Assembly (NCBI RefSeq): GCF_007748195.1
Contig: NZ_CP037920.1
Coordinates: forward strand, 4,787,800 to 4,851,799
Direction of reading: 5' to 3'
Origin: Gimesia aquarii
GTDB taxonomy: Bacteria; Planctomycetota; Planctomycetia; Planctomycetales; Planctomycetaceae
DNA length: 64,000 nucleotides
The notes beneath the pieces are model-generated. The model saw nothing but the letters and a program-made list of their open reading frames with translations. It did not search any database and was not told the origin of the DNA. The translations under genes and the position numbers were made by a program. How positions within the stretch are numbered: position 1 is the first letter of the stretch; the number at the start of each line of letters is the position of its first letter. Shown here in pieces: positions 1 to 64,000 of the stretch.

Positions 1-2
1 CT

Positions 3-524
3 GCGATTCAAGCCGGACATGAAGTTGCCCTTGTATCTGGACCGGTCAGACTGCCTCCACCGGAAGGATGTGAAGTCTACCATGTGGAAACGACTGATGA
101 GATGTATGCCCAATGCGAAAACCTCTTCCCTGAATGTGATGGGGTTATCGGAACAGCAGCAGTCTGTGATTATAAGATTAAAACCCGAGAGCCAGGTAAA
201 ATCGCCAAAACCGGTGAAGCGATCACTTTGGAACTGGTAGAAACGATTGATGTACTAGCCGAACTGGGGACACAGAAAGGCCACCGCTGGGTGATAGGCT
301 TTGCTCTGGAGTCACAGGATGCTCGCTTCAATGCAGTCCGCAAACTCTACAGCAAAAAATGCGATGCGATTGTCCTCAACGGCGTGAATGCCATCGGTTC
401 CAATGAAAATTATGTGGAAGTCATCGATCAAAGCCAGGAAACCGTCGCCACTTATTCTGGTGAGAAATCTCTGGTAGCAGAATCACTCATCTCCTGGGTA
501 CAAGCACACATCGCTGGAAAATAA
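3..524 (+). CDS. coaBC: CoaBC, C-terminal part (phosphopantothenate--cysteine ligase domain), partial
   Basis: The reading frame is already open at the left edge, so the start and the CoaC decarboxylase half lie outside the window. The visible part begins with AIQAGHEVALVSGPV, which matches the CoaB segment after the GGTxE region. It continues through GTAAVCDY, the region lining the CTP and phosphopantothenate site, and KIAKTGEAITLELVETIDVLAELG. CoaB condenses 4'-phosphopantothenate with cysteine using CTP, in coenzyme A synthesis in the cytoplasm. The stop is at 522-524. No terminator follows directly. Confidence 0.9.
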   Translation, partial: AIQAGHEVALVSGPVRLPPPEGCEVYHVETTDEMYAQCENLFPECDGVIGTAAVCDYKIKTREPGKIAKTGEAITLELVETIDVLAELGTQKGHRWVIGFALESQDARFNAVRKLYSKKCDAIVLNGVNAIGSNENYVEVIDQSQETVATYSGEKSLVAESLISWVQAHIAGK

Positions 525-1026
525 TGTGAAAGCCGATGCTATCAATCTAATGATAGAAACAGGGGACGGCAACAGGACCTGAACTCAGAAGCCCCGGTAC
601 CAGAAATGACAAACGTTATAATCTGTCCTATCCGCACAACCAGTCCTTTCAACTTCGACTGTCTTTTCTAACCCGACCAACCCGCGCGTATGAGGCAGAA
701 ACGCAACATAGTTTGTTGAGTTTTTCCGACATGACCGTCGTTCGTGTGCTAGGTTTGAATAGTTAAGGAAATCAACATCTAGCAGAAACCATACTTTTGT
801 TTGGTACGTCTCAATTCCCCCTGATTGAGACAATAGTCGTGAAAATGTTCCCGTTTGTTGATGTTCTTGGGTTTACTCACAAACGGGAACAATTTTCTTT
901 CCATGCAAAAATCTAATGCCTTCTGAAAAAAGTAAGCACTTTTTTGCGTTCGCTTTACGCGCCGTTGATTCCATTTTTAAAATAAATTGGTCTCCATTTT
1001 TTGTATAGATTTGCAGGTTGGTCGTC
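525..1026. other. Intergenic region between coaBC and ftsK, no convincing gene
   Basis: About 500 bases without a convincing coding region. A minus-strand open frame across 585-833 has no recognisable protein features and overlaps a hairpin. The visible content is two strong inverted repeats in the last 220 bases (listed separately) and an AT-rich stretch just before ftsK that may hold its promoter. A TATAAT at 617-622 has no matching -35 box. Confidence 0.5.
808..897 (+). promoter_or_regulatory. Two consecutive hairpins upstream of ftsK
   Basis: Hairpin 1 pairs GTCTCAAT (808-815) with ATTGAGAC (824-831) around the loop TCCCCCTG. Hairpin 2 pairs 841-858 with 879-897. Its core is GTTCCCGTTTGT with ACAAACGGGAAC, extended by GAAAAT/ATTTTC across one bulged base, giving about 18 base pairs. 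A short T-rich tract follows. This could end a small upstream transcript or form an ftsK leader structure. Which of these it is cannot be decided from sequence. Confidence 0.55.
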
Positions 1027-3321
1027 ATGATCGACATTCAACGGTTCAAAACAGATTTAATTGCGCTCGGGTTGCTGGCAGTCACAGTCTTTCTCGGACT
1101 GAGTCTCTTCAGCTATGACCCCGCTGATCCTCCTGCGCAACTGGTCTACCCTGTCCGTGAAGCTGCTCAAAATCTATGTGGAACTACAGGAGCCCATGTC
1201 GCTCATCTTTTGCGAACTGGCTTTGGTGTAGGTGCCTGGGGAATCTTTCTAGCGTTGATCGTAATTGATATGCGTATGTTTTCACGTCAACAGGCAGTTG
1301 GCGCGATGGTAGAACTCTTTGGACTTGCGCTGATTTTAGCCTCGGTCTGTATTGTCAGTCAAATGATGTTAGGCAATAACAGCACGACACCTCTTATTGG
1401 TAGTGGTGGTTATATTGGTGCACTTGGATTCTCATTTTTGGAAGCAAAATTTTCTGTTGCTGGTTCCTTAATTCTGTTAGCTTCCATGTTTTTTGCAGGG
1501 CTCTTATTAACAGCCGATACGATGCCTGTCCGGTTTCTTTTTTCCTGTCTCTCATTTCCGTTTCGAGTTTTAAGCCGCGACACTTCAGAATTTGAGGAAG
1601 CGGCTGAAGAAGAATATGAAGAGGACGAGGACGAAGATGTCATCGCTGAAGATGAAGAGGAAGAGTATGAAGAAGAAGTCGTTGCCGCTCCAAAACTGAA
1701 AAAAGCCAAAGTACGAAAACCGATCAAAGTAAATCCACCAGCGGGCCTTCGCTTGTCACGCGAGCCTCGACCCATCGAGCAAAAAAAAAACAGCTCGTAT
1801 AAGTTGCCCGGGTTAGAACTCCTGGAAGAAGCAGAAAACTTTCCATTTGAGTTATTAGCGAAAAAAGCGGAAGAAGCAGCCGAAGTTCTGGAGAATACAT
1901 TCGCCGATTTTGGCTTGGATATTCAAGTTTCTGAAATCGATACCGGTCCAGTTTTAACTCTATTCGAACTCAATTTGAAACCTGGATTACGTGTTGCCAA
2001 AGTGACAGCACTGGCTCATGACCTCGCGGTCGCTTTACGAGTGCCATCAGTGCGAGTTGTGCCTTCTATCCCTGGAAAAAATACAGTGGGTGTCGAAGTT
2101 CCTAATGAAAAGCAGGTCATGGTACGTTTGAAAGAACTGATTGAGGCCTGTTCTCAAGAAGCAGATCGCAATCGAATTCCACTTTTCATGGGTAAAGACG
2201 TGAGTGGCCGCCCTCTGACTGCTGACCTGTCGAAACTGCCTCATCTATTGATTGCAGGACGTACCGGAACAGGTAAAAGTGTCTGTCTCAATACACTCAT
2301 TCTTTCGTTACTGATGACGCGGACTCCCAACGAAGTCAAGATGTTGATGATCGACCCCAAAATGGTGGAGTTAAGTGGTTACAAGCGAATTCCCCATTTG
2401 ATGCACCCCGTAATTACCGATATGAAAAAAGCGGAAGCGGTTTTGGCGTGGGCTGTCGACAAAATGGAAGAACGCTATGACCTTCTCGCGCGTTGTGGTG
2501 CTCGAAACATTGAAAGCTTCAACAAACTCGGAAAACAAAAAATCTTAGAGCTGGCTGACATTGATCCTGATTCAGAAGAAGCACAGCAAATGCCAGAAAA
2601 AATGCCTTCCATCGTGATCGTTGCGGATGAAATTGCTGATATGATGATGACATCAGGTAAAGATGTGGAAGCACACATTATCCGTCTGGCTCAGAAATCG
2701 CGGGCTGTGGGCATTCACCTGGTACTCGCAACTCAAAAACCAACCGTCGATGTCATTACAGGGCTGATTAAATCTAACCTCCCTGCCCGAATTTCGTTTC
2801 AGGTTGCCAGCCGTGGTGATAGCCGTGTGGTATTGGATGAAAATGGTGCTGATGCTCTGCTCGGCAATGGTGATATGCTCTACCTGGCTCCCGGAACCAG
2901 TAAACTGACTCGTGCTCAAGGGGCCTACGTGAGTGATGAAGAAATCGAAAATGTAATTGACTTCTTTGGCGATATGGAACCAGAATACAGTCCTGAACTG
3001 GCTCAAATCACAGCTGCAAACTCAAAGAAGAATAATGGTGGTGACTCTGAACGTAAAGAGGACAGCCTGTATAATGAGGCAGTTGAAGTCGTTATTCGCG
3101 AAGGTCGCGGCTCTGTTTCTCTATTACAACGAGCCCTTGGGGTAGGCTATGGTCGCGGTGCCCGTTTGATCGATTACATGGCAGAAGATGGTATTGTCGG
3201 TGAGTACAACGGCTCACAGGCACGTGAAGTCTTGTATACAATCGATGAATGGGAAGCCGCGAAGCAAAACGACTTCCAAGACGATTATGAAGAAGAAGAA
3301 TACGAAGAAGAGTTCGTATAA
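1027..3321 (+). CDS. ftsK: FtsK/SpoIIIE-type DNA translocase
   Basis: ATP-driven hexameric DNA pump that clears and dimer-resolves the chromosome terminus at the division septum. With the ATG start the protein is 764 aa; an in-frame TTG lies 9 bases upstream at 1018. Domains in order: about four N-terminal membrane helices (residues 10-170), a very acidic linker rich in Glu/Asp (about 190-225), the alpha/beta motor with Walker A GRTGTGKS at about 411-418 and Walker B IVIVADEIADM near 528, and a C-terminal winged-helix gamma domain (SLLQRALGVGYGRGARLIDYM) that reads KOPS-like sites. The tail is again acidic. GR replaces the more usual GA at the start of the Walker A loop. The gene stands alone between long spacers. 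Confidence 0.95.
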   Translation: MIDIQRFKTDLIALGLLAVTVFLGLSLFSYDPADPPAQLVYPVREAAQNLCGTTGAHVAHLLRTGFGVGAWGIFLALIVIDMRMFSRQQAVGAMVELFGLALILASVCIVSQMMLGNNSTTPLIGSGGYIGALGFSFLEAKFSVAGSLILLASMFFAGLLLTADTMPVRFLFSCLSFPFRVLSRDTSEFEEAAEEEYEEDEDEDVIAEDEEEEYEEEVVAAPKLKKAKVRKPIKVNPPAGLRLSREPRPIEQKKNSSYKLPGLELLEEAENFPFELLAKKAEEAAEVLENTFADFGLDIQVSEIDTGPVLTLFELNLKPGLRVAKVTALAHDLAVALRVPSVRVVPSIPGKNTVGVEVPNEKQVMVRLKELIEACSQEADRNRIPLFMGKDVSGRPLTADLSKLPHLLIAGRTGTGKSVCLNTLILSLLMTRTPNEVKMLMIDPKMVELSGYKRIPHLMHPVITDMKKAEAVLAWAVDKMEERYDLLARCGARNIESFNKLGKQKILELADIDPDSEEAQQMPEKMPSIVIVADEIADMMMTSGKDVEAHIIRLAQKSRAVGIHLVLATQKPTVDVITGLIKSNLPARISFQVASRGDSRVVLDENGADALLGNGDMLYLAPGTSKLTRAQGAYVSDEEIENVIDFFGDMEPEYSPELAQITAANSKKNNGGDSERKEDSLYNEAVEVVIREGRGSVSLLQRALGVGYGRGARLIDYMAEDGIVGEYNGSQAREVLYTIDEWEAAKQNDFQDDYEEEEYEEEFV

Positions 3322-3476
3322 CGTGGCATTTCGCCCTATTCTTCTTTACTTATTGCCTTAAAAGATGTCTGAAGTCGTAAATTCTGTTTGACTACCACAG
3401 CCGCTCTGCTTATGATCTTTCCATTACAAAGCGCATAATTAGCCATTTTCACTAGGATTTGAAGGTCTTTTCGTCA

Positions 3477-3548
3477 ATGATGCCTGTTTCAAATATCGTC
3501 TGCGTCAGCAGCATTATTATTATTTGCGAAATTACAGGCTCACTATGA
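3477..3548 (+). CDS. Isoleucine-rich leader peptide of cimA (23 aa)
   Basis: Small reading frame from ATG 3477 (a second ATG follows at 3480) to TGA 3546-3548. Six of 23 codons are Ile, including four consecutive ATT codons at 3513-3524, and three more are Val. GAAGG at 3461-3465 is a plausible ribosome binding site. The stop codon sits inside the sequence that can form the antiterminator, and a terminator follows 35 bases later. The next gene makes citramalate for isoleucine, so this fits the role of an amino-acid-sensing leader. The peptide is a role call from arrangement; it has no homology to cite. Confidence 0.8.
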   Translation: MMPVSNIVCVSSIIIICEITGSL

Positions 3549-3611
3549 CTTGAGGATCATTATCAATTTAACAGATTTTCAGAACCTCAGGTCACAACCT
3601 GAGGTTTTTTT
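3546..3611 (+). promoter_or_regulatory. Transcription attenuator (antiterminator/terminator) before cimA
   Basis: Terminator form: AACCTCAGGT (3583-3592) pairs with ACCTGAGGTT (3597-3606) around CACA and runs into seven T (3605-3611). Antiterminator form: TGACTTGAGG (3546-3555) pairs with CCTCAGGTCA (3585-3594), nine Watson-Crick pairs and one T-G. The two forms use the same strand and exclude each other. A ribosome stalled at the Ile run (3513-3524) leaves 3546-3555 free. A ribosome that reaches the stop codon at 3546 covers it, and the terminator can form. An early pause hairpin is not obvious. Confidence 0.85.
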
Positions 3612-3787
3612 ATTGCATTGACCAAGACTCATTAAGGACTGTGACAAGATAACCTGAAAGAAAATAACAGGAGATCATTTCATAGTACAAAACGTTAGCA
3701 TTTAGTGTGGCTCGAATAGGATACAGTCTAAATCAACCAGCGACTCTTCAATTTTCAAAGAATAACAGAAAAAGAAAGCCCCTAAAG

Positions 3788-5362
3788 ATGGCCCGAATTC
3801 AGATGTATGACACAACTTTGCGGGATGGCAGCCAGGGAGAAGGCATCAACTTCTCATTGGAAGATAAGCTGCAAATTACCGTAAAGCTTGATGAAATGGG
3901 CTTTGACTATATTGAAGGTGGCTATCCTCTTTCAAATCCCAAAGACACAGAATATTTCCAGCGCGTCGCAGAAATGGATCTGAAACACGCTAAAGTCACA
4001 GCCTTTGGAATGACACGTCGTAAAGATATTGCCGCAAAAGATGATGTTGGCATGCAGGCACTCCGCGACTCCCAGGCACCCGTTGTCACTATCGTCGGTA
4101 AGACTTGGGATTTGCATGTCACAGAAGTTCTACGGGTGAGTCTCGAAGAGAATCTGGCCATGATTACAGATTCAGTCTCCTTCATCAAATCATGCGGACG
4201 TGAAGTGATCTATGACGCGGAACACTTCTTTGATGGATTTCGAGCGAATCCGGATTATGCTTTAAAAACGATTAAGGCAGCTGCCGAAGGTGGCGCAGAT
4301 ATCATTATCCCCTGCGATACGAATGGCGGAAGTCTGCCTGAAGTCATTGCCAAATATCTCGACCTCGTTCGAAGTGAGTTGAATACCCCCCTGGGCATTC
4401 ACTGTCACAACGATTGTGATGTCGCAATAGCTAACTCATTAACTGCGGTAGAGCATGGAGCCGTACAAGTTCAGGGAACGATCAATGGAATCGGCGAACG
4501 CTGTGGAAATGCTGATCTGATTAGTGTGATCGCCAATCTGGTCACAAAACAGGAAGGTCATTCGGTTCTACTTGACAACAATTTACATAATCTGACCGAA
4601 CTATCGCGCTATGTTTACGAACTGGCTAATATGAATTTTCGATCAAGCCAACCGTTTGTTGGCAGTAGTGCCTTTGCACACAAAGGCGGCATGCACGTTC
4701 ACGCCGTCAATCGTATCGCCAGAAGTTACGAACACATCGAACCGGAAGTGGTAGGTAACGAACGGAAAGTACTCGTCAGTGAACTGTCCGGCCGTTCCAA
4801 CATTGTCGCAAAAACGACAAAATATAAACTCGATCATGATCCAGAGCTTCTTACCAAAATCTTGGAAAAAGTTCAGGATCTGGAAAACATCGGCTATCAG
4901 TTTGAAGCGGCGGAAGCCTCGTTCGATCTGCTCGTCAAAAAAGTCGCAGGAACATTCACACCTCACTTCGAGAAGATTCATTATCGAGTCAACGTTGAAT
5001 CAGATCACACTCATGAACCGCTTACAGAAGCGACCATTAAACTAAACGTCAACAGTCATCAGGAACATGTTGTCGGCGAAGGCGATGGTCCTGTCAACGC
5101 ATTAGACACGGCACTCCGCAAAGCCCTCTGCCCTGCTTACCCAGCACTCGAAAAGATGCATCTGGTTGATTACAAAGTACGTGTCATCAACTCTGCAGAA
5201 GGCACTGCCGCCCGCGTACGAGTAGTCATTGAGAGTAGAGATGAACATGATGTCTGGAGCAGCATCGGAGTCAGTGAAAATATCATCGAAGCGAGTTGGC
5301 TGGCACTCGTAGATAGCGTCGAATATAAGCTCTATAAGGATAAAGGAACTTTTTCCGACTAG
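3788..5362 (+). CDS. cimA: (R)-citramalate synthase
   Basis: Condenses pyruvate with acetyl-CoA to citramalate, the first step of the threonine-independent route to isoleucine. It belongs to the LeuA/homocitrate synthase family. At 524 aa it fits CimA length. Visible features: DTTLRDG near the N-terminus (residues 8-14), a TIM-barrel with the metal-binding pair in GIHCHND (His205 and His207), GERCGN, and a C-terminal regulatory domain with the paralog-type ending EGTAARVRVVIES. An in-frame GTG at 3707 would add 27 unconserved residues, so the ATG at 3788, starting MARIQMYDTTLRDG, is preferred. The upstream isoleucine leader supports the isoleucine assignment over a leucine one. Confidence 0.9.
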   Translation: MARIQMYDTTLRDGSQGEGINFSLEDKLQITVKLDEMGFDYIEGGYPLSNPKDTEYFQRVAEMDLKHAKVTAFGMTRRKDIAAKDDVGMQALRDSQAPVVTIVGKTWDLHVTEVLRVSLEENLAMITDSVSFIKSCGREVIYDAEHFFDGFRANPDYALKTIKAAAEGGADIIIPCDTNGGSLPEVIAKYLDLVRSELNTPLGIHCHNDCDVAIANSLTAVEHGAVQVQGTINGIGERCGNADLISVIANLVTKQEGHSVLLDNNLHNLTELSRYVYELANMNFRSSQPFVGSSAFAHKGGMHVHAVNRIARSYEHIEPEVVGNERKVLVSELSGRSNIVAKTTKYKLDHDPELLTKILEKVQDLENIGYQFEAAEASFDLLVKKVAGTFTPHFEKIHYRVNVESDHTHEPLTEATIKLNVNSHQEHVVGEGDGPVNALDTALRKALCPAYPALEKMHLVDYKVRVINSAEGTAARVRVVIESRDEHDVWSSIGVSENIIEASWLALVDSVEYKLYKDKGTFSD

Positions 5363-5526
5363 AATGAAGAAACCGCGACCGTCAATAATGCCCGCAACAA
5401 CTATTTTTGCTATATCTGAGTCTGATCAGTCATGTTTAGCTGCTCCGACAGGCTCTATTCATTGACGAATGATACTCATACATCAATCAGGTCCCTCAAA
5501 CTTCAAACAAGACTCAATAGTAACTC

Positions 5527-8451
<2,925 letters not shown>

Positions 8452-8486
8452 TGAAAGTTTCCGGCTATCATTTCATTAGAATCCTG

Positions 8487-8513
8487 TTGTGCTGCCATTG
8501 GGCGGTGTATAAT
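8487..8513 (+). promoter_or_regulatory. Possible sigma-70-type promoter before the DUF151 gene
   Basis: A perfect TATAAT at 8508-8513 follows TTGTGC at 8487-8492 with a 15-base spacer, about 95 bases before the start codon. The spacer is short, so the -35 assignment is uncertain. Confidence 0.35.
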
Positions 8514-8606
8514 AATGACACTAAAATAAAGACGTTCTGATTCAGGAATATTTAACTCATTCTGGTTGGCTGTGTTATTTTCTCTGCCCGACCACAGGAG
8601 GTTCTC

Positions 8607-9011
8607 TTGCTTGTTGAAATGGAGTTATCTCGCATTATTATCAGCGAGATTGGTGACCAGCAGGTGATTTATCTGCGCGAAGTGAATGGGGAACGTATCT
8701 TTCCGATCCTGATTGGTATTTTTGAAGCAACTACCATTGACCGTCGTGTGAATCAGGAATTCTCACCTCAGCGTCCCTTAACACATGACTTATTAAAAAA
8801 TACGATTGAATCACTGGGTGGGAGACTCACTGACGTTGTGATCACACATCTGGAAGACCACACTTACTATGCAATGTTGCGGGTCGATCAGAATGGAGAA
8901 TTAGTGGAAATCGATAGTCGCCCGAGTGACGCAATTGCTTTATCAATTCATTACGATCCGCCAGTGCCGATCTTCGTCCATGAATCCGTGCTGGAGCAGA
9001 CTTCCAAGTAA
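8607..9011 (+). CDS. Bifunctional nuclease domain protein (DUF151)
   Basis: 134-aa cytoplasmic protein of the DUF151 family, whose members include proteins reported to have DNase and RNase activity. Family hallmarks seen are LREVNGERIFPILIGIFEA near the N-terminus and DSRPSDAIALSI in the C-terminal half. The start is set by a strong AGGAGG at 8596-8601 placed five bases before a TTG codon at 8607. The first in-frame ATG (8619) would be 17 bases away, too far. The gene is monocistronic and converges on the next gene. Confidence 0.85.
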   Translation: MLVEMELSRIIISEIGDQQVIYLREVNGERIFPILIGIFEATTIDRRVNQEFSPQRPLTHDLLKNTIESLGGRLTDVVITHLEDHTYYAMLRVDQNGELVEIDSRPSDAIALSIHYDPPVPIFVHESVLEQTSK

Positions 9012-9042
9012 ACCACTTCAGGAATTCTTAGTACACTGCTAC

Positions 9043-9082
9043 AAAAAAAGGCTCTTCCAATTACGACCTTCGGAAGAGCCTT
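9043..9082 (-). terminator. Rho-independent terminator of the NagB-like gene
   Basis: On the minus strand AAGGCTCTTCC pairs with GGAAGAGCCTT across a 13-base loop and runs into seven T. It lies about 20 bases past the stop of the minus-strand gene. On the plus strand the stem lacks a good T tail, so it mainly serves the minus strand. Confidence 0.85.
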
Positions 9083-9102
9083 GTATCGATTTTCAGTATC
9101 TA

Positions 9103-10053
9103 CTAGTTGCAATCCGCAACCAATGGTCCAGCCAATTCATCTAAAATAATCAGACGACCGGGTTGCTTTGTCATGTATGTGGAAGGAATCCAACTCGTCG
9201 GTTCGTGTCGTAATGTCATCCAGACACTCATTCCCTGCCACTGCATCCCCCGTGAGAAAATCCCATCACAGCCACCGATAATCTTATCGGCGTTCAGGAA
9301 ACAGCCAGGGCCAATCGTGTTAGCATATGCAGGCACGAGAGTCGTGCGACTTTTGAAGCTTGTCACTGCATTCTGTTCGATGGTGAGCGGATGCAATTTT
9401 GCACCGATCCGGTGAGTTTGAGCCTGCCACTCCTCTTCAGAATTGAACTCACCTGCAAAATGAGGTTCCCAGAACGCGATGTGGCAAACTCGACCGATGC
9501 CAAAAATCACGCCCAGTTTTGCACCCGCTGATCGCAACTCACCAATTTTATCGGCATAGGTTGGTAGTACATCTGCGGTAGCAAAGTGTCGTTGGTTCTC
9601 AGGAACAGTCAAATCACCCAGGGGGCCATAAAAGGCATCCTTCATTGCGAACTGAAATGCTCCCGGATTGGTAGGAGGTAACGTGTTTCCATCCGCATCA
9701 CTCCATTCATCCATGTTGAATCCATAAACATGATCGCAGGAAACGCCCCACTCTTTCAGAAAGAAAACAGCCCAACGATACATACCCATTGGTCCCACAG
9801 GCAGAATCAACGCCAGTTTCTCTCCTGCATCGCGTGACTGCTTAATCGTTAATGCAATTTCATGGCCCATAATTGTATCGAAGTCGGTTACACTTCCACA
9901 CATTACTGGTTCGAAGTCTTTGTGCCACCAGGACTGGCGATCTGTAATGGACGCCGGATCCGCATTCATGCATTGATCAATTTTTGCCAGATCCCAGCCA
10001 GCTGGAAAATAACCTTCCATCATGGAACCGGCAATCGTACTCATTAAATCCAT
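9103..10053 (-). CDS. Glucosamine-6-phosphate deaminase/isomerase-like protein (diverged NagB family)
   Basis: 316 aa with the NagB/RpiA/6-phosphogluconolactonase fold signature. GFNMDEW (Asp115, Glu116) corresponds to the NagB active-site NLDEY region, and [13 protein letters not shown] (His191, Glu196) to GIGxDGHIAFNEP. In NagB the DG before His and the Asn after Phe are conserved. Here they are VC and Trp, and the protein is about 50 residues longer, so a different phosphosugar substrate is likely. It probably acts on an amino-sugar phosphate or related compound in the cytoplasm. It has its own terminator and no sugar-utilisation neighbours. Confidence 0.7.
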
Positions 10054-10550
10054 AACTGTTCCCTTCTCAATCCAAACTCACAATTTTTTCAAACTCTGGA
10101 AAACGTCAAAAACTCCTAATTTCTAACGATTATTTCAAAATTCGGTTTCAGGCGTGGATTTTAGCATAGACAGAAAATGAAAACAGGAAACAAAAGGCTA
10201 TGATTTCATAAACAAAAGAATAATTAAACCAACACTTTAAGTCCGATAAACATCTTGAATTCTCTCATCGAAATAGTTCTAATAGATTTGCTGAATTGAT
10301 TGTTCTCCCAAGCAATCAATCCTGCCTGAAAATGACCTTCCTTACAAACCGAATATTTTATCTTTACGATAATTATCAACCTGCCTGATTGAACAACAGA
10401 GTCCTCTCTGTTGTCATAAACAAGGGGCTTTTATTGATAAATGTCCAGACTTACTTTTTTGGGATTGAAAGCGATCCCTGTATAGTCCGATGGATATTCT
10501 ATTGAATAACCTCCCTTGCTGCGGTTCATCCAACCGGAGAAATAAAAACG
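10054..10550. other. Intergenic region before the RND efflux operon
   Basis: About 500 AT-rich bases between divergent genes. ACAACAGA (10393-10400) and TCTGTTGT (10407-10414) form an 8-bp inverted repeat about 140 bases before the efflux operon. TTGGGA (10459-10464) and TATAGT (10481-10486), 16 bases apart, are a possible promoter. The repeat could be an operator, but nothing in the sequence shows which regulator would bind. No coding frame is convincing. Confidence 0.4.
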
Positions 10551-11753
10551 ATGAAAGTACTGATTGCCCCAGCCTGTACAGCTCTGGCTATGATTATTGG
10601 CTGGTTAGTTTATGAACAGTCTCTACAAGAGACTCAGACGGCTCCTAAAACCATCATCACCCAACCCATTGCCGTGCAGGTGACCCGTTCCACCGAAAAA
10701 TCTCTTGAAAAGCGCATTAACCTCGTAGGCAATCTTGAAGCTGGATCACAGGTTGAGATTCGGACCAAGCACAGCGGGTACATTAAATCGATGCCATTTA
10801 ATGTAGGAGATCAAATTAAGGCAGGGGATATCATTCTGGAGTTAGATGACTCTGAAAACCAGGAAATGGTCATTAAATCAAAAGCCGCACTCACAGTTGC
10901 GAAAGCACAGTTGAAGGCACAAATCACCGCTCAAGAACTGACTCAAAAAGAACATGAGAGATTATTACTGCTTAAAAAAACAGGAGTCAGCACGGTACAG
11001 CAAATGGAAGAAGCGGTCGCGAATATGGCCATCGCGAAAGCGCAGACGGAACTCGAACAAGCAAGAGTTGAACAGGCAGAATCGGGGCTTGAGCAAAGCC
11101 GCCTGCGTCTGCAGGAAAACCAAATCCTGGCTCCGACAAACGGCTTTGTGGCAGAACGTCTGGTTGACGTTGGCGATTTGGCCAAACCCGACGTTGCTTT
11201 GATGAAGATTGTCAATCTGGATACGGTCCGCACGATCGTGCACATCATCGAAAAAGATTATGAAGATGTCAAACTCGGCCAGAAAGCTGTCATTTCCGTA
11301 GACACCTTCCCCGATAGAACATTTTCCGGCCATGTTTTACGCAAAGCACCTGTGTTGGATCCACAGACGCGGACTGCTGCGGTATACATCGAAATCCCCA
11401 ACAAAGATTTCTCATTGAAACCGGGCATGCATGCACGTGTTCAAATTGTGTTTGAACAACGTCACAAAGCCAAAGTACTACCAGTTGCTTCTCTGACGCG
11501 CCGCAAAGATGGGCCTGGATCAGCAGTTTATATTATTGATGGAAACCCGCCGGTTACTGAAATCCGTAATATTGAAGTCGGCATCAATGATGGTGAACTG
11601 GTCGAGATTCTCTCTGGAATCAATTCGGGAGATCTCGTGATAACGCTTGGAAATCGACTTGTCGATGAAGGTCAAACAGTCACTCCCGTTGAAGTCCCCA
11701 TGGACGAGGTTCTTCAATCACCACTGCCTTTGCCGCAGAAAACGAATTTGTGA
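10551..11753 (+). CDS. RND efflux pump membrane fusion (periplasmic adaptor) subunit
   Basis: 400-aa HlyD/AcrA-type adaptor linking an inner-membrane RND pump to an outer-membrane channel. It has an N-terminal signal-anchor (ALAMIIGWLV, residues 12-21). A lipoyl/barrel-sandwich half motif follows (VEIRTKHSGYIKSMPFNVGD). A long alpha-helical hairpin rich in Ala, Gln and Glu spans about 105-180. The second lipoyl half (ILAPTNGFVAERLVDVGD) and beta-barrel domains complete it. The pump gene follows after 49 bases and is surely cotranscribed. No TolC-like gene is present, so the channel must be encoded elsewhere. The substrate cannot be read from sequence. Confidence 0.9.
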   Translation: MKVLIAPACTALAMIIGWLVYEQSLQETQTAPKTIITQPIAVQVTRSTEKSLEKRINLVGNLEAGSQVEIRTKHSGYIKSMPFNVGDQIKAGDIILELDDSENQEMVIKSKAALTVAKAQLKAQITAQELTQKEHERLLLLKKTGVSTVQQMEEAVANMAIAKAQTELEQARVEQAESGLEQSRLRLQENQILAPTNGFVAERLVDVGDLAKPDVALMKIVNLDTVRTIVHIIEKDYEDVKLGQKAVISVDTFPDRTFSGHVLRKAPVLDPQTRTAAVYIEIPNKDFSLKPGMHARVQIVFEQRHKAKVLPVASLTRRKDGPGSAVYIIDGNPPVTEIRNIEVGINDGELVEILSGINSGDLVITLGNRLVDEGQTVTPVEVPMDEVLQSPLPLPQKTNL

Positions 11754-11802
11754 TTTAGACCATCTTCTTTTATGGAGATGATCAATGATTGAAGATTAAT
11801 AT

Positions 11803-14800
11803 ATGTCCCTGACACGACTGGCAGTTCACCGACCGATCACTACACTGATGGCCTCTCTGGTATTGGTCATGCTGGGTTGTGTTTCGTTGTCACAACTGGC
11901 AGTGGACCTGATGCCGGATATTCAAAATCCAAGCGTGAGTGTGATCACGATTTACAAAGGTGCCGGCCCCAGTGAAGCAGAAACGCTCATTACGCGCCCC
12001 ATCGAACAAACTCTCAGTTCAGTCGCCGGCGTGGAAAACATTCTCAGCAGCAGCGTCGAGGGAAGCAGCACCGTTCGCCTGCAATTCCAATGGGGAACAG
12101 ATCTCAATCTAGCGATCAACGAAGTCCGTGATTCGCTGAATAAGCTAAGAAATTCCCTTCCTGAGGGTGCTGAGGACCCTTATATTCGCCACTTTGATGT
12201 TGCTGATAGTCCAATTATCTATTTCGGTCTCAATAGCGATCTCGACCCGATTACCCTGACCCGCGTCACGGAAAATCAAATTATTCCCCAGTTTGAGCAG
12301 TTGGATGGTGTGGCCCGAGTGCGCATGCGAGGAGGGATTGAACGGGAGATTCAGATCAATCTGGATCGTAGTAAACTTGAATCTCTGAACATGGGCGTCA
12401 ATGAAGTTATCAATGCTTTACAGCAAGATAATATCAATCAACCCGCAGGAAATTTTGAAGAAGGACATCTCAATTTACATATTCGCAGCCAGGGAGAATT
12501 TACCAGCCTGGAACAAATCGAGAATACTGTAGTACGTGAAAAAGCAGGCGCGACCGTTCGCGTGCGTGATGTTGCTGATGTTGTCGACGGAGAAAAAGAA
12601 CGTACCGAGTTAACTCGTATGAACGGGCAGCCCGGTATTCTGCTCTACGTTTATAAACAGTCTGGCGCCAATACGATCAGTGTGAGCGACCTTGTTCGAA
12701 AGCAAATTGAGCGCGTTAATAAATCGTCTTCGGATGTAAATCTCAGTATTCGTGTTGATAAAGCTGAATTTATTCGACAATCAATTGCTAATATTCAAGA
12801 AGCGGCTCTTTATGGAATGGGCCTTGCGTTTCTAGTACTCATTCTCTTTCTACGAAGCTTTCGTAGTATGCTGGTGATCGGTGTATGTATGCCTCTCTCC
12901 GTTCTGGCGACATTTATTCTGATTTACTTTCAAGGTTTCACTTTGAATATCATCTCCTTTGGCGGCCTCGCTCTTGGTGTCGGTCTCCTGGTGGACAATT
13001 CGATTGTGGTTCTGGAAAGTATTTTCCGCAAACGGGAAGAAGGACTTGATCCTATTGCAGCTGCCATTGAAGGAACAGCTGAAGTTTCTGCTGCCATTGT
13101 TGCCAGCACATTGACGACACTCATTATCTTCCTGCCGTTGGTATTTATTCAGGGCGCGACAGGAATTCTATTACATCAACTGGCGTGGGTTGTTTCGTTC
13201 TCGCTAATCTGCTCTTTATTTGCTAGTCTGACACTGACTCCCGTGATGAGCGCTTACTGGATTCCGGCCGAGACAAAAAAAGTTCGCTCCAAATGGTCCA
13301 AACCTTGGTTTGCCACCATCGAAACCTTCCATAATACAAATCATAAGATTCTACTGTTTCTGGAACGAATTTATGAGCGAATTCTACGTTTCAGCTTAAA
13401 ACACTCAACGATGACCGGTTTCACTTTATTAGTATGTTTTACAGCGACTCTAGGCTTATCTCCACGTATCAAAACTGAGTTTTTACCGAAGACAGATGAA
13501 GCAACCGTCAATGTATTTTCGAGAATGGCAGCCGGTATCCAACTCAAAAAGTTGGACCAGCAAACACGTATACTTGAACAGGCAACAATCAAATCAGTTC
13601 CAGAAGCAGTCGCCATCGCCTCATTCATCGGTGATAGTGCGGATGATGCAGACCGCTGGAATCGAACTACGTTGCGAATTCAACTCTCACCTCGGAGTGA
13701 ACGAAAACGAGGTATCGAAGAGATTCGAAAAGCCCTCGATGATGCTATTGGTCCCGTCCCCGGCATGAAATTTCAGGTGAAAGCGCAAACGGAAATGATG
13801 CTGATGAGAATGATCAGCCGCAGAGGTGGTGGTGATCTAGTAGTTCAGGTTGCCGGGCACAATCTACAGCTATCACAAGAAATCGTAGAACAAGTCGTTG
13901 AGGTCATGAAACAAATCCCCGGACTGATCAACGTTGAAGCGGAAATCTCAGACCAACGTCCGGAATTGACCGCTTCTATTGACCGAGATAAAGCTGGGCT
14001 TCTCAAAATCAGTGTGCAGGATATTGCACAGACCCTTGAAACTACGATTCAGGGAACTGAAGCAACTCTCTACCGCGAAGACGGCGATGAATTCTCAGTA
14101 GTCGTTCGGCTTCGTGAAACAGACCGCGATCGTCTTTCAGATGTACAACAAGTGGGTGTCACAACAGAAACAGGTCGTACGATTCCACTTAAAAATCTGC
14201 TGCAATTTAAAACTGACGAAGCACCTGTTGTGATCGAACGCCAGGACCAACAACGTGTCTTAAGAATCTTTGCTGATGTGGAAGGCAGAGATCTGGGAAG
14301 TATCGTTCCCGAGTTAGAACAGCATTTGAACTCCATACAAATTCCTGCAGGATTTTCAATTCGAGTCGCCGGTGACTGGGAATCACAACAGAAAAGTTTT
14401 GATGCATTAAAGCAAGGATTTGTCCTGGCCATCATATTGATGTATATGGTCATGGCTTCACAGTATGAATCGCTGAGAGATCCATTTTACATCCTGTTCT
14501 CTGTTCCACTTGGAATGATTGGTGTGATCTGGGTCTTTGTGTTTACTGAAACGACATTAAATGTTCAATCCTTCATTGGCATCGTCGTTCTTTCCGGTAT
14601 CGTTGTGAACAATGCAATCGTGCTTGTGGATTACATTAATCAGCTCCGTAGACGCTTTCCCGACAAACCGCTTTCCGAACTGATCATCCAGGCAGCCACT
14701 CGGCGATTTCGCCCCATTCTGATGACCACTTTGACCACAGTTCTGGCAATGATCCCCATTGCACTGGGCTGGGGAGAAGGCGGGGAATTACAGGCACCAA

Positions 14801-14967
14801 TGGCACGTGTTGTAGTAGGTGGACTGTGTGCTGGTACGATTATTACGTTACTCGCCATTCCTTTGATTTATCAGACATGCACAGGATCTGTTACAAAAGA
14901 AGCGAAAGAAAAACATCAAGTATGCTCTGAGAATCCCCCCCTCGGTCAGGCAATAAAATCTACCTGA
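11803..14967 (+). CDS. RND family efflux transporter, inner-membrane pump
   Basis: 1054 aa, the usual size of AcrB/MexB/CzcA-type proton-driven pumps. An N-terminal helix is followed by a porter domain (GAGPSEAETLITRPIEQTL), a first block of membrane helices with the conserved GGLALGVGLLVDNSIVV in TM4, a second porter domain, and a second helix block with GIVVLSGIVVNNAIVLVDYI and RRFRPILMTTLTTVLAM. The TM4 segment carries one Asp (LLVDNS), as in proton-coupled hydrophobe/amphiphile pumps rather than the metal type with its DGAVV signature. It forms one operon with the adaptor gene upstream. Confidence 0.92.
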   Translation: MSLTRLAVHRPITTLMASLVLVMLGCVSLSQLAVDLMPDIQNPSVSVITIYKGAGPSEAETLITRPIEQTLSSVAGVENILSSSVEGSSTVRLQFQWGTDLNLAINEVRDSLNKLRNSLPEGAEDPYIRHFDVADSPIIYFGLNSDLDPITLTRVTENQIIPQFEQLDGVARVRMRGGIEREIQINLDRSKLESLNMGVNEVINALQQDNINQPAGNFEEGHLNLHIRSQGEFTSLEQIENTVVREKAGATVRVRDVADVVDGEKERTELTRMNGQPGILLYVYKQSGANTISVSDLVRKQIERVNKSSSDVNLSIRVDKAEFIRQSIANIQEAALYGMGLAFLVLILFLRSFRSMLVIGVCMPLSVLATFILIYFQGFTLNIISFGGLALGVGLLVDNSIVVLESIFRKREEGLDPIAAAIEGTAEVSAAIVASTLTTLIIFLPLVFIQGATGILLHQLAWVVSFSLICSLFASLTLTPVMSAYWIPAETKKVRSKWSKPWFATIETFHNTNHKILLFLERIYERILRFSLKHSTMTGFTLLVCFTATLGLSPRIKTEFLPKTDEATVNVFSRMAAGIQLKKLDQQTRILEQATIKSVPEAVAIASFIGDSADDADRWNRTTLRIQLSPRSERKRGIEEIRKALDDAIGPVPGMKFQVKAQTEMMLMRMISRRGGGDLVVQVAGHNLQLSQEIVEQVVEVMKQIPGLINVEAEISDQRPELTASIDRDKAGLLKISVQDIAQTLETTIQGTEATLYREDGDEFSVVVRLRETDRDRLSDVQQVGVTTETGRTIPLKNLLQFKTDEAPVVIERQDQQRVLRIFADVEGRDLGSIVPELEQHLNSIQIPAGFSIRVAGDWESQQKSFDALKQGFVLAIILMYMVMASQYESLRDPFYILFSVPLGMIGVIWVFVFTETTLNVQSFIGIVVLSGIVVNNAIVLVDYINQLRRRFPDKPLSELIIQAATRRFRPILMTTLTTVLAMIPIALGWGEGGELQAPMARVVVGGLCAGTIITLLAIPLIYQTCTGSVTKEAKEKHQVCSENPPLGQAIKST

Positions 14968-15130
14968 ATATGCTGGCAGAGCCCATCTACGATAGCATCA
15001 AATCAGCCAGAATGTCTATAATAAGCGTCTAAAGGATGAGCAGACATTTCCGCTTCAGTTCTTGTGTTGCATACTACAATCAGATTAGCATCTATTTCAT
15101 CTGTGGGCCCTTGGACAGTCATTCCGATTT

Positions 15131-16411
15131 ATGATGAATCAAAAACCTTCTCTCATTTCTGAACCGATTCCCTACAATACAATTTTTCCCTGGTTGCATC
15201 TATTTCGCATCTTTCGACTGGCCGTCGATTTTCAGAAAATTATGCTAGCTTCGGCAGCGTTTCTACTTTTGCTCCTGGGAAATCACCTGTTTAACACTCT
15301 TCCATTTGCCCCTCCTCAACAGGTAAGAGATACAGAGCAGTTACTTCCGCAAAACATCCAGTTTTATCCACAAGCTTCGGATCGTTTTCTGCAACAGCGG
15401 CTAAATAGCATCAAAATACTTGGAGAGAATAGCAACTACACAATCTTTCATGAATTGAATGAAAGAACATTGCTGGAACCAATGTCATCTTTTACAAGGC
15501 CCGTCTTCACTCTTTTTAATGTTGGAACCAATTGGAGTTCCCTCGCTTACGCTACGACGCAACTACTCTGGGCCGTTATCGTATGGTCCCTGTTTGGCGG
15601 AGCCATTACCAGAATTGCCGCCATCCAATTTGCTCAGGATGAACATATCGGACTCCGCGCCGCGTTACGTTTCTCATTGAAACGCATTCTTTCATTGGTG
15701 AGTGCTCCCCTGCTCCCTTTCGCCGGTATAGGATTTTTCTGGGTATTGTGTCTACTCATCGGCTTGCTCGGTTATATTCCAGGAGTCGGGGAAACCATTG
15801 TCAGTTTGTTCTGGGGTCTTGCCTACCTGTTTGCATTTGTAATGAGTTTGATTCTGCTGGTTACCCTAGCGGGCTGGCCTTTGATGATGGCCACGATCAG
15901 TGTCGAAGACAGTGATGGTTTTGACGGGTTGAGCCGTATCTTCAGTTACCTGTTTGGCCGAATCTGGTATTTCCTCTGGCTCGTGATTGTCACCCTTTGC
16001 TATGGTGCTGTTTGCCTCTTCTTTGTGGAATTACTGCTCACATTTATCACCTATCTCTCTTACTGGGGAGTCACTTGGGGGCTAAGTGATGATACAACCA
16101 ATCAATTATTCATGCCTAATCAGAATTCGCTCGCGAGAACCATTACTCTGGGATGGGGAAAGGTACTCAGTATTTTATTTTCCGGATTCATCATCAGTTT
16201 TTTCTGGTCGGCAAATACTGTTATCTATTTTCTTTTACGAAAGTGTGATGATGGGACTCCAATCGATCACATCTACAATGCAGATGCGGACGAAGAACAA
16301 GCAGCTGATCTCCCCTTAGCGGGCGTTGCTAAATCAGAAGAACCAGTGATTGAGCGACCTGTAAATCCAGAGCAATCAGAAGAAAAACCGGAAGACGAAG
16401 AAACGTCTTAG
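15131..16411 (+). CDS. Unknown multi-pass membrane protein
   Basis: 426 aa. I do not recognise a family. Hydrophobic segments near residues 38-52, 140-155, 195-215, 225-250, 285-310 and 340-365 suggest about six membrane helices. The C-terminal 60 residues are cytoplasmic-looking, rich in Glu and Asp with PVNPEQSEEKPEDEET. ATG codons at 15131 and 15134 are both possible starts; neither has a good ribosome binding site. It follows the RND operon by 163 bases on the same strand, so readthrough is possible but not shown. It is convergent with fabH. Confidence 0.7.
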   Translation: MMNQKPSLISEPIPYNTIFPWLHLFRIFRLAVDFQKIMLASAAFLLLLLGNHLFNTLPFAPPQQVRDTEQLLPQNIQFYPQASDRFLQQRLNSIKILGENSNYTIFHELNERTLLEPMSSFTRPVFTLFNVGTNWSSLAYATTQLLWAVIVWSLFGGAITRIAAIQFAQDEHIGLRAALRFSLKRILSLVSAPLLPFAGIGFFWVLCLLIGLLGYIPGVGETIVSLFWGLAYLFAFVMSLILLVTLAGWPLMMATISVEDSDGFDGLSRIFSYLFGRIWYFLWLVIVTLCYGAVCLFFVELLLTFITYLSYWGVTWGLSDDTTNQLFMPNQNSLARTITLGWGKVLSILFSGFIISFFWSANTVIYFLLRKCDDGTPIDHIYNADADEEQAADLPLAGVAKSEEPVIERPVNPEQSEEKPEDEETS

Positions 16412-16498
16412 AAATAAGATATCAAGGCTAAACTAATAGATAAGATTAATCTCTCTCAGATCAGATCCGGAAAGACGTCAGCACTTTTCAATACCGTT

Positions 16499-17671
16499 TT
16501 ACCAGCGAAATAATCCGGTACCCCAGGCAAGGCCTGCTCCAAAACCACTAAGTAGGACGGTATCGCCTCGGTTAATCAGACCGGCTTGAAATGCTTCATC
16601 AAGTACAATTGGAATCGATCCCGCAGAGGTATTTCCATACTTGCTCAAGTTGTTAAATACCTTTTCGCGAGGAATTCCCAATTGTTCACAAGCCGAATCA
16701 ATAATTCGAATATTGGCCTGATGCATCAAAAACAAATCGACCTCATGCACACTCATACCAGTTTTGGTTAACATCAGGTCAATAGAGTCGGCGACAGTTC
16801 TGACAGCCCATTTAAAGACACTACGACCATCCATACTTAAAAAATGGCGACCATCTTTGATGTCTTCTACTGTAGCAGGATTACGTGTACCACCGGCAGG
16901 ACGATCTAATAATGAGGAACCGCTGCCATCCGAACCAGTCTGATAGCAAGTTAAACCCTGATGTGGATCCCCTTTCGCCAGCAATACGGCGCCTGCCCCA
17001 TCGCCAAATAGAGGAGCAACGCGGCGATCATCAGGATTAACAATACGACTATTACAATCTCCACCAATCACCAGAGCCAATTTACTGTTTCCTGTTGCCA
17101 CGTATTGAGCGGCTGTGACGAGAGAATACATGAATCCTGCACAAGCGGCTTGTAAATCAATTGCGGGCGCATCAAGACCTAATCGATCCTGAACCAGACA
17201 AGAAACCGAAGGACATTGATAGTCGGGTGTAAATGTCCCGACAATCAGCAAATCAATGTCTTCAGGACTGACACGTGCAGCACGAATGGCTTTTTGTGCC
17301 GCTTCGTAACACAAGTCACTGGTCGCCATTTCTGGAGGGGCATGACGGCGTTCTAAGATACCAGTACGTTGCTCAATCCATTCCGGATCAAAACCATAAC
17401 GCTCCTGCAGGTCTTGATTGGTAACGATATTATTGGGTACGTAAGATCCACTCGAAACAATTTGTACTCCCAATAATGAATTAGTTCGTTGACTAATCAC
17501 TTGGCGACCACGCTTACTCTCTATTTTCTTTTTATCAGATGACAATTTCACCTGTTGATTCAGAAGCCCAGACGCATCCAAGACTGATTCAAGATCGGAG
17601 GAATTGACTTGATTTTTGGTTTTATACTTTAAAGAAATTTTGTGCATTATTCTGACATCCTTATTCAGCAT
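16499..17671 (-). CDS. fabH: 3-oxoacyl-ACP synthase III (FabH-type ketosynthase)
   Basis: Starts fatty-acid synthesis by condensing acetyl-CoA with malonyl-ACP. The catalytic triad is present: Cys177 in QAACAGFMYSL, His317 in LMHQANIRI and Asn347 in KYGNTSAGS. The C-terminal GFGAGLAWG is the usual FabH ending. The protein is 390 aa, against about 320-330 for the family, because of a basic, unconserved N-terminal tail of about 65 residues before LLGVQIVSSGSYVPN. Two ATG starts (17671 and 17647) each have a purine-rich site, so the tail seems to be translated. It is separated from the acp and fabD genes usually seen beside it. Confidence 0.88.
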   Translation of the reverse strand: MLNKDVRIMHKISLKYKTKNQVNSSDLESVLDASGLLNQQVKLSSDKKKIESKRGRQVISQRTNSLLGVQIVSSGSYVPNNIVTNQDLQERYGFDPEWIEQRTGILERRHAPPEMATSDLCYEAAQKAIRAARVSPEDIDLLIVGTFTPDYQCPSVSCLVQDRLGLDAPAIDLQAACAGFMYSLVTAAQYVATGNSKLALVIGGDCNSRIVNPDDRRVAPLFGDGAGAVLLAKGDPHQGLTCYQTGSDGSGSSLLDRPAGGTRNPATVEDIKDGRHFLSMDGRSVFKWAVRTVADSIDLMLTKTGMSVHEVDLFLMHQANIRIIDSACEQLGIPREKVFNNLSKYGNTSAGSIPIVLDEAFQAGLINRGDTVLLSGFGAGLAWGTGLFRW

Positions 17672-18011
17672 TTACTGACCCCTGAATCAATTTCAGAGCC
17701 CAGCCTCCATTCAACACGAATCCTATCGTGATGTAGCACAACTCCAATAGAACAGGCCACTTTCACTAAGTAAACCTGTCATGAATACGATTTTGCACTG
17801 TTCACTAAGAACACTCAAGATTTTTTGTGAGAATAGAAATGATCGAGTCTCACTAATACATTGATGGTCATTATTATCTAATCATTCTCATAATGTTCGC
17901 AGAGTATAGCGTTTCATAAAATTGGAAACTAGCGAAATATAGAAAATTCCAGCTAACGAATAAGATAGGTAAAATACCACCGCCTTCAAAATGAACATAA
18001 ACACACATATT
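17672..18011. other. AT-rich intergenic region upstream of fabH
   Basis: About 340 bases holding the presumed fabH promoter (minus strand) and the 3' flank of the next minus-strand gene. No convincing coding frame, terminator or named operator was recognised. Confidence 0.4.
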
Positions 18012-18989
18012 TCAGGCAACTTCTTCATCCAATTTATCATTACAAATTCGATAATAGAGATATGTTTCGAATTCCTCTTCCAGATTATCTCCCCTTTTCA
18101 CTTCGATGCTGATTCCATACCCACGGATTTCGAGTATTCGTGTTCTGATTGCCGCTCCTACTTCAGAATCACAAGATATGCTTAAATCCCCTGATAAAGG
18201 GGGAAACAGCCCGATATGCACTACACTCACTTTCTGATTCCTAGCGAACTGAACCAGGGTGCCCCCCTCAATCACTTCAGAACCATCGGGTTCCGTCATA
18301 CGACTCATCCACTGTGAACGATTTTCCTGCTCTTCGTCAAACTCAATGACTTCATGAGTAGAATCAGTAGATAGTTCCGGCAATACCTTCAATAATGCTT
18401 CATTACTCTCATCGATCAATGCAGGTGTCTCGACGCTCGTTTCTTCCGTAACAAGCGTCTGCTTTGGGCTTGAGATGTGTCTTTCCTGGTCATGCTGCGA
18501 GAATTGTTGTCCTTCTTCATGTTGAAGCTCGGTTGGAAAATTCTCAGAAGCTGCCAACGCTGCCGCCTCGCGTTCAATCAGCTCGTGAACACCAGCAAAT
18601 GCCAAAAAGTAAACAGTAATCAAGCCCCATCCACCAACAGATGTCAATTGTCCGTCTGGAAGCGCTGCGAACATTCCGCCTAAGACTGGTAGAATCAGTA
18701 CCAGAGTTAGTGAATACTTCTGACTCTGTGAAAGATCCATCAACCGCTGAGAGCGTATCAAAAGTAGAGTGGCTAAAGAGAAACACGACAGCAGACCGCC
18801 TAATGTTACCAGAGGTAAAAAGCTCTGCTGAACTTGAAAAATGCCAGTAGCGCGCATTAACAGTAATACACTGGCAAGAATGAAACTAACACCAATCATA
18901 AAAAAAGGGAACAGCCATCTCAAACGAGATGACTTTCCCTGAATGGTTCTATTCTTAATTTGATTGATGCTGCGTTTTGTTTCTTCCAT
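18012..18989 (-). CDS. Unknown membrane protein with acidic cytoplasmic region
   Basis: 325 aa, unrecognised. Four hydrophobic stretches occupy the first 145 residues (LFPFFMIGVSFILASVLLLM, then LVTLGGLLSCFSLATLLLI, LTLVLILPVLGGMFAAL and GLITVYFLAFAGVHELI). A Ser/Glu-rich linker follows, and then a compact soluble C-terminal domain of about 95 residues. GGAGG nine bases before the ATG at 18989 decides the start; an ATG nine bases further upstream overlaps that site. It follows metK by 58 bases on the same strand and may be cotranscribed. Confidence 0.7.
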   Translation of the reverse strand: MEETKRSINQIKNRTIQGKSSRLRWLFPFFMIGVSFILASVLLLMRATGIFQVQQSFLPLVTLGGLLSCFSLATLLLIRSQRLMDLSQSQKYSLTLVLILPVLGGMFAALPDGQLTSVGGWGLITVYFLAFAGVHELIEREAAALAASENFPTELQHEEGQQFSQHDQERHISSPKQTLVTEETSVETPALIDESNEALLKVLPELSTDSTHEVIEFDEEQENRSQWMSRMTEPDGSEVIEGGTLVQFARNQKVSVVHIGLFPPLSGDLSISCDSEVGAAIRTRILEIRGYGISIEVKRGDNLEEEFETYLYYRICNDKLDEEVA

Positions 18990-19047
18990 GTCGAGCATCC
19001 TCCATTCTGCTCGGCGAGAGTTGACTCAGAAATCAGCGGAACCTCAA

Positions 19048-20226
19048 TCACGACATCGCGAATTGAGGCTCAGGCACTTCGTTTCCCAGGCCAGCAGCGT
19101 CTCTCAACTCAGCAGCTTTGTCTGTTGCTTCCCAAGTGAAATCGGGATCGTTTCGACCAAAGTGCCCGCCCCAGGTTGTTTTTCTGAAGATGGGACGACG
19201 CAACTGTAAATGATTAATAATCCCCTGTGGCGTTAACGGAAAGATATCTCTGACCAGTTGAGAAATCGTTTCTTCCGGAATCACCGAGGTTTCCTTTGTA
19301 TCTACATAAATACTGGTCGGTTCAGCAACACCAATCGCATAGGAAAGCTGAACTTCACACTCAGAAGCCAGACCAGCGGCCACAATATTCTTCGCGATAT
19401 AACGGGCCATATAAGCTGCAGAACGATCCACCTTGGTAGCATCCTTACCACTGAATGCGCCGCCACCATGACGTCCCCAACCACCATAAGTGTCGACAAT
19501 GATTTTGCGGCCTGTCAGACCAGTATCTCCATGAGGCCCCCCAATCACAAATCGACCAGTAGGATTGATATGATATTTGGTCTTGTCACTCAAAAAATTT
19601 GCTGGAACAATTTCCTTGATCACATTTTCAATGACGAAGTCACGAATCTCTTCCTGACTGACATTTTCAGTATGCTGAGTTGAAACAACTACGGCCGAAA
19701 CACCAACAGGCTTGCCATCTTCGTATTCAACAGTGACCTGGCTTTTACTGTCTGGCAACAACCAGTCGACTTCACCATTCTGACGGATTTCAGTCAGCTT
19801 ATTCAAAATTCGGTGAGAAAGGGCAATCGGAACTGGCATGTATTCTTCAGTCTGGTTACAGGCATATCCAAACATGAGGCCTTGATCTCCTGCACCTTCT
19901 GCATCAACACCTTGCGCAATATCTGCACTTTGTTGATGAAGCTTTACCAGAACTTCACAAGTATCAGCATTAAAGCCGATATCTTTACTGGTATAGCCAA
20001 TATCCCGAATCACATCACGTGCAATTTTCTCATAATCCACTTTTGCATTACTTGTGATTTCTCCTGAGAGCACAACAAAGTCAGTTGTGCACAAAGTCTC
20101 ACAAGCGACGCGCGAATAAGGATCGCCAGCAAGCAGTGCATCCAATATCCCATCTGACACCTGGTCAGATACTTTATCAGGATGCCCCATACTGACCGAT
20201 TCACTTGTGAACGAGAAGTTAGCCAT
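19048..20226 (-). CDS. metK: S-adenosylmethionine synthetase
   Basis: Makes S-adenosylmethionine from methionine and ATP. 392 aa, normal length. The N-terminal [20 protein letters not shown] carries the ATP and metal residues. [31 protein letters not shown] and [19 protein letters not shown] are the P-loop-like and methionine-site signatures. GGTGGAG ten bases before the ATG is the ribosome binding site. The 270-base leader contains no recognisable SAM riboswitch core. Confidence 0.97.
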
Positions 20227-20500
20227 GCGTCACTCCACCTTTTTTGCATTGATTAAAGAAAGATAGTCAAAAATATATCTCGCCCGATTTCGGGATCACT
20301 TTAGTATCCACTCATCCTTGAAAGATCATACCAAACACACTCTTGTGAACCTGACCTTTGCGAGTATTATTGTTCCCGATTGTAGAGCCCCTGAATGAAC
20401 TCAACAAGAGTTTCTCCCCTCTAGCTTAACGTTTTGAACAAGGTTTCTCAAAAAATCAGCACTATTTTCATAGATGATCAGTAGAATATTTCCCTGCATT

Positions 20501-21886
20501 CTAAGCCGCACGTTCACAGCTAGTTACCTTAGTGTTCATGAGGAGAGGAAGAATCAAGTTCACAGTCCGACTTGTTGCACCACGTTGGTCTAAGACAAAT
20601 TTTTGTGCCCGCTCTCCCTGACTTGCTGCCGTTTGAGGATCTTTCAACCAATCCAACAGAGTGACGAGCAATTCATCCTGGTCATGGACCACTTTAGCTG
20701 CCCGATGTTGGATCAATGCATCCACCACATCTTTGAAGTTCCAAGTATTGGGTCCGAACATCAGAGCAGTACCATAACCGGCGGGCTCAATCATGTTTTG
20801 CCCTCCCCGCTTCGTCAAACTTCCCCCAACGAAAGCCACATCCGCCACCCCCCAACAGGCTTTTAATTCTCCCAATGTATCCAGCAAACCAACGGCCGGT
20901 GCTTCACTGTTGGAAAAAGGAAGCAACGTACTTACATCACCCTGTCTTTGTTCGCTACGACGAATTAAGGGCAGGCCATAACTTTTTATCATTTCAGCGA
21001 CTTCTTCAAAGCGTTCCTGGTGCCGGGGAACCAGAATGAGTCGAAGACTCGGAAAATATTTCCTGGCTTCCAGATAAATATCCAGAGCAATACGTTCTTC
21101 AGGAGACTGTGTACTACCTGCAACCAAAACAGTCTGTGCTGTATTTAACCGAAATGTACTTCGGAGCTCGGCTGTTAACGGATTGTCCCGCTCAACTTCA
21201 ATACCGTCAAACTTTATGGAACCAGTAATATGAATACGGTCTGAATTACCTTTGAGACTTCGAAACCGCTCAGCATAATTCTCTGTCTGCGTTGCAATCA
21301 AATGGAGCCGATTCAAGAGAGGACCGATCAATTTGCGAATCCGCCAATATCCACGAAAACTCTTTTCGCTTAAGCGACCGTTGATAATAGAGACTGGTAT
21401 TTTTAACTCAGCAGCAGCGAGTACAAAATTTGGCCAAAGTTCCATTTCCACCAGAATCACCGCCGTTGGTTGAATTCGCTGAAGGGCACGCTTGACTGCC
21501 CATGAAAAATCGAGCGGAAAATAACAAATACGATATTGGGGAAATTTCTCTTGAGCGACAGTAAACCCGGTATGAGTTGTCGTCGTGATGACAAACTCCA
21601 CATCTGGAATCTGCTCTTGAATTTGATCTAATAACGGTGGCAGTTGAAGCACTTCACCGACACTGACGGCGTGAAACCAAAGACAGGGACGATCTTCATC
21701 CCGACAAGGCAGGTTTCCCAGAAACTTCTGACTCCAACCAGATCGATATTTCTTTTGAACCAAAACCCGATACAGAATGATCGGGAAAACAACTGCCAAC
21801 AACAGGCAATAAACAAGGTTCAAAAGATAAGAAATTAAACGCACGGGATTCCATTCCCTTATCAAATTCTGGTGTTGCCTGAGCAC
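20501..21886 (-). CDS. waaA: 3-deoxy-D-manno-octulosonic acid (Kdo) transferase
   Basis: Adds Kdo from CMP-Kdo to lipid A precursor at the inner membrane, so it indicates that this organism makes lipid A-type LPS. 461 aa with an N-terminal membrane anchor (LLLAVVFPIILYRVLV), a GT30 N-terminal domain with FHAVSVGEV and ILVEMELWPNF, and a glycosyltransferase C-terminal domain with VAGSTQSPEE and the hallmark VGGSLTKRGGQNMIEPA. It begins 15 bases after the secA stop, so the two share a transcript. The length is slightly above E. coli WaaA (425 aa). Confidence 0.93.
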   Translation of the reverse strand: MLRQHQNLIREWNPVRLISYLLNLVYCLLLAVVFPIILYRVLVQKKYRSGWSQKFLGNLPCRDEDRPCLWFHAVSVGEVLQLPPLLDQIQEQIPDVEFVITTTTHTGFTVAQEKFPQYRICYFPLDFSWAVKRALQRIQPTAVILVEMELWPNFVLAAAELKIPVSIINGRLSEKSFRGYWRIRKLIGPLLNRLHLIATQTENYAERFRSLKGNSDRIHITGSIKFDGIEVERDNPLTAELRSTFRLNTAQTVLVAGSTQSPEERIALDIYLEARKYFPSLRLILVPRHQERFEEVAEMIKSYGLPLIRRSEQRQGDVSTLLPFSNSEAPAVGLLDTLGELKACWGVADVAFVGGSLTKRGGQNMIEPAGYGTALMFGPNTWNFKDVVDALIQHRAAKVVHDQDELLVTLLDWLKDPQTAASQGERAQKFVLDQRGATSRTVNLILPLLMNTKVTSCERAA

Positions 21887-21901
21887 ATTACTGTTTAAAA
21901 A

Positions 21902-24900
21902 CTACAGGTTCTTGCCGCAGCACTTTTTATATTTTTTCCCGCTACCGCAAGGGCACGGATCGTTCCTGCCTACTTTGGGTTGCTGATTCACAATCGGATC
22001 AATTGTTTGCTGTGATGGCTCTGAAGGACTTCCCGATTCCTCTCCAGACTCATCATAACCATAATCATCTGAGACCTCTTCATGTACCGTCGAAGTGACC
22101 TGCCATAAAGAACCAACAAAATCAGGACTCTGTTTTTCCAATCGGAAGATGGCTGAGGTGACTTGCTGACCAATCCGACCCCACATCGCATCGAAGGCCT
22201 TCATCCCTTCGCGACGATATTCTACCTTGGGATCTTTTTGGGCATAACCAACCAGACCAATTCCGGCCCGTAAATGGTCCATGTAATACAAATGGTCTTT
22301 CCAAGATGTATCTAATACTTCCAGAATGAGCGAACGTTCTGCCTGACTTAGTTCGGGGCGATACCGATGATTGTAAGCTTGATACAACCGTGTTCGAATC
22401 TCATCATCAGATAGAGGTTCTAGCTCTTCCGTCGTTAAATTCGTCTCCAGTTCCTGATTGGCCCATTCAACCAGTTCTCCTAACGCCGGATTGTGAGAAC
22501 CTCCATGAACTCCATTCCCGGAAGCAACAGTGGCTTCTTCCGAGTATGCTTTAGTAAGAAACTGTTCGATCTGTGAAGAAGCTTCTCCATTGACAAAAAC
22601 TTTCTCACTTTCAGTGGAAAGAATCTGTTGGATTTCATTAACGGGCTTACCTTTCAACGATTCCAATTCCAGATTCGTTTGGAACCTTGTATTAGCCCAT
22701 TTCACCAGTCCAATACGACTATTCGCTTCATTACCGGGCTGTTGATTTCCGAGGAAATTATACATACCAACAGTTACAGGAAACGTCACTTCTTTTTCGC
22801 GGTATAGTTCTTTGACTTTTTCAAGGACCTTCTCTTTGGCTTCAGGAATACTCAGATCTTTAAAATCCTCAGGATCGGCGGTAATCCCAAACTGATAATC
22901 CAAATATCCAACTAGAGAACGCGTACCCCAGCTTGGATCGAGGAAGGTCTCTAACGGTGAAAAATCAATGCGACCAATGGCTTTCTGTGCATGATCGTAT
23001 AAAGTCTGATGTAGACCATCTTTGCCGCTTTTCTTCAACTCACGCTCATTCAAATTTAAGCTAAAGTGAGCGTTGGCCCATTTAGCGAGTGCCTGCCAGT
23101 TCCAATCATCTTCGTACTCTTCTGGCAAGTTCTCTTCAATCTGTTCGGCAATTAAATCATCAGCTTGTCGACTTGCTTCATCTTTGAGGTAGCTGACTAA
23201 TTGCTCAAACGTCATATCCCGAACACTGACAGCTTCGACGTCAATATGCGCTTCCTGACCACACCAGGCTGCGATCGTATCCCAGCGGTAATTACTGTCG
23301 AGCAAGCGATCGGTTTCTTCATCTACCTGTCGTTCGATCATTTCTAAAATCAAATCGCGGCAATTACAGCCATCCAGGATTTGTTGTCGGTAGCCGTAGA
23401 CGTTTTTACGTTGCTCGTCCATCACTTCATCGTATTCGAGCAGATGCTTACGCTGTTCAAAATGGCGTTCTTCAACCTTTTTCTGAGCACCTTCAATCCG
23501 GTTTGAGACCATGCGGCTCTCAATCGCTTCGCCTTCTTCCATACCCATGCGGGACAAAATCGACTTGACCCAATCCCCCGCAAAGACCCGCATCAGTTTG
23601 TCTTCCAGAGAGAGAAAGAAACGACTGGAACCCGGATCTCCCTGACGACCAGACCGACCACGTAACTGCAAATCAATACGGCGGGAGTCATGACGCTCTG
23701 AGCCGATCACATGCAATCCGCCCAGTTGGGTGACCTCTTCCGCTTCAACATCCATGCCTTCCCGTTTTTCGATTTCTTTGACAAGCTGATCCCACTCTGC
23801 TTTAGGAACCTGTAAACGAGATTCATATTTCTGACTCAATTCATCCCAGGCAATATGCTCGGCACTACCCCCCAGGATGATATCGGTACCTCGACCGGCC
23901 ATATTGGTCGCAATCGTGACGGCCCCTTTGCGCCCCGCCTGTGCGATAATTTCCGCTTCGCGCTCGTGCTGCTTTGCATTGAGTACGTTATGCTGTATTC
24001 CATATTTACTCAATTTATGGCTGACGATTTCCGACTGTTCAATGGATACCGTTCCCACCAGAATGGGGCAACCTTTTTCATGCACTTCGCGCACTTCATC
24101 AGCAATCGCAGTCCACTTTTCTTTCTCAGTCTGATAAATCACGTCGGGATGATTGATTCGCTGCATCGGACGATTCGTAGGAATGCTGACCACATCCAGT
24201 TGATATATCTTCCAAAACTCTTCCGCTTCGGTCATAGCGGTACCAGTCATCCCCGCAAGCTTATCATAGAGTTTGAAGAAATTTTGTAAGGTAATTGTTG
24301 CCAGAGTTTGCGATTCTTCTTTAATCCGAACGCCCTCTTTGGCCTCCACAGCCTGATGCAAGCCATCGCCCCACTGACGTCCCGGCATCAAGCGACCTGT
24401 ATGATCATCGACGATAATCACTTCGCCCTGTTGAACGACATAATTCACATCTCGTTTATAAAGATGATGGGCTTTGAGTGCATTATCGATTAAATGAGGC
24501 CACTCCATATTGCCGGCCGTGTAAAAACTTTCCACTCCAGCCAGTTCTTCCGCGTGTTTGACACCTGCATCAGTTAAGTGACATGTATGTTCTTTTTCTT
24601 TGACCTCAAAATCGACGCCCACTTTGAGCTTCATTGAGACGGAATTTGCCTTGGAATATTTTGTGAGATCATCCTGAGCCGGCCCGGAAATTATGAGTGG
24701 TGTTCGGGCTTCATCGATCAGAATATTGTCAATTTCATCGACAACAGCATAATGAAGAGGCCCCTGTACCTGCAGCTCTTTCACAGGTTTCATATTGTCG
24801 CGCAGATAATCAAAACCGAATTCATTATTCGTTCCATACGTAATATCACAGGCGTAATGCTTCTGCCGTTCTTCAGGTCCCATTCGAGACTGAATGGCAC

Positions 24901-25450
24901 CGACGGTCAATCCCAGGGCAATATGAATCGGCCCCATCCACTCCATATCACGTTGCGCAAGATAATCGTTAACGGTTACAATATGGACCTTGCCGGACAA
25001 GGCATTCAGAAACGCGGGTAAGGAAGAAACCAATGTCTTCCCTTCTCCCGTTACCATTTCAGCAATCATGCCTTTATGTAGAAAGTAGCCTCCAATCATC
25101 TGCACGGAGTAATGCCGCATATTCAAATTACGCCAGGCAGATTCCCTAACCGCGGCAAATGCATAGGTCAGAATATCATCCAGCGTTTCACCGGCTTCCA
25201 ACCGCGCGCGCAATTTCGATGCGGTCTGTTTTAATTCTTCATCAGATAGTTTCTGTAATTCAGGTTCGAAGCTATCGATTTCAGCCAGCATCGAGCCAGG
25301 TACAACTTCATCGTTGCCTTCTTTGTCTCTGACGAATCCCAGTTTTCGAATTTGTCGCTCGTTTGATGAACCGAACAGACCCGTTAAAAATCGTTCGAAC
25401 CATGCCGTTACAACAGTCAGCCATTCACCTAGTTTGTCAAGGAATTCCAT
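21902..25450 (-). CDS. secA: SecA preprotein translocase ATPase, long form
   Basis: Motor of the Sec pathway that pushes unfolded preproteins through SecYEG. The ATPase core is intact: MVTGEGKTL (Walker A), VVDEIDNILIDEARTPLIISG, GMTGTA, TNMAGRGTDI and LRGRSGRQGDPGSS. The C-terminal zinc-binding tail is GRNDPCPCGSGKKYKKCC, the SecB/ribosome-binding type. At 1182 aa it is about 280 residues longer than E. coli SecA. The extra length lies between residues about 720 and 1030, inside the helical scaffold/wing region, and is made of five degenerate repeats (listed separately). waaA follows in the same operon. Confidence 0.96.
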   Translation of the reverse strand: MEFLDKLGEWLTVVTAWFERFLTGLFGSSNERQIRKLGFVRDKEGNDEVVPGSMLAEIDSFEPELQKLSDEELKQTASKLRARLEAGETLDDILTYAFAAVRESAWRNLNMRHYSVQMIGGYFLHKGMIAEMVTGEGKTLVSSLPAFLNALSGKVHIVTVNDYLAQRDMEWMGPIHIALGLTVGAIQSRMGPEERQKHYACDITYGTNNEFGFDYLRDNMKPVKELQVQGPLHYAVVDEIDNILIDEARTPLIISGPAQDDLTKYSKANSVSMKLKVGVDFEVKEKEHTCHLTDAGVKHAEELAGVESFYTAGNMEWPHLIDNALKAHHLYKRDVNYVVQQGEVIIVDDHTGRLMPGRQWGDGLHQAVEAKEGVRIKEESQTLATITLQNFFKLYDKLAGMTGTAMTEAEEFWKIYQLDVVSIPTNRPMQRINHPDVIYQTEKEKWTAIADEVREVHEKGCPILVGTVSIEQSEIVSHKLSKYGIQHNVLNAKQHEREAEIIAQAGRKGAVTIATNMAGRGTDIILGGSAEHIAWDELSQKYESRLQVPKAEWDQLVKEIEKREGMDVEAEEVTQLGGLHVIGSERHDSRRIDLQLRGRSGRQGDPGSSRFFLSLEDKLMRVFAGDWVKSILSRMGMEEGEAIESRMVSNRIEGAQKKVEERHFEQRKHLLEYDEVMDEQRKNVYGYRQQILDGCNCRDLILEMIERQVDEETDRLLDSNYRWDTIAAWCGQEAHIDVEAVSVRDMTFEQLVSYLKDEASRQADDLIAEQIEENLPEEYEDDWNWQALAKWANAHFSLNLNERELKKSGKDGLHQTLYDHAQKAIGRIDFSPLETFLDPSWGTRSLVGYLDYQFGITADPEDFKDLSIPEAKEKVLEKVKELYREKEVTFPVTVGMYNFLGNQQPGNEANSRIGLVKWANTRFQTNLELESLKGKPVNEIQQILSTESEKVFVNGEASSQIEQFLTKAYSEEATVASGNGVHGGSHNPALGELVEWANQELETNLTTEELEPLSDDEIRTRLYQAYNHRYRPELSQAERSLILEVLDTSWKDHLYYMDHLRAGIGLVGYAQKDPKVEYRREGMKAFDAMWGRIGQQVTSAIFRLEKQSPDFVGSLWQVTSTVHEEVSDDYGYDESGEESGSPSEPSQQTIDPIVNQQPKVGRNDPCPCGSGKKYKKCCGKNL
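22361..23278 (-). repeat. Five degenerate ~40-residue repeats inside SecA
   Basis: Protein-level repeats anchored on an aromatic residue at 729 (IAAWCGQEAHIDVE), 791 (LAKWANAHFSLNLN), 849 (LVGYLDYQFGITAD), 918 (LVKWANTRFQTNLE) and 996 (LVEWANQELETNLT). Each is followed by a short helix ending in a hydrophobic-rich LxxxA or LxxxE segment. Spacing is 58-78 residues. Copies 2, 4 and 5 share WAN-x(4-6)-NL almost exactly. They lie between the helicase motor and the conserved scaffold segment around WKDHLYYMDHL. Confidence 0.75.
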
Positions 25451-25858
25451 TTTTTAACCTGAACTCGAATTCTCGAAAATAGTCTATCTATCGCCTCTGG
25501 TTCATTTCACGCTGACTGTCATACTGGCAGTAGCAACGTTCCATTCAAGAATTGACAGAGCGCGTATCGCCAAACGATGCCCTGTAACCAGAATACATGT
25601 AATTTCTGTAAGTTCTTCTCTTTCCGAAGTTTATTTATTTTGAAAAGTATGGTCAATGGCGGTATTTGCTTCCTGTTTGACCATGGCTTCGGGAGATTCA
25701 GAGGCTCACTCATACTGAAATGCAACCAATGTGCCAAGTCTGGGGCATTTGTAATATCTACCTCTGGATCTTTTAACCGAAATGCTTATATTTTCATGGG
25801 ATGGATCAGAACCCAACCTTTCAACTGATTCATACTTAAACCCTTACGGAGATTACAG
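25451..25858. other. Divergent promoter region, secA and sulfite-oxidase-like gene
   Basis: About 400 bases between two genes that point away from each other. Short open frames on both strands lack ribosome binding sites and recognisable protein character. It presumably carries both promoters; no clear box pair stands out. Confidence 0.4.
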
Positions 25859-26569
25859 ATGTATAATGGACCTGATTCAGAAAAATACCAGGCAGGTAAT
25901 CCTCCCGCTCCTCCTGCAGACAACTCCGAAATGATCATCAGCTCCGATACTTACCGAGAAAACCGCATTCCCGCTGGTCAAACTCGAACCCGAAAATGGC
26001 CGGTCCTGCACGCAACCGATGTTCCCAAGATCAATCTCGACACCTGGAAACTGGAAATTAGTGGTCTCGTCAAAAATCCCCTTTCTTTTAACTGGAATGA
26101 ATTTCAACAATTACCGCGCACACAAGTCTTCGCAGACTTCCACTGTGTGACCCGCTGGTCCCGCTTGGGAAATCTTTGGGAAGGTGTCTCCGCGAAAGAA
26201 ATCATGCAACGCGCCGGAGTCCAACCTGAAGCCCATTATGTCATCGCCACCGGTTACGATGATGGCTGGACTACAAACCTCCCGCTAAAGGATTTCCAAT
26301 CGGAAGACGTTCTCTTATGTGACAAACATGACGATGAGCCTCTTGACCCCGATCACGGCGGGCCTCTGCGTTTAATTATTCCCCTCCTCTACGCCTGGAA
26401 AAGTGCCAAATGGATTACAAAAATCGAGTTCGTCGCCGACGACTCGCCCGGCTATTGGGAACGCGGTGGCTATCACAATCATGGTGACCCCTGGGTCATG
26501 AATGAAGACAACCCCGACGGCGAACGCTTTCAATCAAAAGATGACATCCCTCCCGGCTTTTTTGACTAA
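25859..26569 (+). CDS. Sulfite-oxidase-like molybdopterin-dependent oxidoreductase
   Basis: 236 aa, the molybdopterin-binding domain of the sulfite oxidase/MsrP superfamily. FADFHCVTRWS carries the cysteine that ligands Mo. VPKINLDTWKLEISGLVKNP is the typical lead-in, and HGGPLRLIIPLLYAWKSAKWI is the C-terminal cofactor-binding block. There is no Tat or Sec signal, unlike MsrP (YedY), so it should be cytoplasmic. No haem or dimerisation domain is attached. GGAG nine bases before the ATG supports the start. The substrate is unknown. Confidence 0.85.
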   Translation: MYNGPDSEKYQAGNPPAPPADNSEMIISSDTYRENRIPAGQTRTRKWPVLHATDVPKINLDTWKLEISGLVKNPLSFNWNEFQQLPRTQVFADFHCVTRWSRLGNLWEGVSAKEIMQRAGVQPEAHYVIATGYDDGWTTNLPLKDFQSEDVLLCDKHDDEPLDPDHGGPLRLIIPLLYAWKSAKWITKIEFVADDSPGYWERGGYHNHGDPWVMNEDNPDGERFQSKDDIPPGFFD

Positions 26570-27269
26570 GTAACGACGTTCAATATTTTCACCCAAAAAA
26601 TCCCATTGACAATTTCGGGAACCCCCGAATGGAATTCCCTTCCTAAAACGGTGACCACTTTTCTTCTTGACATCATCGCGCCGTTCTCGAAACTCTGTGA
26701 TCTGCGTCGCGCGCGCGTGGAAATTTTTTCTTCGCGGTGAATACTTCTGGTCCTGTTGATTTCATCACTATAAAAGTCCCTTGTTTTTGATGATTGGATC
26801 ATGAACATGCTGAACAAGCTCTTCATCATCACCCTCATTTCAGACTACTTTCAACTACATTTGCATCATCAACACCGCTCATATCGGTCAAACTCAAGAC
26901 AAAAATGCGCAAATCTTTCTGGCTTGACTGGCCCACGCCATTCCAGATCATGTTAGATATTCGATCACGACTAAATCACGTTTTCATATTTCTGAAATGA
27001 TCTGAATACACAAACGAAAAACACACAACCTTGCGATATACACTCTGTTACTAGAGTTTTTTTGCATTGTCATGTGACCACAGACATATTCTAACCGATA
27101 TGACGACAACGCCTGAGATGAATATCTGCTGAGCAGTCGGATTAACATGCCACTCACAGCTACGCTTTTAAAGCACTAAATAAATCCATTGATTAGCTTG
27201 TCCTTCTAGACCACAACCGATGAATCTACTTATACGATCTTCAGGTAAATGGATTTTTTTCGAAAATAA
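26570..27269. other. 700-base intergenic region, no gene recognised
   Basis: Several short open frames lie on both strands, none with a ribosome binding site or protein-like composition. A CGCGCGCG-rich patch occurs near 26710, and the last 200 bases are AT-rich and probably hold the promoter of the sigma-factor operon. The length is unusual for the window. A small RNA cannot be excluded. Confidence 0.4.
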
Positions 27270-27872
27270 ATGAACCAAACGGGAACTGATTACGACTATA
27301 GTCACAGTTCCATGACACGATCACCCAACCAAATCCTTGACGAGTTGCTAGTGCTGAAATGCCAGGATGGTGACATCAAGGCTTTCAAAACTCTTGTCTC
27401 TCGTTGGCACAACCGGTTGCGGCGGCATGCCTGGTATTTAACTCAAGACTGGGAAGCTGCGGGAGACATCGTTCAGGATGCCTGGTTGGATATCATTCGT
27501 ACCATTCGTCGGTTGAAAGACCCATCGTCATTTCGGAACTGGGCGTACCGCATTGTGGCGAACAAAGCAACCGACTGGGTGCGACGCAAACAGCGACAAA
27601 GAACATTGTGGACGGAAATAGCGCACCAAAAAAAGAGTGCGGGTGACTCCACAGCGCAACAAGGAAACAAGTCACATGTGCAGTCAATAATTCAACAAGG
27701 TATCAAAGCATTGTCGACAAGCAGCCAACAGATTCTTTCCATGAAATATATGGATCACATGTCAACACAAGAAATCGCACAAGCGTTAGGGATCCCGGTC
27801 GGAACTGTCAAATCGCGGTTACATCATGCCCGGGAGCAACTGAAGCAAGTCATACAAAGGAGCGAATTATGA
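27270..27872 (+). CDS. ECF-type RNA polymerase sigma factor
   Basis: 200 aa, sigma-70 family with only regions 2 and 4. Region 2 runs from LKCQDGDIKAFKTLVSRWH through AAGDIVQDAWLDIIRTI. Region 4 includes ILSMKYMDHMSTQEIAQALG and the helix-turn-helix GIPVGTVKSRLHHAREQL. An ATG at 27312 is an alternative start. The stop overlaps the next gene by four bases (ATGA), so the two proteins are translationally coupled. It probably directs RNA polymerase to a small stress or envelope regulon. Confidence 0.9.
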   Translation: MNQTGTDYDYSHSSMTRSPNQILDELLVLKCQDGDIKAFKTLVSRWHNRLRRHAWYLTQDWEAAGDIVQDAWLDIIRTIRRLKDPSSFRNWAYRIVANKATDWVRRKQRQRTLWTEIAHQKKSAGDSTAQQGNKSHVQSIIQQGIKALSTSSQQILSMKYMDHMSTQEIAQALGIPVGTVKSRLHHAREQLKQVIQRSEL

Positions 27873-28267
27873 AAGAAATTGATGAACAGATTCGGGAGGC
27901 ACTCCAGGCTCAGCAGGACGAATTGAATGATGGATACAATCTGGACAATGAAGGTATCTTGCAAATGTTTCGAGGCCACTCAAAGTGGATCACCATCACC
28001 TGGTTTAGCCTGATGGCGGTGACGGTTACCGTAATGATCGTTTCTGCAGTTCAGTTCTTTCGGGTTGAGAGTACCCGTGCCATGATTGCCTGGGCCACTG
28101 GTTTTACCGTCTGCTTCATTTTTGAAGCGTTAATTGAGTTTTCTTTTTTAGCAGATTGTCGGAAGAACGCACTTCAATGTCAGATAAAACGACTGGAGTT
28201 ACAGGTCGCAACTTTAGTCAGTGGAATGGAAAACAAAGAAGAACAGCCAGAAGACGAGAAGGCGTAA
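27869..28267 (+). CDS. Small membrane protein coupled to the ECF sigma factor
   Basis: 132 aa. An N-terminal soluble stretch rich in Gln, Glu and Asp (EIDEQIREALQAQQDEL) precedes two membrane helices (about 43-65 and 71-92), and a short coiled-coil-like tail ends in Glu/Lys. AAGGAG seven bases before the ATG is a good ribosome binding site. Position and topology suggest a sigma-factor partner such as an anti-sigma protein. No zinc-binding anti-sigma motif (HxxxCxxC) is present, so that role is inference. It resembles small proteins I recall as the DUF6768 group; this is a weak recollection. Confidence 0.75.
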   Translation: MKEIDEQIREALQAQQDELNDGYNLDNEGILQMFRGHSKWITITWFSLMAVTVTVMIVSAVQFFRVESTRAMIAWATGFTVCFIFEALIEFSFLADCRKNALQCQIKRLELQVATLVSGMENKEEQPEDEKA

Positions 28268-28341
28268 TGGCCTTTTAAGTCACCCTACTCCTGACAGAGC
28301 CTCTCAAAATATCCAATCATTCTAGAGAATAGGCATGCACC

Positions 28342-28370
28342 GCCTCTGTCACACTTGCTGAGACAGAGGC
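28342..28370. terminator. Hairpin between convergent genes
   Basis: GCCTCTGTC (28342-28350) pairs perfectly with GACAGAGGC (28362-28370). It sits between the convergent sigma-factor operon and the lipoprotein gene. There is no T run on either strand, so terminator function is uncertain. Confidence 0.4.
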
Positions 28371-28379
28371 AATTCAGAA

Positions 28380-28817
28380 TTACTCATCGAGATTGAATTT
28401 CATGACATCCGACTCGGGATCACCAGTTACAACAACAGAAAGCTCTGTTGCGTCGTTATACTTTGCAGGGATCACCTGCTCGACTTCGTCGATTTGTTCA
28501 TCGGTATCAGGGTCGATCTTTTTCTTGCCTGTTGGTTTGTGCCAATAAACGGCAACACGGTAGGACGCCTTGTTGGGCCCCTTATCAGCAGGGATTTTAA
28601 ACGCTCCGTTTTCAATAGGCCCACCAGCAGGGTTGGACTTTCCATCTTCTGGAATCAGGGAGATCATACCGTTAGGGATTGGTTCGCCTCCAAAGTTCAC
28701 CGTTCCCGAGACTGGAAATCGTTTCTCCCCTGTATAATCAGACTGACTTCCACATCCCAAACAACCTGCAATCAAGACAACCAGTAATGCTCGAACAACC
28801 ACGCCCATTTGATTCAT
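28380..28817 (-). CDS. Small lipoprotein, carboxypeptidase-regulatory-like fold
   Basis: About 145 aa from the ATG at 28817. The signal peptide VRALLVVLIAGC ends in a lipobox (Ile-Ala-Gly-Cys) and is followed by GCGSQ, so it is lipid-anchored. The mature part, beginning FPVSGTVNFGGEPIPNGMISLIP, resembles the beta-sandwich 'transthyretin-like' domain proteins that commonly follow DUF1559 genes in planctomycetes. A longer open frame upstream would overlap the DUF1559 gene and bury the signal peptide, so the internal start is chosen. Function unknown; probably envelope or surface assembly. Confidence 0.8.
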   Translation of the reverse strand: MNQMGVVVRALLVVLIAGCLGCGSQSDYTGEKRFPVSGTVNFGGEPIPNGMISLIPEDGKSNPAGGPIENGAFKIPADKGPNKASYRVAVYWHKPTGKKKIDPDTDEQIDEVEQVIPAKYNDATELSVVVTGDPESDVMKFNLDE

Positions 28818-28846
28818 CCGTAAGTGCCCTGTTAAAAATTGAGAAT

Positions 28847-28879
28847 AAAAAATATCAACCAGCTCGACTGAGCTGGTTG
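28847..28879 (-). terminator. Intercistronic hairpin with T tail
   Basis: CAACCAGCTC (28856-28865) pairs perfectly with GAGCTGGTTG (28870-28879) around a 4-base loop. On the minus strand the stem is followed by ATATTTTTT. It lies between the DUF1559 stop and the lipoprotein start, so it should end most transcripts after the first gene and lower expression of the second. Confidence 0.8.
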
Positions 28880-28905
28880 AATTCAAAGAAGTTTCAAAGT
28901 CCAAT

Positions 28906-29889
28906 TTAGAACTCTCCGACAACCTCATCGTCATCGATAAAGAACAAATTCTGGATTACAAATCCCGGACCAGCCATGTTGACATTCATCCCCAAACACG
29001 TGGTAGTCGAACCGGCTGCAGGATTGTGACTGATGTTTTCACTAATGAAACGTACCGCACCATCTGCCATCAGGAACTGGGCTCCCCCTTCATGGTTACT
29101 ACTCATTCCATGACGTGTACAACCAGTGTCACCTGATGCAGCGTTATTAGCTGAAGTCGTTGCGGTCGGAGTGTTGATGGGCCAGTTGACACGGAACTTG
29201 TTGCCAGCGTCTGTAACACCACTGCGTCCCCAGACAATCGCACCTCCAAAACGTTTGCCTGCGGGATTGCGTTTCAGGCGACGTTCTGCCAATAAGAGAG
29301 TGTTACTGGTTCCATCGGTGATGTCACGAATACGAATCTTGGTATTGCCGCTCCCGATGCGATCATTCACAACATAATTGGATGTGGAATAATCCTGGTG
29401 CATATCGTTAAAATCTTTTTTTCCCGTATCCGAGGGACACCTATGGGCGGGAACGGGATCATCGAGTGGTGTGGTGCCCGCAAAATTGGCGCCGCGATTA
29501 GGCATCCGGCAGCCATCTGGATTTAATATGTTATACAAGGGAGCCTGATCCATGTAGGGTAGTATGAAAGTTCCCCAACCCCATGCACGGTAACTGTTGT
29601 CAGAAAAAGTACCTCCGTTTGACATCGTCACACACCGGGTCGACCAGCCAGCGCCACCGGGACGGTTAATAACCCCGGGAGGAAACACATTGTGAACATC
29701 GTGGTAGTTGTGAAATGCCAATCCAAACTGCTTCAAATTATTCTTGCAGGTAGATCGTCGGGCCGCTTCTCGAGCCTGTTGGACGGCTGGTAATAAAAGT
29801 GCAATTAAGATCGCAATAATGGCAATGACAACCAGCAGCTCAATTAACGTAAATCCAAATCTTCTGTCTTTTAATGAACTCTTCACCAC
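28906..29889 (-). CDS. DUF1559 protein with prepilin-type N-terminus
   Basis: 327 aa. [20 protein letters not shown] is a type IV pilin/pseudopilin signal (G before F, then T/L/I-E) and is followed by the DUF1559 start [21 protein letters not shown]. Later hallmarks are [32 protein letters not shown] and the C-terminal [18 protein letters not shown]. Such proteins are very numerous in planctomycetes. They are thought to be processed by the prepilin peptidase and exported by a type II secretion-like system. The lipoprotein gene follows after an intercistronic hairpin. Confidence 0.93.
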
Positions 29890-30470
29890 AAAGTACTCCT
29901 TTAGAAATAGAGTTAAACTTTATTGCCTCTTTAGAAATGAAGGAGAGGCTAATAAGAAAATTTCTTAGAGATGCTCTGTTCAGATTCATGACTGTTTCTA
30001 AAATTACATTAGGAACAAAATATTCCTTTAATTAATACATCAGTTTATTAATATACACATGATTAATAATTAATCTACAAGTGTTTGGTTCAAAATGAAT
30101 TTTTCACTAGTGATTACATTCGAACCTGATCTTTAGTTTCGTTAATAAAATAAATAGTCACTTCAACTCTTAAGACCAAGTAAACAGATTTCATTTGATC
30201 TTCCAATGAGACAGACTTTTTGACGCGTGAGTTACACTACTTCGATAAACGATTCAACGTTTGTGGGAACCTGATTCGCGCAGTAGCAACTTTTCAGAGA
30301 GTGCCAAAGTTTTTCTCAGAGTTCATCCTGGACTGTAAATCAGAAAGCAGAACGAATTCTGTGTTTACGCAGAGTCTGTAGAGCCCTGTTAATCTCACTT
30401 GTTCTAAAGCAGAAGGCCCTCTGATGAGACATGAGACTCGCTGACAGATTGGTCCCAGTGTTTGATACGA
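29890..30470. other. AT-rich promoter region with ATTAAT palindrome
   Basis: About 580 bases, unusually AT-rich near 30000-30130. GATTAATAATTAATC (30061-30075) is a perfect palindrome around one base, with two more TTAATA/ATTAAT copies just before it. It lies about 170 bases upstream of the DUF1559 gene (minus strand). It could be an operator or a curved, protein-bound promoter element. No gene seen. Confidence 0.5.
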
Positions 30471-31751
30471 CTATCGTGATCCCAATGTAAAACCTTCTGC
30501 CAGTTTCATTGCTTTTGCTGCTGCGAATGTTCCCCGGAACCGCATTGCAAACTGAAGGTATCTCTGCTTTGCAACATGGGGCTTGTCTTTGAGAAACTCT
30601 TCCAGTTTGGTTAACTCGGCAAGAGCGACTTTCTCTTTTTTTTCTTGCCGTTTCGACTCGAGAGACAAGGCGAGTTTCGTTTTTGCCGAAAGAGGGTAAT
30701 CAAATGAAACAAGAAGTTTTTTTGGAGCCCCCTCTCTCACTTGTTCCTCTAAAATGAATGATTTTCCATCAATCGTCAGCATGACTTGAAATGGCGTGAC
30801 TGTTGGACCTCCATTACAACGATAGTAATGCACATAAACTTGATACTCTCCATCAGGAGCTTTTCGCAAGGGCCAAAAGATATTCTCAACGGGCTCAATT
30901 GAAAAGGGAAAACGGACATTCATATCAACGTCTAAACGCCCCTGACAGATTGACGTTTTATGACGATACCAAATATGCTCTTTTGATGGAGGAATGACGT
31001 GTAAGTCGATGTCATTCACGTCTTCCCAAATCAGCGATACTTGAACTGCACCCGTCTGAGCATTTTCCCGTTTGAGGCGACTCTTAAAGACAGACCGTGC
31101 ATACCCAGACCCCTGCTCTAAATCCCCTTCCCTGCCAATTCCTATACCTCGCGCCATGTGATCAATTGCGCGATCCACTTGAGACTCTAAATTTTTCAGA
31201 CCATGTTTTGGAATGACATTCAGATCAATAAAATCGGTCTGAGGGACTTCAACATTGAGTTCAACCAAGTCGATCTTGGAATCAATCAGGGCATCTTCTT
31301 CATGTTCCACAAGCACTGTTGAGATCTCGAACTGTGGTTGATCTATCGAACGCAATATAATTAACCCCATGACCAGGAGGATGAAAAAATGGACTACGAA
31401 GCTGCAAGCTAATCCCTCCATCCAGTGAGTCTGTTTAAAAAAGAATGAATCTTGATCATCCATCAGAAACGGCTTAAGTGAAGACGACTTTATCGGACTG
31501 AATCTGGTAGCTCTGAAAGGTCTCTGAAATCTGCGTTTCTGCGGTAAACATTGAGCAGTGCTATCTATTCCCTCTTGAGATTGGTCAAACAGTACTTTTA
31601 AACGCCCCGCAGGATACCACTCTCCAGTGCTTCCCATTTGCACGCGTGTCTTGCGTGTAACACGACCAATATGAATGAGCCCTTTCATTTCAAGCAGGGT
31701 AAAGGGACCAAATCTGGTCGATTTATTCTCGAAGAACCAATCTTGTGCCAT
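30471..31751 (-). CDS. GYF-domain membrane protein with C-terminal YfaP-like domain
   Basis: About 426 aa. The N-terminus is a GYF_2-type domain (AQDWFFENKSTRFGPFTLLEM, later GEWYPAGRL) that faces the cytoplasm and usually binds proline-rich peptides. A single membrane helix (FVVHFFILLVMGLIIL) follows. The outer part has a beta-rich domain starting VSLIWEDVNDIDLHVIPP and including PDGEYQVYVHYY. This resembles the DUF2135/YfaP fold, whose consensus is W-x-DxDLHV then G-x-Y-x-V-x-V. ATG 31751 (MAQDWFF) is the chosen start; upstream in-frame ATGs would add up to 12 residues. It may sense an envelope state; no function is proven. Confidence 0.75.
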   Translation of the reverse strand: MAQDWFFENKSTRFGPFTLLEMKGLIHIGRVTRKTRVQMGSTGEWYPAGRLKVLFDQSQEGIDSTAQCLPQKRRFQRPFRATRFSPIKSSSLKPFLMDDQDSFFFKQTHWMEGLACSFVVHFFILLVMGLIILRSIDQPQFEISTVLVEHEEDALIDSKIDLVELNVEVPQTDFIDLNVIPKHGLKNLESQVDRAIDHMARGIGIGREGDLEQGSGYARSVFKSRLKRENAQTGAVQVSLIWEDVNDIDLHVIPPSKEHIWYRHKTSICQGRLDVDMNVRFPFSIEPVENIFWPLRKAPDGEYQVYVHYYRCNGGPTVTPFQVMLTIDGKSFILEEQVREGAPKKLLVSFDYPLSAKTKLALSLESKRQEKKEKVALAELTKLEEFLKDKPHVAKQRYLQFAMRFRGTFAAAKAMKLAEGFTLGSR

Positions 31752-32016
31752 GAATTTTGCTCTCATATCACGCGACATACGCGTCAAAACTATCCATACA
31801 CTACCATATAAACATTATAACACCACACTTCTCTCTGTGTCAAATAAGCACCGCTCCATCAAGCATCTCTGAACCTGTTTCTGATGTATTTGTCGTAGGG
31901 TATAGCAAAAGCAGGGTTTACCATCATTTCCAGATTAGGCAACAACGCGAGGTTTATAGAATCAGACTTTTACAAACCAGTCTCGAACAAATTTTTCCTT
32001 CAGAGAAACTCTCATA

Positions 32017-32511
32017 ATGAAATGCTCTAAACCAAAGTTTGCTTCATTAGTGAGAGACAGCCTCTTGAACCAAAAATGTTGGTATGTGAGTTCTGGCGCA
32101 GTTGGAACCACTTTTGAATTAGCATTGGGGAAGAAAATCTTACGATGTCAACGGTTGTTGAATTTAAGTCACCCTCAAGAATTTCGAGAGTATGAAGGGA
32201 GCGCCAATCTGCTGGTCTGGTGTGCCTGGAGGCTTGATCGAGGCATGAAGACCGTAACAAGCTGGGACGACGAAATCGAGACGGTCGTGGAAGGACTATC
32301 ACATTTGACCGGCAAAAGAGTAATCGACTTGGATATTCAGACTCCAGCCTGGGACTTGCTTCTTAAATTTACCGGTGACTACTCACTAAAAGTATTTTGC
32401 GATCATGTACCCGGAAATCCCAGCTGTCAAGATAACTGGATCCTTTCGATACCGCAAAAAACATTGTATGCTGGCCCAGGTCAATATTATGGTATAGAAC
32501 GGAAAAACTAA
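32017..32511 (+). CDS. Unknown small protein
   Basis: 164 aa, no signal peptide or membrane helix. Possible alpha/beta fold with several Trp and Cys (WYVSSG, LLVWCAWRL, DNWILSIPQ). I do not recognise the family. It is divergent from the GYF-domain gene; the 72 bases to the next gene on the same strand suggest possible cotranscription with the secreted protein that follows. Confidence 0.6.
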   Translation: MKCSKPKFASLVRDSLLNQKCWYVSSGAVGTTFELALGKKILRCQRLLNLSHPQEFREYEGSANLLVWCAWRLDRGMKTVTSWDDEIETVVEGLSHLTGKRVIDLDIQTPAWDLLLKFTGDYSLKVFCDHVPGNPSCQDNWILSIPQKTLYAGPGQYYGIERKN

Positions 32512-32582
32512 AAATCGTGCTGATTAATATCAACATAAACTTAAATAAGTTCAACCACTTTATTAGAAACCAATGATGTCCT

Positions 32583-33530
32583 ATGTCTTATCGCCTCAGT
32601 AATTTTTCACTGTATCTGATTTTTTACAGCCTCTTGATTTTTTCGATAACGAATCCCGCATTCGGTGATGCCCCCGTGAATGGCAACGCCGTCATCAAGC
32701 GAAAGGCGGGATCTTCTGAAATTGTGATCACAACAACCAATCGTTTAGCCGGTGCGATTGACTCACTCACCTGGAACGGAAAAGAATTCATTGACAGTTT
32801 TGATCATGGCCGACAACTGCAGTCCGCGGCCAGCTTTGACCTTCAATCGACAGATCCATTCTGGGCAGAACGTTATAACCCCACAGAAGCCGGTTCTCGT
32901 TCCGACGGGACAGGAAAGACCTCATCCAGTAAGCTCCTCTCGCTCCGCGCCACAGGAAACGAATTGGAAACCACGACACGCATGGCGTATTGGCTGGCGC
33001 CCGGTCAGAAGTCATCTGGTCGGCTAGCGCTCAACCAAAAAATTCTTTCAAATCATCTCGTATCCAAGCACGTCCGCATCGGCTACAAAGATCATGATCA
33101 GGTGATCGAATATCAGACGACTTTCACGGTTCCCAAGGGTGAGCAACACACTTACGCTCAATTCGAAGCACTCACCGGCTACATGCCCGCCGAGTTTGAG
33201 AAGTTTTGGACTTTTCAACCTGCAACGGGCAAGCTGGAACCGCTCAGCGATGGTCCTGGCGAGCAGAAACTACCCGTCGTCATGAGTACCAAAGACGGCG
33301 AGTACGCGATGGGTATCTTTTCTCCCGATCAACCCTCAAAGGGTTACAGACATGCGGGATATGGGCGTTTTCGCTTCAAGGCAGCCAAAGTCGTCAAATG
33401 GAACTGTGCCTTCCGCGTACGCGACCAACAGGGAATTAAACCAGGGGAATATTCCTTCCGCATGTTTGTGGCTGTCGGTACTCTGGAGGACGTCAGACAA
33501 TCACTTGTGTCACTCACTAAAGAGTTTTGA
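32583..33530 (+). CDS. Unknown secreted protein
   Basis: 315 aa with a clear signal peptide (LYLIFYSLLIFSITNPAFG, cleavage probably after FGDA). The mature part is soluble and beta-rich, with segments such as TNRLAGAIDSLTWNGKEFID and GIKPGEYSFRMFVAVGTL. This composition recalls carbohydrate-processing beta-sandwich proteins, but no catalytic motif is visible and I do not assign a family. It sits between a small unknown gene and a serine hydrolase, all on the plus strand. Confidence 0.65.
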   Translation: MSYRLSNFSLYLIFYSLLIFSITNPAFGDAPVNGNAVIKRKAGSSEIVITTTNRLAGAIDSLTWNGKEFIDSFDHGRQLQSAASFDLQSTDPFWAERYNPTEAGSRSDGTGKTSSSKLLSLRATGNELETTTRMAYWLAPGQKSSGRLALNQKILSNHLVSKHVRIGYKDHDQVIEYQTTFTVPKGEQHTYAQFEALTGYMPAEFEKFWTFQPATGKLEPLSDGPGEQKLPVVMSTKDGEYAMGIFSPDQPSKGYRHAGYGRFRFKAAKVVKWNCAFRVRDQQGIKPGEYSFRMFVAVGTLEDVRQSLVSLTKEF

Positions 33531-33616
33531 AGTGATTTGGTTACCTTGATTCATTCAAGATCTTTGGGACGCAATCAATAAATAAAGTGTTTGAAATAAA
33601 AATGGAGCGTAATTCG

Positions 33617-34741
33617 ATGAGCTGTCAATGGTCTGTTAAGCATTTGAATTTTCTACTACTAATACCCTGCCTCTTCATTGCAACACACGTCCAAGCCCAG
33701 GAGATCGCTCCTGCTGATCTGGAAACGTTTGTTGATTCCGTCGCAATGGAATCGATCGAAAAGCAAGCCAGTATTGGCTTGAGCATCGGCATTGCGCGCG
33801 GAGACCAAATTGTTCTCGCCAAGGGATATGGATCTGCTGATCTGGAACTCGATGTACCGGCAACAGAAAAAATGGTCTATCGAATTGGCTCGATTACGAA
33901 ACAGTTCACCGCCGCTGCAATTCTTTTGCTCGTCGAAGAAGGAAAAATCAAACTCGATGATCCACTAACGAAATTTCTGCCCGACTATCCCACTCAATCG
34001 CATGTGGTAACTCTACGGCATTTGTTGCAACACACTTCAGGAATCAAAAGTTTCACGAGCCTGCCTAACTACCGTCAATTGTTGTCTCAAAACGTAACGC
34101 ATGAAGATATTTTGGCACGCTTCAAAGAGATGCCGTTTAATTTTGAACCAGGTACGAAATTCAAATATTGCAACTCAGGTTACTATCTGCTGGGAATGGT
34201 CATCGAAAATGTGTCTGAACTCTCTTACGACGAATTCTTACAAACACGAGTCTTTAAACCATTAAAGATGAATACAACTTACTACGACAAAGCCAGCCCA
34301 ATCATACCGAATCGAGCCAGCGGCTATTCTCGCTGGGGTGGCAAACTCCGCAATGCGGGATTTATCAACATGAAGCAACCATTTGCAGCAGGTGCGATGG
34401 CTTCAACCGTGACTGACCTCATTCTCTGGCAGCGCGGCTTGCACAACAACAGCCTGCTCAAACCCGAATCATATCAATTAATGACTACGCGAGGCACACT
34501 TTCTGACGGTAAAGCGATCAATTATGGGCTGGGCACCTTTATACGAAAGATTAACGGCAAGCAAACCATCGGTCACGGTGGCGGCATTACGGGCTTTCGT
34601 TCCGACCTGATTTATTATCCGAAGCTAGACCTGACGATTGTCGTGCTCGCTAACTGTGATCGCACAAATCCCGCCCGAATTTCAAAACAAATCGCCGCTC
34701 ACTTGATCAAATCAAAAACAAAAAACCTGGAAAAACCATAA
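33617..34741 (+). CDS. Serine hydrolase, class C beta-lactamase/PBP4* family
   Basis: 374 aa secreted enzyme. The signal peptide is LNFLLLIPCLFIATHVQA. The SxxK nucleophile motif is SITK in YRIGSITKQFTAAAIL. The Tyr motif is YCN in FKYCNSGYYLLG. The third motif is HGG in TIGHGGGITGFRSD. GGAG nine bases before ATG 33617 chooses this start over ATG 33602 and GTG 33587. The family includes esterases, D-amino-acid peptidases and beta-lactamases, so the substrate cannot be told; an esterase or peptidase in the periplasm is most likely. Confidence 0.85.
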   Translation: MSCQWSVKHLNFLLLIPCLFIATHVQAQEIAPADLETFVDSVAMESIEKQASIGLSIGIARGDQIVLAKGYGSADLELDVPATEKMVYRIGSITKQFTAAAILLLVEEGKIKLDDPLTKFLPDYPTQSHVVTLRHLLQHTSGIKSFTSLPNYRQLLSQNVTHEDILARFKEMPFNFEPGTKFKYCNSGYYLLGMVIENVSELSYDEFLQTRVFKPLKMNTTYYDKASPIIPNRASGYSRWGGKLRNAGFINMKQPFAAGAMASTVTDLILWQRGLHNNSLLKPESYQLMTTRGTLSDGKAINYGLGTFIRKINGKQTIGHGGGITGFRSDLIYYPKLDLTIVVLANCDRTNPARISKQIAAHLIKSKTKNLEKP

Positions 34742-34780
34742 TAGTAATCCAGCATGCATCAATTTAGTTTGCCTGACAAA

Positions 34781-34820
34781 TAAAAAGGACCCACCACAGG
34801 TCTAACCTTCCTGCGGTGGG
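34781..34820 (-). terminator. Terminator after the tandem tRNA-like genes
   Basis: On the minus strand CCCACCGCAGG pairs with CCTGTGGTGGG (11 bp, one G-T pair) and runs into TCCTTTTTATTT. It ends the minus-strand unit that contains the two tRNA-like genes. Confidence 0.85.
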
Positions 34821-34888
34821 CAATGTCGCACTGAATTTCAGTCGATGATTGTTGCCGGTATCCGTTTAAGCCATCGTTTAGTTTAATC

Positions 34889-35003
34889 ACTTGAATGGCC
34901 TTACCATTAGGCCTACTCCTCCAATATTTCAAACGTTAATGGCATGTCTGACAAAAGTAAAAAAGTGGAGGAGGCGAGAATCGAACTTGCATCTTCAAGC
35001 ATT
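34889..35003 (-). tRNA. Candidate circularly permuted tRNA gene B
   Basis: In transcription order the 3' half comes first. It carries TTGAA (anticodon stem), T-arm GCAAG-TTCGATT-CTCGC (one A-C mismatch) and acceptor CTCCTCC with discriminator A at 34966. A 43-base spacer (34923-34965) follows. Then comes the 5' half: acceptor GGAGGAG (34916-34922), TA, D-arm GGCC-TAATGGTAA-GGCC, A and TTCAA. The acceptor stem is a perfect 7 bp, the D-stem a perfect 4 bp and the anticodon stem 5 bp or more. The rejoined RNA would be about 72 nt without CCA. Junction choices give anticodons GAT or AAT, both isoleucine. A 3-base variable loop and the C-G pair across the loop base are atypical, so function is not proven. 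Confidence 0.7.
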
Positions 35004-35076
35004 TTCATCCGGCATTCGAGACAACAATCAGTGCAAATGAGTCTAGAGTGATAATCTAAACTTCATTTGTGTTCGC

Positions 35077-35164
35077 AACACTTGCCTCTACCTATTGGGC
35101 TATCTCGCCGAAAATAATACAAATGGCGAGAGCAGGATTCGAACCTGCAACTGACAGTGGCGAA
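35077..35164 (-). tRNA. Candidate circularly permuted tRNA gene A
   Basis: The 3' half is first: CACT (anticodon stem), perfect T-arm GCAGG-TTCGAAT-CCTGC, acceptor TCTCGCC (35125-35131) and discriminator A at 35124. A 14-base AT-rich spacer (35110-35123) follows. Then the 5' half: acceptor GGCGAGA (35103-35109), TA, D-arm GCCCAATAGGTAGAGGC and AAGTG-TT. The acceptor stem is 7 of 7 bp. The sequence just after the 5' half (GCGAA) is complementary to that at the start of the 3' half (TTCGC). Joining TT to TTCGC gives a 7-base loop TTTTCGC with anticodon TTC (Glu-like) and a 74-nt RNA. Other junctions would give GTC, GCC or GCG. CCA is not encoded. Confidence 0.72.
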
Positions 35165-35373
35165 GAATTCAATCTTAGTCTGATACTGAATTTTGCACTC
35201 CATGTTTGAGTGCTACTCTTTGTGAGATCATAACACATACAAAACCGTTTGCAATCCCATGCTGGATCGATTGAATCGAAGCGACTGAAAGGTACAATCC
35301 GGTGCATCTCCCCTAACGATATTATTGCAGAATTGGCAGACGCATAAAGGAATGCTTCTGCCACACACTGGTT

Positions 35374-36123
35374 TCATTCAGATGGAGGTGTCACATCAAA
35401 CAAGAATTTGAATAAAGGTTGAGAAACATTAACGGATGTCACTTCCGACATATTCGCCGTCTCGCGTGCGAATTTGACAGCATCAACAATGCGGCCAACA
35501 CGTTCAAGTAAGTTACTCTTCTCTGTCGCTGGAATCGCACCTGAAAATTTGATTGTATTCCATTTACCAACAACGACATCCTCGCTGTAAGTCTCGACTT
35601 GTGCTGGATGATGTTCTGTCGCTTCGGCCTTCACATGGTTTCGCAACATTTTCTTCGTCTTATTCGTTTGTGCAGCTTCAGAGGCATAGCAATTCGCGGC
35701 ATCTGACCACTCCCAGTTCTCAGCAGGATCGAGTGTTGGCAACGAAGAAACAAACGTCTGAACGTCATGTAACTGTTTCTCAAGAAAAAGCATATAGGTC
35801 ACGGGGACATCGCTCAGTATGGTCTGGCCATCAACAACTATATCGGCAGTTGCTTTGGTGTTCGCCCAATCTTGTGTCGCCACGATGTCAAATAATCCTG
35901 CCAAAGATTTCGAGACTTCTTCGATCGCATTGGGGACAGAATACTGTATATTTTTCTTTTCTGGTGGAAATGTTTCGCCCTCATCATCCAATGGCTGATA
36001 GGTACGAGTAATCCCGTCAAACAAAGCAGACTTTTGAACTTTTTTGTATGTCTCTGTAATCTCACGAGTGGTCTTGGTTTTCTTACCATTCGCAATGGCA
36101 ATAATCTGATTCAGTTTCGACAT
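35374..36123 (-). CDS. Unknown soluble protein upstream of the tRNA-like genes
   Basis: 249 aa. The start MSKLNQIIAIANGKK at 36123 is chosen because AAGGA lies about nine bases upstream; a longer frame begins at 36150. No signal peptide or membrane helix. Charged, helical N-terminus, a middle region with YMLFLEKQLHDVQTFVSSLPTLDP, and several Trp. I do not recognise a named family with certainty. It is on the same strand as, and 175 bases upstream of, the two permuted tRNA-like genes, with no terminator between, so one transcript could carry all three. A role in their processing is only a guess from position. Confidence 0.7.
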   Translation of the reverse strand: MSKLNQIIAIANGKKTKTTREITETYKKVQKSALFDGITRTYQPLDDEGETFPPEKKNIQYSVPNAIEEVSKSLAGLFDIVATQDWANTKATADIVVDGQTILSDVPVTYMLFLEKQLHDVQTFVSSLPTLDPAENWEWSDAANCYASEAAQTNKTKKMLRNHVKAEATEHHPAQVETYSEDVVVGKWNTIKFSGAIPATEKSNLLERVGRIVDAVKFARETANMSEVTSVNVSQPLFKFLFDVTPPSE

Positions 36124-36304
36124 TCTATATTTCCTTAATTTCGGTTTCACTCTAAATCAACATTCAAATTCGAGCAAAACACCAAATGATTGTCAAGGAG
36201 GTCCTGTAATTTGCAACTCACATTAGTATGGATGACACTTCTCGTAAAACGACAAAGTCCCATCGTGTCGATATAAAAAAGAATCAGAAATAAGAATCGA
36301 TCTT

Positions 36305-36334
36305 AAAAAGGATAATTCACTGAAGTGATTATCC
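36305..36334 (-). terminator. Terminator of pckA
   Basis: On the minus strand GGATAAT-CAC pairs with GTG-A-ATTATCC around TTCA, with one bulged A, followed by TTTTT. It lies about 20 bases past the pckA stop. Confidence 0.85.
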
Positions 36335-36355
36335 CCCTCAATATCAGTCAATAAC

Positions 36356-37942
36356 TCAAACCTGAGGTGCAGCCGCGATGACTTCTTCGGAGACTCCTGA
36401 AGCGTATTTCATGAAGTTATTATTGAAGGCGGTTGCCAGTTTGACTGCGGTCTCCTTGTAAGCACTTTGATCGGCCCATGAATTATGGGGCACTAGAAGC
36501 TTGTCATCTACACCCGGGCACTTCGTAATCGTAGCCATTCCAAAAATAGGATCGATCTCTGTGGGTGCATGATTGAGAACCCCTGAATGGATGGCATCAA
36601 TGATCGCCCGTGTGGCTTTCAGGCTGATGCGTTCGCCCACACCATACGCGCCCCCATTCCAACCGGTGTTGACCAACCAGACGTTTGCATTGTACTTCTT
36701 GATTTTCTCCGCCAGCAGATCCGCATATTTTCCCGGATGCCAGACTAGGAACGGTCCGCCAAAACAGGGAGAAAAAGTCGCCTCAGGTTCTGTGACTCCC
36801 ATTTCAGTGCCAGCAACCTTTGCAGTATATCCGCTGATGAAGTGGTACATGGCCTGCTCAGGAGTCAATTTGCTGACAGGAGGTAGCACACCGAATGCAT
36901 CGCAGGTGAGGAAAATGACATCATTAGGATGATCGGCAACACACGGGATTTTTGCACTGGGCATGTATTCTATCGGGTAAGCACCACGTGTATTTTGTGT
37001 GAAGCTCGTATCATCAAAGTCCACATGATGATCGGCTTCGTCATACACCACGTTTTCCAGTACCGCGCCGTAACGCAATGCCTGAAAAATTTCTGGCTCA
37101 TTTTCACGTGAGAGATAGATCGCTTTCGCATAGCAGCCACCTTCGATATTGAAGATACCATTGTCGGTCCAGCAGTGCTCATCATCGCCAATCAAATATC
37201 GCTTGGGGTCGGCTGAAAGCGTTGTCTTTCCGGTTCCTGAAAGTCCAAATAGTACTGACGACCGCCCCGACTCGCGATCCGCGGTTGCCGAACAATGCAT
37301 CGACAAGATTCCGCGCTTGGGCATCAGATAGTTCATGACGGTGAAGATTCCCTTCTTCATTTCGCCTGCGTACTCTGTGCCCAGAATCACAATCTCGCCA
37401 TCCTCAACACTCAGATCCACGCTTGTCTTAGAAGTCATGCCGGTTGTGAATCGATTCGCGGGAAACGTTCCAGCATTGTAGATCACATAATCAGGCTTGC
37501 CGAAGTTTTCCAGTTGTTCCTCAGTAGGTCGAATCAACATGTTATGCATAAAAAGAGCATGATAAGGACGCGAGCAGATCACACGAACTTTAATTTGATA
37601 TTCAGGATCCCAACCGGCAAAGGCATCAATCACATATAAATGGGGGCAGATATTCAGATAGTCGGTTGCCCGTTCGCGGTTGCAGAAAAAGGCATGCTGA
37701 TCGAGTGGATAATTGACATCTCCCCACCAGATATCCGCTTCCGATTTTTTATGTTTAACGACCCGTTTATCTTTGGGAGACCGACCTGTTTTGTCGCCAG
37801 AATAGGCAATCAGTGCTCCGGTATCCGAAATCGAAGCTCCCGGCTCATAGCGAATGGCTTCTTCATATAACATCGAGGGATCAGGGTTCCGCATGACCCA
37901 TTCCACGTTAATTCCATGCTCGGATAGATCAAACGACGACAT
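36356..37942 (-). CDS. pckA: Phosphoenolpyruvate carboxykinase (ATP)
   Basis: Converts oxaloacetate and ATP to phosphoenolpyruvate, the entry step of gluconeogenesis. 528 aa, normal for the ATP form. GLSGTGKTTLS near residue 232 is the kinase P-loop. IGDDEHCWTDNGIFNIEGGCYAK is the metal-binding signature, and CSRPYHALFMHNMLIRPT is the usual oxaloacetate-side segment. The GTP-type signature is absent. It has its own terminator and a 190-base upstream gap, so it is monocistronic. Confidence 0.96.
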   Translation of the reverse strand: MSSFDLSEHGINVEWVMRNPDPSMLYEEAIRYEPGASISDTGALIAYSGDKTGRSPKDKRVVKHKKSEADIWWGDVNYPLDQHAFFCNRERATDYLNICPHLYVIDAFAGWDPEYQIKVRVICSRPYHALFMHNMLIRPTEEQLENFGKPDYVIYNAGTFPANRFTTGMTSKTSVDLSVEDGEIVILGTEYAGEMKKGIFTVMNYLMPKRGILSMHCSATADRESGRSSVLFGLSGTGKTTLSADPKRYLIGDDEHCWTDNGIFNIEGGCYAKAIYLSRENEPEIFQALRYGAVLENVVYDEADHHVDFDDTSFTQNTRGAYPIEYMPSAKIPCVADHPNDVIFLTCDAFGVLPPVSKLTPEQAMYHFISGYTAKVAGTEMGVTEPEATFSPCFGGPFLVWHPGKYADLLAEKIKKYNANVWLVNTGWNGGAYGVGERISLKATRAIIDAIHSGVLNHAPTEIDPIFGMATITKCPGVDDKLLVPHNSWADQSAYKETAVKLATAFNNNFMKYASGVSEEVIAAAPQV

Positions 37943-38132
37943 GTATCACTCCATTTAGTTTATTTAATTTCGAATCACTTTAGCATTCTTGTTAAATCAG
38001 AGTTTGGGAACACCCCTGATTAAAGCTAATCCTGGCAAGTGTAATCTCTCTCCGCTTTTTTCCCAAGAGCGATTCACACCTTTAAGTCCGATTTCCTGAA
38101 AGCATCAACAGATAGTAATCACCAAAATATCA

Positions 38133-39134
38133 CTACTGTGCCGCCAACCGTTTTAGTTCCGGCTCCATGCGTCGCATCGCTTCTTCGAAGTCTACGATTG
38201 GATGATATCCAAAGTCATGGCGGGCACGGCTGATATCGTAATAATGGGAACTACTCAATTGGGAAGCTAGAAACCGGGTCATCGGAGGTTCACCGGGTAA
38301 ATGTAATATACGAAACAAAAACTCCAATACGCCCCCAATCCGTTTGGCGGCTTTGACGGAAATGTGTTTTTGAACCGGCGGTAAATCGGCTGCCTGCAAT
38401 AATTGATTGATCCATTCCCATAATAAAACAGGTTCCGGCTCGTTGATAAAATATGCCTGCCCCCCGACAGGCGAATCATGAAACAATCGCGCGGCGGCCT
38501 GTAGATGAGCGGCAGCGGCGTTTTCCACATAGCTCATCGAAATCAGGTTCGTCCCCTGGCCCACCTGTCGCAAGCGGCCCGATTTCGCTCGTTTGATCAA
38601 TCGTGGAATCAAGTGATTATCACGAGGTCCCCAGATTAAGTGCGGTCTTAACGCGACTGTCGCCAATCCGTTTTCCCCATTCGCAGCCAGCACTGCTTTT
38701 TCGGCCAGCATTTTGGTATGCGGATAATGACAGAGGTACTGATCGCTATAGGGCAGATATTCATTCGCGTTTTCATGGGCAGCACCATCATAAACCACGC
38801 TGGGCGAGCTGGTGTAAATTAATCTGGTCACGCCTTCGGTTTTGCAAGCGTCCAGAATGTTTAGTGTTCCCTGTGTGTTAATACTATGAAAATAATCCCA
38901 CGGCCCCCAGATACCGGAAACGGCTGCCGTATGAAAAACGGAATCGATTCCTTCACAGGCCTGCTTCACAGTCGCGGTATCTCGAATGTCCCCCTGCACA
39001 GTTTCTACATTCAATTCTTTAAGACGTGTATACTCTCCGCGACAAAGCACACGGACTGTTTCCCCCGCTTCCACTAACTGTTCGACGATGTAGAGACCAA
39101 GGAAGCCGCCTCCCCCGGTGACGAGTATATTCAT
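38133..39134 (-). CDS. oleD: OleD-like NAD(P)-dependent reductase/epimerase (SDR family)
   Basis: 333 aa extended short-chain dehydrogenase. The nucleotide-binding motif is TGGGGFLG, the active site is Tyr-x3-Lys in YPHTK, and [16 protein letters not shown] and [17 protein letters not shown] match OleD/3-beta-HSD-type proteins. OleD reduces the 2-alkyl-3-keto acid made by OleA in long-chain olefin synthesis. It overlaps the OleC-like gene by four bases (ATGA), which strengthens the call. OleA and OleB are not in the neighbourhood, so the pathway is incomplete here. Confidence 0.8.
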
Positions 39135-40792
39135 CCGATTTGTTTCTCTGCCCAGGGTACTAGTTTTTCACGAAAGATTTTTACATTATGCCGAATATCA
39201 ACGGGTAGAGAGCGATGGAATAAAACCGTTTCAATCGACTGCGTTAATGAATTGGCCTGCCCTAACGCCAACAGCTCCTGAGTAAGTTGTTCACGGTCTG
39301 GCTTGCTCTCAGGAAATTCTCCCTGCTCCGGCTCAACAATCATCACCGGTTTCTGATTTGGTTTCGCGCCGACTCCGACCAATGCACTACGATAAATCCG
39401 TGGGTGTTCATTAAAGATTGCTTCACAACGAATGGTAAACATGGCTCCTTGTGTGGTTTCAACGATATGAGCTTTCCGACCACAGAACCAGAGTTTTCCT
39501 GCTTCATCACGATAACCAACATCACCCATGCGATGCCAGAACTGTTCTCCATCTGGAATTTTTGCAAGCCGTGTTGCCTCTGGTCGCAGAAAGTATTCTC
39601 GCGTTGCCATCGGACCTTGTACTATGATTTCCCCAATTTCACCTGCAGGAAGCTCTGTAGCTTGCTCAATAGATTCAATCGGCTCATTGTGAATCTCAAT
39701 AATCTTAACCTGGACGCCCGGAAACGGAGCGCCCACACAGGTCCCCGCCCCTGACCGGGTCTGCTCTGAGGTTTCTTCAATCACTTCCCGTCCACAAATC
39801 GAAGCCACCGGCAATGATTCGGTTGCACCATACGGCGTATTGATATCCGTTTCTGAATTAGAAAAGGTCTGTCGCATGCGTTCAATTACATGCACCGGGA
39901 CCGGAGCCCCTGCTGACAAGATTCGTTTGAGTGAAGGTAGTTTTACTTGATGCTGTTCGCAATACCGGCCAATCCGATTCCACATGGCGGGAGATCCAAA
40001 GGCCTGTGTCACTCCTTGATCCTTTATTTGTGCAATGATCCTGACCGGATCTACAAGTGCCGGCTTGGTTGGGTTCATATCGGGAATCACCGTTGTCACT
40101 CCCATTGCCGAATTAAAGAGTGCAAATAATGGAAAGCCTGGTAAATCGACCTCACCAGGTTGAATCTGATAATAATCCCGCAAAAAATCAACCTGTGACC
40201 AGAACATACCGTGTTCGTATGCCACTCCTTTGGGAGGACCTGTGCTGCCACTCGTAAAAATAATCGCTGCAGGATCAGTCAGTGTTCGCTGGACCATTGG
40301 TAACGGCTTCCAGTCACCACCGAGTAACCAGCGGTAGTCAATGCCTGACGTCAACACCGGTTTTCCCACAGTCACATTCAAGTGTGCTTTCGGAAAAGAT
40401 CTTTTTTTGAATTTGCGAATCATTTGAGCCAGTGGGATTGCAACAAAGCCTTCCGGTTCTACTTCCGACAAACAACGAATAATATTTTTTCCCCCCATGC
40501 CCGGATCGATAAGAATGATCACAGCTCCTGCTTTAAACAAGGCAAACGTCAGCGCGATGAATTCCAGGCTGGGACGTACCATCAATGCCATTCGGGTTCC
40601 GGGTTTCACACCCAGTTGAATCAGGCCGCGCGCCAGGCGATCACTTTCCTGATCAAGTTGTTGAAATGTCAAACTACTGTAGGTATAGCGCCCCTGGTGA
40701 TCCTTTCCTGCAGGAAAGACAACCGCTTTCTGATAGGGATAAACTTGAGCTGACTGACGAAGCCGCTCAGCAATATTGCGTTGTTCAGACAT
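39131..40792 (-). CDS. oleC: OleC-like AMP-dependent ligase (beta-lactone synthetase family)
   Basis: 553 aa ANL-superfamily adenylating enzyme. P-loop-like [31 protein letters not shown] and the hinge region [22 protein letters not shown] are seen. The segment [17 protein letters not shown] matches OleC rather than ordinary acyl-CoA ligases. OleC converts the beta-hydroxy acid made by OleD into a beta-lactone. First gene of a two-gene operon with oleD; 40 bases separate it from fhcC upstream on the same strand, so the transcript may start further up. Confidence 0.8.
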
Positions 40793-40832
40793 GAATCGAA
40801 GTAAAGCCGAATGTCAAAAGAGGTAACCTTTA

Positions 40833-41654
40833 TCACTGGCGGACTAGAATTTCGCCCTTGCCAAGTGCGAGAAAATCCCCACAGTATCGTCGATATTCAC
40901 GATCAAAACAATCTTCGGGAACGGGAAAACCGGAGGATCTCAATTGTCGTAAGAAAAAGAAGAGCCAGGTTGGGTGGTACACACATGAGAACTTAAAGGT
41001 CGGTAAGAATTCCGGTTCATTTGACTCACCGAATAACGCAATCGTGCCTCGACGCATACCAGCCCCTATACGTCTACCGATAGACCCAAACGAAAAAATA
41101 GAGCCGGCAATCATATCGAAACCAATCGCATCGCCCGAGGTACCCCCAATGGCGATTGTCCCTCTGCGCATACGGTGACCTGCTTCATGACCCACGTTAC
41201 CATGAATCAAAATCGTACCGCCATTCATTCCCCGTTTACTACCAGGATAGGCAGCCCCTACCAGATCACCGGCATTGCCTTTGATACACAGCGTCCCGCC
41301 TTTCATCTCAGTCGCAATCCAGTCAGAGACATTGCCCTCCACCAGAATCTCGCCACCAGACATTTCTGCTGCCAGGTGCATCCCGGCATTGCCTTCAACG
41401 CGAATTCGTCCTGCAACCAAACCTGCACCAATATGCTTTACTCGAGAACAATCGCCCGACCAGACAATGAGGTCTTCTTCCGCAGATGATTGTTGCACGT
41501 CAAAAAAGTCGTCAACTGTCAGTTTTCGATTACCATGTAACACGGGTAAGGCACGTACTTTATCAACCGGTTGCTGACTCACCGATTCATGATTGACGGA
41601 ATTCACTTCAAGAGGCACCTTGAGTGTTTGCTTGAGAGTCAGCGTAAGAGCCAT
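40833..41654 (-). CDS. fhcC: FhcC-like GXGXG protein (formyltransferase/hydrolase complex subunit C)
   Basis: 273 aa. The central region is a right-handed beta-helix of repeats of the type G-N-A/V-G-x(3)-G-x-x-M-x-G-G-x-I (for example GRIRVEGNAGMHLAAEMSGG and IAIGGTSGDAIGFDMIAGS), shared by formylmethanofuran dehydrogenase subunit C and glutamate synthase C-terminal domains. Planctomycetes carry methanopterin-linked C1-transfer genes, including fhcABCD, which makes FhcC the best reading. A TTG at 41675 would start flush with the upstream stop; the ATG at 41654 is preferred. The other fhc genes are not in the window. Confidence 0.75.
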   Translation of the reverse strand: MALTLTLKQTLKVPLEVNSVNHESVSQQPVDKVRALPVLHGNRKLTVDDFFDVQQSSAEEDLIVWSGDCSRVKHIGAGLVAGRIRVEGNAGMHLAAEMSGGEILVEGNVSDWIATEMKGGTLCIKGNAGDLVGAAYPGSKRGMNGGTILIHGNVGHEAGHRMRRGTIAIGGTSGDAIGFDMIAGSIFSFGSIGRRIGAGMRRGTIALFGESNEPEFLPTFKFSCVYHPTWLFFFLRQLRSSGFPVPEDCFDREYRRYCGDFLALGKGEILVRQ

Positions 41655-41675
41655 TCGGGAGACATTCTTTATCAA

Positions 41676-42464
41676 CTATGCGGTAGTTTTTCCCATATTG
41701 GCCAACCCTTCGATGAAACCACGTGCAGACAGATAATCATTGGGAAGCATGTTCCGAATCTGACCGCGAAGAATATTCTTCATGACTTGCGCTTCATCGC
41801 TAATTTGCTGAGACAGGGTCGAAGTCACACCTGTTGAGTTTCTTAAGGAAAACAATTCCTGAATTTTTTCACGAGATGCCTTGTATTCCTCACCCATCAA
41901 TGATTCAGGCCAGTTAATCTTGCCTGTCGCAGGATTGAATTGACTCGCGGTCAAAGTTGCTTTGTCCTGGGAAGCACTCGCATTCAGATAGGGGCTTAGA
42001 CCTGACTCACGCATTTTGCGATTTTTCTCAGCCTGTCGATCTAAAGCTGCCTGTCGTTGTTTGGCTCGTTCTTCATTGATCTGTGATTGCAACTGAATCG
42101 ATTCTCTCTGTGCCTTTTGTCGGGCAATGTAAGTCTCTGCTACTTTCTTCTGGTTGTCGATATATTTACTGCGTGCATCTTCATAATTGACCATGGCCTT
42201 GGAACGATCGACCTGTGCTTGTCCTTGTGCGCGAATTAAAGAAGACCCATCATTCCAACCACCATAATAGCCGCCGCCATAGTAACCACCACCATACCAA
42301 CGATTACCGTAAAACACGGAGGGGCTGTAGTATCCCCCATAATTGTAAATCGTTCTTCTCGGGAAGAAGGGACCAGCAGCCTGTAGCATTGAGTACCCTG
42401 CAGAAGACAAAAGGATTATTAAACATAATCCAGAGAGGGCCATTTTGCGTATCACTGTTCTCAT
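41676..42464 (-). CDS. Secreted protein with Gly/Tyr-rich N-terminus and coiled coil
   Basis: 262 aa, unrecognised. Signal peptide LCLIILLSSAGYSMLQA, then a low-complexity stretch of Gly and Tyr (about residues 43-72, with YYGGGYYGG), then a long charged helix rich in Gln, Arg, Glu and Ala (about 78-160), then a globular tail. Likely periplasmic or surface-associated. It precedes fhcC by 21 bases on the same strand, but no functional link is apparent. It is divergent from the HEAT-repeat gene. Confidence 0.7.
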   Translation of the reverse strand: MRTVIRKMALSGLCLIILLSSAGYSMLQAAGPFFPRRTIYNYGGYYSPSVFYGNRWYGGGYYGGGYYGGWNDGSSLIRAQGQAQVDRSKAMVNYEDARSKYIDNQKKVAETYIARQKAQRESIQLQSQINEERAKQRQAALDRQAEKNRKMRESGLSPYLNASASQDKATLTASQFNPATGKINWPESLMGEEYKASREKIQELFSLRNSTGVTSTLSQQISDEAQVMKNILRGQIRNMLPNDYLSARGFIEGLANMGKTTA

Positions 42465-42720
42465 CTCTCACCTCAAAGCATAAACTGATAACGGAACCTC
42501 ATCCCGCGGGAATTTTTCAATCCCTGCGAACAAGCTTATATGATTTCCTGATGAAACTGAGCAGAATTACTTGATTTTTGAACTCAGATCATGATATCTA
42601 TTATATTATAGTTTAATGTTCTCCTTTCTATTTCGCCAGTCTTTCTTGAGAAGGTAATGTGAATTCTTCACCTTTCGGAAAATCTGGCTTTTGCAACGAT
42701 GATTAGCAGGAACGATACTC

Positions 42721-44799
42721 ATGCGTCAGTTACTAACCGCAGGACTTCTTTTCGGAATTTGTTTGCTCGCTTCTGACTTTGCTATGGCGCAAACTCCTGA
42801 TATCAAATTGCTGATTACTGACTTAAATAGCGAGAATGAAGAGAAGCAAGCGTTAGCCGCTCATACGTTAGGAGAACTGGGGCCTATTTCCGAACCAGCA
42901 GTTCCGGCCTTAATTCGTGTAGTTAAAGGAGGCTCAGTGGCTTCTCGTAGTGAAGCCATCATCGCATTGGGAAAAATTGGTCCTGGTGCCGCCGCTGCGG
43001 TTCCTGAACTGACAAAAATCCTGCGTGGCCATTCGGTTATTCTGAAATTTAATACATTGCAAGCCTTAAGGCTCATTGGTCCCGCTTCAAAACCTGCAGC
43101 GAAACAAATTGCCACTCTCCTGGAAAGCAACAACTCTTACATCAAAGTAGCTGCAGCCTGGGCACTTTGGTCCATCGACCCAGATAATAAAGCAAATTTG
43201 GATCAAGTTATCAAAGTGCTATTGAGTAGTCTGGATATCCCCATTAACGAAGTTCGATCAGACGCTGCTGTAGCTCTGTCAGAAATTGGTGCCCCCGCTG
43301 TAAAACCGTTGCTGAATAAATTGAAATCAGAATACAAAGCCAATCATACAGATCAGTGCGAGCAAATCTGCGATGTGATTGCTCAGATGGGTGTACAAGG
43401 TGAAGCAGCGATTCCCACTCTTCTTAAAGCCTTGAAGTCAGAAGACACCGATCTCGTCTGGCGTTCAGCCCACGCTTTAGGTGCCATCAATGCGAAACCC
43501 AAAAAAGTTGTACCTGCTTTAATCACTTTGTTAAATAACACATCACCAGAGATACGCGCTCATGCTGCGCTTGCGCTGGGAGATTTTGGGGCAAAAGCGA
43601 AAGCGGCTGTTCCAGAATTAATCAAACTGCTTTCTGACTCTGATCTGAATGTCAAACTTGATGCGGCTGCGGCATTGGGAGAAATCGGTCCAGATGCTTC
43701 TGCCGCCGTCCCAGAACTTTCCAAAGCGATGCAGGCAGGACCGACAGCTCTGACACTGAATAGTGCCTCTGCATTGGCGGCCATCGGTGAAGCCTCTGTA
43801 CCAACCTTAAAAAAACTACTTGACGATAATTCTCCTTTGAAACTTCTGGCTGCTCATGTTCTGGGCGAAATTGGAGGCTCCTCCGAATCAGCCATTCCGG
43901 CACTGCTCAAATTGATTGACTCACCAGATGCGAATCTTCGTGAAACAGCGATTATCAGTCTCGGAGACATTGGTCCGGCTGCGATCAAAGCAGAACCACA
44001 GCTTCTAAAAATCATGGAGACTGGAACTGGCAAAACCAGAAACACGGCCGTTTATGCACTCTCAAAAATTGGAAGTAAAAAAGCATTACCACTTTTCAAG
44101 AAATATGCTGCTGCTTCAGATGAAGATGAAAGATTTCGGCTCGTTTGCTCATGGGCACTGGTTAGAGCCAATCCAACTGATCCTGAAACAGTGAAAGCGG
44201 CATTACCAGGATTGATTAAAGTTCTCGCCGATGAGAACCCTGTCGTGCGTAGAGAAGCAGCCAATGCGATCTCGTTGAGTGGTCCTCTCGCAGAGTCCGC
44301 CACACCGAGTCTGAGTCAGGCACTTAAGAAAGAACAGGACCAGCGAGTCGTCGCTGAATTGATTACTGCTTTAGCAGAAATTGGTCCACCAGCCGCTTCC
44401 GCCATTCCCTTGATCACTCCTTACCTTGACTCTCGTGATCCGATTTTACGAGTCGTTGCTACTTATGCGATGGCTCGATTTGGTAAATCGGCGAAATCAG
44501 TAGTCCCTATTATGGAAAAAGAACTCGCAAAGCATGACGAAGAGGAAAACGCCGTTACACTCTGGGCATTAACAAAAATTGATCCCAGCCCTACCAGAGC
44601 CAAAGCTGCCGCCCCGATTCTGACAAAACTCGTCACGGAACACCCTGATCCCAACGCGCGCCTGGAAGCGGCAATCAGTCTGGGAGAATTTGGAATCAAT
44701 ACCCCCAAAATCAAAGCGGCTCTGGAAACCGCAAGCAAAGATCAGGATCCTCAAGTGAAAAAAGCGGCTGAAGCTGCACTCAAAAAACTGAGTAGTTAG
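42721..44799 (+). CDS. Secreted HEAT-repeat protein
   Basis: 692 aa with a signal peptide (LLFGICLLASDFAMA) followed by about 16 HEAT/PBS-lyase-type repeats of about 37-40 residues. Each has the pattern (A/V)xxALGEIGPxAxxAVPxLxxLL, for example AAALGEIGPDASAAVPELS. The whole protein is an alpha-solenoid, so it should be a binding scaffold in the periplasm, not an enzyme. The partner is unknown. It is unlinked to phycobilisome or tRNA genes; the lyase resemblance is only structural. Confidence 0.85.
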   Translation: MRQLLTAGLLFGICLLASDFAMAQTPDIKLLITDLNSENEEKQALAAHTLGELGPISEPAVPALIRVVKGGSVASRSEAIIALGKIGPGAAAAVPELTKILRGHSVILKFNTLQALRLIGPASKPAAKQIATLLESNNSYIKVAAAWALWSIDPDNKANLDQVIKVLLSSLDIPINEVRSDAAVALSEIGAPAVKPLLNKLKSEYKANHTDQCEQICDVIAQMGVQGEAAIPTLLKALKSEDTDLVWRSAHALGAINAKPKKVVPALITLLNNTSPEIRAHAALALGDFGAKAKAAVPELIKLLSDSDLNVKLDAAAALGEIGPDASAAVPELSKAMQAGPTALTLNSASALAAIGEASVPTLKKLLDDNSPLKLLAAHVLGEIGGSSESAIPALLKLIDSPDANLRETAIISLGDIGPAAIKAEPQLLKIMETGTGKTRNTAVYALSKIGSKKALPLFKKYAAASDEDERFRLVCSWALVRANPTDPETVKAALPGLIKVLADENPVVRREAANAISLSGPLAESATPSLSQALKKEQDQRVVAELITALAEIGPPAASAIPLITPYLDSRDPILRVVATYAMARFGKSAKSVVPIMEKELAKHDEEENAVTLWALTKIDPSPTRAKAAAPILTKLVTEHPDPNARLEAAISLGEFGINTPKIKAALETASKDQDPQVKKAAEAALKKLSS

Positions 44800-44860
44800 T
44801 TTTTCCAGCACAAACATGTTGATTTTTTTCAACCAAAATCAGTTTGTGTTGCAGAAAAAC
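44799..44860 (+). other. Long imperfect hairpin at the 3' end of the HEAT gene
   Basis: GTTTTTC-CAGCACAAAC (from the stop codon at 44799) pairs with GTTTGTGTTG-CA-GAAAAAC ending at 44860, giving 17 bp with a 2-base bulge. The loop holds a second small hairpin GTTGA-TTTTTT-TCAAC. It probably protects the mRNA end or helps terminate it. The rest of the 331-base gap to 45131 shows no gene. Confidence 0.5.
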
Positions 44861-45130
44861 AACAAAGCGACGTAATGCAGGCGTCTGGTTGGAAGGGTTA
44901 TCCGAAATAGAATTGTTGCATTCAATCGAGTTCTGTTTTTCTTCCTCAAATTCTGAACTGATATCCTTACAATCCCGTTGTTCTGATCTAAAGTGCCCTG
45001 TTCCAGTCAGAAATGTAGACTGTTCGTTTACTTTAGCTTTGATGTGGTATGTTTCTTGCGGCCCATTTGATTAAGGCAATCGTTTTACTGATTTAATTCT
45101 CTTCCCATTTTTGTCATAACCGGAGGTTCT

Positions 45131-46399
45131 ATGATCACAGTTGCTGAAATCAACGACATCGATCAACTAGATAATTTTCGGCTGGCATGGCACGCCCTGC
45201 TGGGAAAGACGAAAGGTGCGACGTTTGCGCATTCTCCGGAATGGCTGGAGCATTACTGGGAACACTTCGGACAAGGACTCAAGCTAAGGGTCTTGCTAAT
45301 CACATTAGGCAACAAGGTCATCGGCATTGTACCTCTGGTTGTAAAACCAGTCACAACCAAATTAGGTACGATACGTGTGCTGACTTATCCGCTGGATGGC
45401 TGGGGGGCATACTATGGACAGATTGGTTCCAATCCCGCTGCTACAATGGTCACTGCAATACGACATATCCACGGCTCCAAGCGAGATTGGGATCTCATCG
45501 ACTTGCGCTATATCGACCAGGATGGCCATGATCACAAACGTACTGCCAATGCCTTAAGATCTGTTGGATTTCAGGGAAGTGAAGCCATCTGGAAACAGCT
45601 TCCACTTGTAAACACACAAGAGACAAATTGGACTTCTTATCTCGCCAGTCGATCATCAGAAACCCAGCACATCATTAAATCAGCGGAACAAGTCATTTCG
45701 GCAAAAGGCCATGTTGCCTTTTATCGATCACAAATGGAAGACCCGACAGCTCCCGGCTGGAATCCACGCTGGGATCTCTGGGCACATTTTGAACAAATGG
45801 ATTTTCGTTTTGGTAACCAGACGACAATCGCCGGTGGTGATTTTTCCAATCAACGAAAACTAGCGTTCTTACGAGAAATTCACGGACCTGCGGTTCGAGC
45901 AGGAAGAGCGCGAATTGATGCATTGTTTATTAAAAACTCTCTGGTTGCTTGCGCCTATGGACTACAACATGCAGCAGGAACAGACTATTTGGCGCTCGGT
46001 CGGCAGGAAGATGCTCCCCGCGAGTCTGTGACGTATTTAATAACACGAATGATTCAAGAATCGATACATGAGCAAGAACATTCTCTGAATCTGGCGTTAC
46101 TTGGTACAGAACTAGCGGGAATATGGAAGAATGAGGAGAGGAAAAGCTACCGCTGTTCCCACTTCCCCATCATGGTCCCCCGTTCGCAATTGTTTCGTAT
46201 TAACCGTTGGATCTCTCAACCAGCGCAAAAACAAAAGTCATCTCAAGCTACTACTACTAGGAAACCGGCATTGAATGTGAAAAACGAAACAGATCAGGAT
46301 GCCACAATTGAGATTACGAGTGACGCTCCACAAGACTGGTTATCAGAGAACAATAAGCACTCAAAAGGAAATCGCCCCGGTTTTCGAATTGTAGGTTAA
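45131..46399 (+). CDS. CelD/BcsL-type GNAT acetyltransferase
   Basis: 422 aa with the GNAT_acetyltransf_6 layout: FRLAWHALLGKTKGATFAHSPEWLEHYW at the N-terminus and a central acetyl-CoA domain around FFREI-like FLREIHGPAVRAGRARIDALF with VACAYGLQHAAGTDYLALG. The last 90 residues are a low-complexity tail rich in Gln, Ser and Thr. CelD-like enzymes acetylate or aminoacylate polysaccharide or sugar intermediates in the cytoplasm; the actual substrate is unknown. The gene is alone on the plus strand and converges on the phosphatase gene. Confidence 0.75.
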   Translation: MITVAEINDIDQLDNFRLAWHALLGKTKGATFAHSPEWLEHYWEHFGQGLKLRVLLITLGNKVIGIVPLVVKPVTTKLGTIRVLTYPLDGWGAYYGQIGSNPAATMVTAIRHIHGSKRDWDLIDLRYIDQDGHDHKRTANALRSVGFQGSEAIWKQLPLVNTQETNWTSYLASRSSETQHIIKSAEQVISAKGHVAFYRSQMEDPTAPGWNPRWDLWAHFEQMDFRFGNQTTIAGGDFSNQRKLAFLREIHGPAVRAGRARIDALFIKNSLVACAYGLQHAAGTDYLALGRQEDAPRESVTYLITRMIQESIHEQEHSLNLALLGTELAGIWKNEERKSYRCSHFPIMVPRSQLFRINRWISQPAQKQKSSQATTTRKPALNVKNETDQDATIEITSDAPQDWLSENNKHSKGNRPGFRIVG

Positions 46400-46428
46400 A
46401 ATGTCTCCATGAACGATGCGAATAGAAA

Positions 46429-47991
46429 TCATTCGAGATCGCGTGCAAATTTAATGACCATTAAAGTGCGGTCATCTCCATCATTTCCGCCTTCCAGGTG
46501 TTTCTGTAATTTGGACCAGATCCCCTGCATCACTTCTTCAGCCGTATCTGCGGTATGATTTTCCAGGACTTTCATGATTCCATCTGAGCGAAACATTTTT
46601 CGTTCGCTGCTCATTGCTTCACTGATTCCATCACTGAAGCCAACAATGATATCGTTCGTGCAAATGGGAATGACAGAATAATCATAATCGGTGGTGTCAG
46701 TCACTCCCAGTAACATCCCATGCGATGTCAAACTGGTAATTTTTCCCTTGTGGACCCAAAACGGTGCGGGGTGCCCGGCATTGGTATAGGTGAATGTCCG
46801 ATTCTGTGTGTCAATCACACCATAAATCATACTCATAAACTGATGCGGCAATGATGTATGGTATAAGGCATTATTAATGCGACTGATCACAAACCGGGTA
46901 TCTTTCGCCTGTTCAATCGGACCTTCTGTTAACGTTCGTAAGGCCCCTCTGACAGAGGCCATGACAACTGCAGCGGGAATACTGTCACCCGAGGCATCAC
47001 CAAGGGCAAAACAGGTCACATGGGGAGACAGTGTGATAAATTCGCATAAATCACCGCCTACTTCATGGTGGCTGATTGTGTGGACCGCCGCTTGGAACTC
47101 ACGATTTTGTGAAGGATCTCGAACCAGCTCAGCAGGAAACGATTCCGAGATCACCTTCAGTTCTTTTTTCAAGCGAAGTTGATTCTGGCTTTCTTTGATC
47201 AAGACTGCTCTCTCAAGAATGGTCCCCACCTGAGCACCAATCGATTTTAACACGTGAATATCCCGGTCATTCAATCGACGGGCTCGACGATCAAAGGCCC
47301 ACAGTGTTCCAAACGGACCGGAATCAGACTGAACTGAAACACAAACTCCAGTCAGACAACCTTCCGGTAACCAGTGAGTCAACTGTGGGGTTTCCTGACT
47401 GTTGATAACAATCCCTTCTTTGGAGAACGCTTCCAGATCAGGGGGCGACTCGGACAGGATTCTTTGATGAAAAGGAATTTCAAAAGGAGTCAGGTTGTAC
47501 TGGACTCGCAGTGATAGCTGGTTCGATTCAGAGTTCAACAGAAAGAAGCCGGCAGAACGCAGTCCCGTCAGTTGTAAAGCAGCTTCCAACAATTTTTGCA
47601 GAGCATCCTGTAAGCCACTTTGTTTACTTGATGAGAGCCCCACATCCATGAGCGTAGAAACTTCTTTGTTCTTCAGCTCCAAAGACGTATTCAGGGTTTC
47701 AATCCTTGAAATTAATCCTGCTACCAACTCTGCAAATTTGATGGCTGTTACAAACAAACGATCTTGGTCTGCCTCTTCCGGTAGTGTCAGGTAAAGATAG
47801 CCCAAACAACAATTACCATCTTCTATCGACTCATACCAACAGTATTTCTCAACCTCTGAGAGTTCGGCTTCCTGTGATTTTTGTTCTCCTGGTTTGGCAG
47901 ACATAAATCGTAGCGTCCAACCAGTGATTTCTGTAAATTGATCACAGATCGTGTGAATCCATTCCAGAGGTGGGGTGATTGTCTGTTCCAT
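46429..47991 (-). CDS. GAF-domain protein with SpoIIE/RsbU-type PP2C phosphatase
   Basis: 520 aa, cytoplasmic. A GAF sensory domain spans about residues 120-270 (STLMDVGLSSSKQSGLQDAL through IGAQVGTILERAVLI). A helical linker follows, then a C-terminal PP2C/SpoIIE domain from about 300, with EVGGDLCEFI (the first metal-binding Asp), FALGDASGDSIPAAVVMA and IVGFSDGISEAM. RsbU-like phosphatases dephosphorylate anti-sigma antagonist proteins in partner-switching stress circuits. No STAS or anti-sigma kinase gene is adjacent, so its partner is encoded elsewhere. Confidence 0.88.
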   Translation of the reverse strand: MEQTITPPLEWIHTICDQFTEITGWTLRFMSAKPGEQKSQEAELSEVEKYCWYESIEDGNCCLGYLYLTLPEEADQDRLFVTAIKFAELVAGLISRIETLNTSLELKNKEVSTLMDVGLSSSKQSGLQDALQKLLEAALQLTGLRSAGFFLLNSESNQLSLRVQYNLTPFEIPFHQRILSESPPDLEAFSKEGIVINSQETPQLTHWLPEGCLTGVCVSVQSDSGPFGTLWAFDRRARRLNDRDIHVLKSIGAQVGTILERAVLIKESQNQLRLKKELKVISESFPAELVRDPSQNREFQAAVHTISHHEVGGDLCEFITLSPHVTCFALGDASGDSIPAAVVMASVRGALRTLTEGPIEQAKDTRFVISRINNALYHTSLPHQFMSMIYGVIDTQNRTFTYTNAGHPAPFWVHKGKITSLTSHGMLLGVTDTTDYDYSVIPICTNDIIVGFSDGISEAMSSERKMFRSDGIMKVLENHTADTAEEVMQGIWSKLQKHLEGGNDGDDRTLMVIKFARDLE

Positions 47992-48175
47992 TTCACCTGA
48001 TCCAGGAGATGCCGAGGAAGAAAATTCAATATCCGGGAGCGCAAATCTCCCTTTTCTTCTATCGACAGGCAGGAACAGGCAAAATACTCAGAGGTCTGGT
48101 TATGAGGATTGAAACAGTTGTACCACAAGAATTACAAAGCAATATCCAATTCTGGCAGCTTCAGGTTAATTTTTC

Positions 48176-49774
48176 TCAGGCACTGTTTGAGGAAGCAGCT
48201 GGTCCGCGATAACGTTCAATGATCGCACATCCACAGGAATCACTCCAGACATTGACCGATGTGCGGCACATATCCAGTACCCGATCGACGGCAATAATCA
48301 CTCCCTGTGCTTCGAGTGGCAAGCCTACTGCTTGTAACACAATCGCCATCATCACCAATCCGGCATGCGGGATACCTGCGGCGCCGATACTGGCTAGTAA
48401 CGCCGTAACAGCGACCAAAATCTGGTCTGGCAGTGGCATGACCACGCCTGTATAAGCTTGTGCAATAAACAACACCGCGACAGCTTCATACAACGCGGTC
48501 CCGTCCATATTGATTGTCGCTCCTAAAGGAAGCACGAACGAACTGACCTCATTGGAAACCTTTGCATTTTCTTCTACACAGGTCATCGTTAGAGGTAATG
48601 TTCCATTCGAAGAAGCAGTCGAGAACGCCGTCATCAAGGCGGGACTCATCGCATGCGCAAATTTTACTGGAGAACGACCTGCGACAAATTTCAAGAGACA
48701 AGGTAAAATGACCACTGCATGAATCAGCAAGGCAAGAGAAACAGTAATCATATACCAGCCGAGTGTCTTAAAGATTTCAATTCCCTGTGAAGAGACAGCG
48801 TAGATCATAAATGCCGTCACACCAATAGGAGCCAGGCTGATCACAAACATCGTCATTCGCATCATGACTTCAAAACCAGCTTGAAAGAAATCTGTGAGCA
48901 CTTTGGCATGTTTACCACCGACCAGAATAATAAATATTCCCGCCAACATGCTGAAAGAAATAATCGAAAGGAACTCCCCTGCCCCCAAGGAGTGAATAAT
49001 GTTTGTCGGAATGAGCCGATCGATCATATCCAGAAAAATGGAGCCTACTGATTCCCGTCCAGAAGAGAGAACTCCGCTGCCTCCCGGCAGTTCAGCACCA
49101 ATTCCAGGTCGAATCAGGTTCACAACTAAAATTCCGGTACTGATCGCCAGCAGACTGGTAAACAGGTAATACAAGAGGGTCTTGGAAAACATGGCTCCAA
49201 ATCGAGTCGCGTTTCCCAGGCTTGCAATACCCGTAATTAATGAAGTGACAATTAAAGGGATCGTCACCATCTTTAACAACCGCAAAAATAAGTCACCCAG
49301 CCATTTAGAAATCGCCATCACTTTTTGTGAGAGGCCGGTACCAAACAAAAAATAATCAGTTTCCCATTGGGGATATTTTTTGACAAGCTCCTCACCACTA
49401 GACGCAGAGTAAGAAGTTACAACCATCTTCTCATCGATAGACCTAGTGTAAGTCAACGTCACTTTTTTTACGGAATCGACGATATGTATCGACCTTTGAT
49501 TCACCTCCACAGTTACCGGCTTTTCGAGTTCCCCCATGGCAAATAATTTGGCCAATTCGGGATAATTCGCGACGAGTTCTTTGCGATCCTTAAATTGGTA
49601 GTCTTTCTGTTGATCGCCTGCATACTTTTCAATCACCCGATAGCCTGTCTCTGATCGGCTGACAGTCAGTGAAAGATCAGCAAGCGTAATCTCACCTGGA
49701 TTGAAGAGAAAACCGAGAAAGGTCCCCACGATCAGAGCAATCAAAATTTGATAATGCAGCGGAATTTTCTTCAT
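48176..49774 (-). CDS. Dicarboxylate/amino acid:cation symporter (DAACS, GltP family)
   Basis: 532 aa sodium- or proton-coupled transporter for glutamate, aspartate or C4-dicarboxylates. The HP1 region has STASSNGTLPLTM (serine-rich motif) and TM7 has PLGATINMDGTALYEAV (NMDGT motif). The first helix (YQILIALIVGTFLGFLF) is followed by an unusual hydrophilic insert of about 110 residues (about 30-140) before TM2, which is missing in typical 410-440 aa members. Monocistronic. Substrate not determinable. Confidence 0.87.
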   Translation of the reverse strand: MKKIPLHYQILIALIVGTFLGFLFNPGEITLADLSLTVSRSETGYRVIEKYAGDQQKDYQFKDRKELVANYPELAKLFAMGELEKPVTVEVNQRSIHIVDSVKKVTLTYTRSIDEKMVVTSYSASSGEELVKKYPQWETDYFLFGTGLSQKVMAISKWLGDLFLRLLKMVTIPLIVTSLITGIASLGNATRFGAMFSKTLLYYLFTSLLAISTGILVVNLIRPGIGAELPGGSGVLSSGRESVGSIFLDMIDRLIPTNIIHSLGAGEFLSIISFSMLAGIFIILVGGKHAKVLTDFFQAGFEVMMRMTMFVISLAPIGVTAFMIYAVSSQGIEIFKTLGWYMITVSLALLIHAVVILPCLLKFVAGRSPVKFAHAMSPALMTAFSTASSNGTLPLTMTCVEENAKVSNEVSSFVLPLGATINMDGTALYEAVAVLFIAQAYTGVVMPLPDQILVAVTALLASIGAAGIPHAGLVMMAIVLQAVGLPLEAQGVIIAVDRVLDMCRTSVNVWSDSCGCAIIERYRGPAASSNSA

Positions 49775-49869
49775 GAAACACTAAACTTCCTGTTTCTCTT
49801 TTGGGAACGTTGATCCTGGCGCAGCAATCACTCATTTAAGAGTGTCAACAAAATTAACTCTCTAACAGA

Positions 49870-51069
49870 TTAACGTCTGGCACTTTCACATTGAAAAGGC
49901 AACCAGGCACCATTTTCGTCACTGCTGGCAACCGATTGCTGAATGAAGAACATCCCTTCGACACCATCATAAACATTGGGATAGATTGTATCTTTCGCTT
50001 CAAAAGACTGGCCAGAAATACGCTGAACCATGGCATCAAATGCGGAACGGTAAATATTCGCAAACGCTTCGAAAAATGCTTCCGGGTGTCCCGAAGGTAA
50101 ACGGCAGGCAGCCGCTCCAGATTCATTCATATAAGGGGCATTAGGGTCCCGTGTGTAAACTGAATGTGGTTGACCATTGCGGCGGATCACCATCTGATTG
50201 GGTTCTTCCTGTCGCCATGCCAATGCTCCTTTCGTACCATCGATCTCGATAAACAGATCATTTTCACGTCCGTGTGAAATCTGACTTGCAGTCACTGTTC
50301 CCAGCGCGCCATTTTGAAAACGAATGGTGGCATGGCCATAATCATCCAGCTGACGCCCGGGTGCGAAGATTTTTAAATTGCATGAGATTTCTTCGGGAAG
50401 CAGCCCCGTCATATAACGCCCGAGATTATAGGCATGTGTGGCAATATCGCCAAAAGCACCTGCCGCTCCTGATTTTGCAGGATCGGTTCGCCAGGCAGCC
50501 TGTTTCTGATCTTCTTCTTCCAGACGTGATCGCAACCACCCCTGAATATAGTTGGATCGAATCGCCTGAATTTCCCCAAGCTCGTCGTTCAAGATCATTT
50601 CCCGCGCCATTCGCACCAGGGGGTAACCTGTGTAATTGTGACTGACAGCAAACACCACACCGGAACTTTCAACCAAAGCTTTTAATTCTTCAGCCTGAGC
50701 CAAATCGAAGGTCATGGGCTTATCGCAGACGACATTGAATCCGGCTTCTACTGCTGTTTTCGCAATGGAAAAATGAGTGTGATTAGGTGTCGCGATACTG
50801 ATAAAATCAACGCGTTGATCTTCAGGTAATGACGATTCCTGCTCAACAAGCTCCTCTATGGATCCGTAAGCGCGATCTGGCTTGATATCATAAGCCGGCG
50901 CAGATGCTTTTGCTTTTTCAGGATTCGATGAAAGCGCGCCCGCCACCAGTTCCGCTCGGTTATCCAGGCAAGCGGCGATGGAATGAACCCGACCGATAAA
51001 CGAACCCTGTCCCCCACCCACGAGCGCCATTCGCAGTTTACGATTGAGTTGACCGTTTATTGTTTCCAT
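49870..51069 (-). CDS. Gfo/Idh/MocA family oxidoreductase
   Basis: 399 aa NAD(P)-dependent sugar or inositol dehydrogenase. Rossmann motif ALVGGGQGSFIGRVH near the N-terminus, then ISIATPNHTHFSIAKTAVEAGFNVVCDKPMT, the family's EKP-like motif (here DKP). The catalytic segment FGDIATHAYNLGRYMTG follows (family motif GGAxxDxGxH). C-terminal beta-sheet domain for sugar binding. Asp replaces Glu of the usual EKP. Likely acts on an unusual hexose in sugar breakdown; no pathway partners adjoin. Confidence 0.9.
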   Translation of the reverse strand: METINGQLNRKLRMALVGGGQGSFIGRVHSIAACLDNRAELVAGALSSNPEKAKASAPAYDIKPDRAYGSIEELVEQESSLPEDQRVDFISIATPNHTHFSIAKTAVEAGFNVVCDKPMTFDLAQAEELKALVESSGVVFAVSHNYTGYPLVRMAREMILNDELGEIQAIRSNYIQGWLRSRLEEEDQKQAAWRTDPAKSGAAGAFGDIATHAYNLGRYMTGLLPEEISCNLKIFAPGRQLDDYGHATIRFQNGALGTVTASQISHGRENDLFIEIDGTKGALAWRQEEPNQMVIRRNGQPHSVYTRDPNAPYMNESGAAACRLPSGHPEAFFEAFANIYRSAFDAMVQRISGQSFEAKDTIYPNVYDGVEGMFFIQQSVASSDENGAWLPFQCESARR

Positions 51070-51443
51070 TGTGTCATTCCTTCCTCTTAATGATTCGTTC
51101 TATACCCGTATCAATATACAAGTTAGAGTTGAGCTGCGAGATGTTGAATCTGACCAGTCTTGACGACGATCACTTACAAAGCAGCATACTTTTGCGTGAT
51201 CAGAATTACAACCAATGGGAATTCTGAGAAGAAATTGATGTAAAAATGGGCGATTTCGCACTCAAAATGATCGATCAATTCTTTGTAGTTCAGTAATCAC
51301 GTCTAGAAGTTATTTAAGCCCTTGGGTACAATTAGTGTATCCAGATCCCTTTGAATGCTGGGATTGTGTATCACATCAAAATTGAAGTACGTCTGCCAAC
51401 AGACACACCTCTTAAATAGTAAAAAGACAGGGAGACATTTCTG
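51070..51443. other. Divergent intergenic region
   Basis: About 370 bases between the oxidoreductase (minus) and a small unknown gene (plus). Presumably holds both promoters. Nothing else recognised. Confidence 0.4.
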
Positions 51444-51956
51444 ATGAAAAATCATTATGCGGAACATCGATTTTTTTGGTTAACTATCGGTGTGATCTGT
51501 GGTATGTGTTTATCCTATTTCTGGCCTCACGAACCCGCACTGGCGGTTGCAACAGACCGGGACGGAGATCGCTTTGCTATCGCAACCGCACCTACAAAAC
51601 AGGGCAATGCGGAAGCTGTCTTTGTACTCGATTTTTTGACGGGTCGTTTGAGTGGTGCTGCCATTAATTCACGATCAGGAAAGTTCACGCACGCTTATTA
51701 CCGTAATCTGGCGGCCGACTTCAACGTCGATCCCACTGCGAAGCCGCATTACGTGATTGTTTCAGGGACAGTCAGTTTACCAAACCAGGGACGTGCCCAA
51801 ATCGCAAATAGCGCTGTCTACATCGGCGAAATGTCATCCGGTATGGTCATCTGTTACGCGTTTCCGTTCATCATTAATAACGCACCTGTTCCACCGCAAC
51901 AGTTAATGCCAATCGACCGATTCCAGTTCCGCCAGGCTCAGGGTGTTGGTAACTAA
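51444..51956 (+). CDS. Unknown exported or anchored protein
   Basis: 170 aa. The N-terminal hydrophobic stretch FFWLTIGVICGMCLSYFW after a His/Arg-containing start is a signal-anchor. The outer domain of about 130 residues is probably all-beta (DGDRFAIATAP, AEAVFVLDFLTGRLSGA) and ends with a Pro/Gln-rich tail. GGGAG eight bases before the ATG is a good ribosome binding site. It has its own strong terminator. No family recognised; similar small genes occur widely in planctomycetes to my recollection. Confidence 0.7.
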   Translation: MKNHYAEHRFFWLTIGVICGMCLSYFWPHEPALAVATDRDGDRFAIATAPTKQGNAEAVFVLDFLTGRLSGAAINSRSGKFTHAYYRNLAADFNVDPTAKPHYVIVSGTVSLPNQGRAQIANSAVYIGEMSSGMVICYAFPFIINNAPVPPQQLMPIDRFQFRQAQGVGN

Positions 51957-51975
51957 TAGACCAAATAAATATTTG

Positions 51976-52009
51976 AAAAACGGGAGTCAGATATGGCTCC
52001 CGTTTTTTT
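51976..52009 (+). terminator. Rho-independent terminator, probably bidirectional
   Basis: AAAAACGGGAG (51976-51986) pairs with CTCCCGTTTTTTT (51997-52009) around a 10-base loop. The T run follows on the plus strand and a five-base T run on the minus strand, so it can end both convergent transcripts. Confidence 0.92.
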
Positions 52010-52043
52010 GTAGATACTCAGAGAAAAGGAAATGACAAGACCA

Positions 52044-53216
52044 CTATTCCCGTTCACAAATTAAGGCGCGTGCTTTCCCTTGTAACCGAGCGATGATCAA
52101 AACTCCCGCTGCGGCCCCCTTCAAAGATAATTTACGACGCAGATTTTCAATGGAAACGGGAATCCGCCGGCATTTGATTTCCAGTTGACCAAAAGGCGCG
52201 GTTCGAAAATACTTTCGAATCTCCTTCTCGTTATTCGATAACGTTTCTAGAATCTTGAAACGTCTAAAAAAAGGTGATTCCACTTTTTCTGTCGATGTCA
52301 GATATTCTTCTTCGGGATCCAAGCGACTGAGCGAAAATTGATCAGCGACCACATCCAATAATCCCGAACGCACGACGGCAGGATCGGGATCGTAAATATA
52401 ATCGCCTGCGTCTGTGATACTGACAAAAGCATCCAGCGGATGACCGGCAATACTATCGACGTTGCCCTCTTTCGAAATCGCAGTGGCTCGAAATTCCTGA
52501 TCACCGGCTAACTCGCCAAACCAGATTGTTGCTTCTTTACATTCGCCATTCAAACTAATCAGTTCCGTCTCAGTTTCAGGAAATTTCCCGGCAAAATTGC
52601 TGGCAGGGCTAAGTTTGATCGCACCTCCCTGGAACTGTGGAATTAACTCCAGCAAAGTCTCTAAATCTGGTAAATAATCTTCGATTCGAATCACTTTACC
52701 ACCAGAATGAGGCCGTCGATCAGGATCAATGTGCAACCACCCCTGCCGATCCCGTACCTCTTCGATAGAAGAATTCAACACGGTCACAGTTTCAGAAACG
52801 CCATAGACCTCACTATTCCAACGTGCGAATTGACACAACAAGGATTCCAGGTCAACACCGACAACAGTACCACGCTTCGCTAAAGAAATCAGGTCCCCTC
52901 CCATACCACAACAAAAATCATAGACTGTCCCTGAAAATCGCTGTGCTTTATATTGTGAAACCAGTTCGGGTGTTGACTGTTCAAGTCTTTTTCGGTCAAA
53001 CCACATCTGATCCGCGAGGGAAAATTTAGCACGTCCCCGTATACGTAATTCAGAGAGAGTCAATGCAGCCCGTACAAGGTCCTGCGAATAGTTTTTTCTT
53101 AACTGCTTCTGCAGATGAAATTCTGAACCTGCATGCTGTTGAATCAGGTCAAAGATTTCAGGCGATTGATGAAGACTTTGAAAGTAATCAAGTTCGGAAT
53201 GTGACTCACTGGGCAT
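52044..53216 (-). CDS. Class I SAM-dependent methyltransferase with THUMP-like C-terminus
   Basis: 390 aa. SAM-binding motif VYDFCCGMGGDLISLAKRG with acidic residue in VVGVDLESLL. LHIDPDRRP is a second motif of this group. The C-terminal 90 residues (FGQLEIKCRRIPVSIENLRRKL, ending in AAGVLIIARLQGKARALI) match the THUMP-like domain annotated in this family. Target unknown, possibly RNA. It begins eight bases after the addA stop on the minus strand, so it is the third gene of the addB-addA operon. Confidence 0.8.
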   Translation of the reverse strand: MPSESHSELDYFQSLHQSPEIFDLIQQHAGSEFHLQKQLRKNYSQDLVRAALTLSELRIRGRAKFSLADQMWFDRKRLEQSTPELVSQYKAQRFSGTVYDFCCGMGGDLISLAKRGTVVGVDLESLLCQFARWNSEVYGVSETVTVLNSSIEEVRDRQGWLHIDPDRRPHSGGKVIRIEDYLPDLETLLELIPQFQGGAIKLSPASNFAGKFPETETELISLNGECKEATIWFGELAGDQEFRATAISKEGNVDSIAGHPLDAFVSITDAGDYIYDPDPAVVRSGLLDVVADQFSLSRLDPEEEYLTSTEKVESPFFRRFKILETLSNNEKEIRKYFRTAPFGQLEIKCRRIPVSIENLRRKLSLKGAAAGVLIIARLQGKARALICERE

Positions 53217-53224
53217 CGAATTCG

Positions 53225-56200
53225 TTAACGACCTTCTGTCGCTGGAGTAGGTTGATTCAGACGAAATATCGCTCGTGATATTCTCTGAGAAATTTCATCG
53301 AGTCGCGTTTCATTCAAATCGAATTTCACAACGCGAACAGTATCATGCACAACCGCCAGACCAATTGCATCTGGCCTGCCTCCGATGAGTTGTTCAACGA
53401 CCAGTGTATACACTCCCAATTGAAATTCATACTCTTCGGTCAAATCTTCATCAGTCATGTGTGCGAGACGTGGCCCCGTCTTATAATCCAACAACATCCA
53501 CTCACCTGCTGCTGTCTTAAAGAGCGCATCAATCGTTCCCATAATTGTGATGGGCACGTTTCTTTTTTGGTCCATTTGATCCGCTTCGCTGCCCGTTACA
53601 GGCCACTGCAACAGAAAATCCAGCTCCCGATAATGCGAACTCGCTGAGTGTAAAATCTTACAGAGATCAGACTGATACCAGGCGGAAATCTGCTGCGTGA
53701 TCAGAGGTTTCAACCTGTGCTGAATCTGTGATGGCTGATCAAAGAGAATGGATTCCACAATCTCTGAAGCTTGACCAGGCTGATTTGGCTCCAGACGTTC
53801 GATGACGGCGTGTGTCAGTGTCCCCAGTTGTGTGGCTTCGTCTGAAGTTAATGAAAGTTCTGTAACTGCGCCCCCCTGCCAATGGATGCGAGATTTCTGT
53901 AATTCTGCATCCATCTCCTCCAGTTGTGAGACACTTACATGAGTTCTCTCTCCACTATCAGGATGGAATGGAGCATAGGTCATGGGCAATGCTTCAGGAG
54001 TCGCCTGTTCCAGAGCCTGTAAAAACTGACTGGGCTTTAATTCCTTTCGTTTTTGTACACGCTTGAATGTAAGCTGTGGTTTGACCTGGTGCACATGGAT
54101 TCGGGGTATTTGGTCAGCAGAAGTAGTCCCTAATGAAATTTTACCGAGATAAGGATCAACGGCAGGTGTGCCTGTACTTAAATCAAAGTGCCGCGCCAAA
54201 AGCTTCATCCAGGGAGACTGGTGTTTGCGATCATAGGGTAATCCAGCAGAAAGAATTAAATAATCAGCAGCACGTGTCACGGCGACATATAGCAGACGAA
54301 CGGTTTCCTCTTCATTCGCCTTCTGTTCCAACGCATGGTGCATCTTGAATGCATAGTTTTCAGGGACAACCCCGCGTTCCGCAGGAAGAGAGAGCAACGC
54401 TCCCCATTCGGGATGTAAAAAGGGTGCTTTACTCCCCCCGTGTGACTTGCGATCAAGGTCTGCCACAATCACGATTGGAAATTCGAGCCCTTTTGATTGA
54501 TGTATTGTCATGAGCCGAATCACATCACTGGTTTCCGGTAGAGTCGCCGCCAGTTCTTCTTTACTTTCTTCCAAAATCGAATCTCGAATTCTCTGTACAA
54601 AATCTTTGAGAGTAAATAGCCCCGTCGATTCAAAATTGCGAGCCAGTTCGATTAACTTTCGCAGATTGGCAATTTTACGCTCACCCAGAAATTCATTCAG
54701 TAGAGCCGCATCATAGCCTGTTCTCTCTAATGCCAGATTCAACAATTCGGCCAGCGAGAGCCTGTCTTTTTTTGAGTGTAACTCCGCAAGCACACTCTGG
54801 GCGTAAAGCACCTGCCGTTTCTGTTCTGGTTGTAATTCATCGGGAGGCAGTGTGCGCATTGCTTCCGCTAGGGTTTCTGCATTACGGACGATCGAATAGA
54901 TGGTATCATCGGAAAGGCTGAAAAAAGGTGAACGCAGAATACCCAGTAAACTCAATTCGTCATCGGGATTATCCAGATACTGGCAAAGATTGCTGACATC
55001 ATAAATTTCCTGTTGCGCATAAAAGGCACGCCCACCAACCAGATAATAATCCAGGTCCTGTTTCTGTAATGCCTTTTCATACAAACTTACATTCGAGAGT
55101 GCACGAAACAGAATGCAAATATCCCCTGGCTCAACACGTCTTAACTCCCGTTCGCCTGTTTGTGAATTTTTAGCCCAAACACGTGGCGTTTCATCATCCA
55201 GTAATTGTCGTACCCGAGCCGCAATCCATTCCGCTTCCGTCTCACGAACTGCTTCTGCTCCTTTCAGTTCCGGGTCATCAGGGGACGCAAAGAGAAACTC
55301 AATGCCAGGAGTTGGTGAGTGCTGTTTTTTGTCGAATGGCATTAAGGGTTCGTAATAGTGCTCCATCGCTGAAGAAAAGAGACAATTCGTGAAATTCAAA
55401 ATCGCTGGTTGGCTTCGAAAATTAGTACTTAATGGCAAACGACCTGCCTCGGGAATTTCCATCCGCAATTGGTGAAAGACTTCCGGATCCGCGCGCCGAA
55501 AACGATATATCGACTGCTTCGCATCGCCCACCAAAAAGAGTTTCCCTGTTAGTAACTCTTTGCCACACAGCGCACGAACAATCTCGCTTTGAACTGGATC
55601 CGTATCTTGAAATTCATCAACCATTAAAAATTGAATGCCGGCGGCAGCACGTTGCCGGGCATGCGGATCACGGCGAAACAGGTCACGTGTCTGCAGCAGC
55701 AGATCATCAAAGTCCAAAAGTCCTTTCTCTGATTTACTCTGCTGGTACCGTTTCGCAACAAATTCAGCCACCCGTAGTACCATTAAACTGGTTTCAGCAG
55801 CCAATAAAAAACGAGAAGCATCTGGAGCAAGATCCTCATAAATTTTCCCCAATGCTTTTCTCAAAAACTCAAATCCGTTTTTAACCTGTTCGTAAACATC
55901 TAAATCATCCCAGTCTTTTTTGGTTCCCGCCCCTTGAATCTTAGCGTGTGAGATCAGTGTTGCTAGTAATTCGCTTCGGTTTTGCTCTGCACCGTTTTTC
56001 AATTCAGGAAGTCGAGATTTGAGAACTTGAAAACGTTCTCTCATTTTGGGATGAGCCGGCTGATACTCGTTCATGAGTTTGATTAAAAATTGAGTACTCT
56101 CAGAATTGGCGATTTCTTCCAACTGCAAAGGAATGAATGTTTGACTCCAAAACTCTCGAATTTGGACAGACAGTTTTTCGGCCGTCATCTCAGCAAAATG

Positions 56201-56764
56201 GTCAAATTCAATCCGAAATTGCTGAGGTACCAAAGTAATCAATAATTCGTATGTTTTTTCCAATCCATACTGATAGACCATCTGCATTCCATCATCATTC
56301 TCCTGTTTCAAGAGTTCGTGAACCGCTTCCCGAACGACTTTCCGTAAGAATGCATCGCTGGTTCCCTGCTCTAATAATCCAAAATGAGGATCAAGATTGG
56401 CACTCACAGCATGAGTTCTCAAAATCGAAGTACAAAAGGAATGAATCGTACTGATCCGAGCCGAATCCAGACCACGGATGACGGCTTGCCAATGTACTAC
56501 TTCTTCTACAGGGCAGTTTCGTAATTGCTCAAGGCACGTTTCACGTATTCGATCCCGCATTTCACGGGCCGCTCGTTCCGTAAAAGTAATCGCAACAATA
56601 TGGTTCAGTCGGTCAGACGGAGTTCCCGGCTCAATTAGTTTTAGAAACCGCTGCGTCAAAACAAATGTTTTTCCACATCCAGCACCTGCAGAGAGCGCAA
56701 TAGACACATCACGCCGATTAATGGCGGCGGCCTGCTGGTCCGTATATTTAGGCTCGTTTGACAT
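53225..56764 (-). CDS. addA: AddA-type helicase-nuclease
   Basis: 1179 aa, the UvrD-like helicase/nuclease subunit of AddAB, which resects double-strand breaks for RecA-dependent recombination. Walker A SAGAGCGKT at residues 25-33, IVAITFTERAAREMRDRI, FLMVDEFQDTDPVQSEIV (Walker B), LVGDAKQSIYRFRRADPEVF, LSTNFRS and MTIHQSKGLEFPIVIV are helicase motifs I-VI. The C-terminal PD-(D/E)xK nuclease motif is LLDYKTG with Asp1093 and Lys1095. It starts 21 bases after the addB stop. Confidence 0.93.
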   Translation of the reverse strand: MSNEPKYTDQQAAAINRRDVSIALSAGAGCGKTFVLTQRFLKLIEPGTPSDRLNHIVAITFTERAAREMRDRIRETCLEQLRNCPVEEVVHWQAVIRGLDSARISTIHSFCTSILRTHAVSANLDPHFGLLEQGTSDAFLRKVVREAVHELLKQENDDGMQMVYQYGLEKTYELLITLVPQQFRIEFDHFAEMTAEKLSVQIREFWSQTFIPLQLEEIANSESTQFLIKLMNEYQPAHPKMRERFQVLKSRLPELKNGAEQNRSELLATLISHAKIQGAGTKKDWDDLDVYEQVKNGFEFLRKALGKIYEDLAPDASRFLLAAETSLMVLRVAEFVAKRYQQSKSEKGLLDFDDLLLQTRDLFRRDPHARQRAAAGIQFLMVDEFQDTDPVQSEIVRALCGKELLTGKLFLVGDAKQSIYRFRRADPEVFHQLRMEIPEAGRLPLSTNFRSQPAILNFTNCLFSSAMEHYYEPLMPFDKKQHSPTPGIEFLFASPDDPELKGAEAVRETEAEWIAARVRQLLDDETPRVWAKNSQTGERELRRVEPGDICILFRALSNVSLYEKALQKQDLDYYLVGGRAFYAQQEIYDVSNLCQYLDNPDDELSLLGILRSPFFSLSDDTIYSIVRNAETLAEAMRTLPPDELQPEQKRQVLYAQSVLAELHSKKDRLSLAELLNLALERTGYDAALLNEFLGERKIANLRKLIELARNFESTGLFTLKDFVQRIRDSILEESKEELAATLPETSDVIRLMTIHQSKGLEFPIVIVADLDRKSHGGSKAPFLHPEWGALLSLPAERGVVPENYAFKMHHALEQKANEEETVRLLYVAVTRAADYLILSAGLPYDRKHQSPWMKLLARHFDLSTGTPAVDPYLGKISLGTTSADQIPRIHVHQVKPQLTFKRVQKRKELKPSQFLQALEQATPEALPMTYAPFHPDSGERTHVSVSQLEEMDAELQKSRIHWQGGAVTELSLTSDEATQLGTLTHAVIERLEPNQPGQASEIVESILFDQPSQIQHRLKPLITQQISAWYQSDLCKILHSASSHYRELDFLLQWPVTGSEADQMDQKRNVPITIMGTIDALFKTAAGEWMLLDYKTGPRLAHMTDEDLTEEYEFQLGVYTLVVEQLIGGRPDAIGLAVVHDTVRVVKFDLNETRLDEISQRISRAIFRLNQPTPATEGR

Positions 56765-56785
56765 TTTAATCTAACATAAACTTGA

Positions 56786-59700
56786 TCAGGAACATTCTTC
56801 GGGATTCGCCTGATCGATTTGTGAATACTGCAGTAGATCTATCTGCTTACCCAGACTATCCTGATAACTCTCGACTTGTGAGAAACGACAGACAGAGTAA
56901 AAAGCCGGATCGAGGTGAGCCGTTTTTTCATCCACCTGTACCGGAAAAATTCCATTGCGGATCAATTGCGCCAGATGGGGCACCAGACCTTCAATCGTCA
57001 TTTCCAGTAACTCCAGATCCTCACCCGAAATCGGTTCCACCATTTTTTTTCGAGAACGTAACGGCATAACAAAACCAGTTTCCTGAACTTTCCAGTAACC
57101 CAGGTGAAACGGTTCGGCATCGACATCAATCATTTCCAATCTCTTTGCTGCAATCAGATAGAGTGCTAGCTGGAGCTTCTTCCCTGAACGAATTTCTGTG
57201 GCAGAAGGAAGCGCTCGTCCGGTTTTATAATCGATGATGTTAAAATATTTTTGACCAGCGATACTCCCCAGGTCGATGCGATCAATTTGACCTCTGACCC
57301 GCGTTTCTTCCTCTCCGCCCCCCAGCGTCAGATGCTGATAATGCCTTTGTGTTGGATCTAGTTCTGCAGGAACTTTACCAAAAGGAACCTCACGTCCTAC
57401 AATCGAGGGAGGAGCGTCCCAAAGCTCATCAAACTGACTTCCATAGCTCTCTGATTGTTCCGCAAAGAGAGAAGCCCAATCTTCCAGAATTTGTTTTTCA
57501 ATCGTGAGCAGCACTTGTTGCAGTTTGGTTTCTGCAAAAGAATCGGAAACTCGCTGATTCAATAATTCCAGAAATAATGCTTCAATTCGATCAGCCTCAT
57601 ACAGCTGCTCACCCTCACCTTGTTCTATTAGAAGTTCATACAACTTTGTCAAGATACCATGTACGTGAATTCCGCGCTGAAGATGATTCGTTCTTAACTC
57701 CGGAGGTTCAGATACATCTATCCCGAGTACACTCTGTGTAAAAAACTGATAGGGACATGACAAATATAATTCCAGTTGCGTGGTACTGAATTCATACTCG
57801 CGAGGAAACCGTTCACGTATCGCACGTCTGTTTTGAGGTGAGACCAGGATTCCCTCGTACTCGGTAAACCCCTCCGTTTCGAAACGATGGATGGCCATTT
57901 CCGAAGCCGCCAGAATGTTCTTCGCGACGCATTTCAAATCAGGTTCATCTAAGAGATTCAAAAACAGCCCCGGCTGATCCTGTTTTAATTGATGCGTTGC
58001 TAAGACTCGTAAGTCACGCTTTGATAGCGTCTGCTCTTTGCGCGGAAGAGGGTTCAGTTCACTTACATTTTGAATTGGTAGTGCGGAAGGCTGGAACAAG
58101 TCGACCAAAGTGGTAAGGTAAGGACTCGGAAAAAGAGGTTGCCCTGTGGAACTGATCGCGGGATAACTCAGAATCAGTTGCCTCGAGAAGCGAGTGATCA
58201 CCTCATAAAACAGTAACATTTCTTCCTGCTGTTGATTGGCATGCAGCTTGAGTGAAAGACCGCACTGCTTCAATTCCCCTCGCTCTTTCTCACTGTAGAG
58301 ACAATCCTCTCGATGACTTCGGGGAAAACTGGCTTCACTCAGACCGCCAATAATGAGATAAGGAATACTTAAATTTCTTAACTGTGCGGCATCCAAAACA
58401 GAAACCCGACCTGATTCATCCGTTTGCAGGGAAATGGTCTGCTGCTCAATGAGATCCAATAACAGGCCACGAAATGAGACCAAATCCAGAGGGACTGCAT
58501 CCCGCTGGTGAAATTGTTCAATTTGCTCTATTTGAGCGACCGCATGAAATAACAGCTTTTGAAATCGATCCCATACAAATTGATCGCGCTCATCAAGAAG
58601 ATCTTTTTCTGCTTGATCTTTGTTCCATACCTTTGATAGGCCAAACTCATTTGCGAGTGAAATAAAAATGTCGATCCAATCTACAAAGAGTTCTTTACCC
58701 CTCAGTCTTTGTGTTGCTTCTGAAAGTCGCTTCGCAAGTTGGTATGCCGCCTGTGTCTCCTCCAGATGGGCTTCCCACTTCGGTTGTTCCGGATATTTAT
58801 TAACAAGTTCTACTGCTGTTCCACTGGCCTTTTCCAACGCATTCAAAACATCATTTCTTCCTGAATCGATTTTGAGCTGACGTAAGACTCGTGAGAGGCT
58901 GCGTACAGCTCTCCCCTCCTGGTATTCTGGCCAATCAGGGGAAAAATAATTTGAATCAAGAATCGACATGGTGCTGTCAAACGACCAGTTTTCGATTTCA
59001 ATCTGCAAGAAAGCAAAGAGGGCTCGCACGACAGAGAACCTGGAAAAATCTTGCTCAACTCCAAGAAAATAAGGAATACCAGCTGCGGTAAAAGTTTCCT
59101 CGATTAAATCGCCATATTCGAGCGTAGACCGAAACGCAACTACAATCTCTTCTGGTAAAACCCCTCGTAATAAAAGTTGTTTCACTTCTGCCGCCAAGAC
59201 TTCCAACTCATTGCGTTGTCCTGCGACTGCCAGAACTTTCATTTGATCGGCAGTTACCAGCGGCTTGATCTCTCTTGGATTATCAAACAATGCCTGGCTA
59301 ATTTGCCAACGGGAAGTTTGAGTAGAGTTTCCTTCAAAACAAACCGTTTTTACTGTTCCAGGTAATCGTGTTTCCAGGACTTGCTTTGCGACAACTGACT
59401 TGGCAAACAAGTCACTCCGGCGCGACTCGATTTCCTGAGGAAGTGAAATTAGTAATTTGTCAGTTCTCGCTGCTAATAATTCCAAAATTTCATATTGCGT
59501 ATGAGTAAAGTCAGCAAACCCATCCAGGACAATCAAACGAAATTGATCGAAAGGTCCCCATTTCCCCTCCTGCAAAGCAGTCCGCGCTGACCAGAAGCGC
59601 CCTTCAGAATCGTATCGCCGCAACTCATGTAGCGCAGTCTGGTAACGCTGATAAATCAGCGCCAGCTCCCGGTCTTTCTGGTTTGAATCGGAATGGAGTT

Positions 59701-60154
59701 TCCCAAAGGCCTCAGAAAATTGTTCAGGCCAGATTTCTTCTCGTTTCAGTTCAGAGATGAAACTGGAAATTAAATCCAGAAATCCCGACGTTCCGGCAAT
59801 AGAATGAAAATACTGGACTTGCTGTGTCACAATCAGGTCGTCAACAATACTTCGCAGCAAATATCGTTTGGAAATTTCAGGCAATGTCTGAATCGGTTCA
59901 TCCAGCGATTTTAAAATGGTCTCAGCAAACGCTTCAAAAGTATAAACATTGGGTGCAAAACAGACCGGCATCTGCTCGCAGAGTAATTGATTCAGAACCT
60001 GCCGACGTGAACGAATTGTTGGAGAGATCCAAAGTGTCGTTCCGGGAGATTGCTCTGTGAGTCCTGCCTGCAGGGCATCTCGATACTGGTTCAGCAAATA
60101 ACCCGTTTTACCGGAACCTGCTGTACCAATTAAGATTTGAATATCCGGCTGCAT
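56786..60154 (-). CDS. addB: AddB-type exonuclease subunit (PD-(D/E)xK)
   Basis: 1122 aa partner of AddA, first gene of the operon. An N-terminal P-loop, ILIGTAGSGKTG (residues about 7-18), precedes degenerate helicase domains. The C-terminal nuclease carries IIDYKTGR with Asp975 and Lys977, followed by KKLQLALYLIAAKR. Of the four iron-sulfur cysteines of typical AddB, Cys800 in YLSCPYQF and one C-terminal Cys (1089, SVCRFSQ) are seen. The CxxC pair that normally precedes the latter is missing, so the cluster is probably absent. Confidence 0.85.
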   Translation of the reverse strand: MQPDIQILIGTAGSGKTGYLLNQYRDALQAGLTEQSPGTTLWISPTIRSRRQVLNQLLCEQMPVCFAPNVYTFEAFAETILKSLDEPIQTLPEISKRYLLRSIVDDLIVTQQVQYFHSIAGTSGFLDLISSFISELKREEIWPEQFSEAFGKLHSDSNQKDRELALIYQRYQTALHELRRYDSEGRFWSARTALQEGKWGPFDQFRLIVLDGFADFTHTQYEILELLAARTDKLLISLPQEIESRRSDLFAKSVVAKQVLETRLPGTVKTVCFEGNSTQTSRWQISQALFDNPREIKPLVTADQMKVLAVAGQRNELEVLAAEVKQLLLRGVLPEEIVVAFRSTLEYGDLIEETFTAAGIPYFLGVEQDFSRFSVVRALFAFLQIEIENWSFDSTMSILDSNYFSPDWPEYQEGRAVRSLSRVLRQLKIDSGRNDVLNALEKASGTAVELVNKYPEQPKWEAHLEETQAAYQLAKRLSEATQRLRGKELFVDWIDIFISLANEFGLSKVWNKDQAEKDLLDERDQFVWDRFQKLLFHAVAQIEQIEQFHQRDAVPLDLVSFRGLLLDLIEQQTISLQTDESGRVSVLDAAQLRNLSIPYLIIGGLSEASFPRSHREDCLYSEKERGELKQCGLSLKLHANQQQEEMLLFYEVITRFSRQLILSYPAISSTGQPLFPSPYLTTLVDLFQPSALPIQNVSELNPLPRKEQTLSKRDLRVLATHQLKQDQPGLFLNLLDEPDLKCVAKNILAASEMAIHRFETEGFTEYEGILVSPQNRRAIRERFPREYEFSTTQLELYLSCPYQFFTQSVLGIDVSEPPELRTNHLQRGIHVHGILTKLYELLIEQGEGEQLYEADRIEALFLELLNQRVSDSFAETKLQQVLLTIEKQILEDWASLFAEQSESYGSQFDELWDAPPSIVGREVPFGKVPAELDPTQRHYQHLTLGGGEEETRVRGQIDRIDLGSIAGQKYFNIIDYKTGRALPSATEIRSGKKLQLALYLIAAKRLEMIDVDAEPFHLGYWKVQETGFVMPLRSRKKMVEPISGEDLELLEMTIEGLVPHLAQLIRNGIFPVQVDEKTAHLDPAFYSVCRFSQVESYQDSLGKQIDLLQYSQIDQANPEECS

Positions 60155-60444
60155 TAGCTCTCTTGCCTGTTTAAGACGAATTTGTCAAAAAAAGATTCTA
60201 AGTGCAATGTATCCGGCTGAACCCTAGAATTCAATTTCGTTGCTATTTTGAGGATTAACCTGTTTTCATTACTTTGATCACAGAGCAAATCTTGCCACTG
60301 CTTTCCTGATCGCCTACACTAATGGTATCGGAAATGAAGTTTTTCAGAGTTTCTGCCACCCAACCAGAACATATTTCATCAAATTGGAATTTAGATTTCT
60401 TCTCAATTTGAGATATGTTCTGTAATTCTCATAAGGAATCATCC

Positions 60445-61881
60445 ATGCAAAAATTTCGTTTGACTAGTTCATTCCTGTTGCTCGCCTTATTTATTTCCTC
60501 AGTATTCTCTCCATCAACATATGCTGATGAGACAGAGAAAAAGAAAAATAAGGACGAAGATTATTATCAGATGATGAAACTGTTCGCAGATACCTATGAG
60601 CAGATTGAACGGAATTATGTAAAAGACGTCGATCGGCGTGTATTACTCGAAGCAGCCATTCGAGGCATGGTAAAAGAGCTGGATCAATACTCTAATTATA
60701 TCAGCCCCAAAGACCTCTCTCGCTTCAATCAAGTTGTAGAACAAGAATTTGGTGGAATTGGGATTCAGGTTCATATTGATGAAGAAAACAACAGGCGTCT
60801 GACAGTCATGACACCATTACCGGGCACACCCGCATACAAAGCAGGCGTACGGGCGGGAGACGTCATCGACTCTATTGAAGGAAAATCGACGAAAGGCTTT
60901 ACACTTTCACAAGCAATCAAAACCCTGAAAGGGCGAGCTGGCGAGAAAGTTAATCTGACAGTAATTCACAAAGGGACGAATAAACCCATCCCCTTAACGA
61001 TTACACGTGAAATCATCCATGTTGCCACAGTATTGGGAGACACTTATAAAAAAGACAATGCCTGGGACTATATGATCAATAAAAAAGACAAAATTGGTTA
61101 TATTCGTCTCACACACTTCAGTCGTCACAGCGCAGAAGAATTAAAAGCCGCCATTGATGATCTTGTGAAGCAAGGTATGAAAGGATTGGTTCTGGACCTG
61201 CGTTTTAATCCCGGCGGTTTACTTTCTCAGGCGACTGAAATTTCTGATATGTTTATTGAATCGGGAAAGATTGTGAGTACCCAAGGCCGCAACAGTCGCA
61301 ATCGAAAATGGGAAGCAACAAAAGAAGGTACTTATTCCGATTTTCCAATGGCAGTGCTTGTCAATCGCTTCTCTGCTTCAGCCAGTGAAATCGTTTCTGC
61401 CTGTCTGCAGGACCATAAACGAGCAATGATCGTGGGAGAACGAACTTGGGGTAAAGGCAGCGTCCAAAATGTAATTGAACTGGAAGAGGGAGACAGTGCT
61501 TTAAAACTAACCACAGCCAGCTACCATCGCCCTAGTGGAAAAAACATACATCGTTTCCCGGGCTCCAAAGACGCTGATGTTTGGGGAGTCACTCCTGATA
61601 AAGGCTATCGACTTCGGCTCAAGGACGAAGAATTAGAACAACTCGGCATATACCGTCGTAATCGAGATATTCTGGATCATAGTGCCAAACTGGATGAAGA
61701 GTTTAAAGACAAACAACTTGAGCTCGCACTGAAGTACATTAAAACATCACTGAGCGATGAATCAAAGCCGGCCCCAAAAAGCGAAGCCAAGAAACCAGCA
61801 GCTAAAGAAGCAAAACCTGCAAAAAAAGCTGCCGGAGTTGAGCAAGTCCCCCAGGCAAAAATCATCATCGGAACAACATAA
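60445..61881 (+). CDS. S41 C-terminal processing protease
   Basis: 478 aa periplasmic serine protease with a Ser/Lys dyad that trims exported proteins. Signal peptide FLLLALFISSVFSPSTYA, PDZ domain with GIGIQV and GTPAYKAGVRAGDVIDSIEG, then the S41 core with VLDLRFNPGGLLSQA, the nucleophile segment FSASASEIVSA and the Lys in WGKGSVQ. The last 45 residues are an Ala/Lys/Pro-rich tail. AAGGA seven bases before ATG 60445 decides the start; an earlier ATG at 60415 would bury the signal. tsaD follows after 99 bases. Confidence 0.92.
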   Translation: MQKFRLTSSFLLLALFISSVFSPSTYADETEKKKNKDEDYYQMMKLFADTYEQIERNYVKDVDRRVLLEAAIRGMVKELDQYSNYISPKDLSRFNQVVEQEFGGIGIQVHIDEENNRRLTVMTPLPGTPAYKAGVRAGDVIDSIEGKSTKGFTLSQAIKTLKGRAGEKVNLTVIHKGTNKPIPLTITREIIHVATVLGDTYKKDNAWDYMINKKDKIGYIRLTHFSRHSAEELKAAIDDLVKQGMKGLVLDLRFNPGGLLSQATEISDMFIESGKIVSTQGRNSRNRKWEATKEGTYSDFPMAVLVNRFSASASEIVSACLQDHKRAMIVGERTWGKGSVQNVIELEEGDSALKLTTASYHRPSGKNIHRFPGSKDADVWGVTPDKGYRLRLKDEELEQLGIYRRNRDILDHSAKLDEEFKDKQLELALKYIKTSLSDESKPAPKSEAKKPAAKEAKPAKKAAGVEQVPQAKIIIGTT

Positions 61882-61980
61882 TACTCTAATTTGGACGTAA
61901 CAGATTAATTTCATTTCAAAGCATAGCGACGTTCGGAAGCGTCTCTCATCCGGATGTCGTTTTTCATTATACTTTTCGGC

Positions 61981-63024
61981 ATGTCATTACCCACCAAGCA
62001 ACCTGAAGAATACCTCCTCGCAATTGAGTCTTCATGCGACGAAACAGCGGCAGCGGTCATCACTCGTGATATGAAGATCCTTTCGAATATCGTCTCCTCA
62101 CAAACAGACTTGCATGAAAGATTTGGAGGCGTCGTTCCGGAAATCGCTTCGCGAGCTCATTTGGAACGAATATTACCTGTCATTGATGATGCTTTACAAA
62201 AAGCCAATGTCTCCTTAGATCAATTGACTGCGATCGCAGTCGCGACAGAACCGGGTCTAGTAGGTTCTCTACTGATCGGTCTCACAGCCGCCAAAACTTT
62301 GGCGATGGTGTTAGATATTCCTTTAATCGCGGTGAACCATATCGAAGGCCATCTCTTTGCCTGCCAAATGCAGGAAACAAATCCCATTTTTCCTGCGATT
62401 GGCTTGGTCGTCAGTGGTGGCCATACGAATTTATATCATTGTTTGCCTACTTTCGAATTTGAATTAATCGGTGCTACGATTGATGATGCCGCCGGTGAAG
62501 CATTCGACAAAGTCGCCAAAATTTTAGGGCTGCCTTATCCCGGCGGGCCTTCGATCCAACAGACTGCAACTAAGGGAAATCCTAAAGCGTTTCCATTTCC
62601 TCGAACCTTACTCAAAGACCCTGAACTTCGTTTTAGTTTTAGTGGTTTAAAAACGGCAGTCCTTTATGCCGCATTAGGCAACCCAGGGGCAAAAAAACAA
62701 CCACCACCACTCACCGTTGAACGAATCGCTGATCTGGCAGCAAGTTTCCAGGAGACTGTTGTGGATGTATTGGTTGGAAAGTGCCAGCAAGCACTCATGC
62801 AATTCAAGCATTCCACGCTTTGTATCGGAGGAGGCGTAGCCGCGAATACATTACTAAGAGAACGCTTGACAGAAATGACAAACAAGGCAGGCATCCATTT
62901 AAGTATGGCTCCCCCCGACTTATGCACAGATAATGCCGCTATGGCTGCAATTGCCTGGCATCATTTGGACCAGGGGCGCATCGCCTCATTAGATTTGGAT
63001 GTTACTCCAGGTCTTGTACGTTAG
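61981..63024 (+). CDS. tsaD: tRNA N6-adenosine threonylcarbamoyltransferase
   Basis: 347 aa. Transfers threonylcarbamoyl from its adenylate to A37 of tRNAs that read ANN codons. [13 protein letters not shown], the metal-binding HIEGH in [10 protein letters not shown] and the ATP-site [11 protein letters not shown] are diagnostic, with the C-terminal DNAAMAAIA. An in-frame ATG at 61954 adds nine hydrophobic residues and neither start has a good ribosome binding site; 61981 gives the usual length. tsaB and tsaE are not in the window. Confidence 0.94.
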
Positions 63025-63041
63025 TATTTTTCTGCTCATAT

Positions 63042-64000
63042 CTATGGCTGAAAAAAGCTAAAGGTAAAGACTTCCGTCACATTCGTAAATTGTGGTGAGA
63101 GTGACAGTCTGACATATCTTCGGTCCGGCGAAACAACGGCCGCCCCTGACAAACTGATCCCCTCTGGAATGACTGTAATCACTGGTTGATTGGCAATACC
63201 ACCCACATTTTGCGATCCTGTCACAAAAGGAACCTGCCTGCCTGTAGAGACACCAGCTCCCACCTGTCGTGAAACTCGAAACCCCTTTAATGATTTCACT
63301 GCCTGTTTTGAAAGCGGACCGACTGCATGGGACAAGTTATGAATAGTGCGTTGACTTGTTTTCTGTGAGTTTTGTTGAGGTTGGGGAACTTCTGATTTCT
63401 TTCTACGACGCCCTTTGGAAAGATCAATGCGAATCAACTGATCTTCTTTCGCCAGTGGAACAATCATAGACTGTATGATAGGTTGTTCTGATCCTCGATA
63501 ACGTGTCACTTTTAACTTTGCACGCTGACCGACAATCTTTCCAGAAACATAACGCACGCGAACCACATAAGTTCCTGGAAAACCATTGGCACACAAATAT
63601 TCTTCATGGCAGTTTTCCTGTCTGGGACCATAGCCATCATTGAGCAAAACTCCACCACCTGCCGTTAACGGTGCCTCAAATGAACACACGGTTCCTTTTG
63701 GTTCTTCGACAATCAGGTCCAAATCACCGTCCCCATTCCAGGTCAATTCCAGTTGTAAATCTCGTTTTAAGGCTTCCTTTCTGGCTAACCTTAGCTGCTC
63801 CGCTTCTGCTTTTCTGCCTGAGGACTCAAACGACTGCTCCAGATCGGCCAGTGCGTTTAATGCTTTCTCATGCAGCTTCTGGTGTCCCTTCACCCAAACG
63901 TGAGTCAAAATACCAGTCGCTGCCCACTGAATTGCCTGTGGATCTTTCAGCTTCTCAGCGAGGCGCAGGCCCATTACATAAGGCTCTGGTCGGGCAGGTG
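63042..64000 (-). CDS. YfaP-like protein, partial at the right edge
   Basis: The frame stays open to the window edge, so the N-terminus is outside; at least 319 residues are visible. An N-terminal helical part (DPQAIQWAATGILTHVWVKG) precedes a beta domain LELTWNGDGDLDLIVEEPKG with ALLNDGYGP-like VLLNDGYGPRQENCHEEY and GTYVVRVRYVSG. This matches the DUF2135/YfaP pattern also found in the GYF-domain protein at 30471-31751. Function unknown; probably an outer-surface or regulatory protein. Confidence 0.75.
   Translation of the reverse strand, partial: PARPEPYVMGLRLAEKLKDPQAIQWAATGILTHVWVKGHQKLHEKALNALADLEQSFESSGRKAEAEQLRLARKEALKRDLQLELTWNGDGDLDLIVEEPKGTVCSFEAPLTAGGGVLLNDGYGPRQENCHEEYLCANGFPGTYVVRVRYVSGKIVGQRAKLKVTRYRGSEQPIIQSMIVPLAKEDQLIRIDLSKGRRRKKSEVPQPQQNSQKTSQRTIHNLSHAVGPLSKQAVKSLKGFRVSRQVGAGVSTGRQVPFVTGSQNVGGIANQPVITVIPEGISLSGAAVVSPDRRYVRLSLSPQFTNVTEVFTFSFFQP

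Follow-up and report, generated by a model that had tools for sequence, protein, structure and literature searches.

Two tRNA-like modules that lie in tandem on the minus strand, just downstream of a gene for a DUF7873 protein on the same strand, most probably belong to a single structured non-coding RNA as its two heads: tRNA mimics that would work with DUF7873 as a Y RNA works with Ro60. They were found in a 64-kb stretch of DNA, which will be called the window. Computation provides several kinds of observation that bear on this reading: the tandem order of the modules, their conservation and covariation, the linkage and co-occurrence of the RNA with DUF7873, the lack of a detectable Ro60, and a regular period of UNA triplets.

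On the minus strand, each module runs from a T-arm through the acceptor 3' strand, a loop, the acceptor 5' strand, and TA to a D-arm. Module 1 (35084..35148) begins with the T-arm GCAGG-TTCGAAT-CCTGC (35148-35132), continues through the acceptor 3' strand TCTCGCC (35131-35125) followed by A, a 15-nt loop (35124-35110), and the acceptor 5' strand GGCGAGA (35109-35103), and ends, after TA, with a D-arm containing GG (35100-35084). Module 2 (34897..34990) is built in the same way from the T-arm GCAAG-TTCGATT-CTCGC (34990-34974, with four of the five T-stem pairs), the acceptor 3' strand CTCCTCC (34973-34967) followed by A, a 44-nt loop (34966-34923), the acceptor 5' strand GGAGGAG (34922-34916), TA, and the D-arm (34913-34897). 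The original prediction had described two modules with the 3' half first and with these acceptor, T-loop, TA, D-arm, and discriminator A features, and both the sequence and a motif scan confirm that description.

The strict motif used in the scan (T-loop TTCRANN, at least 4/5 T-stem pairs, 7/7 acceptor pairs, and a loop of less than 120 nt) matches the two strands of the 64-kb window only at modules 1 and 2. Module 1 is also seen as a sub-threshold match to the Rfam model of YrlA, and module 2 through R1, a covariance model built from module 2. ARAGORN finds no tRNA and no tmRNA in the window, and Rfam 15 at gathering thresholds yields no match within it. The strict motif was met in none of 1530 dinucleotide-shuffled downstream kilobases of relatives (0/730 viral, 0/800 bacterial), and since it is absent from all shuffles, chance is excluded as its source. 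The prediction's argument that an order seen twice speaks against chance or decay is thus upheld by the shuffles and by the retention of the order with compensatory changes. The 471-nt stretch that holds the RNA folds better than all of 100 shuffled versions (z -4.0). A terminator-like hairpin followed by a run of T (34779..34802, minus strand; a pattern match only) may mark the end of the RNA unit; such signals after module 2 are not general among relatives (6/58 vs 8/290 shuffles).

The order of the modules is a known form of tRNA mimicry, since PMC8394870 describes YrlA as tethering Rsr (Ro60) to PNPase and as consisting of a stem and of a domain similar to the D, T, and acceptor arms of tRNA, and PMC11472068 describes a bacterial Y RNA structure that superposes on tRNAs as a circular permutation. 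Because permuted mimicry of tRNA had thus been described before in a bacterial RNA, what is novel lies in the partnership with DUF7873.

Conservation was sought first of all at the level of DNA, where one of 39 relatives searched gave a match: G016, a member of the genus, 79% identical. It keeps both modules in the same order. Its module 1 has the acceptor GGCGAGG/CCTCGCC (GGCGAGA/TCTCGCC in the window), and its module 2 has GAAGGGG/CCCCTTC (GGAGGAG/CTCCTCC in the window); the differences are compensatory in both. In an alignment of 21 sequences of module 2 with its outer helices (the window copy left out), 96.0% of the cells are paired, 26 of the 29 pairs show changes on both sides, and the covariation score is 0.767 (vs 0.233 for shuffles, while slid pairings score no higher than 0.154). 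The prediction had offered a comparison with relatives as a check, and both G016 and this alignment show the order conserved with compensatory changes. R1 itself matches the window at module 2 (34845-35038, 53.7 bits, E 6.6e-11) and at module 1 (35050-35191, 37.7 bits), and it finds matches in 76 of 87 further sources at E <=0.1, some of which are ordinary tRNA genes.

The regions below the heads are also structured. Under module 2, two outer helices flank a conserved internal loop, AUCGACyG opposite yUUAAACG. In the window, the 3' strand of the loop, UUAAACG, lies at 34863..34869 (minus strand, located through the consensus yUUAAACG of alignment A5), and the 5' strand, UCUCGAAUGCC, lies near 35021-35011. 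By the alignment, the outer helices and the internal loop are under selection. Closer to the head of module 2, a listing of helices gives one of 8 bp at the anticodon-stem position (5' strand 34994..35001, partner 34895-34888, minus strand). It is unbroken, its first pair lying 1 nt past the D-stem on one side and 3 nt ahead of the T-stem on the other, and it runs through the would-be anticodon loop, so that its eight pairs take up the space that a 5-bp stem with a 7-nt anticodon loop would need. Below module 1, the 5' strand of a stem (35156..35164, minus strand) consists of TTCGC (35164-35160), which can pair with GCGAA (35076-35072), and CACT (35159-35156), which can pair with AGTG (35082-35079), both across the site where an anticodon stem and loop would lie, with a 2-nt bulge between the two. 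RNAalifold, given the alignment of module 1, recovers the tRNA-like part alone and no consensus outer stem. Among the modules generally, the flanks show a tendency to pair near the anticodon-stem position. The best 5-bp diagonal shared by them, which starts 1 nt past the D-stem and 4-5 nt ahead of the T-stem, is paired in 0.54 and 0.63 of modules vs a median of 0.36, and the mean longest helix at this position is modestly above that of shuffles (6.05 vs 5.67 for copy 1, 7.19 vs 5.90 for copy 2).

The permuted tRNA genes known from algae and from an archaeon also have the 3' half ahead of the 5' half. One might read the modules, with the original prediction, as genuine tRNA genes in circularly permuted order, the transcripts of which would be cut and ligated and then serve in decoding. 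The perfect acceptor stems, the consensus T-loops and D-loops, and the tandem repetition would suit such genes. So, in part, would rejoining the halves in silico: ARAGORN accepts 244 of 414 and 65 of 320 joins, above the means obtained with shuffled flanks (129 and 32). The shuffled ranges (7-292 and 0-96) cover the observed counts, however, so the exercise is uninformative. Nor does the pairing of the flanks in itself exclude a spliced precursor, which it also fits, because the splicing motifs of permuted pre-tRNAs pair the flanks too. What makes this reading very improbable is the helix of eight unbroken pairs that starts from the anticodon-stem position in module 2 of the window, the outer helices and conserved internal loop that are under selection, and the presence of 70 ordinary tRNA matches in the genome. 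The algal and archaeal genes differ from the RNA considered here in that the latter has covarying outer helices, a conserved internal loop, and a linked protein gene. Of the prediction, then, the permuted order survives as real, selected, and twice present, while tRNA genes with a splicing route are unsupported in view of the covarying outer helices and the 8-bp helix; the rejoined lengths of 74 and 72 nt had assumed a join in an anticodon loop for which no support was found. A decayed tandem tRNA array, in which matched halves were left by chance, has a negligible probability. A tandem duplication that lost its outer halves would indeed leave a 3' half, a spacer, and a 5' half, but the order and the compensatory changes are kept in many genomes and phages.

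The linkage to DUF7873 extends far beyond the window. In viral contigs, the best 80 of 357 relatives gave 73 distinct downstream stretches, of which 39 contain two strict modules, 25 contain one, and nine contain none (at least one in 64/73). The controls gave one strict match in the upstream kilobases of 71 loci and one on the reverse strand, besides the empty viral shuffles. When named bacterial genomes were searched, a single protein as query brought up no relative and alignment A3 brought up at least 545; the best 80 of these comprise 37 loci with two strict modules, 35 with one, and eight with none (at least one in 72/80), and strict matches number zero upstream in 72 loci and zero on the reverse strand, as they do in the bacterial shuffles. 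In neither set of best 80 (of 357 viral and at least 545 bacterial relatives) does a downstream kilobase ever hold more than two strict heads. If at least 6/7 acceptor pairs are asked for, tandem pairs are found at 59 of 99 DUF7873 loci, and the spacing of the modules is 143-160 nt in 45 of the 59.

Phages of Gordonia, Rhodococcus, Arthrobacter, Pseudanabaena, and Klebsiella have a tandem pair after DUF7873, and so do Streptomyces and Nonomuraea records. Three Rhizobium phages and two Vibrio phages have one strict module each, and a Microcoleus phage has overlapping matches alone, 2 kb from DUF7873. (In that phage, DUF7873 is separated from the tRNA-like matches by a HEARO RNA (Rfam RF02033, 129 bits; L104 3453-3662) and an ORF.) Among bacteria, modules are present in Streptomyces, Nocardia, Micromonospora, and the cyanobacterium Okeania, for example, and in records named as Planctomycetaceae, Ktedonobacterales, Verrucomicrobiaceae, Armatimonadota, Polyangiaceae, and deltaproteobacteria. 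The eight of 80 bacterial loci lacking a strict module include three Herpetosiphon records and one record of a cyanobacterium other than Okeania. Ordinary tRNA genes are found near DUF7873 at 23 of 72 viral loci and at five of 11 phage or plasmid loci, and at none of 16 loci in the window's own class, where the flanks were shorter; this hints at tRNA biology in the phages.

The association of RNA and protein does not require that they be neighbors. DUF7873 is present in 19 of 248 genomes of the class, in 73 phage records (including some duplicates), and in four records of a plasmid collection. One family was examined through 95 genomes, 22 with DUF7873 and 73 without; a sequence signature of the RNA is present in 19 of the former and in none of the latter (Fisher 3e-17, the lineages not being independent). 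The signature was derived from genomes already known to have DUF7873, so the 19/22 is partly by construction, and the independent part of the result consists of the 0/73 and four new genomes (G266, G269, G272, and G295). By the listed coordinates, the signature is not adjacent to DUF7873 in 10 of the 19 genomes. In the class, eight of the 19 genomes have no module beside DUF7873, and in seven of those eight the pair is elsewhere (G035, G079, G091, G122, G229, G232, and G066), present even in G066, where the DUF7873 match is in two pieces. The three family genomes that have DUF7873 but not the signature are G282, whose pair adjoins DUF7873 and is missed by the signature; G280, with no module in the stretch that was examined; and G113, where an internal stop interrupts the reading of DUF7873 and no pair was found. 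G113 is also the eighth of the class genomes without a module beside DUF7873. Linkage and co-occurrence together constitute the strongest evidence that DUF7873 and the RNA work together.

The set is accessory. By blastn, a segment of the window (33528..36359) that holds DUF7873, the RNA, and a gene of the Beta-lactamase family is absent at this site from G002, a genome near-identical to that of the window (98% in a 641-nt part of the PEPCK gene): the match to G002 reaches 36360 and resumes from 33527, with 53 nt between. Nowhere in G002 is there a match to DUF7873. In G016, DUF7873 and the RNA adjoin the same PEPCK gene. The Beta-lactamase-family gene, a serine hydrolase according to Pfam, occupies 33587-34741 on the plus strand.

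The DUF7873 gene of the window (35374..36123, minus strand) was recognized through Pfam PF25283 (E 1.7e-102, 342.8 bits). Read from a conserved ATG at 36123, it encodes 249 amino acids, and the alignment with phage homologues begins at MSKLNQI; a GTG-started reading frame extends to 36150. At the limits used, profile A3 or three members of the family gave no match to PDB sequences, PHROGs, NCBIfam, or PADLOC, and no paper on DUF7873 was found in the open-licence PMC literature. An AlphaFold model of the protein is confident (pLDDT 92.4, pTM 0.76) but matches no solved fold convincingly: Foldseek against the PDB gave nothing at E <=0.001. CRISPR chains of the Cas7 type headed the PDB matches (E 0.007, probability 0.15, rmsd 21). 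Cas7 binds RNA with a 6-nt spacing, but no Cas7 is among the VIA-align matches listed for the model, so no claim of a likeness to Cas7 is made. The best match among viral structures is an uncharacterized protein of a crAss-like phage (probability 1.00, TM 0.44/0.59).

The RNA has a regular spacing of its own. Upstream of module 1, a scan for triplets finds four UNA triplets spaced by exactly 6 nt (35169..35189, minus strand). Over 58 loci, pairs of UNA in this region number 137 at lag 6 (14 expected), 77 at lag 12 (12 expected), and 45 at lag 18 (10 expected), and a control region shows no excess at lag 6 (19 vs 17 expected). In 71 bacterial loci the corresponding figures are 120 vs 5.2, 75 vs 5.0, and 51 vs 3.6. 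The excess at lag 6 is absent from 21 modules of Ro60-linked YrlA. Such regularity suggests repeated contacts with a protein oligomer.

How does the RNA differ from YrlA? Both have a permuted tRNA-like head whose capped acceptor stem sits on a stem, both are often tandem, and both lie beside the gene for a partner protein. It is improbable, nonetheless, that the window holds an ordinary YrlA that binds Ro60, with DUF7873 an incidental neighbor. At permissive thresholds, the whole of the Rfam YrlA model RF02553 does align with module 1 (35.8 bits) and with its counterpart in G016 (38.4 bits), both under the gathering score of 69. Missing that score is a weak test, because Ro60-linked YrlA in the genus miss it too, their best matches near Ro60 scoring 40.5-48.4 bits and being often tandem as well; one member of the family, G042, passes it. 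R1 gives the best Ro60-linked YrlA 53.5 bits and module 2 of the window 53.7 bits, so score alone cannot separate the two. What does argue against an ordinary YrlA is that no Ro60 is detected. Ro60 (TROVE) was detected in 15 of 59 genomes searched, the window genome not among them, and a Ro60 protein of the genus matches nine of 17 genus genomes, again not that of the window, which is a single contig of 7.4 Mb. G016 carries both kinds of RNA: one pair, of YrlA, lies near Ro60, and another, which resembles that of the window, lies beside DUF7873. The stems differ as well: Ro60-linked YrlA in the genus has the motif GACCGACUGCC with CUUCGUCGGU, which by inspection is not seen in the window RNA, whose stem motif is UCGA / UUAAACG. 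Furthermore, the RNA tracks DUF7873, and UNA triplets every 6 nt, not seen in the 21 YrlA controls, belong to it, as does the limit of two strict heads per downstream kilobase.

Another alternative overlaps with the reading as tRNA mimics that partner DUF7873. Perhaps the RNA is a precursor in which RNase P and 3' processing open the capped acceptor stems, leaving a tRNA-like RNA in two pieces that ends in CCA, something resembling permuted two-piece tmRNA without the tag reading frame. This we consider unlikely, though less so than an ordinary YrlA. NCCA stands directly behind the acceptor 3' strand in 25 of 59 first modules and 15 of 59 second modules; at other offsets it occurs 0-3 times, except for 14 at an offset where the acceptor end GCC-A itself produces it. 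Where ordinary tRNA genes are present as well (17 loci), NCCA is found in 18 of 34 modules vs 13 of 118 tRNA genes. Given this placement, many relatives probably make use of a CCA-like end or of its recognition. Against the precursor, the modules of the window show ATTT and ACTT instead of NCCA, and many loops are of 6-8 nt, which may be tight for cleavage. As for permuted (two-piece) tmRNA proper, it shares with the RNA the loop-closed acceptor stem and, in many relatives, the NCCA after the acceptor 3' strand, but RF04321 gives 16.9 bits vs a gathering score of 47, ARAGORN finds no tmRNA, and the RNA has two heads; permuted tmRNA was accordingly rejected.

The RNA that works with DUF7873 would then be about 400 nt long, transcribed from the minus strand just downstream of the protein gene, stable, and two-headed. 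Each head would mimic the acceptor stem, T-arm, and D-arm that make up the upper half of a tRNA, in circularly permuted form, its acceptor stem closed by a loop and an interrupted stem taking the place of the anticodon arm. DUF7873, probably as an oligomer, would bind the RNA stem and the UNA region and so hold two tRNA mimics in a particle like that of Ro60 with a Y RNA, with another protein. That there is such a DUF7873-RNA particle strikes us as likely, its binding and function being surmised. The heads may engage enzymes that recognize tRNA, and they could bind those that see the elbow and acceptor. In phages, the likeliest use would be as a decoy or as a guard of the tRNA pool, which is a guess and a tentative one. 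A competitive-inhibitor role for the tRNA-like domain of YrlA, against anticodon nuclease, is raised in PMC7790460. More doubtful still is a broader proposal, that phages and several bacterial phyla have in common a class of RNP in which DUF7873 sits on the UNA hexads of its own RNA, displaying two mimics whose ends, processed to CCA in many lineages, engage translation or tRNA surveillance, for example to guard against defenses that target tRNA. No description of an RNP class with DUF7873 was found in the open-licence PMC literature, nor was anything on the two-headed RNA found there among the papers listed on Y RNA, YrlA, or permuted tRNA.

If DUF7873 is indeed a second protein with a two-headed tRNA mimic, then it would widen a form of tRNA mimicry, that of bacterial Y RNA, which is tied to Ro60 in PMC11472068, PMC8394870, and PMC7790460. 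It would do so over many taxa: among named bacteria (the best 80 of at least 545), Actinomycetota, Planctomycetes, Chloroflexi, Cyanobacteria, Armatimonadota, and others, and phages besides. DUF7873 gains a concrete candidate for a partner, and the Streptomyces and Gordonia phages offer small culturable systems in which the purpose of tRNA mimicry could be pursued. The RNA may also explain the 'tRNA-Stop(tta)' annotations in two Klebsiella jumbo phages (L106 3513-3596 and L194 3516-3599), which overlap module 2 and are probably misannotations.

A few other RNAs deserve mention. Gordonia phage Phendrix has a strong match to tmRNA (Rfam RF00023, 89 bits; L099 572-1100) that is missing from the feature table of this stretch. 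Arrays of up to four permuted modules with the flank motif GTACAAAC / CUUGUACGG occur at L050 1364-1947, L225 1015-1556, L226, and L227 (in G035 and G091, for example). Ro60 was not found in G035, a carrier of these arrays, and they are possibly a third kind of tRNA-mimic RNA. Tandem permuted modules with the flank motif AAGGGUUACUU / UCCUUUAUCG or similar lie at L067 1363-1567 (G038) and L239 1390-1578 (G152), those of G038 about 0.8 kb from a TROVE match. Finally, the capped acceptor stem of module 1 has loops of 90-101 nt at L083 2862, L089 1276, L238 1320, and L246 703, so the loop tolerates insertions; at L083 and L089, inverted repeats are visible by eye in these long loops.
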